From NCBI GenBank assembly GCA_020853775.1, contig JADYYH010000044.1:1-64000 (forward strand): a DNA stretch of 64,000 bases, given 5' to 3'. The notes under the pieces were generated by a model. It had not been told where the DNA came from. It did not search any database and saw only the letters and a list, made by a program, of their open reading frames with translations. The position numbers were made by a program, and so were the translations under genes. This document shows positions 1 through 64,000 of the stretch, in pieces. Numbering within the stretch: position 1 is the stretch's first letter; every line of letters starts with the position of its first letter. The DNA is from Nitrospira sp. Lineage in GTDB: Bacteria > Nitrospirota > Nitrospiria > Nitrospirales > Nitrospiraceae.

Positions 1-587
1 GCCGCCACCGAATGGATCAACTTCGTCCGGCTGTCCACGCCGATATGGGCCTTCATGCCAAAGTACCACTGGTTCCCCTTCTTCGTCTGGTGCATCTCTG
101 GATCCCGCTCCTTCGCACGATTCTTCGTGGAACTGGGGGCACTGATGATCGTGGCATCCACAATGGTCCCCCGGGTGATCTGCAGCCCCTGCTCGGCCAG
201 ATACGTCCGGATCAACATAAACAGCTGTTCCCCCAAGTGATGCGCTTCCAGCAGGTGGCGAAACTTGCAAATGGTCGTTTCATCGGGGACGGGCTCACGG
301 CCCAGATCAATCCCCACAAACTGCCGCATGGCCCGCGAGTCATACAGCGCCTCCTCCACGGCTGGATCGGACAGGTTGAACCAATGTTGCAAGAAGTGGA
401 TGCGGAGCATGCGCGCAATGCCGACCGGCGGACGGCCAGCCCCCTCGGCCTTGGGATAAAACGGTGCGATCACCCCGGCCAGGTCACCCCACGGAATCAC
501 GCGGGCCATCTCGTCGAGAAACCGCTCGCGGCGCGTGGCCTTGCGATACCGTTCAAACGAAACCTCCGCAAACGTCTGCTGCTCCAT
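1..587 (-). CDS. IS5-family transposase, partial (C-terminus beyond window edge)
   Basis: Reading leftward from ATG at 585-587 there is an open frame of about 195 codons that runs off the window. It begins MEQQTFAEVSFERYRK and contains the conserved N-terminal IS5/IS903 region (PVGIARMLRIHFLQHWFNL, then VPDETTICKFRHLLE), the first catalytic Asp in GTIVDATII and a second acidic region near HIGVDSRTKLIHSV. The family cuts and pastes insertion sequences with a DDE RNase H-fold domain. The reading frame is intact over the visible part; the last catalytic Glu lies outside. A terminal-repeat-like sequence sits about 60 bases upstream of the start, as expected for the 5' end of the element. It may or may not be functional. 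Confidence 0.9.
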   Translation of the reverse strand, partial: MEQQTFAEVSFERYRKATRRERFLDEMARVIPWGDLAGVIAPFYPKAEGAGRPPVGIARMLRIHFLQHWFNLSDPAVEEALYDSRAMRQFVGIDLGREPVPDETTICKFRHLLEAHHLGEQLFMLIRTYLAEQGLQITRGTIVDATIISAPSSTKNRAKERDPEMHQTKKGNQWYFGMKAHIGVDSRTKLIHSVA

Positions 588-640
588 GGGCACGCCTCCC
601 TCAGGGTGCTGTGCTCTCCCTTACCATATCGCGCGGCGCG

Positions 641-661
641 AATAAATCAGAGATTCCCTAA
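641..661. repeat. Putative left terminal inverted repeat of the IS5 element with CTAA target
   Basis: Read on the minus strand the sequence is GGGAATCTCTGATTTATT, resembling the ends of IS5-group elements, and it lies just outside the transposase start. The outer flank is CTAA at 658-661, which fits the YTAR tetranucleotide target of this family. The matching repeat at the other end is outside the window, so the boundary is inferred. Confidence 0.6.
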
Positions 662-887
662 CCTTTCCGCGAACCACGCCGGCCGCTCGCGAGGCTGCGG
701 GCACCGTCGAAACACGTGTTCCCATCAGCCGATAGGCAACCACCCTCCTCCGGCACTCGCTCCGTTGATTGCGAGAGTGGTCCTGAGGTACGCTAGTCCC
801 TTCCGATTCCCGATTGACGACTGCCAGCCGCCACCTATCGTACAACGCTGAGCGCCACCGCTCAGGTCAACAAAGGAGTGCTCTCGC

Positions 888-2063
888 ATGGCCGGTTTTC
901 CGATTGAAGTCGCAACCCGCATTAAGACGCTGCCTCCCTATCTCTTTGCCGCCATCGACAAGATGAAACAAGAGGCACTTGCGCGCGGAGTCGATATCAT
1001 CAACCTTGGCATCGGGGATCCTGATCTTCCGACACCGGCACCGATCATCGAGAGCCTGTATGAAGCGGCCAAGAATCCGAAACACCACCAATACCCCTCC
1101 TACGAGGGCATGCTGTCATTCCGTAAAGCCGTGGCTGACTGGTATAAGCGACGGTTCAATGTCGTCCTCGATCCGGCGAACGAGGTGCTCACCCTGATCG
1201 GGTCCAAAGAAGGAATCGGGCACGTCCATCTGGCCTTTATCGACCCGGGCGACATCGTCCTGGTGCCCAGCCCGGGATATCCGGTCTATCCGGTTGGCAC
1301 AAGCTTTTGCGGCGGCGTCTCGCACATCATGCCCCTCACGAAGGCCAACGGCTTCCTGCCTGATCTCAATGCCATCCCGAAGGATGTGGCGAAGAAGGCC
1401 AAATTGATGTGGTTGAACTCCCCCAACAATCCGACGTCCGTCATCATGAGCAAGGACTATTTCAAGCGTGTCGTAGAGTTTGCGCAGGAAAATCAGATCA
1501 TTGTTTGCCATGATGCCGCCTACTCGGAAATCTTCTACGACGGCAAGCGGCCGGCCAGCTTCCTCGAAGTCGACGGCGCCAAGGACGTGGGCGTCGAATT
1601 TCATTCCCTTTCCAAAACCTACAACATGACCGGCTGGCGCATCGGATTCGCCGTCGGCCACAAAGAGGTCCTGGCGGGGCTCGGCAGAGTGAAGAGCCAG
1701 CTGGACTCAGGCGTATTCGAAGCCGTGCAAGCGGCCGGCATCACGGCGCTCGGGTTGGATGACTCCGTGACGGACGGATTGCGCAAGCTCTATCAAGAAC
1801 GGCGTGACACCCTCGTTCCGGGATTGAAAAAACTCGGCTTGGAGGTCGATCCGCCTCCCGCGGCCTTCTACATCTGGGTCACGGTGCCGAAAGGATATAC
1901 GTCTGCCTCCTTCACCGCCCATCTGCTGGAAAAGGCCGGCATTGTCACCACCCCGGGTAACGGCTTCGGCGCGCCCGGCGAGGGGTATGTCCGTATGACC
2001 GTCTGCACGACAAAGGAACGGCTGGCGGAAGCGGTGGAACGAATTCGCAAGGCGGGGTTCTAG
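888..2063 (+). CDS. dapL: LL-diaminopimelate aminotransferase
   Basis: A 391-residue fold-type I PLP aminotransferase that converts tetrahydrodipicolinate directly to LL-2,6-diaminopimelate with glutamate as amino donor, in the cytoplasm. Visible features: substrate and phosphate segment INLGIGDPDLPTP (residues 38-50), LNSPNNPT (177-183) and the PLP lysine in SLSKTYNMTGWRIGF (Lys243). The start has a good AGGAG ribosome site ten bases upstream. dapA, dapB and lysA lie at 14-17 kb in a separate operon, and no dapC/D/E is seen, which supports the DapL shortcut. Other class I/II aminotransferases look alike, so the exact substrate is inferred from sequence resemblance and the lysine genes nearby. 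Confidence 0.88.
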   Translation: MAGFPIEVATRIKTLPPYLFAAIDKMKQEALARGVDIINLGIGDPDLPTPAPIIESLYEAAKNPKHHQYPSYEGMLSFRKAVADWYKRRFNVVLDPANEVLTLIGSKEGIGHVHLAFIDPGDIVLVPSPGYPVYPVGTSFCGGVSHIMPLTKANGFLPDLNAIPKDVAKKAKLMWLNSPNNPTSVIMSKDYFKRVVEFAQENQIIVCHDAAYSEIFYDGKRPASFLEVDGAKDVGVEFHSLSKTYNMTGWRIGFAVGHKEVLAGLGRVKSQLDSGVFEAVQAAGITALGLDDSVTDGLRKLYQERRDTLVPGLKKLGLEVDPPPAAFYIWVTVPKGYTSASFTAHLLEKAGIVTTPGNGFGAPGEGYVRMTVCTTKERLAEAVERIRKAGF

Positions 2064-2110
2064 GGCTGATCCACTAGTCAGCACGCGGCACGCTGAGCGG
2101 TCTACAGATT

Positions 2111-2674
2111 ATGGCAACAGCCTTTATCGGATTCGGCTCCAACCTGGGCAATCGGATCGACTTTTGTGATCGGGCCGTCACCCTCCTCGGGCTGTTGCCG
2201 CATTCCCGGCTGGATGCGGTCTCGTCGTTGTATGAAACCGAACCGATTGAGGACGGAGCCGCTCCGGGCCACGCATGGTTCCTGAATGGCGCCGTGCAAA
2301 TCGAAACGAACATCACCCCGAAGAGCCTGCTTGAAATCTGCCGCGAAATCGAACGGGCACTCGGACGAGATCAAGACAATCGCAAGGGGCCGCGTACGCT
2401 CGATCTCGACCTCCTACTGTATGATGAGTGTGTGCTGAATGAGCCGGGTCTCATTATCCCCCATCCTCGCCTCCATCAGCGTCGCTTCGTTCTGGCGCCT
2501 TTGGTTGAGCTGGATCCCGATCGACGCCATCCCGTGATCGGACAACGCCTTCGTGAACTTCTGGAGACAGTGGCCGATCATTCAGTCGTCCGCCTCCTCG
2601 ACCCTCAACCGAACTCCCGTTACGGCTCGAGACCGGCCTGTAGTCTACCTCCTATGAAGAGTCCCCACGCGTGA
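2111..2674 (+). CDS. folK: 2-amino-4-hydroxy-6-hydroxymethyldihydropteridine pyrophosphokinase
   Basis: A 187-residue cytoplasmic enzyme of folate synthesis that transfers pyrophosphate from ATP to hydroxymethyl-dihydropterin. Family signatures are clear: FIGFGSNLGNR near the N-terminus (residues 5-15), SSLYETEPI, FLNGAVQIET, the IERALGRDQDNRKGPRTLDLDLLLYD block (the RxxxxGPRxLDxDLL motif) and the IPHPRLHQRRFVLAPL motif. Length is slightly above the usual 160 because of a short unconserved C-terminal tail. The stop codon overlaps the GTG start of panC by four bases, indicating translational coupling; dapL precedes it by 47 bases. Confidence 0.95.
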   Translation: MATAFIGFGSNLGNRIDFCDRAVTLLGLLPHSRLDAVSSLYETEPIEDGAAPGHAWFLNGAVQIETNITPKSLLEICREIERALGRDQDNRKGPRTLDLDLLLYDECVLNEPGLIIPHPRLHQRRFVLAPLVELDPDRRHPVIGQRLRELLETVADHSVVRLLDPQPNSRYGSRPACSLPPMKSPHA

Positions 2675-3528
2675 ACATCATCCGCACCACTTCGGCCATG
2701 ACCGACTGGAGCCGCCGCCTGCATCGAGAGGGAGTGACCATCGGGTTTGTCCCGACCATGGGGGCGTTGCATGAGGGACATCGCGCGTTGATTCGTGCCG
2801 CTCGATTGGCTTGCGATGCCGTGGTCGTCAGCATTTTTGTCAATCCGACCCAGTTTGGGCCGGCCGAAGACCTGGCGAAATATCCACGCCAGCTTCGACT
2901 CGACCGTGCGCTGTGCGCAAAAGAGGGAGTCGATGCGATCTTCGCCCCTCCCGCCGAGGCCATGTATCCGGCCGGGTTTCAGACCATCGTGGCGGTCCCA
3001 ACACTGGCACGACTGTGGGAAGGCGCGGCACGCCCACATCATTTTCAAGGCGTGGCCACCGTCGTGACGAAATTATTGTCGTTGGTCCAGCCTGATATCA
3101 GTTGGTTCGGCCAAAAAGATTTTCAACAAGCCGCGCTGGTCCGCCGACTTGCCAAGGACCTCCATCTGCCGGGGATGTTGAGGGTTCATCCGACCGTCCG
3201 CGAACGCGACGGCTTAGCACTCAGTTCACGTAATGTGTATCTCTCCGCCCAGCAACGGGAGGCCGCACCTGTGCTCTATCGCGCACTGCAGGCCGGCGCT
3301 GCCGCCATCCGTGGTGGCGAACGGCGAGGTGAACGCATACAACGCCTGATGGCGCAGACCGTCAAGGCACAGCGGTCGGTCACTGCGGAGTATCTCGCCG
3401 TCTGTGATCCTTCCACGCTGGAGCTGTTACCGATACTCCAGCGCCACGCCATTCTCCTCGGTGCCATTCGCGTCGGCAGCGTCCGCCTCCTGGACAATAT
3501 GCCGGTGGCGATCAGACGCAAGCCCTGA
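2671..3528 (+). CDS. panC: Pantothenate synthetase (pantoate-beta-alanine ligase)
   Basis: A 285-residue enzyme that joins pantoate and beta-alanine with ATP in the coenzyme A pathway. It shows the HIGH-type nucleotide motif GFVPTMGALHEGH, the pantoate-binding VVSIFVNPTQFGPAEDLAKYPR stretch split over residues 50-75, FGQKDFQQAALVRR, and LALSSRNVYLS, the KMSKS counterpart. It starts at a GTG embedded in the folK stop (GTGA). Length is normal for the family. No panB or panD is in the window. The gene ends a short rightward operon and faces the leftward PilZ gene, with about 80 bases between them. Confidence 0.96.
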   Translation: MNIIRTTSAMTDWSRRLHREGVTIGFVPTMGALHEGHRALIRAARLACDAVVVSIFVNPTQFGPAEDLAKYPRQLRLDRALCAKEGVDAIFAPPAEAMYPAGFQTIVAVPTLARLWEGAARPHHFQGVATVVTKLLSLVQPDISWFGQKDFQQAALVRRLAKDLHLPGMLRVHPTVRERDGLALSSRNVYLSAQQREAAPVLYRALQAGAAAIRGGERRGERIQRLMAQTVKAQRSVTAEYLAVCDPSTLELLPILQRHAILLGAIRVGSVRLLDNMPVAIRRKP

Positions 3529-3607
3529 ACAGGAAGTTGGTGGAATACCTGGGCTTCGCATGGAGGCAGGCCTGTTCCACTATGAAAACGCTGACCTGAT
3601 CTTGAGA

Positions 3608-4117
3608 TTAGACGGAAATGCGAGGAGGCGCTTGCTGGTAGGCAAGCAGTTCTAGGATCAATTGCCCCATGCGCTGCTTGTCTTCAGGTTGGAACTCCAG
3701 AAATTTCATCCCGATCGACTGAGGTTGAATCGAGCAGATCATCGCCGCATCGACCTTGATATCCGGTTGCCCGGACGGGCCGTGGAGCACGAACCTGACG
3801 AACGTCCCGCGAGGAAGCGTTGTGGTCGCCTGCAAGGTACAGCCGCCCATGGAAATGTCGGTGACGACTCCTCCGGCCGCCGGGTGATCCAGAATCAGCG
3901 TCGCCGCAAAATTCACGGACAGCCGACGATATTCACGGCGATCAAATTCCTGCGTGGTCAGCCGGTTCCCCGGTCTGCGGGCCTGAAAACGAGTCGTACA
4001 GAGCTGACAACGAACCTGAAAAATAGACAGCCGGTTCAACGTCTTCTCGATAAGACTTGTCCCTGACGTCACCCTGACGCAGGGCGTGCCGCAGGCCGGA
4101 CAATACAACTCTTTCAT
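3608..4117 (-). CDS. Zinc-ribbon plus PilZ domain protein
   Basis: A 169-residue two-domain protein. The first 45 residues form a small zinc ribbon (YCPACG, then VRCQLCTTRF, two CxxC knuckles); a PilZ domain follows, with the c-di-GMP-binding RxxxR in RREYRR and the DxSxxG motif as DISMGG. PilZ domains bind cyclic di-GMP and usually modulate motility, secretion or polysaccharide output. I chose ATG at 4115-4117, one base after the stop of the MazG-like gene, because the longer frame runs back into that gene. It is the last gene of rmuC-mazG-like-pilZ. The zinc-ribbon half closely resembles the free-standing 47-residue proteins at 30.2 and 30.5 kb. Confidence 0.85.
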   Translation of the reverse strand: MKELYCPACGTPCVRVTSGTSLIEKTLNRLSIFQVRCQLCTTRFQARRPGNRLTTQEFDRREYRRLSVNFAATLILDHPAAGGVVTDISMGGCTLQATTTLPRGTFVRFVLHGPSGQPDIKVDAAMICSIQPQSIGMKFLEFQPEDKQRMGQLILELLAYQQAPPRISV

Positions 4118-4118
4118 A

Positions 4119-4553
4119 CTACGCCTCTGACTCCTGCATCCCGGTTTCCGCATGCGAGATGGAGCCCACGCTGCCGGACACCTGTCTTGCGAGCAGTGGT
4201 TTGACGTCCGCCGGAGAATAGGTTGGGGGTTTCACCCACTTCCCATCCTCCCGCTTATAGCCGCCGACCTTGCTCAAATTCGATCGATGAACCTCGCGGA
4301 AGACCGGATCCATATCCACTCCGTAGGAGACCGCCGTACCATAGACAACATACAACAAGTCAGCCAGCTCTTTCGCCACCGCCGGTAGGTCTTGTGCGGT
4401 CATGGCTTCCTGAAGCTCGGCAAACTCCTCTTGAATGAGCCGCACCCGCAACTGCCGGATGGCGTCAGGAGGAATTGCCGGCTTCTCCCCGACCGGTATA
4501 TCAAACTTGCGGTGAAACTCAGCGACCATGTCCTGGGGCTGCTTCATCCTCAC
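4119..4553 (-). CDS. MazG-like nucleotide pyrophosphohydrolase family protein
   Basis: A 144-residue, mostly helical protein with the all-alpha NTP pyrophosphatase signature: EEFAELQEAM (ExxE) followed by KELADLLYVVYGTAVSYGVD (ExxD-type metal site). The family hydrolyses nucleoside triphosphates or phosphoribosyl-ATP; HEVHRSNLSK-like text (REVHRSNLSKVGG) and the KREDGKWVKPP segment are typical of the phosphoribosyl-ATP pyrophosphohydrolase-like subgroup. The substrate cannot be told from sequence. Its start overlaps the rmuC stop by four bases and its stop is one base before the PilZ start, so the three are co-translated. Confidence 0.8.
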   Translation of the reverse strand: MRMKQPQDMVAEFHRKFDIPVGEKPAIPPDAIRQLRVRLIQEEFAELQEAMTAQDLPAVAKELADLLYVVYGTAVSYGVDMDPVFREVHRSNLSKVGGYKREDGKWVKPPTYSPADVKPLLARQVSGSVGSISHAETGMQESEA

Positions 4554-5959
4554 GTCCTCAAATCTTCAGCCGCACACGAAAGTCCTGCCCTCGGCTCAAT
4601 ACTGGTGGATTCCAGCATCGCGAGGTCTTTCTCAGATGATATCCCGAGGTCTTTAAATTTTCTAGCGGCAGGCCATACCCTCGTTTCCAACGACGCCACC
4701 GCCTTGTTATAGGCCCCGACGCTTTTCCCTAACGCCTGGCCGATATCATTGAGATGGTCAGTGAGCACCGCCATCCGCTCGTAGAGATCCTTCCCCAGCC
4801 GCCCCGCCAATTCGGCATGTTCGGTCAATTGTTCCTGTCGCCATCCATAGGCGACGGCGCGCAGCAGCGCCATCAGCGTGGTTGGCGTGGCGAGGACGAC
4901 CCCTTGAGCGAAGCCATCCTCGATCAGGGTGGGATCCTGCTCCAAGGCGGCGCCGAGAAACTGCTCGCCGGGCAAAAACAACACGACAAACTCCGGCGTC
5001 TGCCCGAACTGCGCCCAATAGGCCTTCAGGCTGAGCGCGTCCATTCTGCTTCGCACCTGGCTTGCATGGCGACGCAGGTGCGCCTGCCGCTGCGGCTCAT
5101 CCTGGGCTTCGTACGCATCCAGATAGGCGGCCAAGACCGTTTTGGCATCGACCACGATCTGGCGGCCCGCCGGCAGATACACCACCATGTCGGGACGGAG
5201 CAGTCCTTCCATGGAGTCGACCGAGTCCTGCTCCATAAAATCGCAATGTGTCACCATCCCCGCCAGTTCAGCCACGCGGCGGAGAGTCATTTCTCCCCAT
5301 CGACCGCGCACCGCGGGAGCCCGCAAGGCCTTCACCAGATTGCTGGTTTCCTGCTGGAGCCGCTGGTGGGATTCGGCCATGAACTTCAACTGCTGGTCCA
5401 GGCCGCCGTATTCCCGCTGGCGAAGCTGTTCGGCCTGTTGGAGTTGCTCTCGATAACGTTGGAGCGATTCTTCGAGCGGCTTCACCAGTTCGCCGATCGC
5501 CTGGTGGCGCTGGGACAACTCCCCTTTGGCTTCTGCGTGCAAGGTTTCGAAGGACGCACGGGCGAGGTTCAGGAACGCGTCATTATTTTGTTTCAGGGCT
5601 TGTCCGGACAAGGCCTCGAAGGATTCATGTAACTCCTGCCGCGCCTGACTCAACATCGTCTTTTGGTCTTCCACGCTCCGGCTGAGGACTTCCATGCGCG
5701 TTTCGGCTTTCGTCCGGCATTCCTGGGACTCGGCCAGCGCCTGCCGCAAGTGCCCGACTTCAGACTGTTGTGTGTCGAACCGCTGTTGCAGCACCACCGC
5801 CAAGGCATCAGCCCTCTGTGCACGCTCCCCGCTTTCGAGCAACTGAGCCTGAACCCGGGAATACGTGCGAGCGGTGACCCACCATCCGGTGACCAAGGCA
5901 CCGATCCCGACGCCGGCTACTCCACCCGCGACAAAGGTAGCTGAGGTGACATCGATCAT
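4550..5959 (-). CDS. rmuC: DNA recombination protein RmuC
   Basis: A 469-residue RmuC-family protein with an N-terminal membrane segment (residues about 8-29), a long coiled-coil stretch (about 35-200) and the conserved nuclease-like core containing RGRWGEMTLRRVAELAGM, PDMVVYLPAGRQIVVDAKT and EFVVLFLPGEQFL. RmuC limits inversions and rearrangements at small inverted repeats and is thought to have an endonuclease fold. It heads a leftward three-gene unit with the MazG-like and PilZ proteins. Function is by family only. Confidence 0.93.
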   Translation of the reverse strand: MIDVTSATFVAGGVAGVGIGALVTGWWVTARTYSRVQAQLLESGERAQRADALAVVLQQRFDTQQSEVGHLRQALAESQECRTKAETRMEVLSRSVEDQKTMLSQARQELHESFEALSGQALKQNNDAFLNLARASFETLHAEAKGELSQRHQAIGELVKPLEESLQRYREQLQQAEQLRQREYGGLDQQLKFMAESHQRLQQETSNLVKALRAPAVRGRWGEMTLRRVAELAGMVTHCDFMEQDSVDSMEGLLRPDMVVYLPAGRQIVVDAKTVLAAYLDAYEAQDEPQRQAHLRRHASQVRSRMDALSLKAYWAQFGQTPEFVVLFLPGEQFLGAALEQDPTLIEDGFAQGVVLATPTTLMALLRAVAYGWRQEQLTEHAELAGRLGKDLYERMAVLTDHLNDIGQALGKSVGAYNKAVASLETRVWPAARKFKDLGISSEKDLAMLESTSIEPRAGLSCAAEDLRT

Positions 5960-6054
5960 GATGCATCCTTCTCAATACAGAGCATCGCCACCATGCCTCT
6001 CACCCGCCCGTTGTAGGGAAATCGCGTAGAGGGTACGAGAAACCAGATCAAACG

Positions 6055-8685
6055 TCAAGGGACCAATCGGCTGATGGTGCCTGTTGAACTCACAATTTGA
6101 ACCTGCTCATCTTCGCGCAAGAGGGTCGTGGCATAGGGCACATTGACCAGGACCGGAAGGCCGTATTCCCTCGCGATAATGGCGCCATGTGACAGGGTAC
6201 CGCCCATTTCAGCGATGAGGCCGGCCGCGACACCAAATAGCGGCGCCATCCCCGGATCGATCACCGGCACGACGAGAATGTCGCCCGGCCGCACGCGCTG
6301 CCAATCCTGGGTAGAACGGACGATGCGGACGGGACCAGTCGTCGTTCCCGCGCTGACAGCAATGCCTCGCAACAATCCATCGGGCACTTGGCCAGCCAGG
6401 GGAATTCCCTGCTCGAGCACCGCTTCCCAATCCCGAATCGTGTCCGGCACCTGCAATGCGTGGTGACGCACCCATTCCTCTCGACGGCCTTGGACAAGCC
6501 GTTGCCAATCTCTTTGTGCCCCCTCACTCAATACGGCTCGCTCGTCCATGGTGAGATAAAACATGTCGTCAGGTTGACCCAGAATTCCTTGCTCCACCAT
6601 TCGCCCGCCGAGTTGAAGCAGCAGATGGCGCACGGCCGTGGAATAGTAGAGTAAGTGGTGACGATTCGCCTCCCGCAGCGCGCAAAAACGGCTCAGCCGT
6701 CGATACCACCAGCGAAAAAACACCCCTCGATGACGCCGCCAGCCAAACCGCCGATGAATCTCCGCGAGCGCCGATTGACGCCGCTCCGTCTGCTGAGCCA
6801 TGACATCGCCCGGCGGAACGGCCTTGCCGTCACGCAACTGTGTCTGCAGCAGCATCAAGACGGAATCGGGCTGGTCTGCAATGCGCGGGGACATGATGTC
6901 CGACTCTCCGACTGCGCGGTGTCCGTAGTCCGCCAGATACTCTTCAAACCGTCGCAGAAATCCGGTGCCGGCGAGGGCCTCTCGGAATCCGGAGGCCGCC
7001 CACCCTTCTGAGAGAAACCATCGCTGAACAACGATCTCGCTCCTCGCAACCTCGACCAATTCCGCCAGACGCAGAATGTGCTGTGCACTGATCACGCTCC
7101 CTTGTCCTTGCAATGAGGCGTTCAGCAACTCGCGCCAGTCTTCTCCCAGCCACCCAGGAAGAAAGGCGCCCATCGCCTGCAGACTCTGCGCGACCCCTCC
7201 CGCGATTCCGAACGTCACCTCGTGCGTATCGAGCCATTGCCCCAGACGGTCCAGTGTCGCCGCCAGTTCCTTCGCGGAAAGGTGTCGGACACGGTCGGAC
7301 TGATAGGTCTCCGCCATGCGTTTCATGGCGACAAAATGCTCCGGCCCCTCCCGGACTACTCTGCGCCATTCCCGCATCATCAAGAAGCCGGCGCGAACAA
7401 GCGCGAGACCATTCACGGGACGCACCGAAGGCGTAAACCCCAATGGCTCCCCGCCCATCTGCTCGGTTAAGAATGACGGATTGCCGTGGAGTTGCGTCAC
7501 CAGAGCATAAAACAAGGTGACGTTGAGATAGGGGCGGCCGTGCATGACGCGAACGGACGACAGTCCGTCCGGAATCGTGCAGCCGAGTCGTCGATAGGGA
7601 GCAACGATATAGGCATCCATGAACCGCTCAAGAAACGAGAGACCCAATGGGCTGGGCAGTTCCGGCATGGTTTCTTTCAAATTGGCCCGCGTCCACTCGC
7701 ATTCGTCATTTGTCAGGGCCGGGGAAGGTTGTACCGCGGTGATCGGCCGCGCCTGAACCACCCACAACTGATCAACGTCCCACACCCACTCGAGGTCTAC
7801 CGGATGTCGAAAGGCAGCTTCAATGTGCTTCGACACGTTGGCCAATTCGAAAAGCTGCGCATCGGACAAGGAGGACGGCTTCTGTGCGGTTCCAGAAATC
7901 GTCTCGGTGTGGACTCCAGCAGGCGTGGACAGCAATTTCTGCTGTTTGGTTGCCAGCATACGTCGCCGGATGCGAAGCGGACGCCCTTTGGCCTCGTCCA
8001 CTTCGACGACATACTGATCGGGAATCACCTCGCCGCTGACCAGGGATGAGGCGAGACCGGGCACTGCGTTGACGACGACCTGCGAGGTGCGTCCCGTGAC
8101 AGGATGGATCGAGTAGACCACGCCGGCCACCGTGGCCTGCAGCAGCGGCTGAATCACCACGGCCATGGATGGGCAGGCTATCGGACTGCTCGTCCTGAGG
8201 GCATATTCGAACGCAGCATCAGACCACAACGACAGCCAGCAGTCGCAAATCCCGCGTAACACTTCGAAAGACGATAGGCCGAGCGACGTGTGATAGAGCC
8301 CGGCCGCACTGGCTTGCTCGACATCTTCATTCGTTGCAGAGGATCGCACGGCCCAACGTGTCGCCGGATCGTGTGCCAGGCCGGCGAGCCGCCGTTCCAA
8401 CGCAGACGAAAAGTCTGCCGGCCACACCTGTCTGAGTACACACTCCTGAATTCGCGACCGTTCCCGGGTTCGCTCCTCCTGTGACGCCTGCAGCACTCTG
8501 CGCCACACCTCTTCGGCATCGATTCCGCCTGCGGTCAGGGCATGATGGTAGACTGTTGTCGGGATGCACAATCCTCGTGGCACGGCGAAACCAGCCGCCA
8601 GCAAACGGCTTAAGCCGACAGCCTTGCCCCCGACCAGGCTCGGATCGCGACTCTCCTCAAGGGAGAGAATGAGTGGCTGAGTCAT
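6055..8685 (-). CDS. PEP-utilising dikinase with rifampicin-phosphotransferase-like architecture
   Basis: An 876-residue phosphotransferase. The N-terminal third is a PPDK_N/ATP-grasp domain (SLVGGKAVGLSRLLAAGFAVPRG; RSSATNEDVEQASAAGLYHT; VDLEWVWD). A long middle region without close motifs follows, and a swivelling phosphohistidine domain ends the protein (GGTLSHGAIIAREYGLPVLV; His about residue 833, 43 residues from the end). The TIM-barrel that ends true PEP synthase and pyruvate phosphate dikinase is absent. This order and length match rifampicin phosphotransferases, which use ATP to phosphorylate a substrate held by the middle domain. I use ATG at 8683-8685 since an upstream TTG at 8712 overlaps the glycerate kinase gene. 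It follows the glycerate kinase gene closely. Confidence 0.8.
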   Translation of the reverse strand: MTQPLILSLEESRDPSLVGGKAVGLSRLLAAGFAVPRGLCIPTTVYHHALTAGGIDAEEVWRRVLQASQEERTRERSRIQECVLRQVWPADFSSALERRLAGLAHDPATRWAVRSSATNEDVEQASAAGLYHTSLGLSSFEVLRGICDCWLSLWSDAAFEYALRTSSPIACPSMAVVIQPLLQATVAGVVYSIHPVTGRTSQVVVNAVPGLASSLVSGEVIPDQYVVEVDEAKGRPLRIRRRMLATKQQKLLSTPAGVHTETISGTAQKPSSLSDAQLFELANVSKHIEAAFRHPVDLEWVWDVDQLWVVQARPITAVQPSPALTNDECEWTRANLKETMPELPSPLGLSFLERFMDAYIVAPYRRLGCTIPDGLSSVRVMHGRPYLNVTLFYALVTQLHGNPSFLTEQMGGEPLGFTPSVRPVNGLALVRAGFLMMREWRRVVREGPEHFVAMKRMAETYQSDRVRHLSAKELAATLDRLGQWLDTHEVTFGIAGGVAQSLQAMGAFLPGWLGEDWRELLNASLQGQGSVISAQHILRLAELVEVARSEIVVQRWFLSEGWAASGFREALAGTGFLRRFEEYLADYGHRAVGESDIMSPRIADQPDSVLMLLQTQLRDGKAVPPGDVMAQQTERRQSALAEIHRRFGWRRHRGVFFRWWYRRLSRFCALREANRHHLLYYSTAVRHLLLQLGGRMVEQGILGQPDDMFYLTMDERAVLSEGAQRDWQRLVQGRREEWVRHHALQVPDTIRDWEAVLEQGIPLAGQVPDGLLRGIAVSAGTTTGPVRIVRSTQDWQRVRPGDILVVPVIDPGMAPLFGVAAGLIAEMGGTLSHGAIIAREYGLPVLVNVPYATTLLREDEQVQIVSSTGTISRLVP

Positions 8686-8701
8686 GGAGGGGGGATAGTA
8701 C

Positions 8702-10042
8702 CTAGAGCGCAAGGAGGAGGTAAAGATCGTTCACGTTGGTCCCTGTGGGACCGGTAACAATGTGGCCTTGCAGCTTCTCGAAGAACGGATAGGCATCGTT
8801 ATTTTGCAGGGCATGAGGCAGATCCAGCCCCTTGCGACGCGCCCGCACCACCGTCTGACCATCCACCACGGCACCGGCCACAGACGTCGGCCCATCAGTC
8901 CCGTCGGTCGCAAACCCGGCCACCCACATATCTGGCAATCCAGCAATCTCCGGCGCGGCTGCTAAGGCGAATTCCTGCGCCCGTCCGCCCGTGCCCTCCC
9001 CTCGAATGGTGACCGTGGGCTCTCCCCCTGCGATGATGCAACAGGGCCGCTTGAGGGGCCGTCCATGGCCTGCAATCTCACGAGCCATGGCACCGAACAT
9101 TTTCGCGAGCTCCCTTGCCTCACCGGTGAGAGTCGTGGACAGAATGAGCGTGCGTAGCCCCTGCTGCGTGGCAGCCTTGGCGACGGCATCGACCGCAGCT
9201 TGATTGTCTCCGATCAGAATGTTGTCGACGCGGCGAAACAGCGCGGCGTGCGGCTTGGGCGTCTCTGCCGCGCGGCGCTTCATGCCCATCTTCAAACGGT
9301 TTCGCACGGAAATGGGAATGGCTCTGGAAACCTCGTATCGCTCGACAATCTCCCAGGCCTCCCGAAAGGTGGTCGCATCTGGCGCGGTGGGCCCTGATCC
9401 AATCGTACCAAGGTCGTTCCCGATGACGTCGGAGAGAATCACGCTGGCGACGCGGGCCGGAGTCGCCGCGGCCAGCTGTCCGCCCTTGACGCTGGACAGG
9501 TGCTTGCGGACGGCATTGATCTCATGGATGGTCGCCCCAGACCGGAGCAATAACTTGGTCGTCTGCTGCTTGTCTTGGAGTTCGATTCCAGAAACCGGGG
9601 CTGGGAGGAGGCTCGAAGCACCCCCAGACAGAAGCACGATAAGCAGATCGTTAGCCGTGAGTGTCTTTACCAACGCCATGACCTGGCGGCTGGCCTCAAG
9701 ACCGGCGGCATCGGGAATGGGATGCCCGGCCTCCACGATACGAATGGTGTGGGTCGGCGCGCCATGACCGTACTTCACCACGACCAACCCGTCGTCGATC
9801 CGCGGCCCTAATTGTTGCTCCAGCGCCTGCGCCATCCTGGCCGACGCCTTCCCCGCCCCGACCACAACGATGCGCTTGCATTGATCAAGAGAGTACTGAC
9901 GGAAACCGATGGTGAGATGTTTGCGCCCGACGTTGACCTGACGCCGCACCGCTTCGAATGGATCGACGGCGTCCAATCCCGCTCGGAACAGCCTGGCGAG
10001 AAGGGCTCTGGTGTGAGGCTGCGGGACGCCGACTTTTATCAT
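8702..10042 (-). CDS. Glycerate 2-kinase (MOFRL/DUF4147 family)
   Basis: A 446-residue glycerate kinase of the GckA/TtuD type that phosphorylates D-glycerate to 2-phosphoglycerate. Signatures are IVVVGAGKASARMAQALE near residue 57, YGHGAPTHTIRIVEAGHPIPD, LLIVLLSGGASSLLPAP, VRKHLSSVKGGQLA, and the C-terminal MOFRL domain with GGEPTVTIRGEGTGGRAQEFAL and FATDGTDGPTSVAGAVVDG. It begins six bases after the lytic transglycosylase stop and is followed after 16 bases by the dikinase gene, so the three are likely one leftward transcript. Product 2-phosphoglycerate enters lower glycolysis. Confidence 0.93.
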   Translation of the reverse strand: MIKVGVPQPHTRALLARLFRAGLDAVDPFEAVRRQVNVGRKHLTIGFRQYSLDQCKRIVVVGAGKASARMAQALEQQLGPRIDDGLVVVKYGHGAPTHTIRIVEAGHPIPDAAGLEASRQVMALVKTLTANDLLIVLLSGGASSLLPAPVSGIELQDKQQTTKLLLRSGATIHEINAVRKHLSSVKGGQLAAATPARVASVILSDVIGNDLGTIGSGPTAPDATTFREAWEIVERYEVSRAIPISVRNRLKMGMKRRAAETPKPHAALFRRVDNILIGDNQAAVDAVAKAATQQGLRTLILSTTLTGEARELAKMFGAMAREIAGHGRPLKRPCCIIAGGEPTVTIRGEGTGGRAQEFALAAAPEIAGLPDMWVAGFATDGTDGPTSVAGAVVDGQTVVRARRKGLDLPHALQNNDAYPFFEKLQGHIVTGPTGTNVNDLYLLLAL

Positions 10043-10047
10043 GCGGA

Positions 10048-11124
10048 CTACGGCAGCTTGTCTTGCTTGAAACAGCGATTCGGACAGGATTGCCGGGGCA
10101 CCTTAACCTGATAACTGCCCTTTGGCAAGTAATCCTTCGTGAACTCCGGATTGAGCATCTTCAATTCAAGGAAATAGGTGCCATACTCCTCGGCAATGGA
10201 GGTCAGGCGTCGCTGGGCTTCCTTAATGGTGACGGTGACCGTTTCGGTTTCCAGCGGCGGATAGAGATCCTTCTTGGTCAAACCGAGATATTTCTCCGGC
10301 TGGGAATAGATTTCCTTCGCCGCAATGATGCGCGCAACATAACGCATGGTTTCTCGCGGGCCATGCATCCGCCAGAAATCCGTGACATTCTGCTCCTTGA
10401 GCAATTTTCGCACGCGATCTTCACCCGCATTATAGGAGGCCATGGCCAGAAACCAGTCGCCCTGCAGCTCTCGGAGATAACGGAGGTACTTGATGGCCGC
10501 TTCGGTAGACATCTCCAGGTTGCGCCGTTCATCGAGCCAGCGTTCGTTGTGCAGCTTGTAGCGCTTGCCCGTGGAGTTAATGAATTGCCATGGGCCCGAC
10601 GCCTTGGCTCGAGAATAGGCTGCGGCGATGCACTTACTCTCGACCAGCAGCATGTATTTCAGGTCGTCCGGTAATCCGGCATCGGCGAGCTGCTTTTCGG
10701 CCGGCGCGAAGCACCGCCCCGTTCGTTTCGCCAGGATGATGCTCTCTCCTTGATCCTCGAGAAATTGGTAAAACTCATACTCGACGCGCTCACGCACTTG
10801 CCAATTATCCAAGGGAATCGATTGCCCGGCGAAGGTCAACTTGTCGGGCAGCTTGAATGAGCTCAAGAAGAACCGCTCGCCTTCCCGTTTGATTTCAGGA
10901 AGGATCACAAGGCGGTCTTCGAGTTCAGGCGCGCCCTCCGGTTCAGTTGCCATGGGGACTGCTCCGCGGTCGGATCCTGGGACGCGTGGCTCATCCCCCG
11001 AGCTCGGCGACGCAGGCGCTGGGGCTTTCGAATCCAACGATACTTCTGCAAACAATGGTGCCAATCCAAGCACCATGGTGACACCGACTACGAACGCCCG
11101 AAGCCCCCAATCATTGTTCCGCAT
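10048..11124 (-). CDS. Membrane-bound lytic murein transglycosylase (SLT domain)
   Basis: A 358-residue exported peptidoglycan lyase. Residues 1-27 look like a signal peptide (AFVVGVTMVLGLAPLFAE). After a proline-rich linker comes the MltD-like lead-in (DAGLPDDLKYMLLVESKC, with the catalytic Glu in LLVES), then SGPWQFINSTGKRY and MASYNAGEDRVRKLL, the SLT motifs. The last 60 residues (IAEEYGTYFLELKMLNPEF...LPKGSYQVKVP) resemble a single LysM domain. It is the first gene of the leftward unit with glycerate kinase. Close to MltD by architecture but shorter, with only one LysM-like segment. Confidence 0.88.
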   Translation of the reverse strand: MRNNDWGLRAFVVGVTMVLGLAPLFAEVSLDSKAPAPASPSSGDEPRVPGSDRGAVPMATEPEGAPELEDRLVILPEIKREGERFFLSSFKLPDKLTFAGQSIPLDNWQVRERVEYEFYQFLEDQGESIILAKRTGRCFAPAEKQLADAGLPDDLKYMLLVESKCIAAAYSRAKASGPWQFINSTGKRYKLHNERWLDERRNLEMSTEAAIKYLRYLRELQGDWFLAMASYNAGEDRVRKLLKEQNVTDFWRMHGPRETMRYVARIIAAKEIYSQPEKYLGLTKKDLYPPLETETVTVTIKEAQRRLTSIAEEYGTYFLELKMLNPEFTKDYLPKGSYQVKVPRQSCPNRCFKQDKLP

Positions 11125-11218
11125 GCCCGACGTATCCTTTCGTCACACTGAATGACCCATGCTATCAACAAGCCCCTGATGGGACAAGAAACTCGTCGGT
11201 TTGCTACACTCCACGATC

Positions 11219-11926
11219 ATGTCGACACTTTCGATGCTCAACGCCGAAATCATTGCCTGCACGCAATGCCCTCGACTTGTCAGTTACCGCGAATCCATTG
11301 CCGCCACGAAGCGCCGGCAATACCGAGAATGGCGGTATTGGGGAAAGCCGATTCCGGGATTCGGGGATCCACATGCCAGACTGTACATATTGGGTTTGGC
11401 ACCGGCGGCGCATGGAGGAAATCGAACAGGGCGGATCTTCACCGGCGATCGCAGTGGAGATTGGCTGTATGAGGCCTTGCATCGATTCGGGTTTGCTAAC
11501 CAGGCCACGTCCACGAATGTCGGTGACGGCCTGGTTCTCACAGACTGTTATATCGGCGCGACTGTGCGATGCGCGCCGCCGGCGAACAAACCCACGCCGG
11601 ATGAGTTCACAGCTTGCCGCCCCTTTGTGTTAGGGGAACTGCGCCTACTGAAGCAGGTGCAGGTGGTCGTCGTCTTGGGCAAGATTGCGTTTGATCACTA
11701 TTTCAAAGCGTGCCGTGAACTCGGGCAGGAGCTTCCCTCGCCGCTTCCGAAATTCGGTCATAGCCTCGCATATGAATTGCCCTGGGGGGTCTCCCTAATC
11801 GGCTCCTATCACCCTAGTCAGCAAAATACCTTTACCGGCAAGTTGACCAGGCCCATGTTTCACCGCATTTTTTCCGATGCGGCCAGACGACTCACGGGGA
11901 GCCGCCACGGGTCCCCCTCGGTTTAG
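11219..11926 (+). CDS. Family 5 (UDGb-type) uracil-DNA glycosylase
   Basis: A 235-residue DNA repair enzyme that removes uracil, and in this family also hypoxanthine, from DNA. Iron-sulphur cysteines are visible as CTQCPRLVSYRE near the N-terminus and the later RCAPP/ACRPF pair. Motif 1 is GLAPAAHGGNRTGRIFTGD, which lacks the catalytic Asp or Glu of families 1 and 4 and is typical of family 5; motif 3 is GSYHPSQQNTFTGKL. ATG at 11219 is preferred over a TTG 18 bases upstream, giving the usual N-terminus just before the first cysteines. It stands alone, facing the leftward transaldolase gene, with only six bases between the two genes. Confidence 0.9.
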   Translation: MSTLSMLNAEIIACTQCPRLVSYRESIAATKRRQYREWRYWGKPIPGFGDPHARLYILGLAPAAHGGNRTGRIFTGDRSGDWLYEALHRFGFANQATSTNVGDGLVLTDCYIGATVRCAPPANKPTPDEFTACRPFVLGELRLLKQVQVVVVLGKIAFDHYFKACRELGQELPSPLPKFGHSLAYELPWGVSLIGSYHPSQQNTFTGKLTRPMFHRIFSDAARRLTGSRHGSPSV

Positions 11927-11932
11927 TGGCAA

Positions 11933-12580
11933 CTATTTTTTCCCCATTGCCTCCCAGTCCGCGAGGAATTTCTTCAGGCCGATATCGGTCAGCGGGTGTT
12001 TGACCAACTGCTGAAACACCGAATAGGGCATCGTGCAAATATGCCCGCCTGCCAGCGCCGCTTCAACCACGTGTTGTGGATGCCTGACGCTCGCGACCAG
12101 GACTTGGGTCTTGTAATCATAGTTCTTATAAATCGTGACAATCTGGCGAATCAGCGCCATTCCATCGGAACTGACATCGTCAAGCCGGCCGATAAACGGG
12201 GACACGCACCAGGCGCCGGCCTTCGCAGCCAGCAGCGCCTGCATTGGTGAGAAACACAGGGTCACATTGACACGGATGCCTTCCGCAGAAAGCTTCTTGG
12301 TGGCGCGAAGGCCTTCAGGGATGAGCGGAACTTTCACGACGATATTCTTGTGAACTTTTGCCAAATCCCGGCCTTCTTTAATCATGGCCTCGGATTCGAC
12401 GCCGACGACTTCCGCACTAATCGGACCATCGACCATCTTGCAGATTTCCAGGAGCATTTCCTTAAAACTGCGCCCCTCCTTGGCCACCAACGACGGATTT
12501 GTGGTCACTCCGTCGATGAGGCCGAGGTTGGCGCCTTCTTGAATTTCTTTGACATTCGCCGTATCGAGATAGAGCTTCAT
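11933..12580 (-). CDS. fsa: Fructose-6-phosphate aldolase/transaldolase-like protein
   Basis: A 215-residue small transaldolase-family TIM barrel. It starts [13 protein letters not shown], followed by [13 protein letters not shown], the Schiff-base lysine in [33 protein letters not shown] and [10 protein letters not shown]. Proteins of this length act either as pentose-phosphate transaldolases (TalC type) or as fructose-6-phosphate aldolases; the sequence alone does not decide. The ribosome site AAAGGA lies eight to thirteen bases upstream of ATG. It would complement zwf at 31.8 kb in sugar phosphate metabolism. Confidence 0.92.
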
Positions 12581-12739
12581 GAAGATGTCCTTTCTTTTCT
12601 CTTCAAATGTCTCGTTTCTTGTGCCACGTTTTATTCTAGAAGTAAGTCACAGGCAAGGCAACGGGTCAACGCCCCTATGATAAACTCGTTTCATGCCACA
12701 GAACAGTGAGCGTCATCAAATTTTCAACATTGCGCTGTA

Positions 12740-12759
12740 GGTCCGCACCTGTGCGGACC
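12740..12759. promoter_or_regulatory. 20-base palindrome ahead of a lipoprotein gene
   Basis: GGTCCGCAC-CT-GTGCGGACC is a nine-base inverted repeat with a two-base centre, ending just before the AGGAGG ribosome site of the lipoprotein gene that starts at 12780. It could be an operator or a 5' leader hairpin; no homologous copy was seen in the window. Confidence 0.45.
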
Positions 12760-12779
12760 AAATCAGGAGGACAAGCGAT

Positions 12780-13082
12780 ATGAGAGCACCAGTCTGGCTT
12801 CTAGCCATCGGTCTTCTCGCGGGAGGCTGCAGCCACAATCCTTACTTGGATAATTCATTGACGCGTTACCAGGGAAAAGACCGCGCATGGATCGAAAAGG
12901 AGTTGGGGCCGCCCGATGCAAAAACCACCCGCTTCTTCGGAGGGGAGAAGTGGACCTACAATCGAATTGCCGGAGGAAAAGCGGGACCTCCGCTGTTTAA
13001 CTTCAAGGCGAACGAATGCCAGATGATTTTGTTCTTTGATAAAGAGGATATGGTTTCTGACTCAACCTATTCGGGCTGTTAA
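12780..13082 (+). CDS. Small lipoprotein, BamE/SmpA-like
   Basis: A 100-residue exported lipoprotein: signal peptide MRAPVWLLAIGLLAGGC with lipobox LAGGC (lipidated Cys17), then a short domain DRAWIEKELGPPDAKTTRFFGGEKWTYNRI and ILFFDKEDMVSDSTYSGC. The pattern of a helix, a GxPD turn and an aromatic GxxxWxY strand recalls the SmpA/OmlA (BamE) fold, but similarity is only by eye. Strong AGGAGG ribosome site seven bases upstream. Its TAA overlaps the TAA of the opposing YHS-domain gene. Function unknown; likely periplasmic face of the outer or inner membrane. Confidence 0.8.
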   Translation: MRAPVWLLAIGLLAGGCSHNPYLDNSLTRYQGKDRAWIEKELGPPDAKTTRFFGGEKWTYNRIAGGKAGPPLFNFKANECQMILFFDKEDMVSDSTYSGC

Positions 13083-13339
13083 CTCGAGAGCTGTTTTTCA
13101 AATGCGGTAGCGCATTCGCGGCTACAAAAGAAATACGTTTGCCCGCCGATTTGCTCTCTCACGGCATTTTCGCGAGGAACAAAGACACGGCAGACCGGAT
13201 CTTGCACCATGTGATTTCCGGATGCTCCGCTGTCACTCGACTTTTCCAATGCGCTACTTTGTCCGATTTTTCTCATGGCTCGACGAATCAGGTAGTAGAG
13301 GACGAGCAACAGTACCGTAATCAGAAATAATCTATACAT
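13079..13339 (-). CDS. Membrane-anchored YHS-domain protein
   Basis: An 86-residue protein with one N-terminal membrane segment (residues 4-18, LFLITVLLLVLYYLI) and a C-terminal YHS-type domain (MVQDPVCRVFVPRENA...QIGGQTYFFCSRECATAFEKQL). YHS domains carry conserved cysteines and occur in copper or other metal-related proteins; here the DPVC and FCSxEC elements are intact. Orientation suggests the domain lies in the cytoplasm after a short N-tail anchor. The 3' end is convergent with the small lipoprotein gene, sharing TTAA at 13079-13082. Confidence 0.82.
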   Translation of the reverse strand: MYRLFLITVLLLVLYYLIRRAMRKIGQSSALEKSSDSGASGNHMVQDPVCRVFVPRENAVREQIGGQTYFFCSRECATAFEKQLSS

Positions 13340-13555
13340 AGTGGCACGTCCCTATCTGACCCACGAAATGTTCCAGGTGAGCGCCTCACCATTCAAATGG
13401 TACCTGGACAAGTTACCAGGTCGTGATAATCCATTACGGGCATTACTAGGACCAAACGGCCCAGATACTTCCACGCTGATGAGGGCCTTTTCCCCTTACT
13501 CACACAGTACTTCAGATGGATGGTTTATCCTACAGCGTAATGTTATAAGCCCTTC

Positions 13556-13708
13556 ATGCATAAATGTGACAAATGCCGCGGAACAATGTTGCCGGAGCGG
13601 GCGGTTGATCTGAATGCTGGTTTGGCCATCACAGTGCTGGCTTGCCTGAACTGTGGCCGTCGAAAAGCAGCTGATGCGGAACCGAGACCGATCACGTCAC
13701 GACATTGA
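13556..13708 (+). CDS. 50-residue zinc-ribbon protein
   Basis: A short frame starting MHKCDKCRGTMLPERAVDL and ending with TSRH, containing two knuckles, CDKC (residues 4-7) and CLNC (30-33), spaced as in zinc ribbons. It resembles the 62-residue protein at 50.2 kb: both read MH-x-C-x-K-C-x-G-x-M-x-x-ER ... CLNCG. I found it by reading the 680-base gap between the YHS and dapB genes; it is too short for many gene callers. Function unknown; could bind RNA, DNA or a protein partner. Confidence 0.7.
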   Translation: MHKCDKCRGTMLPERAVDLNAGLAITVLACLNCGRRKAADAEPRPITSRH

Positions 13709-14019
13709 CCCGTTGCAGTAACAATCGACCGTAGAGCGCTCACATGCGATGAGTAGGGGGTGTAGCGACTCACCCTCTACAGTGTACCGTCCTCCTCTGG
13801 ACTTCCGTACCACCCCATTGCACGAAAAGCCTCCCTCCCTCTTCCTCCGGCCAACGTACAGAGCCGACTGACAGTTGCGCCTCATCGCGACGAACCGTTC
13901 TCCTTCTCATTTAATTGCGACTGGATCGAAATAGATGCAACGAAACGGGATTTGCTGAGGTTTCCTCCTGCGGAAAACACCTGGCCTTCCGAAAGAGATG
14001 GAATTGTTTGCAGAACCGA
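13709..14019. other. Intergenic, nothing identified
   Basis: About 310 bases between the short zinc-ribbon gene and the dapB stop. No convincing reading frame, tRNA or strong hairpin was found. Confidence 0.6.
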
Positions 14020-14823
14020 CTATTTGAGACTCAACACATCGAGCATGTCGTAAAGACCCGGTGGCTGCTTCACCAACCATCGCGCCGCCCGTAAGGCCCC
14101 TCGTGCAAAGGTGTCCCGACTGCTGGCGCGATGCGTCAGCTCGATGCGTTCGCCCATGGTGCCAAACATCACCGTGTGGTCTCCGACAATGTCGCCGGCG
14201 CGAATGGTCTGGATGCCAATCTCCCCCTTTTTACGCTCACCGATCAGCCCCTTGCGCGCATACACTCCCACCTGCCCCAGGTCCCTGTTGACCGCTCGAG
14301 CCAGAACTTCCGCCATTTTGAGAGCGGTCCCGCTGGGAGCGTCCTTTTTGAGCCGATGGTGCGCTTCGATGACTTCGATGTCATAGTCCTCGCCGAGTGT
14401 CTTCGCCATTTCCGCAATCACTTTGTAAATGACGTTCACCCCCACACTCATATTAGGCGAGAACACGCACGGGATCTGTTTACTCGCGCTTCGAAGTTCG
14501 TCCAATTCAGACGGTGAAAATCCGGTCGTCCCGACCACAATCCCACGGCGATGCTGAGCAACGATTCTTAAATGCCCGAGTGTCGCGGCAGGAGTGGTAA
14601 AATCCACAACGACTTCCCCTCGCTCCATCAGGCTTGACAGATCTTCGACGATAGGCACGCCTATCCGCCCGCAGCCGGCCACCTCCCCCGAATCCTCACC
14701 TAAAGCGTGATGGCCCTTGCTCTCCACAGCTCCTGCCAGGGTCAGAAATGCTGAATCTTTGACCAAGGACACGAGACGAGAGCCCATCCGTCCGGCAGCC
14801 CCAGTGACAACAACCTTGATCAT
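14020..14823 (-). CDS. dapB: 4-hydroxy-tetrahydrodipicolinate reductase
   Basis: A 267-residue NAD(P)H-dependent reductase of the lysine/meso-diaminopimelate pathway. Visible: nucleotide-binding VVTGAAGRMGSRLV at the N-terminus, DFTTPAATLGHLRI, GTTGFSP, the catalytic/substrate region EAHHRLKKDAPSGTALKMAE with the paired histidines and Lys, and RAGDIVGDHTVMFG. Normal family length. It is the last gene of the long leftward arg-lys operon, 29 bases after dapA. Confidence 0.96.
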   Translation of the reverse strand: MIKVVVTGAAGRMGSRLVSLVKDSAFLTLAGAVESKGHHALGEDSGEVAGCGRIGVPIVEDLSSLMERGEVVVDFTTPAATLGHLRIVAQHRRGIVVGTTGFSPSELDELRSASKQIPCVFSPNMSVGVNVIYKVIAEMAKTLGEDYDIEVIEAHHRLKKDAPSGTALKMAEVLARAVNRDLGQVGVYARKGLIGERKKGEIGIQTIRAGDIVGDHTVMFGTMGERIELTHRASSRDTFARGALRAARWLVKQPPGLYDMLDVLSLK

Positions 14824-14852
14824 GGCATCATCCTTCAGAACGAACAGGCCAA

Positions 14853-15725
14853 CTACACCAAGCCAGCGGCCTTCAGTATAGTCAGCAGTTTTGCCTTATT
14901 GTCATGTCCCATAGGGCATAGCGGCAACCGTATTTCCGGCGCGATCTTGCCCATCAGGTGTAACGCTTCTTTGACCGGGATGGGGTTGGTCTCATAGAAC
15001 AAAGCGGTAAAGAGGGGATACAGCTCGTAATGCAGCACGCGCGCGGCCTCGAGTCTCCCCTCACGAAAAGCATTGACCAGTTGAGCCATCTTCGTCGGGA
15101 GAAGATTGGCTGTGACCGTAATGACGCCCTTCCCGCCAACCGCCATCATCGGCAGGGTCAACGCGTCGTCCCCAGCCAGGACGGTCAAACGTTCCCCGCA
15201 AAGCTGAATGATTTCGGACGCCTGCTGAACCGTACCACTTCCTTCTTTCACCGCCACGACCGTCGGACAGACGGTCAGACGCGCGATGGTGGACGGCAGC
15301 ATATTCACACCGGTCCTACCGGGGATATTGTAGACAACGAGGGGAAGGTCGACCGCTTCAGCCACCGCCTTGTAATGCAGAAACAGGCCTTCCTGTGTCG
15401 GCTTGTTGTAGTACGGCGTAATCAGCAGCGCGCCGTCCACACCGGCCGATTTGGCATGCTTCGTCAGTGCAATCGCTTCTTCGGTGCTATTGGATCCTGT
15501 CCCCGCCACCACCGGGACACGACGCCTCACCACTTCCACGGTGAAGGCCACCACACGCTCATGCTCGGCATGCGTCAACGTGGCCGATTCGCCGGTGGTC
15601 CCACAGGGGACAATCCCGTGGGTGCCGCTGGTGATTTGCCATTCGATGAGATCACCGAGGGCGCGCTCATCAAGCTTGCCGTTCTTAAACGGCGTTACAA
15701 TGGCGACTAAAGACCCTGTGAACAT
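14853..15725 (-). CDS. dapA: 4-hydroxy-tetrahydrodipicolinate synthase
   Basis: A 290-residue class I aldolase-type enzyme condensing pyruvate with aspartate semialdehyde. Features: MFTGSLVAIVTPF at the N-terminus, GTTGESATLTHAEH, TYYNKPTQEG-like ITPYYNKPTQEGLFLH, YNIPGRTGVN with the catalytic Tyr, and the Schiff-base Lys in VVAVKEGSG. I start at ATG 15723-15725 because a GGAG ribosome site lies six bases upstream and the family begins with MFxG; an ATG twelve bases earlier has no such site. Lies between lysA and dapB. Confidence 0.95.
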   Translation of the reverse strand: MFTGSLVAIVTPFKNGKLDERALGDLIEWQITSGTHGIVPCGTTGESATLTHAEHERVVAFTVEVVRRRVPVVAGTGSNSTEEAIALTKHAKSAGVDGALLITPYYNKPTQEGLFLHYKAVAEAVDLPLVVYNIPGRTGVNMLPSTIARLTVCPTVVAVKEGSGTVQQASEIIQLCGERLTVLAGDDALTLPMMAVGGKGVITVTANLLPTKMAQLVNAFREGRLEAARVLHYELYPLFTALFYETNPIPVKEALHLMGKIAPEIRLPLCPMGHDNKAKLLTILKAAGLV

Positions 15726-15758
15726 GGGGCGCTCCATCAAGGAAGATAAAAACCCAAT

Positions 15759-17021
15759 TTAGGAAAGAAACTCCGGCACCTCTTCGCCCCGGATCAGGTC
15801 GTCGTAACTCTCGCGCGACCGAATCACGTGATACTGCCCTTCGTGCACCAAAACCTCCGGCACGCGAGGACGCGAATTATAATTGGAGGACATGACAAAG
15901 CCATAGGCGCCGGCGCTCATCACGGCCATAAGATCTCCGGCGCCCATTGCCGGCATAACCCTATCCTTCGCCAAAAAATCCCCTGATTCGCATACGGGGC
16001 CCACGACATCGACCGTTTTCTTCTCCCCGTGCGTCACCTTCTCATACACCGGCCGAATATCGTGATACGCATCGTAGAGACTGGGGCGGATCAAATCGTT
16101 CATCGCCGCATCCACGATCAGGAATCGTTTCGCTTCGCCGTCCTTCGCGTACAACACTTTCGTGAGCATCACCCCGGCGTTCCCGACAATCACGCGACCA
16201 GGCTCCATGATCAACACACACTTCAGATCACGCACCAACGGAGAAATCGCCTCGGCCAGGTCTTTCGGCTCCGGAGGCGTTTCATCGGAATAGGTAATGC
16301 CCAAGCCACCACCAATATTGACGTACCGGAGGGGAATGCCTTGCTCGGCCAGCGTCTGCACCATCGTCAAGACCTTCTTCAGCGATTCGACAAACGGAGT
16401 CACTTGCGTCAATTGCGATCCGATATGGGCATGCAATCCCACCACTTTGATATGGCTGAACGCCGCGGCATTCTTGAATTCTTCAATCGCACGATCGGCC
16501 GCAATGCCGAATTTGCTCTTTTTTAAGCCTGTGGAAATGTAGGGATGCGTCTTCGGGTCGATGTCGGGATTGATCCGCAAAGCCACGCGGGCCTTCACGC
16601 CCATCGATGTCGCCACTTCATTGATGGCCTGCAACTCCGCAGATGACTCGACATTAAACATCAGGATGTCGGCCTTCAACGCGTCGCGAATTTCTTCCGG
16701 CTTTTTCCCCACCCCGGCAAACACGATCTTCGAGGCCGGCACCCCCGCCTTCATGGCGCGGAACAGTTCTCCTCCGGAAACGATGTCTACCCCGCTCCCT
16801 TCTTTGGCCATGAGTCGAAGGACCGCCAGGTTCGAATTGGCCTTCATCGCAAAGGCCACAATGTGCGGGATATTCTTAAAGGCGCCGTCATAGACCCGGA
16901 AGTGCCGGACTAAGGTGTGGTGACTGTAGACATAACAGGGCGTGCCCACTTCCTTCGCAATACGCGAAAGCGGCACATCTTCACAGTACAATTCCCCATT
17001 CCGATATTGAAAGTCATGCAT
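15759..17021 (-). CDS. lysA: Diaminopimelate decarboxylase
   Basis: A 420-residue fold-type III PLP enzyme that decarboxylates meso-diaminopimelate to lysine. The PLP lysine is in IVAFAMKANSNLAVLR, followed by EGSGVDIVSGGELFRA, HIGSQLTQVTPF, the glycine loop NIGGGLGITY, the EPGRVIVGNAG motif and the C-terminal VGPVCESGDFLAKDR with the substrate Cys-Glu. Typical length. It follows the small lipoprotein gene after about 100 bases and precedes dapA by 33 bases. Confidence 0.97.
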   Translation of the reverse strand: MHDFQYRNGELYCEDVPLSRIAKEVGTPCYVYSHHTLVRHFRVYDGAFKNIPHIVAFAMKANSNLAVLRLMAKEGSGVDIVSGGELFRAMKAGVPASKIVFAGVGKKPEEIRDALKADILMFNVESSAELQAINEVATSMGVKARVALRINPDIDPKTHPYISTGLKKSKFGIAADRAIEEFKNAAAFSHIKVVGLHAHIGSQLTQVTPFVESLKKVLTMVQTLAEQGIPLRYVNIGGGLGITYSDETPPEPKDLAEAISPLVRDLKCVLIMEPGRVIVGNAGVMLTKVLYAKDGEAKRFLIVDAAMNDLIRPSLYDAYHDIRPVYEKVTHGEKKTVDVVGPVCESGDFLAKDRVMPAMGAGDLMAVMSAGAYGFVMSSNYNSRPRVPEVLVHEGQYHVIRSRESYDDLIRGEEVPEFLS

Positions 17022-17124
17022 GGTAATAATCCTCGATCAACAAGTCTGAACCGGCCCGTACCCCCGTGTCGCCGACAGTCGTGGCGAATGAGGTTCGCCG
17101 GGATCATGTGTAACAGTCTGGCGC

Positions 17125-17427
17125 TTATCTGGTTCCCATCGATCTCCACGGCGGCGTCGGCAGAGGGTCCGGTTCGGGGGGAATCGGCGCCTCTTCGATC
17201 GTCAGCCCGCTTGGAGCGCTGGGCCGTGAAGCCGATCCTGTCACGTTCGCACCGGCGGACAATAATCCTTCCCGCCTCAACTGCCGTTCGATGATCGGCG
17301 CCACCCCGACGTCTTCCGGTGGAACCGGCGCACCCAAGACTCCGCATCCCGCCAGAACTCCGAACGATAGAATCGTCAACAAGAGAGGCCACTCGATGGC
17401 CACGCGCCTCGCAGCGGCGGGCCTCAT
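17125..17427 (-). CDS. Small LptM/YifL-like lipoprotein
   Basis: A 100-residue predicted lipoprotein: basic start MRPAAARR, hydrophobic stretch PLLLTILSFGVLAGC (lipobox LAGC, lipidated Cys about 28), then CGVLGAPVPPED and a proline-rich tail. The CGxxGxxxxP pattern right after the lipid Cys and the location directly upstream of lysA are features of the YifL/LptM group, where the E. coli member helps LptD oxidation and assembly. This protein is longer than E. coli LptM, so homology is tentative. Its start overlaps the argH stop by four bases. Confidence 0.65.
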   Translation of the reverse strand: MRPAAARRVAIEWPLLLTILSFGVLAGCGVLGAPVPPEDVGVAPIIERQLRREGLLSAGANVTGSASRPSAPSGLTIEEAPIPPEPDPLPTPPWRSMGTR

Positions 17428-18878
17428 CCCTTCAACGCCTTTTCGAGTTCCTTGATCCTCGTTTCCACCCGGCGCCGCGCCGTCCCGCCGATCTGAGCTT
17501 TTCGGTCGATGGCCCCTCGCACAGTCAGGCAGCTCAGCACATCGGCTTTGAAGTGCGCTGAAAAACCCTGCAATTCCTTGAGCGTCAATCGTTGAAGCGG
17601 CCGCCGCTTCTCGAGTGAGAATCGCACAATCTGTCCGGTAATGGAATGGGCCTCCCGGAACGGCACCCCAGTCGTCACGAGATAGTCCGCCAGTTCCGTC
17701 GCCAACATGCCACCACCTTCGGCCGCTTCAGCCAAGACCTCCCGGTTCACGACCAGACGCCGCACCAGCTCCGTACAGAGAACCAGCGATTGTCCGGTCG
17801 TATCCACGGCATCGAACAAGGCTTCCTTATCTTCCTGCAAATCCCGGTTGTAACTCAGCGGCAAGCCCTTCAGCAGCGTCAAGGTTCCCATCAGATGGCC
17901 ATAGACCCGCCCGGTCTTGCCCCGAACCAACTCCGGCACGTCAGGATTCTTTTTTTGGGGCATCATACTGCTGCCGGTACAAAAGGTATCGGGCAGGTCC
18001 ACGTAGCGAAACTCCTGCGACGCCCAGAGAATCAATTCTTCACTCAACCGCGAGAGATGCATCATGATCAAGGACAAGGTACTGAGCACTTCCACGACGG
18101 CATCGCGATCCGAGACGGCATCGAGACTGTTTTGCGTGACCGCCGGAAACTCGAGCAACGCGGCCGTGTACCGACGGTCTACCGGATAATTCGACCCCGC
18201 CAGAGCCCCAGACCCCAGCGGCATGACGTTGAGCCGTTGCCGGCAATCGTGCAGCCGCGTCCGGTCCCGGTCGAGCATTTCGACATAGGCCAGAAAATGA
18301 TGGGCCAAGAGCACCGGCTGGGCACGCTGCAAATGGGTGTAGCCGGGCATCACGACATCGAGGTGCGCCCGCGCCTGCCCCACCAGCACCCGCCGGAATT
18401 CCTGCACCTGCTTCATGAAGGTCGATAACACATCGCGCAAAAACAAGCGCAGATCCAACGCCACCTGGTCGTTGCGGCTTCGGCCTGTATGGAGTTTCCC
18501 CCCCACGGGACCAATCAGCTCCGTCAACCGGCGTTCAATCGCCATATGAATGTCTTCGTCTTGCGGCGAGAAGGGGAACCGTCCGCCATCCAATTCCACC
18601 TTCACGAACTGCAGGCCTCGCATAAGTTGCCCCGCCTCGCGCCCGGTCAGAACGCCTGCCCGCTCGAGGGTTTGGCAGTGCGCGATGCTGCCTTGGATGT
18701 CGTAGGGATACAGGCGCCGGTCATAGGCGATCGATGAGGTGAACTGTTCGACCAAACGGTCCGTTTGGCCGGCAAACCGGCCGCCCCAGGCCTTTCCTTT
18801 GGGCAAGGCCCGGACGGTCCGTTGCGGAGTACGCGCCGACTTACGCCCGCGAGCGCCAAGAGGTGTGGATTTCGCCAT
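17424..18878 (-). CDS. argH: Argininosuccinate lyase
   Basis: A 484-residue fumarase/aspartase-superfamily enzyme that splits argininosuccinate to arginine and fumarate. Signatures: [52 protein letters not shown] and the superfamily loop [20 protein letters not shown] with the catalytic Ser. A basic N-terminal extension of about 26 residues precedes the usual start. Its ATG overlaps the argG stop by one base (TAATG), so the two are translationally coupled. Confidence 0.97.
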
Positions 18879-20095
18879 TACCGGCTCGCCCTCTTCTTGC
18901 GTTGCGCACGAATCGCCAACCGGAGTGCGTTCAAGCGAATGAATCCCTCGGCATCCTTCTGGCGATAGACATCATCTTCTTCGAACGTCGCCATGTCCAA
19001 GCGATACAACGACCGCGGAGACTTTCGTCCAACAACCGTACAGGTGCCCTTGTAGAGCTTCACGCGAACAGTGCCGGTGACATCCTTTTGAGCCTCATCA
19101 AGAGCAACCTGCAGCATTTCACGCTCGGGGGCATACCAATATCCGTAATAGATCAGCTCGGCATAGCGCGGAATGAGACTATCCCGCAGGTGCAGCACTT
19201 CCCGATCCATCGTGAGCGATTCCAGGCCCCGATGCGCCGCATGCAGAATGGTTCCACCGGGCGTTTCATAGACACCACGCGACTTCATGCCGACATAGCG
19301 GTTTTCCACCAGATCGACGCGACCCACGCCATGTGCGCCGCCCAGTGTATTGAGGTGCGCCAACAGCGCCGCCGGGCTCATTTTCTTGCCGTCGACCGCG
19401 ACCGGATTACCGGCGACGTATTCGATCTCGACTTCACGCGCTTTGGCAGGCGCGCGTTCGGGGGAAACGGACATGACGAAAATTTCTTCCGGCGGGGCCT
19501 CCCACGGATCCTCCAGAATGCCGCCCTCATAACTCGTATGGAACAGGTTCATATCCATGCTGTAGGGCTTGGCCTTGGTCGCCGTGACCGGGATGCCATG
19601 CTTCTCCGCATATTCGATCAGCTCGCGCCGGGACCGCATCGTCCATTCCCGCCATGGGGCAATGATCTTGATCTGCGGATGCAGCGCCATGTGGGTCAGT
19701 TCGAACCGGACCTGATCGTTGCCCTTACCGGTTGCACCGTGGCAGACCGCTGCGGCGCCTTCCTTGGCGGCAATCTCAATTTGCCGTTTGGCGATCAGCG
19801 GGCGCGCAATCGAAGTCCCTAAGAGATAGCTGCCTTCGTAGACGGCGTTCCCGCGCAACATGGGAAACACATGATCCTTGACGAAGGTCTCGCGCAAATC
19901 CTCGACATACACCTTCTTCACGCCCAGGGACTGCGCTTTTTTCTTGATGGCCTTCAGATCCTCGCCCTGGCCGAGATCGGCGCAGAACGCCACCACTTCG
20001 CAGCCATAGACCTCTTCCAGCCATTTCAGGATGACCGAGGTATCCAATCCACCCGAATAGGCCAGCACCACTTTCTTGTACGACGACTGACTCAT
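18878..20095 (-). CDS. argG: Argininosuccinate synthase
   Basis: A 405-residue ATP-dependent ligase joining citrulline and aspartate. The N-type pyrophosphatase P-loop reads [18 protein letters not shown] (residues 9-26), followed by [44 protein letters not shown] and IIAPWREW. Type matches the roughly 400-residue class of bacteria and eukaryotes. Only 15 bases separate it from argF upstream. Confidence 0.97.
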
Positions 20096-20110
20096 ACCAC
20101 TCCTTTTCCC

Positions 20111-21100
20111 TTACGTCTTCCGTGCGGTTTTCTTTCCGAGGAGCCTGACCAAAATCGCCTTCTGCATGTGCAACCGGTTCTCGGCCTGATCGAACACGAC
20201 GGACTGCGGGCCATCCAAGACCTCGGCGCTGATTTCTTCTCCGCGATGAGCGGGCAGGCAATGCATCACCAACGCATCGGGCTTGGCGCATTTCAATAAG
20301 CGCGCATTGAGCTGATAGGGCGCCAGCGTTTTGAGCCGCTTGGCCTGCTCCCGCTCCTGTCCCATGCTGATCCAGACATCGGTATACACCACGTCCGCAT
20401 CCTTCACGGCCACGAACGGATCGGAGCCGATTTCAATCACCGCACCTGTCCGCTGGGCTTCCGCCAAGGAGAGGTCCACAATCTTCCGGTCCGGCTGGTA
20501 ACCTGGGGGACAACCCACCGCAATGGTCATGCCCATCTTGGCGGCGGCCTCAATCAGTGAGTTCGTCACATTATTCCCATCGCCGACATAGGCGAGCTTG
20601 AGGCCTTTCAGCCGCCGCTTCTTTTCTTGAATCGTCAACAGATCGGACAAGGCCTGGCAGGGGTGGTTCAAATCCGTGAGCCCGTTGATGATAGGAATGC
20701 TCGCTTCGCGCGCCCATTCCTCCGCGATCGCATGATCAAACGTCCGCAAAACAATCGCGTCGAGGTACCGCGACAAGACATGGGCCGTATCGGCGATGCT
20801 CTCCCCGCGGGACAATTGAATGTCGCCCATCGGCAAGACCATCGCCTGGCCGCCGAGCTGGTTCATGCCCGCTTCGAACGAGACGCGTGTCCGGGTCGAC
20901 GGCTTTTGAAACAGCAGCCCTAACATGCGGCCCTGCAACAGAGGATGGGACAGGCCGCGGCGTTGTTTGACTTTCAACTGAGCCGCAAGGCGCAATAATC
21001 CGGTCAGCTCTTCGATGGGGATCGAGAGCAAATCCAGAAAATCTTTCCCGAGGCCGGTCCGGGAAGCCGACCGACGAAGACGCCGCACCATACGCGCCAC
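20111..21100 (-). CDS. argF: Ornithine carbamoyltransferase
   Basis: A 329-residue transcarbamoylase that makes citrulline from ornithine and carbamoyl phosphate. Carbamoyl-phosphate motif FQKPSTRTRVSFE, ornithine-side DLNHPCQALSDLLTI, SMGQE and HCLPAHRGEEI are all present. The first 20 or so residues are basic and not conserved, so a start slightly downstream is possible. Spaced seven bases after argD. Confidence 0.96.
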   Translation of the reverse strand: MARMVRRLRRSASRTGLGKDFLDLLSIPIEELTGLLRLAAQLKVKQRRGLSHPLLQGRMLGLLFQKPSTRTRVSFEAGMNQLGGQAMVLPMGDIQLSRGESIADTAHVLSRYLDAIVLRTFDHAIAEEWAREASIPIINGLTDLNHPCQALSDLLTIQEKKRRLKGLKLAYVGDGNNVTNSLIEAAAKMGMTIAVGCPPGYQPDRKIVDLSLAEAQRTGAVIEIGSDPFVAVKDADVVYTDVWISMGQEREQAKRLKTLAPYQLNARLLKCAKPDALVMHCLPAHRGEEISAEVLDGPQSVVFDQAENRLHMQKAILVRLLGKKTARKT

Positions 21101-21107
21101 GACACAA

Positions 21108-22313
21108 TTAATGGGTTGAAGTGGTTCGTTGACTCAAAATTTGTGAGAGCGAGGCCAGCAGGCGATCGATCTCGCGCTCCGTAATGATGAGCGCGGGAAC
21201 AAAGCGCAGCACCCGATCTCCGACGCAGTTGATCAACAACCCTCGCGTCAGACAATCGGCAACCACCGTCTTTCCGTCGAAGTCCAATTCCATGCCCTGC
21301 AACAGCCCCATGCCGCGCACCTCTTTGATGCAGCGATGCCGCTCTTTCAAGGTCGCCAGCCCTTTCGCCAGATACTCGCCCATCCGCCGGCCCTGGTCCA
21401 AAATCTTGCCGTCCAGCAAGACCCGCAATACGGCTAGCGCGGCAGCACAGGCCAATGGATTTCCGCCGAACGTCGAGGCATGAGTGCCGGGACCAAAGGC
21501 GCGGGCGACGCTGTCCGTGGCAAGGCAGGCGCCGATCGGAACCCCGCCGCCCAGGCCTTTCGCCAGGGTCATAATGTCCGGCTGCATCCCGAATTGCTCA
21601 TAACCAAACAACGTACCGGTCCGGCCGATCCCGGTTTGTACCTCATCAAAAATCAGCAAGACGTCGCGCTCCCGACACAACTCCCGCAGGCCCTGCAGAT
21701 AGCCGCGTTCCGCCACATGGACGCCGCCTTCCGCTTGAATCGGCTCCAGCATGATCGCAGCCGTCTTGGGCGTGATCGCCCGTTCCACTGCCGAGAGATC
21801 GTTAAACGGCACATAGGAAAAGCCCGGCATCAACGGCGCAAATCCCTTCTGAACTTTGTCCTGACCGGTGGCCGTCAGCGTGGCCATGGTGCGCCCGTGA
21901 AACGAGCTCGTCATCGTGACGATCTCATAGCGATCGGCGCCATATTTGTCGTACGAATATTTTCGAGCCAGCTTGATCGCCGCTTCATTGGCTTCCGCCC
22001 CGCTGTTGCAGAAAAACACCTTCTGCGCAAACGAATGTTCGACCAATGTCTGCGCCAAGCGCACCTGCGGCTCGGTATAATACAGATTCGATGTGTGGAG
22101 TAGATGCTGCGCCTGCTTCTGGATAGCCAGCACCAGGTCCGGATGTCCATGCCCGAGCACATTCACCGCAATGCCGGCCACGAAATCGATGTACTCCCGG
22201 CCTTCCAGGTCATAGACCTTTGAGCCACGTCCACGCACGATCGAAATCGGCTGACGTTGGTAGGTATTCATCAGGTACTGTTCGGCATTGAGACGCAACT
22301 CACCCGTCGGCAT
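21108..22313 (-). CDS. argD: Acetylornithine aminotransferase
   Basis: A 401-residue class III PLP aminotransferase converting N-acetylglutamate semialdehyde to acetylornithine, and possibly also acting on N-succinyl-LL-DAP. Motifs: GREYIDFVAGIAVNVLGHGHP, FFCNSGAEANEAAIKLARKY, FDEVQTGIGRTGTLFGYE and the PLP lysine in MTLAKGLGGGVPIGA. I start at ATG 22311-22313 since GGGAGAGGTG lies just upstream; a longer in-frame start would overlap that site. It opens the leftward arg-lys operon. Confidence 0.96.
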   Translation of the reverse strand: MPTGELRLNAEQYLMNTYQRQPISIVRGRGSKVYDLEGREYIDFVAGIAVNVLGHGHPDLVLAIQKQAQHLLHTSNLYYTEPQVRLAQTLVEHSFAQKVFFCNSGAEANEAAIKLARKYSYDKYGADRYEIVTMTSSFHGRTMATLTATGQDKVQKGFAPLMPGFSYVPFNDLSAVERAITPKTAAIMLEPIQAEGGVHVAERGYLQGLRELCRERDVLLIFDEVQTGIGRTGTLFGYEQFGMQPDIMTLAKGLGGGVPIGACLATDSVARAFGPGTHASTFGGNPLACAAALAVLRVLLDGKILDQGRRMGEYLAKGLATLKERHRCIKEVRGMGLLQGMELDFDGKTVVADCLTRGLLINCVGDRVLRFVPALIITEREIDRLLASLSQILSQRTTSTH

Positions 22314-22482
22314 GACACACCTCTCCCATCGTGAGTCGGCGAAGCTATCATAGGGCACAGGTGAAAGCAACCGAACGAGCGCCCATTCGCGGCTCCCAGC
22401 GCGGCAGGCGGGGGGATCGAACCGAGGTTTTGGAGGGGCGTCCCTTGACGGGAAGAGATGGCGAATGGGATAAGGTGACGGT

Positions 22483-23124
22483 ATGAAATCCTGTACGCAA
22501 TGCCGGCAAGAAAACCGTGACGATGCCCGATTCTGTCACCAGTGCGGGGCTCCATTTGCGCCAGAGACTCGCGCGGCCGCCATCGAGCGGGAGCAGGTCG
22601 CTCCGCAGACCGATACAGAACTCTTAAAAGCCTTCATCGGCCCTAATGCCGACCGGTATCTGGAGACCTTCAAGAAATTCTCAGGCCCGAACGGACCGCA
22701 ATTCGCGTTGACCTGGCATTGGCCGGCCTTCGTGTTCGAGCCGTTTCTCTGGTTCCTGTACCGGAAAATGTATGTCTACGCGCTCATTTATGCCATCGGG
22801 CCCGCCATGGCGTTTTACATCACTCAGGACTTGTCCGCCGACATCGTCTGGCGGGTTATTGCGGGAGGCAGCGCCAACTACATCTATTTTTGGCATGCCA
22901 AGGAGCAGCTCGCCAAAATTAAAAGTGAACGGGCCACGGGCGGGGAAACCCGTCAGCAGATGTTAGGGGAACTGGGCGGGGTGCAACCCTATGTCGTGTG
23001 GGTCGGTGTCGGGCTGCTCGTGCTGAAAATCGGCTTGGTCGTCGCAATGTTCAAGGACGGCCCGCCGGATGGACCGAAGGGTCCGCCTGCAAAACCGCAC
23101 CCCGCCAGCCTCACGCACGTCTAA
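22483..23124 (+). CDS. Zinc-ribbon DUF2628-type membrane protein
   Basis: A 213-residue protein with an N-terminal zinc ribbon (CTQC and CHQC within the first 21 residues), a hydrophilic linker, and a hydrophobic core with FTLWHWPAFVFEPFLWFLYRKMY-like sequence (residues 73-95) followed by segments around 97-113 and a C-terminal span near 170-188. The tryptophan-rich WHWxAFxFxPxWFxYRKM pattern is that of DUF2628 proteins, which are uncharacterised membrane proteins often fused to zinc ribbons. It is divergent from argD and not obviously in an operon. Confidence 0.75.
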   Translation: MKSCTQCRQENRDDARFCHQCGAPFAPETRAAAIEREQVAPQTDTELLKAFIGPNADRYLETFKKFSGPNGPQFALTWHWPAFVFEPFLWFLYRKMYVYALIYAIGPAMAFYITQDLSADIVWRVIAGGSANYIYFWHAKEQLAKIKSERATGGETRQQMLGELGGVQPYVVWVGVGLLVLKIGLVVAMFKDGPPDGPKGPPAKPHPASLTHV

Positions 23125-23158
23125 ATCCAGCGTCAACGTGGGCCTACTCCGGCCTTCG

Positions 23159-23198
23159 GCTCATACCGGTCACGACTCTCACCGTGAGGTTTTACGCC
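23159..23198. repeat. Short sequence shared with 25429-25457
   Basis: Contains CGGCTCATACC followed, after an 16-base insertion relative to the other copy, by GTGAGGTTTTAC. Each copy lies at the 3' end of a leftward unknown gene, where read on the minus strand it gives a CTCA...TGAG mini-hairpin. It could be a decayed repeat or part of a terminator. Confidence 0.3.
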
Positions 23199-23199
23199 C

Positions 23200-23658
23200 T
23201 TACTTGCGACTAGAAATGAATTTAATTGGGTCTTTCATGAACCGGTATGCAGGTGATTCTTCAATTTCCTCTTTCACCACGGACAAAATCGGCTCTATCA
23301 CTTTCCCGTTGTCGGTGATGAGCCAGCACTCAAGATCTCGGCAAAACCGTACCGCAGTCTCTAGCAATTCGACCGATAACTCCCTCACGTCAAATCGGAA
23401 ATAGACTTCTACAAGAAACTCGCCCTCGCGCCAAATCTCTAGGCATGATGTCTCGAGATTGCTGAGTACTTCGAGATCTTTCGACCATGTCTTCCCCGAC
23501 GGAAGCGTCTTTTTCACGTCACTCAATGGGGCAACGGGTAATCGCTGATCCTTCCACCACACAACGGCTTCTCGCTGTTCTCGAGTAAGGACCATGCCTG
23601 GGCGCAATGAGTTCGCCGCTGCAACTCTTTGCGGTACTAACTCGATTGGAATTGCCAT
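23200..23658 (-). CDS. Protein of unknown function (152 residues)
   Basis: A soluble, charged protein without a signal peptide or membrane segment and without motifs I recognise. It begins MAIPIELVPQRVAAANSLRPG and has an aromatic, acidic C-terminal half (EGEFLVEVYFRFDVRELSVELLET spread over residues 78-105). Base composition looks poorer in GC than its neighbours and the start has no clear ribosome site. It lies between two other unknown genes in a stretch that could be acquired; size and character would fit an immunity-type or accessory protein but nothing shows this. Confidence 0.6.
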   Translation of the reverse strand: MAIPIELVPQRVAAANSLRPGMVLTREQREAVVWWKDQRLPVAPLSDVKKTLPSGKTWSKDLEVLSNLETSCLEIWREGEFLVEVYFRFDVRELSVELLETAVRFCRDLECWLITDNGKVIEPILSVVKEEIEESPAYRFMKDPIKFISSRK

Positions 23659-23727
23659 ACGGCCATTGCGCCACTCGAATACTTGGGCGAAACACCATCG
23701 AGGCCGAGAGACTGCGCACAGGCCTGC

Positions 23728-24558
23728 TTATTCAGACAAGCGCTGTCGCTGCCACTCGATCCAGGACACGAACCAATCAAAATCCTGCTGGTATGCCGCA
23801 CCGCTGAGGTCGGGCGCCGCCTGCGTCTGTTCTAATTGCGTATAGGTGCGAGGCCAGTTCTTCTGCCACCACGACTTCAATTCGTCCGCCCCGTAGGGCT
23901 GCCCGTTGGGGTTGGCGATCCCGGCAGCCGCGCAGAGACCGGCCACTAACGGCCAGTATCGATCCTTACCCAGCCCGAGGCTCCGGAAATGCTCGCGCAG
24001 CAGAAAGACGACCCACAATTCGGCGCTGTTTTTCTTGTTGTGTTTAAAGGGCTGGGTCTGGCGCAAGGGGACGGGATCGAAGATCTTGATCACCGAGGTG
24101 TAATCAGGGCCTCCATAAGTTCCGGCAGATTCCGCAATCCCTTGCAGCATATTGGCTAATTCGACTTCCACCATCGGCGGTCTGGCAGCCGGCGGCTCAA
24201 CCGTGCCGGCACTCAATGGGTTCGTCGCCGTCAGCAGTTCGATCAGTGGCTTCAATTCCCGTAAGCGGACTGCAGCCGCTTTCAAGATCTGTTCGGATTC
24301 CAGCCAGTAGTCCGGATCACCCTTGGAGGCCCGCTCCCGTCCTGCAGGCGGGAGCACGACGGGAATCCAGTAGCGCACGAGCACAAAGAGAATGTATTCG
24401 ACCTCGCCCCCGACCTGCACGGCGCCTGCAAGGGCCTGACTCGTCCCCATCGCGCGGCGGAAAAACGCTTCGACACGATCCTCGACCTGCAGGCGACGCC
24501 CCATTGCCTGCCACCACTCTTGCAAAGAAGACCAGTCCGAGGGGGAGACATCCGGCAT
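23728..24558 (-). CDS. Protein of unknown function (276 residues)
   Basis: A soluble protein rich in tryptophan and aromatic residues (SDWSSLQEWWQAMGRRLQ at the start, LKSWWQKNWPRTYTQLEQ and DFDWFVSWIEWQRQRLSE at the end). No known motif. ATG at 24556-24558 is chosen because upstream sequence in the same frame is cysteine-rich and lacks coding character, but no strong ribosome site supports it. Predicted largely helical. It is divergent from gpmA with about 190 bases between them. Confidence 0.65.
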   Translation of the reverse strand: MPDVSPSDWSSLQEWWQAMGRRLQVEDRVEAFFRRAMGTSQALAGAVQVGGEVEYILFVLVRYWIPVVLPPAGRERASKGDPDYWLESEQILKAAAVRLRELKPLIELLTATNPLSAGTVEPPAARPPMVEVELANMLQGIAESAGTYGGPDYTSVIKIFDPVPLRQTQPFKHNKKNSAELWVVFLLREHFRSLGLGKDRYWPLVAGLCAAAGIANPNGQPYGADELKSWWQKNWPRTYTQLEQTQAAPDLSGAAYQQDFDWFVSWIEWQRQRLSE

Positions 24559-24749
24559 CGGTACGTTCCACGGGTGAGAAAACCACAGGAGAAATCGGCG
24601 GCATGGTACTGACTGCCACTGCTGATTGCAACCGAGCCACCCGCGTACATGCCGGCTTTGAGGCACAAGAGAACTTGACAGGGTGAAGGGGAAATCGCAT
24701 AACCTGTCGCGACAAGGTCGTATCCCCTCGGACAAGGAGACGAAGCACG

Positions 24750-25355
24750 ATGAGCAAACTGGTTCTCATTCGTCACGGCGAGTCGCAGTGGAATCTGGAA
24801 AACCGTTTCACCGGCTGGGTAGATGTCCCGCTTTCGCCGAAGGGCATTGAAGAGGCGAAAGCCGCAGGGAAAAAACTGGCAGGGTTCACCTTCGATCGCG
24901 CCTTCTCCTCCGTCCTGGCCCGCGCCAACGAAACACTCCGCTTCATTCTTGAAGCGCTCGGGCAGACGAGCATTCCCGTTGAAAAAGACAAGGCGCTGAA
25001 CGAGCGCATGTACGGTGAGTTACAAGGACTGAACAAGGCCGAGACGGCCAAGAAATTCGGAGACGAGCAGGTAAAAATCTGGCGGCGCAGTTACGACGTA
25101 CGCCCGCCGGGAGGCGAAAGCCTGAAGGACACGGCGGAGCGGGTGTTGCCCTATTACGAGAGTCGTATTAAGCCCTGCGTGCTCAAAGGGGAAACCATTC
25201 TGATCGCCGCACACGGCAACAGCCTGCGAGCGCTGGTGATGCAGCTCGAACAGCTGACCCGCGAACAGGTGCTGGAGCTGAACATCCCCACCGGCGCGCC
25301 GTTGCTCTACGAACTCGACAATACCGGCAAGGTGCTGTCACACCGCTACCTGTAG
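24750..25355 (+). CDS. gpmA: 2,3-bisphosphoglycerate-dependent phosphoglycerate mutase
   Basis: A 201-residue histidine-phosphatase superfamily enzyme that interconverts 3- and 2-phosphoglycerate. Phosphohistidine motif [22 protein letters not shown] (His11), [23 protein letters not shown], and the second catalytic His in [16 protein letters not shown]. It is shorter than the 230-250 residues of E. coli GpmA, as in many bacteria with the short form. An AGGAGA ribosome site precedes the ATG. Monocistronic. Confidence 0.94.
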
Positions 25356-25388
25356 CCAGATTCGCCTTAGGCGGCGGGGGACAATCTG

Positions 25389-25406
25389 CGTGATATGTCA
25401 CACGCC
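25389..25406. terminator. Small hairpin downstream of gpmA
   Basis: GCGTG-ATATGTCA-CACGC is a five-base-pair hairpin 33 bases after the gpmA stop, without a clear T-tract. It may help end transcription between the convergent gpmA and unknown gene at 25450. Confidence 0.3.
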
Positions 25407-25428
25407 GCCGCAGGTGGAGGCCGGCTCT

Positions 25429-25457
25429 ATACGGCTCATACCTTGAGGTTTACACGC
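25429..25457. repeat. Short sequence shared with 23159-23198
   Basis: ACGGCTCATACCTTGAGGTTTACACGC repeats the two blocks of the copy at 23.16 kb without the insertion between them. On the minus strand the stop codon of the adjacent gene lies inside it (GTGTAAACCTCA). Confidence 0.3.
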
Positions 25458-25944
25458 ACTGGCTGAGCAATTCCTGATATTTGTCGAGCGGCACCAAATC
25501 AGGAAGCAACACCAGCAGCTTCGGCCGATCTTCCGGTTGGATCAATCCCTCGGTTTCGAGCAGGTCTGAGATTTCTTCGGACGCCGCGATGGCGCCACCC
25601 TCGTAATCCCCCACCGGCGCATACCGGGCGCGGCGGTCTTCCACCTCATCGAGGTACTCCTCCCATCTCACCGCCCCGAGTTTGTACTCGTGTTCCCAAT
25701 CGGCGCGAATCAGGTCCATCACGCGGTGAAACACCAAATCACGGTACTTGCGCGGAATGTGCGCATTGATGGCGGCCAAGACCCAGTAGAGCGTAAAGGA
25801 CAGCAGTTCACGCGTCATGGCGTCCTCTTGCGCTACCTCACCCTGAATCCCGTAGTCGCTCAACATCTCGACGGTCATCCGGCGCGGCATCAATTTGTAC
25901 AAGGCATCCGCCGCCTGAGCCGGTGTCATGGATTCTTTTTTCAT
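25450..25944 (-). CDS. Protein of unknown function (164 residues)
   Basis: An acidic, mainly helical cytoplasmic protein. It starts MKKESMTPAQAADALYKLMPRR and has a conserved-looking middle block (FTLYWVLAAINAHIPRKYRD, then HRVMDLIRADWEHEYKLG) and an acidic tail with LVLLPDLVPLDKYQELL. No catalytic or binding motif recognised. GGGAGGA, a good ribosome site, lies a few bases upstream of ATG. Divergent from the outer-membrane protein gene. Confidence 0.75.
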   Translation of the reverse strand: MKKESMTPAQAADALYKLMPRRMTVEMLSDYGIQGEVAQEDAMTRELLSFTLYWVLAAINAHIPRKYRDLVFHRVMDLIRADWEHEYKLGAVRWEEYLDEVEDRRARYAPVGDYEGGAIAASEEISDLLETEGLIQPEDRPKLLVLLPDLVPLDKYQELLSQCV

Positions 25945-26086
25945 GCGATTCCTCCCTCAGAAAGGCCAGGATACTGGAGCCTAGAGCGCATTGACAACCC
26001 GGAGCTATAAGAGACTCTAGCTGTGCTCGCTTGTCCGCGACAAAGGCCTATGCTACATACAGCCCATCACCTCTAGCTATTGGACT

Positions 26087-26638
26087 ATGACGTACACACG
26101 ACGACTCCGGCTCTTCCTTGCCAGCCTTGCCTTCATCGGGTTTCTTTCGCCTTGCGCCGCCCAATCCGCCGAGCCGCAGGATCCGCACTGGGGCTTTGCG
26201 ACCGATCTCGGACTCTGGACCGGCACGACCAACAACACGACGTTCGCGCTGGGATTTGGGCTCGATTACTACATGGATCCCAATTTTTCATTCGGCGGGA
26301 TGGCTCTCTTTACCCCGGTCGGGGACCTGACGCAAATCGGCGTGGCCGGCGTGGCCAAATACCATCTCCGTCTGAACGGTGGATTCAACCTCGTGCCCTT
26401 TGCCGGACTCGGCATCCTGCATGCCGATCTCAATCGCGGCAGCGGCCCCACGAAGATCGATCGCAACGACACCAGCCACTTCATTCCACTGGGCATGTCA
26501 CTGGAATATCAGGTCGGACCAAAGATCGCCTTCTCCACGACCCTCATGGTCAATCTCCACCACATCACCCTCTCGCCACCCGTCCCGAACGACAACACCA
26601 GCGTGGCCCTCCTCTTCGGCATTCGCTGGGGGCCATAG
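26087..26638 (+). CDS. Outer-membrane beta-barrel protein
   Basis: A 183-residue exported protein: signal peptide MTYTRRLRLFLASLAFIGFLSPCAAQSAE, then alternating aromatic/hydrophobic strands (WGFATDLGLWTGTTNN, FALGFGLDYYMDPNFSFGG, LVPFAGLGILHADLN, SLEYQVGPKIAFSTTLMVNL) and an ending FGIRWGP typical of small eight-stranded OmpA/OmpW-like barrels. Function unknown; probably a structural or porin-like outer-membrane protein. It is followed by a palindromic element and the convergent ATP-grasp gene. Confidence 0.8.
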   Translation: MTYTRRLRLFLASLAFIGFLSPCAAQSAEPQDPHWGFATDLGLWTGTTNNTTFALGFGLDYYMDPNFSFGGMALFTPVGDLTQIGVAGVAKYHLRLNGGFNLVPFAGLGILHADLNRGSGPTKIDRNDTSHFIPLGMSLEYQVGPKIAFSTTLMVNLHHITLSPPVPNDNTSVALLFGIRWGP

Positions 26639-26717
26639 TCTCACGCGTCGATTCTGTATTAAGTTAATGGCCGAGGTTGCTACCGAACGCGTCTCTGACC
26701 TTGGCGGGGGCGTTCTC

Positions 26718-26840
26718 GCAGCCGCTCAAACGGGTTTTCGGCAAGGCCGCAGCCAAGCGAGGAGGCGAGGCGTACCCTTGCGGAACGTTGAGCTTCAGAG
26801 CGCGGCGAGAACGCAGCTGGAAGCCCGTTTCAGCGGCTGC
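26718..26840. repeat. Palindromic MITE/REP-like element of about 123 bases
   Basis: The ends are a 22-base imperfect inverted repeat: GCAGCCGCTCAAACGGGTTTTC at the left pairs with the reverse complement of 26819-26840 (about four mismatches). The interior has further GC-rich self-complementary stretches. It carries no gene. Its right end directly touches the stop codon of the ATP-grasp gene, where its fold could terminate transcription. Architecture is that of a non-autonomous palindromic repeat; only one copy is in the window. Confidence 0.65.
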
Positions 26841-27863
26841 CTACGCGGCTTGGGCGGGGCGCCATCGGAGTCCCACATGCAACAATTCCTGCAGCAGGTC
26901 TTTATAGGCGAGATTGGCTTTTCCAGCCGAGTCGGCGAAGTCTTCACCGCTGGCGATCTGAGGATTGGGGTTGGCCTCAATTACGTAAACCGTTCCCGCT
27001 TGATCCATCCGCATGTCGATACGCGCATACCCGCTCAGCCCCAACGCGCGATAGACGCGTTTGGCGAGATGCTGAATATCGTCGACCACGCCATCCGGCA
27101 AATTCCTCGCTTCGCATGATCGGATGCCGTATTTGTCCTGGTATTTGCGGCTCCACTTCACCCGCTGGGTTGCGATGCGTCGCGCCTCGTCAGGCATCTT
27201 GTCCATGACCAATTCCCAGACGGGAAAGACTTGCAAATGCGCGTTACCCATGACGCCGACATACAATTCCCGCCCTTCGATATACCGTTCGACGAGCGCG
27301 CCGGTGCCGACATTGTCATGAATGAACGCCACCCGCTCACGCAATTTCTCGTCGTCATCGACAATGGAGGCTTGCGAAATGCCCAACGAAGCTTCTTCAG
27401 TCACCGACTTCACGATCAAGGGGAAGGGCAGATATTTGGGACGACGCACCATGCGGTGAAGCGGCACCACCATAAACTCGGGATACGGAATCCGGTGATA
27501 CGACATCACCTGCTTGGCTAAGGCCTTGTCCCTCGCCAGCATGAGTCCGCGCGGATTGCAGCCGGTGTACGGAATCCGCATCAATTCGAGATAGGAAACG
27601 ACGTTCTGGTCGTACACCGCCATGCCGTCGAACTCTTCCAGCAGGTTGAAGGCAATGTGCGGCTTCCAATCCTCCACCGCCGCGCGAATGACTTCCAGAT
27701 CACTTTTGACGCCCAGCGCCTGCACATCATGGCCGAGTTTGCGGAGGGTCGACACCACGTCGTACTCGGTTTTCCACGCGGCCGTCTCCAGATCCTGCCC
27801 GTTGAGCTGCTCCGGCGGGACCAGATCTTTATGCATGAGGACCAGCACCCGCATTCGTCTCAT
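26841..27863 (-). CDS. D-alanine-D-alanine ligase-like ATP-grasp protein
   Basis: A 340-residue ATP-grasp ligase. Visible: N-terminal Rossmann-like region (VLVLMHKDLVPPEQL), FNLLEEFDG, IPYTGCNPRGLMLARDKALAK, FPLIVKSVTEEASLGIS for ATP binding, VERYIEGRELYVGVMG, and metal-binding ARIDMRMDQAGTVYVIEANPNP. The family forms amide or peptide bonds from carboxylates using ATP. It is not a plain Ddl: the layout resembles stand-alone ATP-grasp enzymes of unknown substrate. Its start overlaps the stop of the zinc-peptidase gene by four bases, so the two are a coupled pair. Confidence 0.85.
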   Translation of the reverse strand: MRRMRVLVLMHKDLVPPEQLNGQDLETAAWKTEYDVVSTLRKLGHDVQALGVKSDLEVIRAAVEDWKPHIAFNLLEEFDGMAVYDQNVVSYLELMRIPYTGCNPRGLMLARDKALAKQVMSYHRIPYPEFMVVPLHRMVRRPKYLPFPLIVKSVTEEASLGISQASIVDDDEKLRERVAFIHDNVGTGALVERYIEGRELYVGVMGNAHLQVFPVWELVMDKMPDEARRIATQRVKWSRKYQDKYGIRSCEARNLPDGVVDDIQHLAKRVYRALGLSGYARIDMRMDQAGTVYVIEANPNPQIASGEDFADSAGKANLAYKDLLQELLHVGLRWRPAQAA

Positions 27864-28921
27864 AACGCCACCTTATGTCTCCCGCTGTGCAGATAATTCA
27901 TGGTCTGCACGGTCAGCAGGATCGCGAAGTCGAGTTTGGCCTGCTCCTTTTGCTGAGTCAGGTGTAACTTCGACGCATGGCACCGTTCGATCATCCCTTC
28001 CAGGACCTGATCGATTGTGTACTGATACTCTCCCGTCCATTCGGCGACACGGCGACGGATCTCCCTCCTCGTTCGACGGAGAAACTCGGCGGCGCTGGGA
28101 TTCTTGGCATAGGCAGGCCCGGCCGAAAATAATTTGTGCAGGTCGTTGTCGTAGGAGGAGGCCCGGCCGATGCCGTAGTGCTTCCGCTTTTCCTCATAAT
28201 GGTCCCGGAGCGTCTTATACATGCGCGGCAACGGATCGAGTTGTTGCCGGCCCGTGACCATGGGCGCCACGCCGGCGAGTTCCCCCATGAGCCGTTCCAT
28301 GAAATCCAGCTTCTTCATCACCGGCCAGCCACGGTAGCGTTCCTTCCAGAGCGACCCGGCATCCAGCCACACGGCAAACGTTTCAGCAAAGTCCTCATCC
28401 GGATGGCTCTGGGCGTACCACACATCGAGGTGGCGTACAAAACTCCGGCTATAGGGCCGCGGGGTGTAATACTCGGGATAGGGCTGGGAGGAGCGGCCGA
28501 AGAGTTTCTGCCGACGCCGACGGCGTCGCAGCAAGAAGGCGTTTTCAATCGCATGGCCGGCCTCGTGGCGCAGGATGCGCATACACCAGTCGTGCGTGCC
28601 CCCCTCCACTTCGAGCATCTGGCTGGCTTCCAACTTCGCCAGCCGCGGATGGGCGAGATAAAACGGCACCGCAATGCCCGGCACCCCGTCCGGGGTGAAC
28701 CACTCATCCGACAGCCAAAAGTGCGGCTTGAACACCAACCGGCGCGCATCCAATTCACGATACAGTTGTTCGATCGGCTGCTGATAGAAGGTGCCCTCGA
28801 GGCGCAGATCCAGATCACACATGCGGAGATCCAGCAACTGTTCGTCGCTCCACTCCGCCCACGCCGGCGCAGGGTCGTCCACTTCAGGCCTTCGTCGTCG
28901 CTGAATCTGTGTCCGCCCCAT
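27860..28921 (-). CDS. Putative zinc-binding metallopeptidase
   Basis: A 353-residue soluble protein without signal peptide. The gluzincin-like site is RHEAGHAIENA (His119, Glu120, His123) and a second acidic motif DEDFAETFAVWL (residues 175-186) supplies a likely third ligand, as in the Peptidase_Mx group. An unusual run of basic residues (RRRRRRQK, 132-139) follows the active site. Substrate unknown. It is co-translated with the ATP-grasp ligase downstream, suggesting one enzyme makes and the other trims, or both act on the same peptide; that link is inference. Confidence 0.8.
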   Translation of the reverse strand: MGRTQIQRRRRPEVDDPAPAWAEWSDEQLLDLRMCDLDLRLEGTFYQQPIEQLYRELDARRLVFKPHFWLSDEWFTPDGVPGIAVPFYLAHPRLAKLEASQMLEVEGGTHDWCMRILRHEAGHAIENAFLLRRRRRRQKLFGRSSQPYPEYYTPRPYSRSFVRHLDVWYAQSHPDEDFAETFAVWLDAGSLWKERYRGWPVMKKLDFMERLMGELAGVAPMVTGRQQLDPLPRMYKTLRDHYEEKRKHYGIGRASSYDNDLHKLFSAGPAYAKNPSAAEFLRRTRREIRRRVAEWTGEYQYTIDQVLEGMIERCHASKLHLTQQKEQAKLDFAILLTVQTMNYLHSGRHKVAL

Positions 28922-29198
28922 CGTGCACTCACCAAAAAGCCCCGTCCGGCGCCCTTTTGCTCTGTTTCAACTATAGCAGTTTGCAAAAATTGTGCTGCCG
29001 CCCCGGCGGACGAGTCTCTTTGAGGATCAGGGAAAACCCTTGGCGTGGGGGATCTCTGGTAGCGGTCGGTGAGGGACCTGATTCACGCCGACGCGGTAAG
29101 CGGAGAATCTTTTCTCAGAATGGCTGAGTCCAGCGTCGGCCGCGATGAGCCGTCGGCCTATCCCATTCACGACCCTTCTTGAGCTAGAATGCCAGGCC

Positions 29199-30074
29199 AT
29201 GCAACCGACGAGTACAGGCCCCCTTCTCTCCCCCGCACGTCCATCGGCCCAATCCGAAGAGATTGAGCGGGTGGAGACCCGCCTCTGCCGCCTTGCGGGA
29301 CAAGCCATTGCCGATTACCGGATGATCGAAGATGGCGACAAGGTCATGGTGTGCCTGTCGGGAGGAAAAGACAGTTACGGGCTGCTGGAAATTCTGCTGT
29401 CGCTACGCAGCCGAGCCCCGATTCACTTCGACATCATCGCCGTGAACCTCGATCAAAAGCAGCCCGGATTCCCCGCCCATGTGCTGCCGGAATATCTAAC
29501 CCGGCGCGGCGTCCCCTTTCACATTGAAACGCGCGATACCTATTCGGTCGTCAAACGATTGATTCCGGAAGGGCAGACTACCTGCTCGCTCTGCTCCCGC
29601 CTGCGCCGCGGCCACCTCTATCGCCTGGCCACGGAACTGGGCGCGACCAAGATCGCGTTAGGGCATCATCGTGACGACATTCTCGAAACGCTGCTGTTGA
29701 ATCTCTTCTTCACCGGCAAGATGAAGGCGATGCCGCCGAAGTTGCGCTCGAAAAGCGGCCGCCATGTGGTCATTCGACCGTTGGCCTATGTGAAGGAGGC
29801 CGACCTGGCGCGTTACGCGGACCTGCGTCAGTTTCCGATCATCCCCTGCGACCTCTGCGGCTCGCAGGAAGATTTGAAACGCAAACAGGTCAAGCAGATG
29901 CTGCAGGATTGGAATCAGCGCTTTCCGGGTTCGAACGACAGCATGTTCGCCGCCCTGGGCAACATCGCGCCCTCGCTGCTCCTGGATCGTTCGCTCTTCA
30001 ACTTCTCCGACCTGAAAGCCGACACCGGCTCCATAGAACCGACCGCGAACGATGCCGAGGAAGATCTGCTGTAG
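29199..30074 (+). CDS. ttcA: tRNA 2-thiocytidine(32) synthetase TtcA
   Basis: A 291-residue adenylating thiolase that converts cytidine 32 of certain tRNAs to 2-thiocytidine. PP-loop [18 protein letters not shown], the [16 protein letters not shown] CxxC pair, the [18 protein letters not shown] region and a second cysteine pair [12 protein letters not shown], which together hold an iron-sulphur cluster, are present. I start at ATG 29199 because the distance to the PP-loop then matches E. coli TtcA; an ATG 54 bases upstream is open but has no ribosome site. Monocistronic. Confidence 0.93.
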
Positions 30075-30183
30075 CCGACGAGCTGAGGTACGCGGCAGGT
30101 CCAGTCGCGAACAGCAACAGACGCACCGGTGTTGCGGCAGGCCATTCCTCGAACGTCAGGGGAAGAGAGGGCAGAAGAAACGA

Positions 30184-30327
30184 TCAGGCGCGCTGCCGTA
30201 GATGGGTCCGCCGACCACATCGCAAACAGCGGTAGGGATAGTAGCCGATCAGGAAGAAGAAAAAATCCAGCAGTCCCTGACGGCGTGAACGTTTTGTATA
30301 CCCGGAACACTTACCGCAATACGACAT
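30184..30327 (-). CDS. 47-residue zinc-ribbon protein, copy 1
   Basis: A very short frame read leftward from ATG 30325-30327 (MSYCGKCSGYTKRSRRQG ... end HLRQRA). Two knuckles, CGKC and CLRC, flank an aromatic segment (DFFFFLIGYYPYR). It is clearly paralogous to the protein at 30506-30649 and to the first 45 residues of the PilZ protein at 3.6 kb: YC-x-x-C-x-G ... YPYRC-x-x-C. Free-standing and below the size most annotations keep. Function unknown. Confidence 0.65.
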   Translation of the reverse strand: MSYCGKCSGYTKRSRRQGLLDFFFFLIGYYPYRCLRCGRRTHLRQRA

Positions 30328-30505
30328 ATCTCTCACTCATGTGCATCGAAGCCATAGGGACGATCAGGACAGAATCCTACAGAAAGACCCTAGGGCGGTG
30401 CAAGTCAAGTTTCCACGACAAGGCCGTCCAACAACGACGGAGCACCCGTGCCAGCTCCGCACACAAAGGTGCCGGTTTAGGACAACAGGCCAGGTCGAAG
30501 CTGCA

Positions 30506-30649
30506 TCAGGTGCGGCGCCGCAAGCGGAAGCGATAGAGGCAGAGGGTGCATCGAAACGGATAGAACCCGATCACACGCATCACGAAATCACGCCAACCAT
30601 GACGGCTTACGCGCTTGGCGCTACCGGAACACATTGGACAATACACCAT
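30506..30649 (-). CDS. 47-residue zinc-ribbon protein, copy 2
   Basis: Starts MVYCPMCSGSAKRVSRHG and ends RFRLRRRT. CPMC and CTLC form the knuckles; the middle is MRVIGFYPFR. Length and layout equal those of copy 1, 180 bases downstream on the same strand, so this is a tandem paralogue pair. The basic tail (RFRLRRRT) suggests nucleic-acid contact, but no function is known. Confidence 0.7.
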   Translation of the reverse strand: MVYCPMCSGSAKRVSRHGWRDFVMRVIGFYPFRCTLCLYRFRLRRRT

Positions 30650-30771
30650 GGAGACTGTCGTCACGCGCCTTTCTCCTTCGCATCGGGTAAGATGACCGCG
30701 GTGCGGGGGCGTGAGTGTGAAAGAGTTTCCGGCTGGAAGCAAGTCCTATCGCGTGGAGGCAGTCGGCTGGT

Positions 30772-31209
30772 ATGAGCCCGGGCAAACAGTCCACTCGGCA
30801 GGGAGCCGAGCCCCCGCTGTGGTCCATTGCGGCCGCAGCATCGGTGATTCTGTTGACGCCGATGCTGCTCTTTACGCTCGCCCCCGACGGACCTATTCGC
30901 GACGGCGATACGGTCTTTTCCACCGGAGCCCATAAGGTGCCGCTCTTTAAACCGGAGCAACACCGTCAGGCCGGATATGATTCAACTTGCCTGCTCGACC
31001 CCAAGGATCCAATGATTGTCCTCCATGCCCCGGCCGAGGGATCGGACGAAGAGGACATCATCACGCAGGTGCAGGGCAAAAACACGATCGAATGGCCGTT
31101 TTGCCCGCCCCAGGCTGAGCTGCTCGTCAAACCCCATCACGTCACTCAGCAACCGAGCCTGATCAAAGACCTGCGAGACGGCCTCGCGAGGCTGCTCACG
31201 TCGTCGTAG
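30772..31209 (+). CDS. Single-span membrane protein of unknown function
   Basis: A 145-residue protein with one membrane segment (PLWSIAAAASVILLTPMLLFTL, residues about 15-36) and a mostly hydrophilic C-terminal part, probably periplasmic, that contains two cysteines (STCLLDPKDP and WPFCPPQ). No catalytic motif recognised. A GGAGG site lies upstream of ATG at a slightly long distance. It is divergent from the small zinc-ribbon gene and convergent with msrA. Confidence 0.65.
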   Translation: MSPGKQSTRQGAEPPLWSIAAAASVILLTPMLLFTLAPDGPIRDGDTVFSTGAHKVPLFKPEQHRQAGYDSTCLLDPKDPMIVLHAPAEGSDEEDIITQVQGKNTIEWPFCPPQAELLVKPHHVTQQPSLIKDLRDGLARLLTSS

Positions 31210-31230
31210 CAGCACCCTGCGTCGAGATAC

Positions 31231-31776
31231 TCAGGCCTTCCGCAATGCCAGAAACCGCTGGCGGAATTTCGCGACCTTCGGCCCGACGACATAGGTGCAA
31301 TAGCCTTCGAGGGGATTACGGGCAAAGTATTCCTGGTGATAAGCTTCGGCTTCAAACCACTGGGTCGCCGGCACCACCTCGGTGACCACCGGATTGGGAT
31401 ACAGACGCTCTTGAGTCACGGCTGCGATCATGTCCTGCGCCGCCTGCTGCTGTTCCGGCGTATGATAGAAAATTGCCGATCGATACTGGGTCCCGACATC
31501 GTTCCCTTGCCGATTGCGCGTCGTCGGATCGTGAATCACGAAAAAGATTTCGAGCAGCTCACGAAAACTCACCCCGGCCGGATCGAACGTCACCCGCACT
31601 GCTTCGGCATGGCCGGTTCGCCCCCCACACACTTGCTCATAGGTCGGCGCATCCACTTGGCCGCCGATATAGCCGGATTCTACCGACTGCACACCTTTGA
31701 CCTGGTCATACACCGCTTCCAAACACCAGAAGCAGCCTCCCGCCAGGGTCGCCACCTCCATCACCGCCTGCGCCAT
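31231..31776 (-). CDS. msrA: Peptide-methionine (S)-S-oxide reductase
   Basis: A 181-residue methionine-sulfoxide repair enzyme. The catalytic motif is GGCFWCLEAVY (reactive Cys15 of this start), followed by GYIGGQVDAPTYEQVCGGRTGHAEAVRVTFDP and HDPTTRNRQGNDVGTQYRS, all characteristic. ATG 31774-31776 is chosen with a GAGG-type ribosome site; a longer frame would start inside zwf. It is the gene after zwf on the same strand and could share its transcript. NADPH from zwf would supply its thioredoxin. Confidence 0.95.
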   Translation of the reverse strand: MAQAVMEVATLAGGCFWCLEAVYDQVKGVQSVESGYIGGQVDAPTYEQVCGGRTGHAEAVRVTFDPAGVSFRELLEIFFVIHDPTTRNRQGNDVGTQYRSAIFYHTPEQQQAAQDMIAAVTQERLYPNPVVTEVVPATQWFEAEAYHQEYFARNPLEGYCTYVVGPKVAKFRQRFLALRKA

Positions 31777-31808
31777 CACCACCCTCGCTTTCGATTCCGG
31801 TCCACCAT

Positions 31809-33320
31809 CTATGCCTGCCCGCCGTTCCACCACTCACGCCCTTCGCGCCGCAACAGCGCCTCGGCTTCCGGAGGGCCCCAGGTTCCACTCTGATAATTCG
31901 GAAAGGCTGCCGGTCCTGGCAAAGACTTCCAGACATCCAGAATCATCTGCACAACCGACCAACCCAACTCGATATTGTCCGCCCGTTGAAACAGCGTCGC
32001 GTCGCCGGCCATGGCATCGTGGAGCAGCGTTTCGTACCCGGTCTGCGGCGCATTCCCGAAATAGTCGGCATACTGAAAATCCATATCCACCGTCCCGATC
32101 CGCACCGTCGGTCCCGGGACTTTGGCATCGAACCGCAGAGAAATACCCTCATCCGGCTGAATGCGGATGACGAGCACATTCGGGGCCAACCGATCGACCT
32201 GGGTTTTTCGAAACAACATGAACGGTGCTTGCTTGAATTGGACGACAATTTCGGTCAATCGCCGGGTCATGCGTTTTCCCGTCCGCAGGTAAAAGGGAAC
32301 GCCGGCCCAACGCCAGTTGTCGATGAAGAGCTTCATCGACACAAAGGTCTCCGTCGTCGACTCCGGCCCCACGTGCGGCTCTGCCCGATACCCGACAACC
32401 GGCTTCCCGTCAATCAACCCCTGGCCATACTGGCCGAACGCCACAAAGCGCAGGACGTCGAGAGAACTGAGCGGCACGACGCCGCGCAGCACCTTGGCCT
32501 TCTCGTCACGCACCGCGTCCGCCGCAAAGGAATTCGGGGGCTCCATCGCTAAAAAACACAGCAACTGCAGGAGGTGATTCGGCACCATGTCGCGCAGGGC
32601 TCCGGCCTGCTCATAATACCGGCCGCGATGTTCGACTCCGAGGCTCTCCCCGACCGTGATTTGCACGTGATCGATATACCGCCGGTTCCACATCGGCTCA
32701 AAAATCCCGTTCGCAAACCGGAACACCAGGATGTTCTGGACCGTTTCCTTGCCGAGGTAGTGATCGATCCGGTAGATCTGCCGTTCCTGCAACACTCGCT
32801 GCAGTTCATGGTTGAGAGCTTTTGCCGAGTCCAGGTCATGCCCGAACGGTTTCTCGATGATGACGCGACGCCAGGTGCCGTCCCGCTCCACCGTCAGGCC
32901 ATACTCCCCCAGATGCGTCACAATCCGGCCGAACAGGCCGGGTATCGTGGCCATGTAGAAAATATAATTGCCGTGCGTTCCGGCAGCGGCATCCACCTCT
33001 TGCAGCAGCCCATTCAGCTGGCGGTAGGTCGCGCCCTCCTGGAAATCACCGGCCAGGTAATGCACGCGCTGCGAAACGGCTTTCCAGACGGCCTGATCCG
33101 CATTCTTCGGCAGATACTCCGGCATGACTCGATCCAGCTTGGCGCGGAATTCCTCCGTCGCCGTCTCCGAGCGGTCCAATCCCACAATGGCAAATCCTTC
33201 GGGAAGGAAATGCCCCGCCATCAAATTGTAGAGAGCAGGCAGCAACTTCCGCTTGGCAAGGTCGCCATCGATACCGAAGATGATCATGACGCAAGGCGTG
33301 CGCAGTTGTGCAAGGTCCAT
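31809..33320 (-). CDS. zwf: Glucose-6-phosphate 1-dehydrogenase
   Basis: A 503-residue NADP-dependent enzyme of the oxidative pentose-phosphate pathway. Cofactor site IIFGIDGDLAKRKLLPALYN (residues 13-32), the substrate motif EKPFGHDLDSA and RIDHYLGKE with the catalytic His187. ATG 33318-33320 gives the usual N-terminus; a longer frame upstream lacks family similarity. The IFGIDGDLA text has Ile where many have Ala/Gly, a minor variant. msrA follows after 33 bases. No gnd or 6-phosphogluconolactonase gene is in the window. Confidence 0.96.
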   Translation of the reverse strand: MDLAQLRTPCVMIIFGIDGDLAKRKLLPALYNLMAGHFLPEGFAIVGLDRSETATEEFRAKLDRVMPEYLPKNADQAVWKAVSQRVHYLAGDFQEGATYRQLNGLLQEVDAAAGTHGNYIFYMATIPGLFGRIVTHLGEYGLTVERDGTWRRVIIEKPFGHDLDSAKALNHELQRVLQERQIYRIDHYLGKETVQNILVFRFANGIFEPMWNRRYIDHVQITVGESLGVEHRGRYYEQAGALRDMVPNHLLQLLCFLAMEPPNSFAADAVRDEKAKVLRGVVPLSSLDVLRFVAFGQYGQGLIDGKPVVGYRAEPHVGPESTTETFVSMKLFIDNWRWAGVPFYLRTGKRMTRRLTEIVVQFKQAPFMLFRKTQVDRLAPNVLVIRIQPDEGISLRFDAKVPGPTVRIGTVDMDFQYADYFGNAPQTGYETLLHDAMAGDATLFQRADNIELGWSVVQMILDVWKSLPGPAAFPNYQSGTWGPPEAEALLRREGREWWNGGQA

Positions 33321-33666
33321 GGATGGATCCTGGTTTATTTCCGAGGTTATTGCGGGAGCATACGGTATCCTGCCTGAACCCTCCCTTAACCGCAACCACT
33401 GCGCTAGCTCGTCGAGGATTATTTGTGCGGCCGTCGTGGAATCCGACACAGGATCGTGCGGATCCGCTCATGCGCACACAGTCGCCGCGATGACGACGCC
33501 GACTGATGCGACCCGCCGAGTGACTGAAGCGGCCGATGGAGCAGATCACCTGCCTTCGACATGGTGAATCGCCACGAGGGAATAGGTCGGGAAAGGTGCA
33601 GGTGAGGGGAACGACGCGCAGTGCGGACGACGACAACGCGCACGTGATCGACATCGAGCGGCGGCG
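33321..33666. other. Intergenic, nothing identified
   Basis: About 350 bases between the zwf start and a PilZ gene stop. Frames here look like shadows. zwf regulatory sequences presumably lie here, but no clear promoter or hairpin was picked out. Confidence 0.5.
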
Positions 33667-33987
33667 TTAATTGTTCTGTGTCTGCTTCAACCAGTCGATG
33701 AATTTCTGCAAGCGCACATGCTCTTCGTCATGCACATGCACAAACACCAGGCCGAACCCTGTGGCATTCGTCCACCGCACTTCGGCCACCTCGACGGTCA
33801 GCGGTTCATAGGGCGCGGGAAACTGGACATGCAGCGACAAGTTGGCGCGCATGGGAAGCGACTCTTCGCTCGTGACATGGCAGCCCTCCTTGGAAAGACT
33901 GGTGATCATCCCGCTTCCATCGACGGCATGGCCGGAGAATGTGAGCGGCACTTTTATTTCATAGCGCGGCGTATCGCGTCGCTCCAC
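33667..33987 (-). CDS. Single-domain PilZ protein
   Basis: A 106-residue protein consisting of one PilZ domain: the c-di-GMP arginines are in RRDTPRYEI (RxxxR) and the second motif is SLSKEGC, with Ser replacing the usual Asp/Asn. A strand pattern ending VRWTNATGFGLVFVHVHDEEHVRLQKFI fits the beta-barrel and terminal helix. It likely senses cyclic di-GMP. Divergent from a second PilZ gene 340 bases away, separated by a possible flagellar-type promoter. Confidence 0.8.
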   Translation of the reverse strand: MERRDTPRYEIKVPLTFSGHAVDGSGMITSLSKEGCHVTSEESLPMRANLSLHVQFPAPYEPLTVEVAEVRWTNATGFGLVFVHVHDEEHVRLQKFIDWLKQTQNN

Positions 33988-34250
33988 AAGAGCCTTTCAT
34001 CAGATGGTGGCACGGCAGTGAGTTTTGTACACGCCCGAAGATGGATACGCTGTTCTGCCCATGAAATCAACCGCGTTTCGCAGCGAGGGGATCGGATCAG
34101 GCTGGTCCCCTCTGCTGTCGAGTCTCGTGTCCCTGTTCCGGCTTGAAGGCCCGGTGCCCGGTGCTTCCTCAGGGACATCGCCGGCATAGGGATTCCCCCG
34201 GCGTTTCCCCTGTGGTCCGGGAAACGGACCGATTCCCCCGTCTTTCGGGC

Positions 34251-34278
34251 TAAAGTTCGGGAAATACCCTACCGAAAA
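34251..34278 (+). promoter_or_regulatory. Candidate FliA (sigma-28) type promoter
   Basis: TAAAGTTC at 34251-34258 is followed after 12 bases by ACCGAAAA at 34271-34278, close to the sigma-28 pattern TAAAGTTT-N11-GCCGATAA (one base longer spacer). It sits 49 bases ahead of a PilZ gene, a common target of flagellar sigma factors. Confidence 0.4.
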
Positions 34279-34326
34279 GGGTTGTACGCCCTCAGGCACA
34301 GAGGGCCAAGGCAAGGAGGCCTTCAC

Positions 34327-34689
34327 ATGGACACGGATCTTCGTTCATCCACTCGCGTTACCGTTACCTACCCCGTCAGACTTTCGGGCGACTCGATGAT
34401 CGGCCAGGGCACGGTCGTCAATCTCTCCGCACCGGGTTGCGCCATCGAAACGACACTTCCCGTCCGGCCCGGCGATTACCTCGAATTACATGTCATGGCT
34501 CCAGATCAGGCCCGACCGCTGACTGTGGGACTGGCCAAGGTGCGCTGGGCGACTGAGCACAAAGCCGGCGTCGAATTCATTCGCGTGCGTCGGGACGAAC
34601 AGAGCCGGCTTCAACGCTTGATCGGCCAAGTCCTCGAAGGGTCCGCCGTCGATCAGGAGCGGGACAGGCAGGAACTGACCGCAGCCTAA
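34327..34689 (+). CDS. Single-domain PilZ protein
   Basis: A 120-residue PilZ protein starting MDTDLRSSTRVTVTYPVRLSG. It has RxxxR (RSSTR) and NLSAPGC, which matches the D/NxSxxG motif, so both c-di-GMP contacts are kept. The C-terminus is a charged helix (ESRLQRLIGQVLEG-like). ATG 34327 has a perfect AGGAGG six to eleven bases upstream. A sigma-28-like promoter is upstream, suggesting control with motility genes. It is unlike the divergent PilZ protein outside the motifs. Confidence 0.85.
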   Translation: MDTDLRSSTRVTVTYPVRLSGDSMIGQGTVVNLSAPGCAIETTLPVRPGDYLELHVMAPDQARPLTVGLAKVRWATEHKAGVEFIRVRRDEQSRLQRLIGQVLEGSAVDQERDRQELTAA

Positions 34690-34762
34690 CGGCCAAGAGC
34701 GGCCGCCAGACCTTCTCTCGCACATAACTGGAGTTCGGCGCAGTGGAAGGGACGGACAGGAG

Positions 34763-36154
34763 CTAGTGCCCGCCATGATCGCCGGCAGGATTCGCCATTC
34801 TCTTGATGATGATTTTCCGCCCCACGGTCATGAGGGTAAAGGACACCGCGAAGGCGATCGGAACAAAAATCGCCGTGGCCACGTTGGCATTCTTCACCCA
34901 TCCCATCTCGTAACAGGCTTTCAGCACATAGCTGCCCAACCCCGTGAGATAGTACGTGATGACGATCACGGACAGACTTTCCACCGTGCGCTGCAGAATC
35001 GCCTGCGCCCGCGTCGTGGAATCCACGCTGGCCAGCAGTTTCATATTCTGATCCTGCAGCTGGATGTTCTGCTCCTGCAGCCGCAATTCGATGTGGGTGC
35101 GCAACACCGCCACGGTCGCTTCAAAGTCTTTCTCCATGGCATCGATACGGCGGAGCAACTGCTGGTAGCCGTCGGTAACCCCGGTAATTTTCCAACTGAC
35201 ATATTCTGAAATTTGGCGCAGCGGAGGGTAAGGGCGCTCCTGCAAAGCCAGCAGGTTGCTCTGCACAATGCGGTCGTACGGCACCGACGCCGAGAGCCGG
35301 TATCGCATCGACTCCGCCAGCCGGCTCACCTGCAACAGGTCTTGGGTGAGCACCGTCAGCCATTTCTGCATCGTCGGTGGATTCGTGCCGCCCAACTGCT
35401 CGATCAACACGGCCCGTTGATAGAGGTGCCGCTGCTCATAGTCATGGATTTGATCGACGGCCCGGGAGAACGCCTTCATCGGCAACATGACCAAGTGGTA
35501 ATAGTTTTCGATGGCGACGATGGTATCGACAATCTTCGCCACCTGCTGCCGAAGCGCCTGCTCCGAGGTGGAGCAAATCAGGTACCGCTCCCGGTCGAAT
35601 TCATCGGGTGTGAAACTCGTCACCGCCACAATCTCGTCGCCCAGAATGTGGCTTCCATACACCATGGCACCGGGAAGCCTCGCCGGCAGTTCGCGTTCGA
35701 GTGGTAACTCTTGGGGCAGGAACAGCAAGTCGAGCGCATTCACGCGCAGGCCGAGGGGGCAGAACGGCATCTGATAACCGGGAAACGTGATCGGCCCGAA
35801 ATCGAGGGGCGTGTTCGACTCCCCCATCACATGCCAGACCTGATAGCTGTAATACTCCGTGTGCGCTTCCCACACGACGACGAGGCGATCGCCGTTGGGC
35901 GCCGTCTTGAACCCGTAGCCGAACCGTTCCTCGATGGCGCCTTCCGAAATCTCGAGCGCCTGGAGAAGATGCTGAAACTCCCGCCGGCTATTGGGGCGCT
36001 CGACCGGCGGATTCGCCATCCGGTAGGCGACATGGTGAATATGCGCCGGCACCCCGAGCCATTGCGGCAAGTACTGCTTATTCGATTGGTGGATCCGGTT
36101 CAAAAATCCCGGTGGACGGGAATGCGTTCCGGCAGACTCGACCGTGTCCGTCAT
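34763..36154 (-). CDS. DUF3422-family membrane protein
   Basis: A 463-residue protein of the DUF3422 family. The long cytoplasmic part contains HHVAYRMANPPVERPNSRREF and the EERFGYGFKTAPNGDRLVVVWEAHTEYY block, a coiled-coil helix around residues 340-400, and two membrane spans near the C-terminus (SVIVITYYLTGLGSYVLKA and ATAIFVPIAFAVSFTLM). ATG 36152-36154 is backed by AGGGGTG ahead of it. No function is known for the family; a role at the membrane with a large cytoplasmic domain is likely. Confidence 0.9.
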   Translation of the reverse strand: MTDTVESAGTHSRPPGFLNRIHQSNKQYLPQWLGVPAHIHHVAYRMANPPVERPNSRREFQHLLQALEISEGAIEERFGYGFKTAPNGDRLVVVWEAHTEYYSYQVWHVMGESNTPLDFGPITFPGYQMPFCPLGLRVNALDLLFLPQELPLERELPARLPGAMVYGSHILGDEIVAVTSFTPDEFDRERYLICSTSEQALRQQVAKIVDTIVAIENYYHLVMLPMKAFSRAVDQIHDYEQRHLYQRAVLIEQLGGTNPPTMQKWLTVLTQDLLQVSRLAESMRYRLSASVPYDRIVQSNLLALQERPYPPLRQISEYVSWKITGVTDGYQQLLRRIDAMEKDFEATVAVLRTHIELRLQEQNIQLQDQNMKLLASVDSTTRAQAILQRTVESLSVIVITYYLTGLGSYVLKACYEMGWVKNANVATAIFVPIAFAVSFTLMTVGRKIIIKRMANPAGDHGGH

Positions 36155-36277
36155 ATCACCCCTGCCTCCGACCGAGACCAGCACAGGGCACAGCCGCATC
36201 TCCTCCGGCCGGTCGGACTTCGCAACGAGACCGGCTTCGGAGACTGGCGGCAGAGGCAAATGGGACGGACCTCGTCA

Positions 36278-36442
36278 TTACTCGTCTTCCTCTTCGATAT
36301 CTTCAATGCCCTCGTAGCTGACATCGCCCTCGTGGATGGACGACGCCATCTTTTCACAGGCTGATTCAATGATCTCTTCGGCCTCCTCGGGCGAGTCGGC
36401 GGAAATCAAAAACTTCACGGTAATCCCAAAGCGCTGGTTCAC
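36278..36442 (-). CDS. Small acidic protein (54 residues)
   Basis: Starts at a GTG (36440-36442) with AAGGAG eight bases upstream; the reading frame is NQRFGITVKFLISADSPEEAEEI followed by an acidic tail (EGIEDIEEEDE). The first part resembles a short beta-strand then helix; the tail is strongly negative. Residues upstream in the same frame look like non-coding sequence. Function unknown. It lies between the DUF3422 gene and the pal gene. Confidence 0.6.
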   Translation of the reverse strand: MNQRFGITVKFLISADSPEEAEEIIESACEKMASSIHEGDVSYEGIEDIEEEDE

Positions 36443-36726
36443 AATCGTACTCCTTCGGCGAAATAGGCGGCAGAAAGTCTGTCGCCTGCTGTGGCTCAAT
36501 ACCATAAGCTCCCGCGTATTGTCACCCTCTGTCGCAGGACGGGAAAACGGGACCTGATTCACCGACCCAGACAACTGTCAAAAAACCAGCAGGAAGGCGT
36601 TTCTGGAATGGGCCACAAGGCCTATCGGGATCGAGGGGCCGCTCTGCAGCGGGAGAGATGGTGCGATGAGCAATGTGAGGGATAAGCAGGTGGTAGAGGA
36701 AGGAGCCGACGCGCCGAAACCTGGCC

Positions 36727-36751
36727 CCGGCGCCCCGCGGGCGGGCGCCGG
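36727..36751 (-). terminator. Strong GC-rich hairpin downstream of pal
   Basis: CCGGCGCC at 36727-36734 pairs with GGCGCCGG at 36744-36751, about ten bases after the pal stop (minus strand). No long T-tract follows, so it may act as a weak terminator or an mRNA-protecting hairpin. Confidence 0.45.
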
Positions 36752-36761
36752 AGACTCTCGC

Positions 36762-37499
36762 CTATTTGCGCAGCAACATATGGCCGCGCCGATTCTGCTG
36801 ATAACACACTTCGTCATGGTCGGCACAGAAGGGACGGTCTTTGCCGTAGGACACGACCGCCACCTGCTTTGCGCTGACGCCCATGTCGATCAAAAAGCTT
36901 CTGGCTGCCTTGGCGCGTTTTTCGCCGAGTACGAGATTGTAATCATGGGTGCCGCGTTCATCGCAGTGCCCGGAGATCTTGAGGAGGGCCTTTGGATTCT
37001 CCTTGAGCCAGTCGGCATTGACGGTCAACGAGGCCACGGCGTCGTTCTCCGATACGTTGTAGCGGTCATACCCGTAGAATACGTCTTTGAGACCGGCCTC
37101 CATGGCTGCCGCTTCCTCGCGTCGGATTTCTGCGGCCCACTTAGCGTCCTGTTCATTCGACGTCAACATGCTGCCGATGGGGCTTCGGCTCAACCGTTCT
37201 TCGCCCGCAATCTGGCCGTTCACCAGCGGGGAAAAGCCGCGCAATTTGCCGCCCTCCGCCTCTGATGAGTCGTGCTGCCCGCCCAGTGAGGGATATTGTC
37301 CATCGCGCCCCGCACCGCCGCTCCCGAATGAACCGGGAGCGCTGCCCGACCCGCCTGACGATGCCGACAAGGACGAACCTGAATTGGTGGCCTCGTCCGA
37401 GCCGGATTGAAACCACTTCATGCCGCTACAGCCCGGTGCTGTTAACAGGACTATTGCCACTCCGCCCAACATCAGCTGCGACGCGCCACGGTACTTCAT
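36762..37499 (-). CDS. pal: Peptidoglycan-associated lipoprotein (Pal/OmpA family)
   Basis: A 245-residue lipoprotein: signal peptide with lipobox TAPGC (lipidated Cys24), a long Ser/Gly-rich linker (residues 30-85) and a C-terminal OmpA-like domain with VFYGYDRYNVSENDA, LLKISGHCDERGTHDYNLVLGEKRAKAARSFL and QNRRGHMLL. The domain binds diaminopimelic peptidoglycan; Pal links the outer membrane to the wall within the Tol-Pal system. No tol genes are adjacent. The unusually long low-complexity linker differs from E. coli Pal. Confidence 0.92.
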   Translation of the reverse strand: MKYRGASQLMLGGVAIVLLTAPGCSGMKWFQSGSDEATNSGSSLSASSGGSGSAPGSFGSGGAGRDGQYPSLGGQHDSSEAEGGKLRGFSPLVNGQIAGEERLSRSPIGSMLTSNEQDAKWAAEIRREEAAAMEAGLKDVFYGYDRYNVSENDAVASLTVNADWLKENPKALLKISGHCDERGTHDYNLVLGEKRAKAARSFLIDMGVSAKQVAVVSYGKDRPFCADHDEVCYQQNRRGHMLLRK

Positions 37500-37816
37500 G
37501 AACCTTGCTCCTTGCGAGGGGGTGTAACCTGTGCTGTCCGTAACAAATATAGCACCGGCCTCGATTTACGCCGGTTTCAGCTGGCTGGCCTCAAAAACAT
37601 GCTGTATTCCATGCGGTTGCAAGGGGTGAAGCTTTCAGTAGTCACCCATAGCTGGCGTTATATTCCCTACAAATCTAAGGGATTCTGAGGTGCGCAGAAG
37701 TTAACGAGGCACTGAGCTGGTCCGTGAATCAACGAAGCAGGAGCGGAAATCGTGATGGAGTCAGAATCGGAGAAAGCGGGAATGGGAAGCAGCTACAGCG
37801 GCGGGATACATACTCG
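37500..37816. other. Intergenic, nothing identified
   Basis: About 317 bases between the pal start and the tRNA-Arg gene. The pal ribosome site AAGGAGCAAG is at its left end. No gene or repeat was recognised. Confidence 0.5.
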
Positions 37817-37893
37817 TGGTGCGCCCGGAGGGACTTGAACCCCCAACCCTCGGATCCGAAGTCCGATGCTCTATCCAATTGAGCTACGGGCGC
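37817..37893 (-). tRNA. tRNA-Arg (anticodon TCG)
   Basis: A 77-base cloverleaf on the minus strand: 5' GCGCCCG acceptor, D-arm AGCTCAATTGGATAGAGC, anticodon stem TCGGA/TCCGA with loop CTTCGGA (anticodon TCG), T-arm GGTTCAAGTCC, and encoded 3' ACCA. The acceptor stem pairs perfectly. TCG reads CGA and other CGN arginine codons. Confidence 0.95.
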
Positions 37894-37977
37894 GCGCGGG
37901 GATTAAAACCATGTTACTGAGGGGAAGTCAAGAAATGCCCGAGGGCCACTGCTGTTTCACCTGCAGACTCAGCCGGC

Positions 37978-38496
37978 TCACTGGCTCGGCTCCCGTGGCA
38001 TCAGCCTAAGAATGCGTTCGGCCACCTCGGCCGTGGAGACGCCGTCGGTCGAAACCACATGGGCGGCAGCGGCCTGATACTTGGGCGTCCGTTCGGTCAA
38101 CACGTCACGAATCTCTTCGGTGAAGGATTTGGTCCCCGTCAGCGACGGCCGCTGTGTGTCGCCGCCGATTCGGCGTGTGATGGTGTCCACCGTCGCGGTC
38201 AACCAGACCAACATGCCATTCTTTTGTAACACCGCCACATTCTCCGGCCGGAGAATGGCCCCGCCACCGGTATCGATGATCAACCCATCCCGGGCGGCAA
38301 AATCCCGGCAGACGGCCGACTCCACATCGCGAAAATGATCCCAGCCGAATTGCCTGACGATTTCAGGCACAGGGAGATTGGCGCGTTTCACGATCTCGGC
38401 ATCCGTCGAGACAACCGTGCGGCCGAGCTTACGGGCGAGCACTTTGCCGACCGTACTCTTGCCGGTTCCGCGATAGCCGATCAGTACCAGATTCAT
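37978..38496 (-). CDS. aroK: Shikimate kinase
   Basis: A 172-residue P-loop kinase phosphorylating shikimate at the 3-position. The Walker A is GYRGTGKSTVGKVLARKLG, the shikimate-binding DTGGGAILRPENVAVLQKNG and RPSLTG lid are typical. Normal length. It ends a leftward unit trmI-SDR-aroE-aroK, 66 bases after aroE, and supplies the next step of the shikimate pathway to the aroA gene at 58.5 kb. Confidence 0.95.
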   Translation of the reverse strand: MNLVLIGYRGTGKSTVGKVLARKLGRTVVSTDAEIVKRANLPVPEIVRQFGWDHFRDVESAVCRDFAARDGLIIDTGGGAILRPENVAVLQKNGMLVWLTATVDTITRRIGGDTQRPSLTGTKSFTEEIRDVLTERTPKYQAAAAHVVSTDGVSTAEVAERILRLMPREPSQ

Positions 38497-38562
38497 AGAA
38501 GGTTCCAGGCCGGAACGGATGAGGTTGCTACCCGGGGTTGCGCGCGGAGAAGAGCCGATTCC

Positions 38563-39417
38563 TTAAGCAAACCGAGACTCCAATACCTGCCGCATGATAT
38601 CGACAGGAGCCGGCTGTTTCGTCCACAACTCGAATTGCAGCACCGCTTGATTGAGGAACATCTCCAACCCGGAAATGGTCCGGCAGCCGCCGGCCTTCGC
38701 TTCCTGGAGCAGCTTGGTTTCGCGCGGGTTGTACACGATATCCATCACCGTGAGCTCCGGCCTGAAGAGATTGGCGGGCACACAGGACTCATCGATCTTG
38801 GGCGACATACCGACCGGCGTACAGTGAATCAACGTGCGAACATGTGGCACCCAATTACGCAGCATGTCTAGCGTCAGCGGTCCGTCTTCGACGGGTACGC
38901 CCGTCTTGTCCCGCAGATCTTTCACCAGCTTCTGCCGCTCCGCTTCTTCAATCCCAAGAATAGTCAGCCCCGCAAGGCCCGTTCCCGTCGCCAATGCAAA
39001 CGCAATGGCGCGAGCGGCCCCGCCGGACCCCAGGACCAACACCCGATGTCCGTCGAGCAGTGCGCCACCTTCTTTCAAGGCCCGCAGCGCCCCCGACGCA
39101 TCCGTATTGTACCCTTTGAGTTTTCCCTCTTCGGCCACGATGGTGTTGATCGCGCCGATGTGCTTGGCCGTGGGCTCCACTTCGTCCAGGAACGGAATGG
39201 CCGCCACCTTGTGCGGAATCGTCACGCTGAATCCCCGCGCATTCCCCAAGGCTCGTATGCCTTTCAAGGCGTCGCCGAGGGCTTCTACGCGAAAGGCCAG
39301 ATACACCAAATCCAGCCCCAGTTTCTGAAAAGCGGCATTGTGAATCGCCGGCGACAGGGAATGCTCGACCGGGTTCCCGATGATGCCGCACCATTGAGTG
39401 TGAGATGTGATGTCCAT
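38563..39417 (-). CDS. aroE: Shikimate dehydrogenase (NADP)
   Basis: A 284-residue enzyme reducing 3-dehydroshikimate. N-terminal substrate domain IIGNPVEHSLSPAIHNAAFQ, GFSVTIPHKVAAIPFLDE with the catalytic Lys, TDASGALRAL, and the nucleotide motif VLVLGSGGAARAIAFAL. ATG 39415-39417 fits the family start, with AGGAAC upstream; a 12-residue longer frame is open. It lies between the SDR gene and aroK. Confidence 0.95.
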   Translation of the reverse strand: MDITSHTQWCGIIGNPVEHSLSPAIHNAAFQKLGLDLVYLAFRVEALGDALKGIRALGNARGFSVTIPHKVAAIPFLDEVEPTAKHIGAINTIVAEEGKLKGYNTDASGALRALKEGGALLDGHRVLVLGSGGAARAIAFALATGTGLAGLTILGIEEAERQKLVKDLRDKTGVPVEDGPLTLDMLRNWVPHVRTLIHCTPVGMSPKIDESCVPANLFRPELTVMDIVYNPRETKLLQEAKAGGCRTISGLEMFLNQAVLQFELWTKQPAPVDIMRQVLESRFA

Positions 39418-39485
39418 ACGCGATGTTCCTGCTTCGTGCACCATGATGCCCACGCCCTGCCCTGCCCGGCGCGGGAGACTGCCGA

Positions 39486-40247
39486 CTATCCCTTACTGAT
39501 GGTCATGCCGCCATCGATCGGGAAGGTGCCGCCGGTGACCCAACTCGATTCGTCGGAGGCCAGATACAACACCATCTTCGCGACTTCCTCGGGCTTCCCC
39601 GGGCGACGGATGGCGTACTGCGACATGATAGGTTCCAGGCTGGCAGGATCCGCCATGAGCGGCGCCGCCATCGGCGTGTCGACCAACCCCGGGTTCACCG
39701 CATTGCACCGAATATTGTCTGACGCATAATCGACGGCCAAGGATCGGGTCAAGGCATCCAACCCGCCTTTGGATGCGGCATAGGCCGACAGCCCGCGAAT
39801 GCCGATCAGGCTGGCCACGGTGGAAATATTCACGATCGACCCGCCGCCGGCCTTGATCAATTCCGGGATCGCCGCCCGCGTCATCCTGAACACGCCCGTT
39901 AAATTGATGTCCAACACTTTGGCCCAGGTGGCATCGTCTGTCTCGTGCAGCCGCTTGCCGAACTCGCCGATGCCGGCATTGTTCACCAGAATGTGCACCT
40001 TGCCGAACGTGCGCGTGGTCTGCGCCACCACGTCCTGCACATGGGCCTCATCCGTAACGGACCCGACAACGGCCAGCGCTCGTCCCCCGTTGACCCCGAT
40101 GCCCTTCACGACACGGTCGAGTTCTTCCTTGCGGCGACCGGTGACGACGACGTGCGCCCCTTCATCCGCGAATAATTTGGCGATGGCTTCACCGATTCCT
40201 GCATTGCCACCGGTAATGATGGCCACTTTCCCCTGTAACCGATTCAT
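39486..40247 (-). CDS. Short-chain dehydrogenase/reductase
   Basis: A 253-residue SDR with cofactor motif IITGGNAGIGEAIA, NNAGIGEFG, catalytic SxnYxxxK as SAYAASKGG, and IRCNAVNPGLVDTPM. Closest in layout to FabG-type or broad substrate SDRs; the natural substrate is unclear. Its ATG overlaps the trmI stop by four bases. Placement between trmI and aroE may only be operon context. Confidence 0.9.
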   Translation of the reverse strand: MNRLQGKVAIITGGNAGIGEAIAKLFADEGAHVVVTGRRKEELDRVVKGIGVNGGRALAVVGSVTDEAHVQDVVAQTTRTFGKVHILVNNAGIGEFGKRLHETDDATWAKVLDINLTGVFRMTRAAIPELIKAGGGSIVNISTVASLIGIRGLSAYAASKGGLDALTRSLAVDYASDNIRCNAVNPGLVDTPMAAPLMADPASLEPIMSQYAIRRPGKPEEVAKMVLYLASDESSWVTGGTFPIDGGMTISKG

Positions 40248-41122
40248 GCCGTTGCGTCCTCCCCCTCCTGCTCCTCATCCTCTTTCTCGGCCGCCTCTTC
40301 CGTGTCGACGGTCTTGTTCGGACGCGACCACCAGCCCTCTTCGACTTTTCTGGCCACGGTCAAAAACCCCGAATGCGCCACCATGCGATGATCGGGGCGG
40401 ACACTGCGCCCTTGGATCGACCAGGTCCGCAGCAAGGTCTCAAAGGTTTCGATATTGCCGAAGACCGACGTGCGTTCCAGCGCATCAACGGTTTGCATCA
40501 CCTGCGGGATGGTGGGCACAAAGCTCAAATAAATGCCGCCGGAGCGCAAGACCTTCGCCGCATGCGGAACGACCTGCCAGGGTTCGGGCAGATCCAGCAC
40601 GAGGCGATCGAACGGACGACCGTCTTCGAGGAGGTCGATGCCCTCATAGGCGTTCTTTCGCATGGGCATCAAGGTGGACACCGGCCCCATGTAGCGTTCG
40701 ATATTCGTCAAGGCGGTGCGGGCGAAGTCATCCCGCGCCTCATAGGTCACGACCAGCCCGGTGGGACCCACGGCGCGTAACAAGGCCATCGTGAGCGCTC
40801 CGGAGCCGGTTCCTGCCTCGAAGACCCGCGCGCCTGGATACACATCCGCCCACATGGGAATCAACGACAGGTCCTTGGGATACAACACCTGTGCCCCGCG
40901 GGGCATTTTGAGGACATACTCGCCGAAGGTCGGCCGCAGGGCGAGGAATCGCTTGCCTTTCGACAGGGTCACGATCGACCCGTCGGGCTTGCCGATCAGC
41001 TCGTCGTGCGCAATTGTCTCGCCGCTGAAGTGATAGATATCCCCGGCTTTCAAGGTCAGGGCGTACTGCCGGCCCTTCTTGTCGACCAGATGAACGCGTT
41101 CCCCGTTTTGTAGTTGTGACAT
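40244..41122 (-). CDS. trmI: tRNA (adenine-N1)-methyltransferase TrmI
   Basis: A 292-residue SAM-dependent enzyme that methylates A58 (and often A57) in the T-loop of tRNA. The start LQNGERVHLVDKKGRQYALTLKAG with HFSGETIAHDELIG is the N-terminal beta-barrel; the catalytic part has FEAGTGSGALTMALLRAVG (SAM motif I), TYEARDDFARTALTNIERY and LVLDLPEPWQVVPHAAKVL with the DLPEPW motif. The C-terminus is a charged, acidic tail. It heads the unit containing aroE and aroK. Confidence 0.92.
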   Translation of the reverse strand: MSQLQNGERVHLVDKKGRQYALTLKAGDIYHFSGETIAHDELIGKPDGSIVTLSKGKRFLALRPTFGEYVLKMPRGAQVLYPKDLSLIPMWADVYPGARVFEAGTGSGALTMALLRAVGPTGLVVTYEARDDFARTALTNIERYMGPVSTLMPMRKNAYEGIDLLEDGRPFDRLVLDLPEPWQVVPHAAKVLRSGGIYLSFVPTIPQVMQTVDALERTSVFGNIETFETLLRTWSIQGRSVRPDHRMVAHSGFLTVARKVEEGWWSRPNKTVDTEEAAEKEDEEQEGEDATA

Positions 41123-41401
41123 AGGTCGGCATTCTAGGAGATGGCCGACGCGTTTTCAACCGAATCGCCGTGAACCAGCGCTTCATACGCCACCGATCCC
41201 TTGACAGTTCCGCGAGCATCCCTATCTCACATGGGAAGGAATCTGAACGGCTGCATGCCCTCGTAGTATGAGCAAGGACGGCCGGAGCGTGGGCTGGGGC
41301 GACGAATCCTTTTTGTTGCTCTGGTCTCTTACATAGGAGAGGGGATCGTCCTCAAGAGTTTCCGTAGCCAACCATCCCCGGACGGGGAAGAGGGGTGACA
41401 C

Positions 41402-42658
41402 ATGATGAAACACGCGATCGCGATTCAAGACGATACAGATCCCACGCTGACCGTCGAAGTCGACCCGGACGCCGATGATGTGGAAGCCAGTACGCTGCTG
41501 GACAGCATCGCGCAGGGCGATCAACCTGAGGCCGAGACCGAAGAAGCGGCGCCTGAAAAACCCTTGCGTTCAGCGTCGTCCCCATTTCTTTTGGAATCGT
41601 TATATTTTCGTTCATTCGGCGAACGGGGGCTGCTGGAACGGGAAGAAGAAATTGAACTGGCCAAGCAACTCGACCTCGGCACGCGCCAGATACGCCAGTC
41701 GCTTCTGCAAGCCGTCAAAGCCTGTGGGGGATTAAAACGTCTTGAAGACGCGGCCGAACACATTCAGACCTTGCAGACGGTGCGACGGCTCAGCGGCCTA
41801 TCGGCCACGGCGCTCAATCAAGCGGAGCGCGCGCTGCAGCACCTGCTCTCGGATAACATCGCGGGAACCAAAGTGCCGGCAGCGGTGCGGAAGGAGTTGG
41901 AGGCCTGCTTAGCCACGCTGCGCCGTTCACGTGTCACGCTGGAGACGGCGAAGGACGAGTTGGTGCGCTGCAATCTCCGGCTGGTCGTGAACGTCGCGAA
42001 GCATTACACGGGGCGAGGCCTCACCTTGCTGGACTTGGTGCAGGAAGGCAATATCGGTTTGATGAAAGCCGCCGAGCGCTATCAGCACCGCAAGGGATTC
42101 AAATTCAGCACCTACGCAACCTGGTGGATACGGCAAGGCATTACCCGCTCCCTGGCCGATCAATCCAGGACGATCAGGATTCCTGTGCACCAGACGGAAG
42201 CGTCGAACCGCATTCTCCGGGCGTCACGCCGGCTTGTGCAGCAGTTGGGTCGCCAGCCGCGCCTGGAAGAAATCGCCTCGATGATGCGCATGCGGCCCGA
42301 TCGTCTGCATGAAACGATGCAGGCGTTTCAAGAACCGGTAGCGCTGGAACATCAGGTGGGTGAGGGTGGAACGGAACTCGGCGAACTGTTGCCGGACCAG
42401 CAGGCGGTGCCGCCGGATGCCCATGTGAATCGCACGGAACTCACGCGCGAGATGGACCGCATTCTCGGGACCTTAACGCCCAGAGAGCAAACAGTCATCC
42501 GGTTGCGATTCGGCATCGGCGAAGACCAGGCACGGACCCTGGAGCAGGTGGGGCAACATCTGTCGGTTACGCGCGAACGCATCCGGCAGATCGAAGCCAA
42601 AGCGTTGAAGAAGCTCAAGACCCCGATGGTCAAGGAAATGTTTGCCGCGCTGAAGTAG
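41402..42658 (+). CDS. RNA polymerase sigma-70 family factor (RpoD/RpoS-like)
   Basis: A 418-residue sigma factor with clear regions: 1.2 near LFLERGLLEREEEIELAKQL, 2.1-2.4 in RLVVNVAKHYTGRGLTLLDL and KGFKFSTYATWWIRQGITRS, 3 in LADQSRTIRIPVHQTEASNR, and 4.2 in LTPREQTVIRLRFGIGED with the helix-turn-helix VTRERIRQIEAKALKKLK. A group 1 primary sigma normally has a long N-terminal region 1.1; only about 60 residues precede region 1.2, so this is probably a secondary (group 2) sigma. Start at ATG 41402 (or 41405) after GAGGGGTGA. Confidence 0.88.
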   Translation: MMKHAIAIQDDTDPTLTVEVDPDADDVEASTLLDSIAQGDQPEAETEEAAPEKPLRSASSPFLLESLYFRSFGERGLLEREEEIELAKQLDLGTRQIRQSLLQAVKACGGLKRLEDAAEHIQTLQTVRRLSGLSATALNQAERALQHLLSDNIAGTKVPAAVRKELEACLATLRRSRVTLETAKDELVRCNLRLVVNVAKHYTGRGLTLLDLVQEGNIGLMKAAERYQHRKGFKFSTYATWWIRQGITRSLADQSRTIRIPVHQTEASNRILRASRRLVQQLGRQPRLEEIASMMRMRPDRLHETMQAFQEPVALEHQVGEGGTELGELLPDQQAVPPDAHVNRTELTREMDRILGTLTPREQTVIRLRFGIGEDQARTLEQVGQHLSVTRERIRQIEAKALKKLKTPMVKEMFAALK

Positions 42659-42686
42659 CGACGGCAGGACATGCGGAGCAGGGAAA

Positions 42687-42719
42687 CGGGCGAGGCTTCG
42701 GCCTCGCCCGTGTTGTTTT
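42687..42719 (+). terminator. Intrinsic terminator after the sigma-factor gene
   Basis: CGGGCGAGGC-TTCG-GCCTCGCCCG (ten perfect base pairs) followed by TGTTGTTTT, 29 bases beyond the stop codon. A textbook rho-independent terminator. Confidence 0.9.
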
Positions 42720-42780
42720 GCGCGCGCTTTCGCCGTACGTGCGAGTGTGAGAGAATGCGCCGGCGGAGGATCGACTTTCC

Positions 42781-43857
42781 ATGGTGACAGGCTCCTACAG
42801 TCCCGGCGCACCATCCAGAGGCGGCCAGACTCGTCGTCCAGTCTGGCGCATGTTTTCGGTGTTCCTCTGCAGTCTCACGCTGACGACCCTGGGAATGGAG
42901 CGCCAGAGCGCCCATGCCGCTTCGTTGACCGAACTTCCGGTGCCCACCGTTGTGTCGAAAGTGCGGCCGTCGGTGGTGACCGTGCTGACGCGTGGAATCC
43001 CGCCAGGGGGTTCGCAGCATGGCGCGCCCTCCGGTTCCGGCTCCGGCATCATTCTCGACACCAACGGCTACATCCTGACCAACAATCACCTGGTTCAGGG
43101 CGTGACCAGCGTCGTAGTCGGATTATCCACGGGCCGGCTGACGCCCGGTCGTGTCGTCGCCCGTGACTTTCTCCTGGACCTCGCCCTCATCAGAATTACG
43201 GCGCCCGATCTGGTGCCTGCTGAATTCAGCCAGCGCACCACCCTTGAGATTGGAGAGACCGTGATCGCCATCGGCAACCCGTTGGCGTTGAAAGGCGGAT
43301 CTACCGTGACCGTCGGCGTGATCAGCGCGCTGGACCGTTCAGTCCTGACGCCGGAAGGGGAAACCCTGTACGATTTGCTGCAAACGGATGCCGCCATCAA
43401 CCCGGGAAACAGCGGCGGCCCCTTGGTCGATCGCTTCGGCCAGGTTGTCGGGATCAATGTCGCCATTGCCCCGTCGGCGCAAGCCATCAGTTATGCCATC
43501 GCCATCGAAGCCATGACCTCGCCTATCGCATCGATGATGGCGCGGGGAGCCGTCGAGCGGCCGGACTTAGGACTGATTCCGCTGACTATCACGCCCAGCG
43601 TGGCGGCGAGTTTTGATCTGGAGAGCGACCGGGGCATCCTCGCCCTGCAGGTGGACCAGGCCAAAGTCGCCGGACAAGCCGGGTTGCAATCCGGGGATGT
43701 GGTGACGGCCATTGATAACCGCCCCCTCTACAATATGGGAGATTTCTGGCATGCCATCGAGCATGCCAACGGGCAGATGGCGTTCCAGGTCGCGACGCAG
43801 GGCAAATCCGGAACATCCACGATCATCATTTCACGACCCGGCCTGCCACGGCCGTAA
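42781..43857 (+). CDS. HtrA/DegP-type periplasmic serine protease
   Basis: A 358-residue trypsin-like protease with one PDZ domain. The N-terminal 47 residues include a hydrophobic signal (FSVFLCSLTLTTLGM). Catalytic triad: His103 in GYILTNNHLV, Asp133 in FLLDLALI, Ser211 in NPGNSGGPLVD. The PDZ region is about residues 255-350. One PDZ and roughly this length fit the DegS/DegQ-like type. It works on misfolded envelope proteins or as a regulated protease. lipB starts four bases after its stop. Confidence 0.9.
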   Translation: MVTGSYSPGAPSRGGQTRRPVWRMFSVFLCSLTLTTLGMERQSAHAASLTELPVPTVVSKVRPSVVTVLTRGIPPGGSQHGAPSGSGSGIILDTNGYILTNNHLVQGVTSVVVGLSTGRLTPGRVVARDFLLDLALIRITAPDLVPAEFSQRTTLEIGETVIAIGNPLALKGGSTVTVGVISALDRSVLTPEGETLYDLLQTDAAINPGNSGGPLVDRFGQVVGINVAIAPSAQAISYAIAIEAMTSPIASMMARGAVERPDLGLIPLTITPSVAASFDLESDRGILALQVDQAKVAGQAGLQSGDVVTAIDNRPLYNMGDFWHAIEHANGQMAFQVATQGKSGTSTIIISRPGLPRP

Positions 43858-43860
43858 GCC

Positions 43861-44694
43861 ATGAGCCTCGATCATCTCATTCATGATGCACCTGCTGCGC
43901 CGTTCACAGGCACACAAGCCATGGAACGGAACGACGCCTCACGACCTGCGACGTTGGTCTGCGGCCAGGCGATGCCCTATGACGAAGCCTGGACCCTGCA
44001 ACGCGCCTGCCGCACCGAACGAGCCGCCGACCGCTGCCACGATCTGCTCCTGCTCATCGAGCATCCTTCCGTCTATACGCTGGGACGCACGACACAAGAC
44101 CGGCATTGGCCGGGAGCAGATCAGCTCTCCCGGGAAACCGGTATTCCCGTCATCCGGACGGAGCGAGGGGGATCGATTACCTATCACGGGCTGGGGCAGT
44201 TGGTGGGGTATCCCATCCTCCGACTGACCGATTATTGTGCGGGACCAAAAGCCTACGTTCGCCGGCTGGAAGCGGTGTTGATCGATACGCTGGCCGAGTG
44301 GGGCATCGCCGCCCATCGACGTGAGTGCCTGCCTGGCGTGTGGGTCGGCGGCGACCGCCCGTCAAAAATCGCGTCGATCGGCGTGCGTATTTCGCAAGGC
44401 GTCACCACCCATGGCTTCGCGTTGAATGTCTGCCCTGATCTGGAACCTTTTTCTCATATCGTTCCCTGCGGCATTTCCGATTGCCGGGTGACATCGATGG
44501 CGGCGCTCATGAACACCACGCCCGATCTCCAAGTCGTGCAGCAACAGATCGCCGCACAGTTTGCCGCACAGTTTCATCTCACCTGGACGGAGACCGTGGC
44601 CCTTGCACAGCTCGCGGCTAGGATGGAACCACCGGCGAGCGATGTTTCTCCTTCATTCATTCATGCGCCATCCACCCTCGAAGGAGCCTCCTGA
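43861..44694 (+). CDS. lipB: Octanoyltransferase LipB
   Basis: A 277-residue enzyme that moves octanoate from acyl carrier protein to lipoyl domains. It shows LLLLIEHPSVYTLGRTTQDRH, the RGGSITYHGLGQLVGYPIL motif, Lys in RPSKIASIGVRIS and catalytic Cys in SHIVPCGISDC. An extra N-terminal stretch of about 20 residues precedes the alternative ATG at 43921. Its stop TGA overlaps the start of the dehydrogenase gene (TGATG). No lipA is in the window. Confidence 0.94.
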   Translation: MSLDHLIHDAPAAPFTGTQAMERNDASRPATLVCGQAMPYDEAWTLQRACRTERAADRCHDLLLLIEHPSVYTLGRTTQDRHWPGADQLSRETGIPVIRTERGGSITYHGLGQLVGYPILRLTDYCAGPKAYVRRLEAVLIDTLAEWGIAAHRRECLPGVWVGGDRPSKIASIGVRISQGVTTHGFALNVCPDLEPFSHIVPCGISDCRVTSMAALMNTTPDLQVVQQQIAAQFAAQFHLTWTETVALAQLAARMEPPASDVSPSFIHAPSTLEGAS

Positions 44695-45950
44695 TGACTG
44701 AGTTGAATACCCACACCTTCCGTTTCGCTGTCGCACAATTTAATGAAGCGGCCGAAGCGATGCAGCTGGATACCAACCTGCGCGAGCGGCTGAAACTGCC
44801 GCAGCGTTCGTTGATCGTCAGCATACCGGTCCGCATGGATGATGGCCGTGTGGAAGTGTTCACGGGATACCGTGTCCAGCACGATACGGCTCGGGGTCCT
44901 TCGAAAGGCGGCATCCGGTACCATCCGGATGTGAATCTCGGGGAAGTCGCCGCCCTCTCCATGTGGATGACGTGGAAATGCGCCCTGGCCGACCTGCCCT
45001 ACGGCGGCGCCAAAGGCGGCGTGCGGGTGGATCCCAAGCAATTGAGCCGCGCGGAACTCCAACGCCTCACCAGGCGATACGCAGCGGAAATTTTCCCCCT
45101 CATCGGCCCGGACAAGGACGTGCCCGCCCCTGACGTCGGGACCGACCAACAGGTGATGGCCTGGATCATGGACACGTATAGCCAGCAGGTCGGCTATGCG
45201 GTGCAAGGCGTGGTCACGGGAAAACCGTTGTCCATCGGTGGCAGCCTGGGGCGGGAAGAAGCGACCGGTCGTGGTGTGGTCTATGTGACCCTGGAAGCAC
45301 TCCAACACTTGAAACTGGATGTCGCAAAAGCCACGGTCGCGATTCAGGGCTTCGGCAACGTCGGTTCGCATACGGCCCGCATCATGCAGCAGGCCGGCGC
45401 GCGAGTGATTGCCGTGAGCGACGTGAGCGGCGGGCTCTACAACCCCAAAGGCCTCGACATTCCGGAGTTGCTGCGTCGCTACCGCGAGAACCATGAGCCG
45501 CTGCGCGACATCACGTTGGGCGAACCCATCACTAATGAAGAACTGCTCCAGCTGGACTGTACCGTGCTGGTTCCTGCCGCTCTGTCCGAACAAATCACCG
45601 AAGCCAACGCGGCGAAATTGCGCTGCCGCATCCTGGCAGAGGGCGCAAATGGGCCCACGACGCTGGAGGCCGATCGCATCCTGACCGATAAGGGGATCTT
45701 CATCATTCCCGATATTCTGGCGAACTCGGGCGGCGTGATCGTCTCATATTTTGAATGGGTGCAGGATGTGCAGCGCTTCTTCTGGAAAGCCAAGGACATT
45801 CAAGACCGGTTACAGGACATCATCACGAGCGCCTTCCACAGAACCCTGCACTTTTCGCTCGAACGACGAACGACGATGCGAATGGCGGCTCTCATGTCCG
45901 GCATCGACAAGGTGGCCCAGGCCCATCTCCAACGCGGGCTCTATCCGTAA
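44694..45950 (+). CDS. gdhA: Glutamate dehydrogenase (Glu/Leu/Phe/Val family)
   Basis: A 418-residue hexameric-type dehydrogenase. Substrate domain: GGIRYHPDVNLGEVAALSMWMTWK and the catalytic Lys in LPYGGAKGGVRVDP. NAD(P) domain: ATGRGVVYVTLEAL and VAIQGFGNVGSHTARIM. The end region GVIVSYFEWVQDVQRFFW is typical of glutamate dehydrogenase. Interconverts glutamate and 2-oxoglutarate with ammonia; important for nitrogen assimilation. Which coenzyme it prefers is not shown. Coupled to lipB by a one-base overlap. Confidence 0.94.
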   Translation: MTELNTHTFRFAVAQFNEAAEAMQLDTNLRERLKLPQRSLIVSIPVRMDDGRVEVFTGYRVQHDTARGPSKGGIRYHPDVNLGEVAALSMWMTWKCALADLPYGGAKGGVRVDPKQLSRAELQRLTRRYAAEIFPLIGPDKDVPAPDVGTDQQVMAWIMDTYSQQVGYAVQGVVTGKPLSIGGSLGREEATGRGVVYVTLEALQHLKLDVAKATVAIQGFGNVGSHTARIMQQAGARVIAVSDVSGGLYNPKGLDIPELLRRYRENHEPLRDITLGEPITNEELLQLDCTVLVPAALSEQITEANAAKLRCRILAEGANGPTTLEADRILTDKGIFIIPDILANSGGVIVSYFEWVQDVQRFFWKAKDIQDRLQDIITSAFHRTLHFSLERRTTMRMAALMSGIDKVAQAHLQRGLYP

Positions 45951-45982
45951 GTCACGATGAAGGCGAGCCTGCGGTTCACACG

Positions 45983-46369
45983 ATGACCCGATATATCCTC
46001 GCGGCGATTGCGGGCATGTGGATGGCCGACGGGCTCGCCCTGTTGAGCGCCCCCCTGCTGGTCATCCGACGGCTGAAGGAATCCCTCGACGAGACTCCGC
46101 ACCTGCTCCGCTGGCAAGCGATTGGAATCGGCCTCGGCATCATGCTGCTGCTGTGGACGACGCCGCTGCCCTATCAACCCCTCTGGTGGATGACCGGCGG
46201 TGCCATGGTCCTCAAAAGCGGCTTCCTGATATGGGGGCCGGCAGCCTGGCGGACACCTCTATTGAGTTGGTGCTTCACGCGCGAGGCAGTGGACTATCGA
46301 TTCTTCGGCCTCTGGCTCTGCACGCTTGCTGTCCTGCTCCTGCATGCGTTAGGGTTGCTGCACGGGTAA
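45983..46369 (+). CDS. Small multispan membrane protein
   Basis: A 128-residue hydrophobic protein with about four membrane segments: the N-terminus ILAAIAGMWMADGLALLSAPLLVI, GIGLGIMLLLW, PLWWMTGGAMVLKSGFLIWG and LWLCTLAVLLLHALGLL. A conserved tryptophan-proline pattern and an amphipathic linker with ESLDETPHLLRW are visible. I chose ATG 45983 as the start; a longer frame overlaps the dehydrogenase gene. Function unknown; may belong to the same transcript as gdhA, 32 bases away. Confidence 0.6.
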   Translation: MTRYILAAIAGMWMADGLALLSAPLLVIRRLKESLDETPHLLRWQAIGIGLGIMLLLWTTPLPYQPLWWMTGGAMVLKSGFLIWGPAAWRTPLLSWCFTREAVDYRFFGLWLCTLAVLLLHALGLLHG

Positions 46370-46407
46370 CGTTTCGCTCCCCGCTTCACCGTGACCGGCA
46401 CCATCAT

Positions 46408-46701
46408 ATGACTCATCAATCCATCGCCTCTCTCTGGGAAGAGCACAGCCGCGACGGTTGGCCTCAATTTTCCAGCCCGAATGAAGGGCAGTTGATGACG
46501 TTGGATACCGTGATCGGCGGATGCGCGGTCTTTTATCTCGACGGCCAACCGGAGATGGACAGCCACCGTCTCGCGATTCTTGAGGATTGTGTGGCCGATC
46601 TGGATGGTCTTCTCGACGAGCTGTCGGAGGACAGCCTTGGCTATTTCCAGCGCCTTCGCCGACTCGCCACCGCCCTCGTTGACGCGGGCCGCCAAGGCTA
46701 A
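46408..46701 (+). CDS. Protein of unknown function (97 residues)
   Basis: A short acidic protein (MTHQSIASLWEEHSRDGWPQ at the start) with a helical second half, ILEDCVADLDGLLDELSEDS then FQRLRRLATALVD. No signal peptide or known motif. The composition looks coding, but no strong ribosome site was seen. It closes the lipB-gdhA run and ends at a hairpin shared with the haemoglobin gene. Confidence 0.6.
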   Translation: MTHQSIASLWEEHSRDGWPQFSSPNEGQLMTLDTVIGGCAVFYLDGQPEMDSHRLAILEDCVADLDGLLDELSEDSLGYFQRLRRLATALVDAGRQG

Positions 46702-46720
46702 TTCCGTTCACGCCGTCGGA

Positions 46721-46748
46721 CGAGGACCGGCCATCAGGCCGGCCCTCG
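46721..46748. terminator. Hairpin between convergent genes
   Basis: CGAGG-A-CCGGCC-ATCA-GGCCGG-C-CCTCG forms a strong stem of eleven base pairs with a one-base internal mismatch, between the 97-residue protein stop and the haemoglobin gene stop. No T-tract, but the position suits a bidirectional terminator. Confidence 0.5.
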
Positions 46749-46759
46749 CCGCCACCTGC

Positions 46760-47236
46760 TTACGGTAACTCGACGATGTCGTTCTTCATCGGTCCGAGCA
46801 ACGCCAGAAGCTCGCCCTTCTCCCCCGCAGGCACGTTAAACTTGTCGAGCGCCGCCACCAGGTCTTGGACCAACGCTCCGAAATCTGCTGAGCTGATCCG
46901 CATGCCCAGGTGAGTGCCCTTCATATCGCGCCCCTGATATTGACAGGGCCCGCCTGTTGCCTGGCAGACCTGATCAACGAGATGCCCCTTCAACTTAGGG
47001 ATGTCGGTGGTCGCAAACCGGTGGCTGATCCGTCCATCCGCCGCGACATTGGCGACAAATTGATCGACCACCGCCGTAATCGCCGGCTTGCCGCCCAAGC
47101 GGTCATATAACGACTTCGTCATGGTCGCCGCGGCTTCAGGGCGTTGAGCCTGGCTCACTCCACCCGTTTCAGCGCATCCGCCGCACAGTGCCACGGCTCC
47201 CACGAGCATCACTCCCATCCCGTACTTCGACACCAT
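46760..47236 (-). CDS. Lipoprotein truncated haemoglobin (group I type)
   Basis: A 158-residue protein with a signal peptide ending in lipobox LCGGC (lipidated Cys21) followed by a truncated haemoglobin domain: LYDRLGGKPAITAVVDQFVANVAADGRI, CQATGGPCQYQGRDMKGTHLGMRIS and a C-terminal helix. Group I truncated haemoglobins (trHbN) are usually cytosolic and oxidise NO to nitrate; a lipid-anchored, exported form is unusual. The proximal His is likely in THLGM. A divergent OxyR-like regulator lies 180 bases away. Confidence 0.85.
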   Translation of the reverse strand: MVSKYGMGVMLVGAVALCGGCAETGGVSQAQRPEAAATMTKSLYDRLGGKPAITAVVDQFVANVAADGRISHRFATTDIPKLKGHLVDQVCQATGGPCQYQGRDMKGTHLGMRISSADFGALVQDLVAALDKFNVPAGEKGELLALLGPMKNDIVELP

Positions 47237-47360
47237 CGCCCACCTCCCTTATTGATGAATGGCCGGTTGCCTGGCCTCGCCGCCAGCAGGAGCGCAGTGC
47301 CCTGTGAAGCGACATTCCGGTTGACGGCTCACCATAGGAGACCTAAGATGTATTCGTCTA

Positions 47361-47397
47361 ATATATTGTTTTCATCGAATCCATAGTCTATGACTAT
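47361..47397. promoter_or_regulatory. OxyR-like operator ahead of the regulator gene
   Basis: The perfect palindrome ATAGTC-TAT-GACTAT at 47383-47397 equals ATAG-N7-CTAT. Stepping back by the same spacing gives TCAT at 47372-47375 and ATAT at 47361-47364, so the pattern ATAT-N7-TCAT-N7-ATAG-N7-CTAT matches the four tetranucleotides of an OxyR site in 13 of 16 positions. It ends 17 bases before the regulator start, where autoregulation would be expected. Confidence 0.6.
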
Positions 47398-47414
47398 AGC
47401 GGCAGGGAGCGAGT

Positions 47415-48356
47415 GTGGAACTGCGACAACTTGAATATTTCATGGCCGTCGCGACGCACCTGAATTTCAGCCGCGCCGCGGAGCATGTACATGTGTCCCA
47501 GCCCTCGTTGTCGATTCAGATCGGCGGGCTTGAAAAGGAGTTGGGCACGCGGTTGTTCGACCGTCTCGGGAGAAAGGTCGTACTGACGCAGGCAGGCGAA
47601 CTCTTTCAGGTGCATGCAGAGCGCGCCTTACGTGAAGTGGAGCAGGCGGCGCAGGTGGTTCACGAACTGCTCGGCGCGAAACGCGGCCGATTGGTGGTTG
47701 GCACGCTATCGACGGTCAATTCCTATCTGATTGCGCCGCTCGTCTCTCGATTTAAGCAGCGTTTTCCCGACATTCATCTTCAGGTACACGCGCAGCCCTC
47801 TTCCGAGATCGTCCACGGTCTGCTGACCAATCGCCTTGATATCGGAATTTGCCTACTCCCGCTGACCCATACGCATGTCACCACCATTCCGTTGTTTGAA
47901 GAGCGGCTCGCCCTCATCGCCCCCGTCGGCATGAAGATCGGGAAGCGCCGCGCGCGCATGCAGGACCTCGCGCCATTGCCGTTGGTCCTGATGCCGGCTG
48001 ATTATTGCCTGCGGAAAATGGTCGAATCGGAATGTGCGAAAGCTGGTGTTCACCCGCAGGTGGTTCTGGAAATGACGTCGCCGGAAGGCATTCTTCAGGC
48101 GGTGGCGGAGGGCACCGGGGCCACGATCCTTCCTGAGCTCTACGTCAAATCCCGGCTGCCGGCATCACAGCTCCAGATCATCGATCTGTACGATCCCACG
48201 CCCCGCCATACCGTCGGACTCGCCTACCTCACCAAGCGCCATCGCGACCAAGCGGCCAACGAATTCGCCGCGCTCTGCGAAACCACTATGCGTGATCTGC
48301 AGTCGGGATCGACCGGATCTTCTCGAAACAAGCGCCACAAGCGGACAGCCGCCTGA
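47415..48356 (+). CDS. oxyR: OxyR-like LysR-family transcriptional regulator
   Basis: A 313-residue LysR-type regulator: HTH domain MELRQLEYFMAVATHLNFSRAAEHVHVSQPSLS and a periplasmic-binding-fold effector domain. In the effector domain the pair DYCLRKMVESECAKAG places Cys198 and Cys207, separated by eight residues as in E. coli OxyR (199 and 208), within the same CLR...C..AG context. That suggests disulphide sensing of hydrogen peroxide. The start is GTG at 47415. Upstream is the divergent haemoglobin gene. CbbR and other LysR types lack this cysteine pair, but experimental confirmation is not available here. Confidence 0.85.
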   Translation: MELRQLEYFMAVATHLNFSRAAEHVHVSQPSLSIQIGGLEKELGTRLFDRLGRKVVLTQAGELFQVHAERALREVEQAAQVVHELLGAKRGRLVVGTLSTVNSYLIAPLVSRFKQRFPDIHLQVHAQPSSEIVHGLLTNRLDIGICLLPLTHTHVTTIPLFEERLALIAPVGMKIGKRRARMQDLAPLPLVLMPADYCLRKMVESECAKAGVHPQVVLEMTSPEGILQAVAEGTGATILPELYVKSRLPASQLQIIDLYDPTPRHTVGLAYLTKRHRDQAANEFAALCETTMRDLQSGSTGSSRNKRHKRTAA

Positions 48357-48546
48357 CGCCTCACATCGATTACGCTGCAGGCGCGCGACTCCAAGCTTCT
48401 CCAGACCGCAATAAGCGCAGCCGCGACCTTGAAAGTCAGACGGCCGCTTGGATAGAATGCCCTGTTGCGTGACCCTGCCCTCTTTCCTGTGGCCGGTCAT
48501 CGCAACCCAGTCTTAGGCTTTCAGCATGGGCTTTATGGAGGCATTC

Positions 48547-49077
48547 ATGATGCAGCGTACGCGGACGTTCACAGCCTTGATGACTATCCTGGGGTCCCTG
48601 TGCCTCGCTGCCATCGCCACTGCCGAACCCTATGAACTCAGCAAGAACGACGTGAGCGACCCGAAGGTGATTGCAAGTCAGGATGTGTCCCTGTTCGGGA
48701 TCAAGCTGGGAGATGATGAAGCCAAAGCTCTCGACGGACTGGTGAACGAAAAGATCCCCGGCATCAAGGCGGAACAAGAGGCCACCTTCATTTTCTTGCT
48801 CGATCAACGCAAACCGACCGGACCCATGGCAGGCGTACGGGTGCAGGACGGCAAAGTCGATCTCATCTTCATCAACAATCGTTTTGCATTTAAAACGCGC
48901 GGCATCTTCCGCAATGTCCTCAACAGCGAAAGCCCGGACGATGTGCGCAAGATTCTGGGCAAGGAAGATTATGGCGACGAGAATGTGATGGGCGCCCTGC
49001 TGGCCTATGACAAGCAGGGCTTTCAGGTGAATTATCTCGGCAAGGACGTCAACGTGGAGTTTTCACTCCCGCACTAA
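48547..49077 (+). CDS. Exported protein of unknown function
   Basis: A 176-residue exported protein. ATG 48547, five bases after GGAGG, begins a signal peptide (MMQRTRTFTALMTILGSLCLAAIATAEP). The mature part contains DVSLFGIKLGDDEAKALDGLV and ILGKEDYGDENVMGALLAYDKQGFQVNYLGKD, suggesting two small alpha/beta repeats of the kind seen in periplasmic ligand-free domains. Function unknown. It is a lone rightward gene between the OxyR-like regulator and dacA. Confidence 0.7.
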   Translation: MMQRTRTFTALMTILGSLCLAAIATAEPYELSKNDVSDPKVIASQDVSLFGIKLGDDEAKALDGLVNEKIPGIKAEQEATFIFLLDQRKPTGPMAGVRVQDGKVDLIFINNRFAFKTRGIFRNVLNSESPDDVRKILGKEDYGDENVMGALLAYDKQGFQVNYLGKDVNVEFSLPH

Positions 49078-49248
49078 ACCATCAGCCGACAGAGTTCCGC
49101 TCCGGCCCTCTCCAACGTTCCATACGTTTCACCTGTTCCATTTCATCCCCCCTCACGCTCTTTCGCCATCGGCAACACGCACTTGTGCCAGCCTCGTTCA
49201 CCACGAGACCGGCACAGATCACGTGCCACCATTCACGCTGACGGGAAG

Positions 49249-50178
49249 TTATCGAGCCAATGCTGCCCGGCTGTCGCTCAGGCGGAGGCCGTAATTGATG
49301 AGGCTGGTCGCCGTATTCCAGCGGCGCTTGGAGTTGAGGATGACGAGCAGCAGGTCGCTGCCATCCTGAGAGACTTTCGCGATCAGGCAGCGGCCGGCCT
49401 TCGAGGTAAAGCCCGTCTTCACCCCTTGCACCCCTGGGATTCGGCCAAGCAGCCGATTGGTGGTGCGCAAGACGTACGCGCGATGCTCGTTGATCGGCAT
49501 GATGATTTCCCGTTCTTCGCGGACGAGTTCCTTGAACACGGGGTGATGCAGGGCAATCTCGCTGAGCTTGGCCAGATCTTCCGCCGTGGAATAATGTTCC
49601 GGCGCATCAAATCCGCACGCATTGCTGAAATGGGTATTGTGTAACTCCAGCGCCGCCGCCTTGGCATTCATGAGATCGACAAAGCGGGCTTCGTCGCCGC
49701 CGACATGTTCGCTGGCCGCCAGGCAGGCATCGTTCGCGGAGACAATCAGCATCGCCTTCAGCAAATCTTCCAGGCGGAAAATTTGTCCCGTTCGCAGGCG
49801 CAGGTGCGTTTTATGGGCGCGGGCAGCCTTGGGGCTCACGGTCACTTCATCATCCAGATGGCCGTATTCCAAGATCACCAATGCGGACATGATCTTGGTG
49901 AGGCTCGCCGGGGACAGCCGCTTTTCGCTTTCAAACTGATACAGCGTCGTGCCCGTCTTTAATTCTTTGAGGAGGATGCTATGGGCCGGCACATGCCGCC
50001 ACCGAAGGCTGTGATGCGCCTGCTTGGCCGATGGCACCGGTCTGGGATCGTACGGGACGGTAATGACCTCGTCATCCACATCGTTGTCGATCGCCAGGGC
50101 CTGGCCGGTCCACAGCGCGCCGACGAGAAACGGAATGGCCATGACAGCCACCGGCAACATTCGATGTGAACGGTTCAT
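49249..50178 (-). CDS. dacA: D-alanyl-D-alanine carboxypeptidase (PBP5/6 type)
   Basis: A 309-residue serine peptidase of family S11. Signal segment MLPVAVMAIPFLVGALWTGQALA; SxxK as ASLTKIMS (Ser92, Lys95), SxN as SANDA (147-149), and KTG as GVKTGFTSKAG (254-256). It trims the terminal D-Ala of peptidoglycan pentapeptides. Shorter than E. coli PBP5 because the C-terminal domain and amphipathic anchor are absent, as in DacA/DacF of some bacteria. ATG 50176-50178 sits at the usual place for the signal peptide. Confidence 0.92.
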   Translation of the reverse strand: MNRSHRMLPVAVMAIPFLVGALWTGQALAIDNDVDDEVITVPYDPRPVPSAKQAHHSLRWRHVPAHSILLKELKTGTTLYQFESEKRLSPASLTKIMSALVILEYGHLDDEVTVSPKAARAHKTHLRLRTGQIFRLEDLLKAMLIVSANDACLAASEHVGGDEARFVDLMNAKAAALELHNTHFSNACGFDAPEHYSTAEDLAKLSEIALHHPVFKELVREEREIIMPINEHRAYVLRTTNRLLGRIPGVQGVKTGFTSKAGRCLIAKVSQDGSDLLLVILNSKRRWNTATSLINYGLRLSDSRAALAR

Positions 50179-50224
50179 GCGGAATGTCTGTGCTTTCTTG
50201 TGACGAGCAGAGTGACTCTGACGG

Positions 50225-50413
50225 TCACAGGGTATAGGTTTCTCGAACCTTCGTGCCACGAACACTGCTGGCAATGACCTTATGGAAAAACCGGAGCAAG
50301 TCGGCCAGATCGATCCAGAACCCGCAATTCAGACAGCGCGCATACAGTCGGCGATTCATGAGCGTGTAATGCCGCTCCACCATCATGAATCCTTTGCATT
50401 TCAGGCAGTGCAT
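50225..50413 (-). CDS. 62-residue zinc-ribbon protein
   Basis: Starts MHCLKCKGFMMVERHYTL and has a second knuckle RCLNCGFWIDLADL, then a helix ending YTL. Cysteine pairs CLKC (3-6) and CLNC follow the plan of the 50-residue protein at 13.6 kb. A longer start at 50446 is open. It lies 46 bases upstream of dacA on the same strand and could be in its transcript. Function unknown; the fold would bind one zinc. Confidence 0.6.
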   Translation of the reverse strand: MHCLKCKGFMMVERHYTLMNRRLYARCLNCGFWIDLADLLRFFHKVIASSVRGTKVRETYTL

Positions 50414-50492
50414 GGCCCGACCGTTGCCCCTTCGAATTGATGACATGGACGTATCGGCGCATCTCACACCGATGCACACGTCGTCACTCTGT

Positions 50493-50693
50493 TTAGCGGA
50501 GACGATTGAGGATAAGGGCGAGGCAGCCGGCCAACAACCCACCCCCGAAGACCGTGGTACTGAAGGAGAGGATTGCGCCGGAGCTCCCCATCGGGTTGGT
50601 CCCCGACATCAGATCGCGCACCCCACCTTGCACCATTAAGACTGCCAGCGTCGTCAGGCAGCCCATGCTAAACCACCACAAAAACGATCGCAC
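50493..50693 (-). CDS. Small two-span membrane protein
   Basis: A 66-residue hydrophobic protein starting at GTG 50693. Two membrane helices are likely (SFLWWFSMGCLTTLAVLMV and FGGGLLAGCLALIL) with a glycine-rich loop between (LMSGTNPMGSSGA). Function unknown. It sits between the zinc-ribbon gene and the FG-GAP repeat gene, in the same direction. Confidence 0.5.
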   Translation of the reverse strand: MRSFLWWFSMGCLTTLAVLMVQGGVRDLMSGTNPMGSSGAILSFSTTVFGGGLLAGCLALILNRLR

Positions 50694-50833
50694 GAGCCCC
50701 CGCGCTCTGGTCGCTGAAAATGACGCGGACCCTTGTCCGACGACCTCTTCGAACTCTATCCGAGCCCTATCGAGGTGTCAAGCAAACTGCCTGTCCCCTC
50801 TTCGGTTGAACCGGCTCAAACCTGAATCGGTCG

Positions 50834-52033
50834 CTATTCCGGCGTGCCACCGGGCGGTGCCTGCCCTTTCCGCCCGTGATGCAAAAACACCGAGATGCTG
50901 GCGGCTCCGTTATCGGCCGTCACCAAGCCAGGCTCCTCCCCGTTCTCGGCGGACACACGATAACTCGCCACCGCGAAGGGGCCGTTCTTGGTGCGGTAGT
51001 TGCGCGGCGGATAGTGGAACGTGCCGTCGCCGCGCCCGAACAGAATGGATAGGTCGGTGGATTGTAAATTGACGATCGCCACATCGTCGATATGGTCGCC
51101 GTCGAAGTCATGGGCCACCCCGAAATTGGGGCTGGCATCAGCACCGGAATCTTTTCCCGGCTGGAAGGTCCCATTGCCGTTGCCGAGGAAGGTCGTGAAG
51201 CTATCGCCTTCACCATTGATGACCAGGAGATCCGCCAGGTGATCGTTGTTAAAGTCGGCAAAACTCACCCCGAGCGGACGCCTGCCGGTTTTGTAGTCTT
51301 TGGGCTCTCGAAACGTCCCGTCGCCGTTGCCGATCCATACAGAGACGGCGCTTAACATCGGCCCGCCGTTCGTCACCACCAGGTCCGGCTTGCCGTCTTG
51401 ATTGAGATCCTTCAAGGCCACAGATGTTGGGGTATCGCCGTATTCATATTGCGCACCGGGACGAAATTGACCGTTAGAGCTTCCGAGAAAAATCTTCACC
51501 TTGTCGTTGCGCAGCGCTACGGCTAAATCGGGATGCCCGTCGCCGTTGATATCCTGACTGGAGATGGACACCGGGGCGCGATGAACCGGGTACTGCGGCC
51601 CTTCGTCAAACCTCCCGTTGCCCCGCCCAAACAGGATTGAGACCTGATCGCCACCCGAACAGGCCAGCGCCACATCAAGTTGGTCGTCGTGGTTGAAATC
51701 GTTGAGAGCGAGCGAACGTGGCTCCTGACACACTTTTACTTGAACCTGATCCCGAAAGGTCCCGTCGCCGTTGCCGAACAGGAGCGAAATGGAATTGCTC
51801 GAAATGTTCGTGGTAATGAGATCGGTAATTTGATCCCGGTTAAAATCGGCCGTCGTGACGGTGGTCGGGTTCTTGCCGACCGGATAGCTGGCAAAATAGT
51901 AGAACGGGTCCGGGGGAACGTAGGGATCAGTCTTTGAGCAGCCGAACAGCAGGGGCAAGCCGGCTACGAGCGCCAGAGCGACACGAAAAATCGATGAACT
52001 CTTGAAGACACAGGGGTCGATGGTCATCGCCAT
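50834..52033 (-). CDS. FG-GAP/VCBS repeat lipoprotein
   Basis: A 399-residue lipoprotein: signal peptide ending LLFGC (lipobox), then at least six FG-GAP/VCBS-type blades, each with a calcium-type loop: DFNRDQITDL, DFNHDDQLDV, DINGDGHPDL, DLNQDGKPDL, DFNNDHLADL and DFDGDHIDDV, plus matching FGxGxGTF turns. It should form a beta-propeller at the cell surface or periplasm. Functions of the family are varied (adhesion, electron-transfer partners). ATG 52031-52033 is the likely start, although one six bases downstream is possible. Confidence 0.85.
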   Translation of the reverse strand: MAMTIDPCVFKSSSIFRVALALVAGLPLLFGCSKTDPYVPPDPFYYFASYPVGKNPTTVTTADFNRDQITDLITTNISSNSISLLFGNGDGTFRDQVQVKVCQEPRSLALNDFNHDDQLDVALACSGGDQVSILFGRGNGRFDEGPQYPVHRAPVSISSQDINGDGHPDLAVALRNDKVKIFLGSSNGQFRPGAQYEYGDTPTSVALKDLNQDGKPDLVVTNGGPMLSAVSVWIGNGDGTFREPKDYKTGRRPLGVSFADFNNDHLADLLVINGEGDSFTTFLGNGNGTFQPGKDSGADASPNFGVAHDFDGDHIDDVAIVNLQSTDLSILFGRGDGTFHYPPRNYRTKNGPFAVASYRVSAENGEEPGLVTADNGAASISVFLHHGRKGQAPPGGTPE

Positions 52034-52273
52034 CCCGCTGAAAAAAGCATGACATTCCGGCCAAGTCCATGCTTCGCCGCTCCCACTCCTCATGCGTTGA
52101 GCGGAGTATACAGAGCCCCCTGCTGCTTCGCAACGAAGTCGCGCCCCTGATGGGGGTGTTCACAGCCCGGCCGTTGAGGCTCCCGAATGGGCTCTTGCAC
52201 CTAGGCCTTTCGCCCCTTTGAAAACTTAGAAAGCCTTAGGCTACAATGCGGGCCAAGTGTGGAGGAGGTGTCC

Positions 52274-52600
52274 ATGAGCAATAAAGTCACGATCCCTTTG
52301 TCGATGTATGGCGTCGCAGAAGTGCTGAAATGGTGTATTGATCGCAACAACGGCCGCGTGTCCGGAGTCGATACCGAAGGGTTCAAGCACATGCAGTCGC
52401 TTTTGGCCGAGAAGCCCACGTCGAATGACTACCTGGCGCTCGACCAATTCTGGAAGAAGCAGGTCGCATTGGAATTAACGGAAGACGAGGTTTCGACCAT
52501 CGACCGTTGCCTCTACGACATTCCGAACTTCGATAACGAACCGCTGCCCCAGATTCGACATAAATTCTGGCCCCAGGCAGCCGGTATCGCGGCACATTAA
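52274..52600 (+). CDS. Protein of unknown function (108 residues)
   Basis: A small soluble protein with a strong GGAGGAGGTG ribosome site, starting MSNKVTIPLSMYGVAEVLKW. The second half is charged and helical (LALDQFWKKQVALELTEDEV) with a late FWPQAAGIAAH. No recognised domain. A perfect hairpin terminator follows 37 bases after the stop, so it is a single gene unit. Function unknown. Confidence 0.75.
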   Translation: MSNKVTIPLSMYGVAEVLKWCIDRNNGRVSGVDTEGFKHMQSLLAEKPTSNDYLALDQFWKKQVALELTEDEVSTIDRCLYDIPNFDNEPLPQIRHKFWPQAAGIAAH

Positions 52601-52636
52601 GCGATTCGCCCCGGTTCATCCCCGATCAATTTGTGA

Positions 52637-52676
52637 TTCCACCTGCAAGCCAGTCGGCTTGTGGGTGGAACTTTTC
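52637..52676 (+). terminator. Intrinsic terminator after the 108-residue gene
   Basis: TTCCACC-TGCAAGCC-AGTC-GGCTTGT-GGGTGGAA folds into a long stem and is followed by CTTTTCG, the pattern of a rho-independent terminator. Confidence 0.85.
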
Positions 52677-52942
52677 GTAGCGCCTCAAGAATTTTCATCA
52701 TCGGCGTTTTCCATTCATTTCTTCTCACTGCTTTATCAGTTCGGGCCAGTCAACCCGGTGGTAGTGTGGACAGGGGTGTCGCTACTGCCTTACCTCAGCG
52801 CATTCCCGACAGCTCTCGACCGAGGACACTTCGTCGCACGAAAACCGATCAGAATGATGACAATCCTCTGAGCATCCGAAAGTACAGTTAGCACACACAG
52901 GGTGTAGAGCTGCGCTGTGGCTACCGGAAAATCATATAGGTG
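52677..52942. other. Intergenic, nothing identified
   Basis: About 270 bases between two terminators. A 76-residue frame overlaps the left terminator but is not convincing. Nothing else was found. Confidence 0.5.
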
Positions 52943-52989
52943 GGTTGGAAGAAACAGAGCCGCCCGGCACCATTGGTGCGGGGCGGCTC
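52943..52989 (-). terminator. Intrinsic terminator of the leftward pheA-to-PCP cluster
   Basis: GAGCCGCCC-GGCACC-ATT-GGTGC-GGGGCGGCTC (52957-52989) is a long stem; on the minus strand it is followed by CTGTTTCTTCC. It lies about 50 bases past the PCP_red repeat gene and so ends the leftward cluster. Confidence 0.85.
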
Positions 52990-53037
52990 GCTGAAATTCT
53001 ATTCTGGACCGGCCCGAGCCGCCTGACGGTGAGATTG

Positions 53038-54033
53038 CTAGAGCGACCCCTCGCCTTTGAGAAATTTTCTAAATCGTCCCATCAGATCGGCGCCGAGCGT
53101 GCCGCCTTCCGGCTTTTTCACTTCGGGATCGCTGAAGTGCGAACGAATCTCCTGGAGGCGTTTTTCCGCCTGATCGTTGCCTTGTAAGCGCTTGGTTTTC
53201 TGAAGCGCGGTATCGAAGGCATCGAAGGTCAGCTCGTTATAGCCGAACGACCGGATTCGCTTCACGGCCTTCATCATCGCTTGATTGCGGAAGGTGGTGA
53301 GGTGATCGGAATCGACTTCCTTCAGTCCCAATTTGCGGGCTCTGCGCTCGGCTGCCTTGCGGATACCGCTGCGAACAAAGTCGGGCGAGGTTTGCAGGCG
53401 CTTCCAGGCTTCATCGCTCCAGGCCACGCGCTCCTGCGGGGCTTCCCACAACTGCACGGCAGTCTGTTCGTCAATTCTGGTCAAGCCCTTCTCCCGTGCC
53501 ATCTCCTCGGTATCATGCCGGATCATGTCGCTCACGAAATCCATGGCAATCGGCGGCGACTCCTTGATCTTCTGCTGCAAGAGCGCCAGGGCCCCTTCGG
53601 TCCATTCCAGCGGCGCAGCCTCGCGCTCGCGGATCTCGCCCAAGGCTTCGACCTTTTCAAAAAGATCGACGTTGACCTCCATGTGACCGCCCTTGCGGGC
53701 AATCTCGTCGGCGATCTGCTTGATCATCCCCCGCATGAATTCCGGCACTGCGGCCAGGCGCTCCTTGGCGGCAGCCGTCCAAGGCAACTGTCCTTTGGCC
53801 ATTTGATCGGCCGCCTCGGCCATACCGCCCTCACCACCCATGGTCCCCATCATCTGACCTTTGAACTGGTCGAGGATCTCTTCGGTGATTTCAGGATAGC
53901 CCAATTCACGCGCTTTCTTTTCAGCCAGGCGGCGGACCATTCCCCGCAAGAACATGGGCGCACGCTCCATTCGCTTGAGCGCGCCGTCACTCCACCGGAC
54001 CTCTGGGGCTGTTATATTTGAGGACTCTGCCAC
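53038..54033 (-). CDS. Tandem PCP_red-like repeat protein
   Basis: A 331-residue soluble protein with four tandem copies of a short helical module of the PCP_red type: W-x-x-x-A-x-x-R-(L/M)-x-x-x-P-x-F-x-R...A-x-x-x-G. Copies begin at Trp14 (VRWSDGALKRMERAPMF), Trp85 (PWTAAAKERLAAVPEFM), Trp144 (EWTEGALALLQQ) and Trp205 (AWSDEAWKRLQTSPDFV). The C-terminus is a coiled, charged segment. PCP_red is named for a region of light-independent protochlorophyllide reductase but occurs alone in other bacteria; no chlorophyll genes are visible. Immediately follows ihfB and lies in the same transcript. Confidence 0.85.
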   Translation of the reverse strand: MAESSNITAPEVRWSDGALKRMERAPMFLRGMVRRLAEKKARELGYPEITEEILDQFKGQMMGTMGGEGGMAEAADQMAKGQLPWTAAAKERLAAVPEFMRGMIKQIADEIARKGGHMEVNVDLFEKVEALGEIREREAAPLEWTEGALALLQQKIKESPPIAMDFVSDMIRHDTEEMAREKGLTRIDEQTAVQLWEAPQERVAWSDEAWKRLQTSPDFVRSGIRKAAERRARKLGLKEVDSDHLTTFRNQAMMKAVKRIRSFGYNELTFDAFDTALQKTKRLQGNDQAEKRLQEIRSHFSDPEVKKPEGGTLGADLMGRFRKFLKGEGSL

Positions 54034-54046
54034 GGTATCACTCCTG

Positions 54047-54325
54047 TTACTTATTGAGTAATTCCTTCAGTTCCTTGCCTGCCTTGAAGAATGGCACACG
54101 CTTGGCCGGCACCGCAACGGTTGCCCCGGTCTTGGGGTTGCGCCCTTCCTTCATGCGCCGCGCACGAAGCCGGAAGCTTCCGAACCCCCGAATCTCCGTC
54201 TTGTTGCCGTTTCGCAGGGAGTCCCGGATACAATCGAAAATCGTATTGACCACGATTTCCGCCTGCCGCTTCGTCAACGTGGTGACCTGCTCCGATACCC
54301 GCTCGATAATCTGCGCTTTGGTCAT
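54047..54325 (-). CDS. ihfB: Integration host factor beta-like DNA-bending protein
   Basis: A 92-residue HU/IHF family protein: dimerisation region MTKAQIIERVSEQVTTL and the DNA-binding arm IEIRGFGSFRLRARRMKEGRNPKTGATV. The text TEIRGFGSF and GRNPKTG matches IhfB rather than HU. Bends DNA and supports recombination and transcription. Located between sppA and the PCP_red repeat gene, echoing the E. coli order cmk-rpsA-ihfB. Confidence 0.92.
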   Translation of the reverse strand: MTKAQIIERVSEQVTTLTKRQAEIVVNTIFDCIRDSLRNGNKTEIRGFGSFRLRARRMKEGRNPKTGATVAVPAKRVPFFKAGKELKELLNK

Positions 54326-54397
54326 CGTCCCTCTCCTCGTGGGTGGGGCTTACGCACAGGTGAATTGCTGGTTGCCGGACCGATCATGGCCCGACGC

Positions 54398-55297
54398 TCA
54401 GAACGCCATCAAATATTTCAGTTTGACGCCGGTATCGAACTCCAACTTCGGAAAGACCGACGACCACCGTGATTCGATGATATCCCGGAATGAAAACCGC
54501 TTGCGTGGTTCGACGACTTTCGGCTCCCCTTCCATGCCGGCGATGTCCGCCGCGATATGGATCGCATCGTCAAGATCGCCTAGTTCGTCAACGAGCCGGG
54601 CCTCTTTCGCCTGGCGCCCGGTATAAATCCGGCCATCGGCCAACGGCTCCACATCGGACACTTCCAACGACCGTCCGTCTGCCACAGCCTGAATAAACTG
54701 CTGATGGACATCATCCATCACGGACTGCAACAGCTTGCGCTCTTCATCACTCATCTTGCGCACGGGCGATCCGACATCTTTGAAGCGCCCGCTCTTGATG
54801 ACCACACCTTCGACCCCGACTTTTTTCATCAGGCCTTCGAAGTTCGCCATCTCCATGATCACGCCGATACTTCCGGTCAAGCTGCCGGGATTGGCAATGA
54901 TTCGATCCGTGGCCGCCGCAATGTAATATCCGCCTGACGCAGCAACCGTGCCCATGGACGCGATGATGGCTTTATTGCTTTTGTTTTTCAACCGCTTGAC
55001 GGCGTCGTGAATTTCCTGCGACGGCACGACGCCGCCGCCAGGGCTGTCGATACGCAACACGATCGCCTTCACCAGCGGATTCTCGCTGTAGTGCTTTAAC
55101 TCGCTGATCGTCGCTTGCGCATCCAGGATCACGCCCTCGATGCGAATGAGGGCCACACGATCCTGGGTTGAGAAATCGAGGTCGGGGAGGAGCGCGTTCA
55201 AGAGAATCAACGCTCCTCCCACAATCACGATGGCCCAGAGGATACGGCGCAGTAGGCTCCGCTGCGGTCTCCCCGCCGTGTCTGTTTGTGGGCCCAT
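54398..55297 (-). CDS. sppA: Signal peptide peptidase SppA
   Basis: A 299-residue membrane serine protease of the single-domain (SppA36K-like) type. One N-terminal membrane span (ILWAIVIVGGALILLNALL), then the catalytic domain with GGGVVPSQEIHDAVK, GTVAASGGYYIAAATDRIIANPGSLTGSIGVI (catalytic Ser) and VVIKSGRFKDVGSPVR (Lys). Degrades cleaved signal peptides. Lies between rpsA and ihfB in the leftward cluster. Confidence 0.94.
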   Translation of the reverse strand: MGPQTDTAGRPQRSLLRRILWAIVIVGGALILLNALLPDLDFSTQDRVALIRIEGVILDAQATISELKHYSENPLVKAIVLRIDSPGGGVVPSQEIHDAVKRLKNKSNKAIIASMGTVAASGGYYIAAATDRIIANPGSLTGSIGVIMEMANFEGLMKKVGVEGVVIKSGRFKDVGSPVRKMSDEERKLLQSVMDDVHQQFIQAVADGRSLEVSDVEPLADGRIYTGRQAKEARLVDELGDLDDAIHIAADIAGMEGEPKVVEPRKRFSFRDIIESRWSSVFPKLEFDTGVKLKYLMAF

Positions 55298-55312
55298 TCA
55301 GTCTCCCGACGT

Positions 55313-57028
55313 TTAGGCTTCGGAATCGTTCTGGTTCCGCTTCCGGCTTTGCTTGGCCGCGCGTCCCAGGGTTTGGTCGATTCCGCCCTGTGAAGCATGG
55401 AATTCATCCACCTGGCGGCGGTCGGAGTCCAGCTGGTGATCGCGGAGGCTGAGCGCGATCTTCCGCTCGTCGCGATCCACCTTGATGATCTTCGCCGTGA
55501 CGTCATCACCCGGCTTGAACTTTTCTTCCATGCGAACGTTGGCGTCGAGACCCACTTCGCTGATGTGGATCAAGCCTTCCACGTCCCCGTCCAGTTCGAT
55601 AAAGAGTCCGAAATCAGCGATCTTGCTGACCTTGCCGGTAATGCTATCGCCGACCCGGTACTTGCTGGGAATCTGCTCTTCCCACGGATCGCGGGACAAT
55701 TGCTTGTAGCCCAGCGAGAGGCGTTCCTTTTCCTTGTCGATGCGAATCACCACGGCATCCACCTTCTGGCCCTTCTTGAAGAGCTCCGATGGATGCTTGA
55801 TGTGCTTCGTCCAGGACATGTCGGAAATGTGAATTAAGCCATCGATACCTTCTTCCAATCCCACGAACGCGCCGAAGTCGGTCAGGCTCTTCACCTTGCC
55901 TTCGATCCGCGTGCCGGCCGGATATTTGGCTTCGATCATGTCCCAGGGATTCGGCGCGGTCTGCTTCATACCCAAGGAAATCTTGCGGCTTCCCGGATCG
56001 ATATTCAAGACGGCCGCTTCCACCTGATCACCCACCGACACCACACGCGATGGGTGCCGCACTTCGTGCGTCCACGACATCTCGGACACGTGGACTAAGC
56101 CTTCCACGCCCGGCTCCAGTTCGACGAACGCGCCATAATCGGTCAAGCTCACCACGCGACCACGGACGCGCGTGCCTACCGGGTACTTCGCCGCCACCCC
56201 GGTCCAGGGATCTGCCGACTTCTGCTTGAGGCCCAATGAAATACGGCCGGTTTCCCGATCGTACTTGAGCACGGTGACTTCGACTTTGTCGCTGACCTGG
56301 AACAACTCGGATGGATGTCCCACACGGCCCCACGACATATCGGTGATATGCAACAAGCCGTCGATGCCGCCCAGATCGATGAATGCACCGTAATCGGTGA
56401 TGTTCTTGACCGTGCCTTGAATCAACTGGCCTTCCTTCAACGTGGCCAATGTCGTCTGGCGACGTCGGTCGCGGGTTTCCTCCAGCAGGACGCGCCGGGA
56501 AACCACCACATTGCCGCGGCGATGGTTGATCTTGATGATCTTCAGCGGGAAGGTCTTGCCGACCAACCCATCGAGATCACGGACGGGATGCAGATCGATC
56601 TGCGAACCGGGCAAGAACGCCTTGACGCCGATATCGACCATCATGCCGCCCTTGATGCGGGAAATGATCTTTCCCTCGATGCTTTTTTCTTCTTTATGCA
56701 GCTTCTCCAATTCCTCCCAGATTTTCATCTTGTCGGCTTTTTCTTTGGAGAGCACCAGATTGCCGTCCGCGTCCTCGCATTCTTCGAGATACACCTGCAG
56801 GCGATCGCCCACTTTCAATTGTCCCAATTCTTCCTGCGAGAACTGATCGGCTGGAATCATCCCCTCGGACTTGTAGCCGATATCGACGACGACTTTGTCC
56901 TTACCGATCGCGACGACCATGCCCTCGGTGATGGTGCCTTCCTCAAAATTCCGGAAGGTTTCCTCATACATCGCCGCTAAGGCATCGCGGTCGAGCTTGG
57001 GTTCGCTTTGTGGGGTGGCAGTACTCAT
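55313..57028 (-). CDS. rpsA: 30S ribosomal protein S1
   Basis: A 571-residue ribosomal protein with six S1 RNA-binding domains. The repeats carry LTDYGAFVELEPGVEGLVHVSEMSWT and close variants (TDYGAFIDLGGIDGLLHITDMSW, TDFGAFVGLEEGIDGLIHISDMSW, ADFGLFIELDGDVEGLIHISEVG); two more divergent S1 domains lie in the first 180 residues. Helps mRNA bind the ribosome. It follows plsC and precedes sppA by 15 bases, in the cmk-rpsA-ihfB type arrangement. Confidence 0.97.
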   Translation of the reverse strand: MSTATPQSEPKLDRDALAAMYEETFRNFEEGTITEGMVVAIGKDKVVVDIGYKSEGMIPADQFSQEELGQLKVGDRLQVYLEECEDADGNLVLSKEKADKMKIWEELEKLHKEEKSIEGKIISRIKGGMMVDIGVKAFLPGSQIDLHPVRDLDGLVGKTFPLKIIKINHRRGNVVVSRRVLLEETRDRRRQTTLATLKEGQLIQGTVKNITDYGAFIDLGGIDGLLHITDMSWGRVGHPSELFQVSDKVEVTVLKYDRETGRISLGLKQKSADPWTGVAAKYPVGTRVRGRVVSLTDYGAFVELEPGVEGLVHVSEMSWTHEVRHPSRVVSVGDQVEAAVLNIDPGSRKISLGMKQTAPNPWDMIEAKYPAGTRIEGKVKSLTDFGAFVGLEEGIDGLIHISDMSWTKHIKHPSELFKKGQKVDAVVIRIDKEKERLSLGYKQLSRDPWEEQIPSKYRVGDSITGKVSKIADFGLFIELDGDVEGLIHISEVGLDANVRMEEKFKPGDDVTAKIIKVDRDERKIALSLRDHQLDSDRRQVDEFHASQGGIDQTLGRAAKQSRKRNQNDSEA

Positions 57029-57082
57029 GAAAGGTCCGTCCTCCGGCCTATGCCGGGTGCTGATAGTGAAAAAACCCGAGTC

Positions 57083-57778
57083 TTACTCAGCGTTGCAAGA
57101 CTTGGCTGCCGGTCTTGGCTCTAGATCATGCGACGGTCCGGCCTCGGCCTTCCCGTCTCCGGGGTTCGGCACCTGTCCGAGCTCCGCAATCTTTGCCATC
57201 ACCGTACGACTGACATGTTGATAAAACACTTTGCCTTCCAGGTGCGCGGCTTCTGCCGAGAAGTCCAACGGGTCTCCGTAAGTCACTGTCACACGGCGAA
57301 ATCTCGGCCACTTGGCCCCGGGGGGCAGCACCTCAAACGTCCCGCCGATATGCGCGGGGACTACGCGGCATCCCGTTTGCGACACGATCACCCCGATCCC
57401 TGGCTTCCCCGGTTTCAACGCACCGGTCATCGTCCGCCCGCCTTCGGGGAAAATGGCCACCGCCTTTTCCTCGTTGATCAAGGCGACCGCTTTACTGAAG
57501 GCGTCCCGATCGAGGCGGCCGATCCGTAACGGAATCCATCCCAATGCTTGCAGCAGGCCGTTGAGCAGCGGGATCGGAAACAAGTCATGCCGCCCCATGT
57601 ACCAGACCCGCCGGGGAATGCCACAACCCAGCAACGGAATATCCAGATAGCTGGCGTGGTTCGACGCGATCAACAGTCCGCCTTGTCGCGGCACCCGGCC
57701 GATGGTGCGATACCGGAAACAGATCCAGCCGATACTGCGCGAGAGGACCCACAAGAGGGCATAGAGTGCGGAGCTCAC
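57083..57778 (-). CDS. plsC: 1-acyl-sn-glycerol-3-phosphate acyltransferase family protein
   Basis: A 231-residue acyltransferase. The HX4D motif is in SNHASYLDIPLL and the FPEGGRTMTG block follows; the N-terminus is hydrophobic (ALYALLWVLSRSIGWICF). It acylates lysophosphatidic acid or a related phospholipid precursor. Its start overlaps the cmk stop by four bases, so the two are co-translated. Specific acyl substrate not determined. Confidence 0.93.
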   Translation of the reverse strand: MSSALYALLWVLSRSIGWICFRYRTIGRVPRQGGLLIASNHASYLDIPLLGCGIPRRVWYMGRHDLFPIPLLNGLLQALGWIPLRIGRLDRDAFSKAVALINEEKAVAIFPEGGRTMTGALKPGKPGIGVIVSQTGCRVVPAHIGGTFEVLPPGAKWPRFRRVTVTYGDPLDFSAEAAHLEGKVFYQHVSRTVMAKIAELGQVPNPGDGKAEAGPSHDLEPRPAAKSCNAE

Positions 57779-58473
57779 AATCGCGCCGCAACCACAGCCA
57801 TCATGTGCGAGACGACCTCCTCCACCGGCATGCTCGACGTGTCGAGCCGCTCCGCATCGGGTGCGGGAATCAACGGCGCCACCGCGCGGGAGCGGTCACG
57901 AGCATCACGCCCGGTGAGGTCGCGCTTGGTCTGATCGAAGTGAACCGAATGCCCCGCCGCCACCAACTCACGATGGCGTCTCGTCGCGCGGACCTCCGCA
58001 TCGGCCTCGAGAAAAAACTTCACATCCGCTTCCGGAAACACGCGGGTTCCAATGTCGCGCCCCTCCGCCACGACACATCCTTCGGCACCGATTTGCCGTT
58101 GCACCGGTAGCAGCCATTCGCGAACGGCCGGGATGGCGGACACCATCGAGGCCAGTGCCGTCACTTCCGGGGTTCGCAGCTCTCCGGTAATATCGCGCCC
58201 ATTCAGCAGCACATGGGATTGTTCCGGGCCACAGGCCATCTGCAGTGTCGTTTGAGGAAGCAACGCGGCGATGGCGAGGTGATCGTCAGGGCTGAGCCCC
58301 GTATTGTGAACTTTCCAGGCAATGGCGCGATACAAGGCCCCGGTATCCAAGTATAAATATCCGAGCCGCAACGCCAAGAGTCGCGCCACCGTACTCTTTC
58401 CCACGCCGGCCGGACCATCAATCGCGATGATCAAGCCACGTTTGCCGCGGTTGGCGATACCGATTTCACCCAC
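57775..58473 (-). CDS. cmk: Cytidylate kinase
   Basis: A 232-residue nucleotide kinase for CMP/dCMP. P-loop IAIDGPAGVGKSTVARLLALRLG, CMP-binding LYLDTGALYRAIAW, EGRDIGTRVFPEADVKFFLEADAEVRATRR. The C-terminal helix is a little longer than in E. coli. Its stop overlaps the plsC start. Next to aroA, as in many bacteria. Confidence 0.96.
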   Translation of the reverse strand: MGEIGIANRGKRGLIIAIDGPAGVGKSTVARLLALRLGYLYLDTGALYRAIAWKVHNTGLSPDDHLAIAALLPQTTLQMACGPEQSHVLLNGRDITGELRTPEVTALASMVSAIPAVREWLLPVQRQIGAEGCVVAEGRDIGTRVFPEADVKFFLEADAEVRATRRHRELVAAGHSVHFDQTKRDLTGRDARDRSRAVAPLIPAPDAERLDTSSMPVEEVVSHMMAVVAARL

Positions 58474-58485
58474 GCAATCCTCGCA

Positions 58486-59814
58486 CTATAGACCTTTCCC
58501 AGAATCAGTCAACAGTTCCAAGAGCTTACGATCAAAGTTCGGGAAGGAGGTTTCGATACAGGCGGTATTCTGGATCTGCGTCGCCTTGGACGCGGTCAAC
58601 CCGCCGATGGCGACAGACATGGCCACGCGATGATCGCCGTGGCTTTCGCAGATGGCCCCGGTCAGGACTCCATTGGCGCCGGAGCGTCCCAGCCCTTGAA
58701 TGACCATCCCGTCTGGCCGCTCTTCGATGCGCGCACCCATCGCGCGCAACTCTGTTGCCATGGTGGCGATCCGGTCGCTTTCTTTCACCCGCAGTTCTTC
58801 AGCGCCGGTGATCACGGTTTCCCCCTCCGCCACGGCTGCTGCCACGCAGAGAATAGGAAATTCATCGATGGTCTGAGGAATCTGATCGGGTCCGATGCGT
58901 ACGCCGTGGAGCGGTCTTGAGAGCACCCGCAAATCCGCGACGGGCTCCCCCGCCTCCTCGCGCGGATTCAGCATCTCGATATGCGCGCCCATCTGGCGCA
59001 AGATGTCGATCAGGCCGGTTCGCGTCGGATTCATCCCCACATTACGAATCGTGACATCGGAATTCGGGACAATGGAAGCTCCGACCAGGAAAAATGCCGC
59101 AGCCGAGAGATCACCGGGCACCACCACCGGTTTGCCACTCCAACGGACAGAAGGACGCCCTTCGATCCGGACCGTGCATCCGTCACGCTCGAACGGAATC
59201 CCGAAATAGGCGAACATGCGCTCGGTGTGATCTCGCGAAAGCCGGGGCTCGGAGATCGTCGTGAGGCCATCCGCATACAGTGCCGCAAAGAGCAGTGACG
59301 ATTTAATTTGAGCGCTCGCCACCGGCGAGACATAGCACATGCCCTTGAGCCTCGTCCCCGTGATGGCCAAGGGCGCAAGTTCCCCGCCCTTCCGCCCGGC
59401 AATGGTTGCGCCCATCGCGCGCAGCGGCTTCACCACCCGCCCCATAGGACGTCGCCTGATCGATTCGTCTCCGGTGAGGATTGTAAAAAAATCCTGCCCC
59501 GCCAACAGCCCAGCCATCAAACGGATTCCGGTCCCGGAATTGCCGCAATCGATTGGGCCGAACGGTTCCGTCAATCCCCACATGCCTTTGCCGTAGACCG
59601 TCAACGATTCCGGCGTCTCCTCGATTCGTACTCCCAGCGACTGGAAGGCGCGCATGGTATTCAAGCAATCTTCGCCGCGGCAATACTCCGTCACGGTGCT
59701 CGTTCCTTCGGCCAACGCCGTGAGGATGATGGCTCGATGCGTGACGGACTTATCGCCCGGCACCGTGATGGTGCCCTTCAACGGGCGGCCTGGCGTGATC
59801 GTTAACGAAACCAT
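58486..59814 (-). CDS. aroA: 3-phosphoshikimate 1-carboxyvinyltransferase (EPSP synthase)
   Basis: A 442-residue shikimate enzyme adding enolpyruvate from PEP to shikimate-3-phosphate. Two-domain signature: PGDKSVTHRAIILTALAEG, DCGNSGTGIRLMAGLLAG, RRPMGRVVKPLRAMGA, and LRVKESDRIATMATELRAMG. Length typical. Twelve bases separate it from cmk and six from tyrA. Confidence 0.97.
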   Translation of the reverse strand: MVSLTITPGRPLKGTITVPGDKSVTHRAIILTALAEGTSTVTEYCRGEDCLNTMRAFQSLGVRIEETPESLTVYGKGMWGLTEPFGPIDCGNSGTGIRLMAGLLAGQDFFTILTGDESIRRRPMGRVVKPLRAMGATIAGRKGGELAPLAITGTRLKGMCYVSPVASAQIKSSLLFAALYADGLTTISEPRLSRDHTERMFAYFGIPFERDGCTVRIEGRPSVRWSGKPVVVPGDLSAAAFFLVGASIVPNSDVTIRNVGMNPTRTGLIDILRQMGAHIEMLNPREEAGEPVADLRVLSRPLHGVRIGPDQIPQTIDEFPILCVAAAVAEGETVITGAEELRVKESDRIATMATELRAMGARIEERPDGMVIQGLGRSGANGVLTGAICESHGDHRVAMSVAIGGLTASKATQIQNTACIETSFPNFDRKLLELLTDSGKGL

Positions 59815-59820
59815 CGCAGC

Positions 59821-60717
59821 TTAGGCCTTCCCTGGCGTTCGGGGAATGAGTTGTTCGCGTTCGTGCTTGGCCTTGTCCAATTGTTTTTCGATCCCAGCCG
59901 CATCACCGGCGGCAATCAACCGTTTCAACTCACCGAGATGCCGTTCATAGGTCTCGATCAACGACACCACGTTGTCCCGATTCCAGAGGAAAATGTCTCG
60001 CCACATCTCCGGAGAACTAGCGGCGATCCTGGTGGTGTCGCGCAATCCGCCGCCGGAATGACCGGCCAGATCCAGTTCTGGCACGCCATGGTCGCGCACA
60101 TCCGCCAAGGCCGTCATCAACGCAAAGGCTGCCACATGTGGCAAGTGACTGACGGCGCCAAGGATCTTGTCGTGGAGGAACGGGTCCATCTCGAGCACGA
60201 TCGAACCCGCGAGTTCCCAGATTCTACGAACAATCTTCAGTGCCTCGGAATCTGTGTGGGCGGTGGGCGTCAGAATGCAGCGGGCACCGGAAAAGAGCGT
60301 CTCCGATCCGGCGGCCACCCCCGTCTTTTCCTTACCGGCAATGGGATGGGCGCCGACAAATTTTACCCCTGACGGCAGCAGAGCCTCGGCCCTGGTGACC
60401 AATTCCCCCTTCACGCTGCCGACATCGCTGACGATCGTATCGGGCTTGAGGCATCCCGCCCATTCCTGCAAATGCTGCTCATAGGTGTCTACCGGCGTGG
60501 CCAGCAAGACGAAGTCTGCCTGTTCGACGCCTTCGCGCGGATCAGCCACGTACCGATCGATGGCGCCGACCTCAACCGCCGTTTTCAGGTTCTCCACGCG
60601 GCGGCCGATGCCGACGACGGAATCCGCCAGCTTCTGACGACGCAGGATCATCCCTAGGGAGCCGCCGATGAGGCCGACCCCGATAATGGCCACTTGTTTA
60701 AAATGTGGTGTCGTCAT
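59821..60717 (-). CDS. tyrA: Prephenate/arogenate dehydrogenase
   Basis: A 298-residue NAD(P)-dependent enzyme for tyrosine. Nucleotide motif VAIIGVGLIGGSLGMILRR, then GSVKGELVTRAEALL, VGAHPIAGKEKTGVAAGSE and the H at SHLPHVAAFALMTAL. No ACT or chorismate mutase domain; a stand-alone enzyme whose preference between prephenate and arogenate is not visible. A neighbour of aroA. Confidence 0.93.
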   Translation of the reverse strand: MTTPHFKQVAIIGVGLIGGSLGMILRRQKLADSVVGIGRRVENLKTAVEVGAIDRYVADPREGVEQADFVLLATPVDTYEQHLQEWAGCLKPDTIVSDVGSVKGELVTRAEALLPSGVKFVGAHPIAGKEKTGVAAGSETLFSGARCILTPTAHTDSEALKIVRRIWELAGSIVLEMDPFLHDKILGAVSHLPHVAAFALMTALADVRDHGVPELDLAGHSGGGLRDTTRIAASSPEMWRDIFLWNRDNVVSLIETYERHLGELKRLIAAGDAAGIEKQLDKAKHEREQLIPRTPGKA

Positions 60718-60771
60718 TGGATACTTGCCGGGTTCTCAAGATATGCCCAGGTCAATGTCTTGCCGCGATCC

Positions 60772-61785
60772 TTACAAGGTGCGATCGACTGCGGCGGCGA
60801 TCTTGCGCAAATCTCCCATCAGTTCTTTGAATTTCGACGGCCGGATAGATTCCTCTCCGTCACACAGGGCACATTCGGGATTGGAATGCACTTCGATCAA
60901 CAGGCCATCGGCTCCGGCAGCGATCGCCGCTTTGGACATCGGCGCCACCAAATCCCACTTGCCGGTGGCATGACTCGGATCGACGATGACGGGAAGATGC
61001 GACAGATCCTTGAGCGTCGGGATGGCCGCGAGATCCAGCGTGTTCCGATACTGCGTTTCAAAGGTGCGGATCCCGCGCTCGCACAACATGACGTTGCGGT
61101 TGCCGCGGGACATGATGTACTCCGCAGAGAGCAGAAACTCCTTGATGGTGGCCGAGAGGCCGCGCTTCAACAACACCGGCTTATCGTACGCGCCGACTTC
61201 CTTGAGGAGCTCGAAATTCTGCATGTTACGGGCGCCGATTTGAATGATGTCGGCCTTTTCCAAGAAGAGTTCGATATCACGGGTATCGAGAATCTCGCTC
61301 ACGACCGGCAGGCCGGTCTGCTTTTTGGCCTCCACCAGGTAATCCAGCCCTTCGCGTCCCAATCCCTGGAAGGAATAGGGCGAGGTCCGCGGCTTATACG
61401 CCCCGCCTCGCAAAACCGTCGCGCCGGCCGATTTGACTTCGTGGGCGATCCCCACAGTCAATTCCAAACGTTCGACCGCGCAGGGCCCGGCCATGATCGT
61501 AATTTTCTTGTCGCCGATCTTGACGCCGTTGACGTCGATGATCGTATTTTCTTTCTTAAACTCGCGACTGACGAGCTTCCACGGAGCCAGAATCGGCAAC
61601 ACACTTTCCACACCAGGCAAGGCGGTCAACGGCTGATTGTGCAAGATCCGGTCGTCGCCGATTACGCCGATAATGGTCCGCTCCTGCCCGGCCGAGATGT
61701 GCGACTTCAGCCCCAATTCCCGAAGCCGGTCGGTGATGTGATCGACTTCCCGCTCCGAAGCGTCAGGCTTCAAGACAATAATCAT
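60772..61785 (-). CDS. aroF: 3-deoxy-7-phosphoheptulonate synthase (type I beta)
   Basis: A 337-residue DAHP synthase, first enzyme of the shikimate pathway. It has an N-terminal ferredoxin-like regulatory domain ([21 protein letters not shown]) and the TIM barrel with [55 protein letters not shown] and [19 protein letters not shown]. This type is fed back by tyrosine or other aromatics. Follows hisC by 18 bases. Confidence 0.95.
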
Positions 61786-61803
61786 GGTCTCATCTCGCTT
61801 TCC

Positions 61804-62889
61804 TTATTGCGACGCGCGTGTGACGTCTTCCAGCGCGCTCAGGAACAATTGGTTTTCTTCCGGGAGCCCGATCGTCACCCGCAACATGCGGCCTTCGATG
61901 TGGCGCACAATGATGCCCTTGGCCAACAACGCGTCAAAGACTGCGCGCCCGCTTCTTCCGACATCGAAATAGAGAAAATTCGTTTCACTGGGCAAGGCCT
62001 CGAACCCGAGCCGGCGCAGACCGGCACGCACCGTGTCCATTTCCACGTGATTGAGCTGGCGGCTTGCTGCCACATGCGCGTCGTCGTCCAGCGCCGCCAA
62101 TGCGGCACGTTGCGCCATGCTGTTGGCGTTGAAGGGGGGACGGATTCGATTCAAGTAATTGGTGATTTCAGGGGTGGTGAGGCCATACCCGATGCGCAAG
62201 CCCGCTAATCCATAAATCTTGGAGAAGGTCCGCAAGACGATGACAGGGCGGCCGGCCTTGACGTACCTGAGCGACTCAGGGAATTCCGGATGCCGCACAT
62301 ATTCGTAATAGGCCTCATCGAACACAACCACGACATGGTCTGGCACCTGCTCCATCAAGGCCGCCACTTCCGCCTTGGTCGCCATGGTGCCGGTCGGATT
62401 ATTGGGGTTGCACACGAAGAGCAACCGCGTCTTGTCGGTGATGGCCGCGGCCATGGCGGGCAAATCGTGATGCCAATTTTTCTGAGGCACTTCAACCGCT
62501 ACCCCGTGCGCCGCCTTGACCTCCATTTTATAAATCACGAAGGTCTGTTCGGCCATCACGGCCTCGTCTCCCGGCGACAGGAATGTCCGCGCGAGCAGGC
62601 CGAGGATTTCATCGGAGCCGTTTCCAAGTATCACCTGGTCCGGCGCGACCTTCCAGCGCTCAGCCAAGGCTCCGCGCAAGCGGAACGCTCCGCCGTCCGG
62701 ATACCGGTGCAAGGTCGGCACCGTCTCGGCGAGCACGGCCATGGCCTTCGGCGAGGGCCCGATCGGATTTTCGTTGGAGGCCAGCTTCACCGCGCGCGGC
62801 AAGCCCAACTCTCGCTGTAGCTCTTCGATGGGTTTTCCAGGCACGTACGGCACGAGGGAGGCGATGTCGGGATGCACCTTCAATGGCAT
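61804..62889 (-). CDS. hisC: Histidinol-phosphate/aromatic aminotransferase
   Basis: A 361-residue class I PLP aminotransferase starting KVHPDIASLVPYVPGKPIEEL. Motifs: AVKLASNENPIGPSPKAM, VCNPNNPTGTMATKAEVAAL, and the PLP lysine in RTFSKIYGLAGLRIGYG. In this position, between pheA and aroF, it may act on aromatic keto acids as well as on imidazole acetol phosphate; the sequence does not decide. Confidence 0.92.
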   Translation of the reverse strand: MPLKVHPDIASLVPYVPGKPIEELQRELGLPRAVKLASNENPIGPSPKAMAVLAETVPTLHRYPDGGAFRLRGALAERWKVAPDQVILGNGSDEILGLLARTFLSPGDEAVMAEQTFVIYKMEVKAAHGVAVEVPQKNWHHDLPAMAAAITDKTRLLFVCNPNNPTGTMATKAEVAALMEQVPDHVVVVFDEAYYEYVRHPEFPESLRYVKAGRPVIVLRTFSKIYGLAGLRIGYGLTTPEITNYLNRIRPPFNANSMAQRAALAALDDDAHVAASRQLNHVEMDTVRAGLRRLGFEALPSETNFLYFDVGRSGRAVFDALLAKGIIVRHIEGRMLRVTIGLPEENQLFLSALEDVTRASQ

Positions 62890-62905
62890 GGTGTCACTCG
62901 GACCT

Positions 62906-63982
62906 CTAGGAGTAGGCGGGATACGACCCGAGAATCTTCATGAACAAGCAGCGGCTCTTGACCTCTTCCGCCGCTTTCTTGACCCGCTCCTCGTCGATAT
63001 GGCCCTCGATATCGACAAAGAAAATGTATTCCCAGGCTTTGCGACGCGAGGGACGCGATTCGATCTTCGTCATGTTCAAGCCATGGGAGGCAAAGGGTCG
63101 CAACAAGTCGTACAGCGCGCCGACCTTGTCCTTGACCGACAACATCAGCGAGGTTTTATCCCGGCCCGTCCGCTCCGGCGCCTTCTGTGACAGCACCAGA
63201 AACCGCGTGAAATTATTGATGTTGTCTTCGATTCTCGCCGTCACGACCTTTAAGCCATAGAGCTGGGACGCCAATTCCGACGCGATCGCGGCGGCCGAAG
63301 GATCATCCACCGACATTTCCGCAGCCCGCGCGGTACTCGCCACCTCCGACACCGGTACGTGGGGCAGGTTGGTCTCCAGCCAATTTCGGCATTGCGCAAT
63401 GGCGTGGGGATGCGAATAGATGCGCTTGATGTCTGCCGCAATTCCGCTTTTTGACATGAGATGGTGCGCAACTTCCTGCAGCACTTCGCCATAGATCAAC
63501 AGGTTGGAATCGACGAACATGTCGAGGGTGTGATTCACCACGCCTTCCGTCGTGTTCTCGATCGGCACCACGCCGAAATGGGCGCGTCCCCGTTCCACCT
63601 CACTGAAGACATCCTTAATGCTGTTGACGGGGATATAGTGCGCCGAGGCGCCGAATTTTTGCATGCAGGCCATATGGGTAAATGTGGCCCTCGGTCCAAG
63701 GTAGGCGACCTTTTGCGGCCCTTCCAAGGATAACGACGCCGACATGATTTCCCGATATACCGCACGGATGGCCTCGGTGGGAAAGGGGCCGGTATTTTGT
63801 CTGCTGAGACGATCGAAAATCGCTGCTTCGCGCCCCGGCGTGTGCAGATTCGCGTCTGCGTCTTTGAGCTTTTTCAGTCGACCGATCTCAATGACCGATT
63901 TCGAGCGCTCGTTCAGGAGGCGCAAAATCTGATCGTCGAGCCGATCGATTTGTTCGCGATGGACTTGCAAGTCATCAGACAT
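62906..63982 (-). CDS. pheA: Bifunctional chorismate mutase/prephenate dehydratase
   Basis: A 358-residue P-protein for phenylalanine. The first 85 residues are an AroQ-type chorismate mutase (DRLDDQILRLLNERSKSVIEIGRLK). The dehydratase part has VAYLGPRATFTHMACMQKFG, HFGVVPIENTTEGVVNHTLDMF and ITRFLVLSQ-like text; the C-terminus is an ACT domain (LLRPFASHGLNMTKIESRPSRRKAWEYIFFVDIEGH), so phenylalanine feedback is likely. A GGAGG ribosome site lies at the right window edge. First visible gene of the aromatic cluster. Confidence 0.96.
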   Translation of the reverse strand: MSDDLQVHREQIDRLDDQILRLLNERSKSVIEIGRLKKLKDADANLHTPGREAAIFDRLSRQNTGPFPTEAIRAVYREIMSASLSLEGPQKVAYLGPRATFTHMACMQKFGASAHYIPVNSIKDVFSEVERGRAHFGVVPIENTTEGVVNHTLDMFVDSNLLIYGEVLQEVAHHLMSKSGIAADIKRIYSHPHAIAQCRNWLETNLPHVPVSEVASTARAAEMSVDDPSAAAIASELASQLYGLKVVTARIEDNINNFTRFLVLSQKAPERTGRDKTSLMLSVKDKVGALYDLLRPFASHGLNMTKIESRPSRRKAWEYIFFVDIEGHIDEERVKKAAEEVKSRCLFMKILGSYPAYS

Positions 63983-64000
63983 GACGGGGGGATTTCCTCC

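Follow-up and report, generated by a model that had tools for sequence, protein, structure and literature searches.

A conserved four-module PCP_red protein of Nitrospira with a possible accessory role in tetrapyrrole maturation

Introduction

The PCP_red domain takes its name from chlorophyll synthesis, and it forms the C-terminal region of BchB/ChlB, subunit B of DPOR (structures 2KRU and 2YNM). The searchable open literature yielded no description of the role of the domain inside BchB. A stand-alone PCP_red fold, Asr4154 of the oxygenic phototroph Nostoc sp. PCC 7120 (2L09), consists of one module of 62 residues without the BchB catalytic part, and to our knowledge no function has been assigned to it. 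PCP_red domains of non-phototrophs are already in the databases, and no function for those of Nitrospira was found in the searched literature. Fusions of USP and PCP_red domains in methanogens, which are non-phototrophic archaea, have been termed unusual, and no role beyond oxidation-reduction was proposed for them (PMC12159084). A further group of relevant enzymes acts on porphyrins: NirJ cleaves off porphyrin side chains, AhbD decarboxylates them, and the last step from coproheme to heme is performed by both AhbD and HemQ/ChdC (PMC7242693).

Here, we describe PCP4, a Nitrospira protein that shares its domain family and fold with the C terminus of BchB/ChlB but lacks the nitrogenase-like catalytic part, carries four consecutive modules where BchB has a single one, possesses a tail found in PCP4 and in radical-SAM fusion proteins, and is encoded in a genome without BchB. 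PCP4 resembles Asr4154 in standing free of that catalytic part. It has neither the USP domain of the methanogen fusions, although a fusion of the same kind occurs in Nitrospira, nor a radical-SAM domain. NirJ, NirJ2, and AhbD are instead the nearest models for the radical-SAM/SPASM part of its putative partner, which differs from them in scoring below the equivalog cut-offs and in ending in a PCP_red module.

Results

The window, meaning the whole stretch of 64,000 nucleotides that was analyzed, contains an intact PCP4 open reading frame that starts with GTG and has AGGAG upstream. Its parts are as follows.

53038..54033, minus strand: PCP4 gene, 331 amino acids, four PCP_red modules and a conserved tail
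53860..53994, minus strand: PCP_red module M1, 54.0 bits, passes
53653..53781, minus strand: PCP_red module M2, 48.0 bits, passes
53464..53604, minus strand: degenerate PCP_red module M3, 24.9 bits, fails the cut-off of 32.5
53296..53421, minus strand: PCP_red module M4, the most conserved of the modules, 49.2 bits, passes
53041..53307, minus strand: C-terminal tail (RNxAMMKAxxRIRxxGYxxLTFDAF...), conserved and also present in radical-SAM fusion proteins

The Pfam model PF08369 (PCP_red) matched PCP4 in four stretches (E value of 7.8e-46, 154.3 bits), and each module was also scored singly against the 32.5-bit cut-off of this model. Three of the four repeats exceeded it. The four tandem modules described in the earlier note are thus borne out for M1, M2, and M4, whereas M3 is a degenerate copy, WTEGALALLQQKIKESPPIAMDF, in which the P-x-F-x-R part is missing. 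Likewise, the motif W-x3-A-x2-R-L-x3-P-x-F-x-R, which had been recognized in all four units, is real in three of them and worn in the fourth. The tail behind M4, which the earlier note had missed, constitutes a fifth part; it is nearly invariant, with a conservation comparable to that of M4. In an alignment of the window protein with 29 orthologues at 43 to 84% identity to it, the invariant residues were W205, P217, F219, V220, R221, A228, E229, R249, N250, M253, M254, T269, F270, and D271. PCP4 contains no Cys and one conserved His. This composition fits the role of an accessory protein and makes a catalyst, an Fe-S protein, or a c-type heme protein unlikely.

AlphaFold2, run on the orthologue alignment, predicted every module of PCP4 as the same β-α-α-β-α unit. 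The full-length model had a mean pLDDT of 74 and a pTM of 0.41, leaving the packing between modules unsure, and M4 with the tail was modeled better alone (pLDDT, 85; pTM, 0.72). The best PDB matches of the M4 model were 2KRU and 2L09, both of them solved PCP_red domains. It superposed on 2KRU at 1.2 Å over 51 columns with a probability of 1.00, although the Foldseek E value was no better than 0.017 for so small a unit, and on residues 479 to 528 of 2YNM chain D at 1.3 Å over 50 residues; for 2L09, a VIA-align Z score of 8.1 was obtained (3.3 Å over 61 residues). The structure prediction of one repeat proposed in the earlier note hence agrees with its domain assignment, and the modules, as modeled, share the fold of the solved PCP_red domains. 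Separately, M4 (residues 198 to 253) resembles AAA+ lid domains such as that of RuvB (Z of about 7, 2.1 Å over 53 residues). Kinship with AAA+ proteins was considered and dropped, since Z scores of 6 to 7, as obtained for RuvB and RuvBL, are in the range common for helical units and perhaps reflect a common arrangement of such units.

PCP4 belongs to the PCP_red domain family but is not a BchB. It scored 80.8 bits against TIGR01278 (BchB; cut-off, 490), and its best stretch covered only model positions 449 to 506 of 512. The nitrogenase-like part is absent, and PCP4 is therefore not subunit B of DPOR (BchB/ChlB). A search of its own genome with TIGR01278 returned PCP_red fragments only, with no match above the cut-off, and none of 198 Nitrospirota genomes contained a BchB above the cut-off. 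These results uphold the non-photosynthetic context claimed in the earlier note and led us to reject a hidden photosynthesis cluster. Plasmids searched with an invented query resembling the module yielded bchB genes only.

PCP4 is conserved throughout the order, with a match, nearly always full-length, in 61 of 61 searched genomes. Orthologues across the class are about 52 to 62% identical, and those of two further families are 41 to 45% identical. Identity reaches 98% in N. defluvii and 80% in N. moscoviensis, with dN/dS values of 0.010 and 0.10, respectively. These values indicate that the gene is under strong purifying selection, and they led us to reject a broken or decaying gene. The following features surround PCP4 in the window.

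57079-57102, before rpsA: terminator-like site found by a terminator scan
55313..57028, minus strand: rpsA (ribosomal protein S1), likely the first gene of the run
54398..55297, minus strand: sppA-like gene (peptidase S49), a kept neighbor
54047..54325, minus strand: ihfB/HU-family gene, 13 bp upstream of PCP4
52957..52989, minus strand: GC-rich hairpin with a weak T-tract, about 50 nt past the PCP4 stop codon (fold z, -2.2)

We searched genome contigs with a full-length alignment and inspected the best 80 of 208 loci, the titles of which read Nitrospira, Nitrospiraceae, or Nitrospirae/Nitrospirota, except for two bins labeled Nitrosospira. Of the named Nitrospira loci, 71 extended far enough upstream to be scored, and in all of them rpsA, sppA, and ihfB lay on the same strand as PCP4, with ihfB 12 to 41 bp from it; the neighborhood of ihfB and sppA reported in the earlier note is real and kept. 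Gaps of 13 and 72 bp suggest cotranscription of PCP4 with ihfB and sppA, and the terminator-like site upstream of rpsA together with the strong hairpin behind PCP4 makes a single rpsA-sppA-ihfB-PCP4 transcript likely. The hairpin, which the terminator scan did not pick up, is a possible transcript end. Downstream of PCP4, a repeat protein that we named FG-GAP type by eye from its sequence (50834-52093, minus strand) is encoded close by, on the strand of PCP4, at 66 of the 71 named loci. As to the function of PCP4, the genes rpsA, sppA, and ihfB are uninformative neighbors.

A survey of gene neighbors, as suggested in the earlier note, found ihfB, sppA, and rpsA kept in order within the order only. 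In the sister families of the class, PCP4 orthologues instead lie in operons, often with gaps below 15 bp, with genes for radical-SAM-PCP, HemJ/CopD-like, haem-oxygenase-like, and DUF420 proteins and for the Mrp/NUBPL Fe-S carrier, the last being a steady neighbor. In families f7 and f10, USP-PCP, radical-SAM-PCP, and PCP4 genes follow one another with 11 to 90 bp between the last two, and in f7 a CopD/HemJ-like gene comes next; for a gene of this kind in L110, a weak UPF0093 match was obtained (E value of 5e-5). The full order USP-PCP, radical-SAM-PCP, PCP4, CopD-HemJ-like was seen in L146 and L113, and its first three genes were seen in L145. A second arrangement (L112, L147, and L109) reads Mrp, a Zn-ribbon-like protein with two PCP_red modules, Haem_oxygenas_2 (PF14518, haem-oxygenase-like), and PCP4. 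Eight families of the class beyond the order were examined, and in seven of them another PCP gene lay near PCP4, with a distance of 4.3 kb in f9. A random-placement estimate of this proximity, made for seven of nine, was about 1e-12, which is a rough guide only, as the families share ancestry.

The radical-SAM/SPASM part of the Nitrospira radical-SAM-PCP protein scored best against NirJ2 (322 bits) and the heme b synthase AhbD (319 bits). Both values fall short of the 500-bit equivalog cut-offs; peptide-maturase models reached about 150 bits or less. By these scores, the protein is related to NirJ2 and AhbD but is a member of neither as the models define them. In one deep family (G107, G112, and G068), a radical-SAM/SPASM protein, 53 to 56% identical to Nitrospira's own radical-SAM-PCP protein, continues into M2-M3-M4-tail of the window type. 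The next gene in G107 and G068 encodes a protein of the protoporphyrinogen/coproporphyrinogen oxidase family (TIGR00562, 304 and 291 bits; cut-off, 97.85). In a module tree that rests on 54 columns and whose bootstrap values are unsettled, the M4 modules of the fusions grouped with the window M4 (bootstrap, 94 to 98), and module 1 of the fusions joined the PCP module of the radical-SAM-PCP protein (98/93). Judged from these sequences, PCP4 modules and radical-SAM enzyme form one polypeptide in deep-branching relatives and are encoded by separate genes in Nitrospira.

The genome of the window encodes 12 PCP_red modules in five genes, PCP4 included. One paralogue is a Zn-ribbon-like protein with two modules, encoded beside an Mrp/NUBPL ATPase gene; the label rests on its Cys pattern, and Pfam names no such domain there. 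Another, of 703 amino acids, has the architecture USP-USP-PCP-rubredoxin-PCP-PCP (L040:117-2228(+), contig C57), and directly behind it lie the radical-SAM/SPASM-PCP gene and a gene for a CopD-like membrane protein. A 164-amino-acid protein with two modules (L041:5451-5945(+), contig C17) is encoded near DUF420 and cytochrome-bd-like oxidase genes. The genome also contains hemE-hemH-hemY and a coproheme-decarboxylase-like gene. A second Cld-family protein (L173:1459-2253(-), contig C24), with a likely signal peptide, is presumably the chlorite dismutase known from Nitrospira.

Other fusions extend this range. In family f22, PCP_red precedes a Cld/coproheme-decarboxylase-like domain (L163:6036-7061, L264, L267, and L270), and coproheme decarboxylase is the nearest solved relative of the L163 fusion in the PDB. 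The proximal heme-ligand His is replaced in the four aligned fusions and retained in both Cld proteins of the window's genome; because of this loss, the Cld domain of the fusions may not work as a heme enzyme. In G221 (L269:829-1662(-)), the domain that follows PCP_red is of the NIR_SIR siroheme type, accompanied by 4Fe-4S ferredoxin clusters.

Discussion

The earlier note had taken the cotranscribed neighbors as a hint of a housekeeping role. A conserved chromosomal role stands, given the occurrence in all searched genomes of the order and the low dN/dS, but "housekeeping" is too narrow. The sister-family operons with their heme-type neighbors and the radical-SAM fusion in one deep family lead us to prefer a reading as a tetrapyrrole/heme-enzyme accessory. 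More specifically, we give an even chance to the proposal that PCP4 is a free-standing, noncatalytic PCP_red array that serves as a scaffold or escort in tetrapyrrole (heme-type) maturation in Nitrospirota. Its modules would dock on the radical-SAM/SPASM enzyme of the NirJ2/AhbD neighborhood, which itself ends in PCP_red, and would possibly hand porphyrin intermediates to it. PCP4 would thus be the detached scaffold arm of radical-SAM-PCP, keeping the enzyme, its partners, or the porphyrin intermediate in place. Contact between the two proteins in Nitrospira, porphyrin binding by any PCP_red module, and a tetrapyrrole as the partner's substrate are all inferred; the partner's scores under the NirJ2 and AhbD cut-offs leave that substrate not fixed. 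Several observations speak against this proposal: the Cld domain of the fusions lacks the proximal His, PCP_red is also joined to USP, rubredoxin-like, and Zn-ribbon parts that have no tetrapyrrole link, a genome with its own hem genes and a coproheme-decarboxylase-like gene shows no obvious need for a further heme step, and within the order PCP4 sits among translation genes, not heme genes. Since hemE-hemH-hemY and the decarboxylase-like gene are present, the pathway served is perhaps a side branch yielding a modified heme and not heme b itself, which is a guess.

PCP_red could instead be a generic docking module for Fe-S and redox proteins, with PCP4 gathering the USP-rubredoxin-PCP, radical-SAM-PCP, and Zn-ribbon-PCP proteins through module-module contacts and tetrapyrroles being incidental. 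Within this one genome, PCP_red indeed occurs joined to USP, rubredoxin-like, Zn-ribbon, and radical-SAM parts, the first three without a tetrapyrrole link; a scaffold suits repeated modules, and the Fe-S carrier Mrp/NUBPL is the steady neighbor in sister families. The enzyme-type partners seen (BchB, NirJ2/AhbD-like, Cld-like, and NIR_SIR), however, all come from tetrapyrrole-handling families, and we regard this explanation as unlikely, if a serious one. SPASM enzymes are mostly peptide maturases, and the nearest solved relative of the radical-SAM partner is PqqE, so that PCP4 or its modules might bind peptides, and PCP_red might help a peptide maturase to recognize its substrate; as the scores of the NirJ2 and AhbD models are about double those of any peptide-maturase model, this seems improbable. 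We attach slightly less weight still to a nucleoid- or translation-linked protein, coexpressed with IHF/HU and S1, whose basic helical modules bind nucleic acid. Its rpsA and ihfB neighbors in 71 of 71 scorable loci, the Arg/Lys residues that M4 and the tail conserve, and the likeness to AAA+ lids would suit such a protein, but this gene context was seen within the order only, sister families having PCP4 elsewhere with cofactor genes, the Z scores are common for helical units, and PCP4 is about balanced in charge (55 K+R and 55 D+E).

If the accessory reading in tetrapyrrole maturation is followed further, PCP_red modules might serve generally as porphyrin escorts, in a role older than or parallel to the one in chlorophyll synthesis, and PCP4 might be a new type of tetrapyrrole carrier serving an undescribed radical-SAM heme-modifying enzyme; this extension we consider doubtful. 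The relatives and gene neighbors suggest that PCP_red may work in tetrapyrrole chemistry generally. Nitrospira are nitrite-oxidizing bacteria that make no chlorophyll and have a metabolism rich in heme proteins. The conservation of PCP4 through the class Nitrospiria, together with the fusions and operons, provides a concrete, testable idea of what PCP_red may do outside photosynthesis and points to a radical-SAM enzyme of nitrite-oxidizing bacteria that may act on tetrapyrroles and may be new to science.
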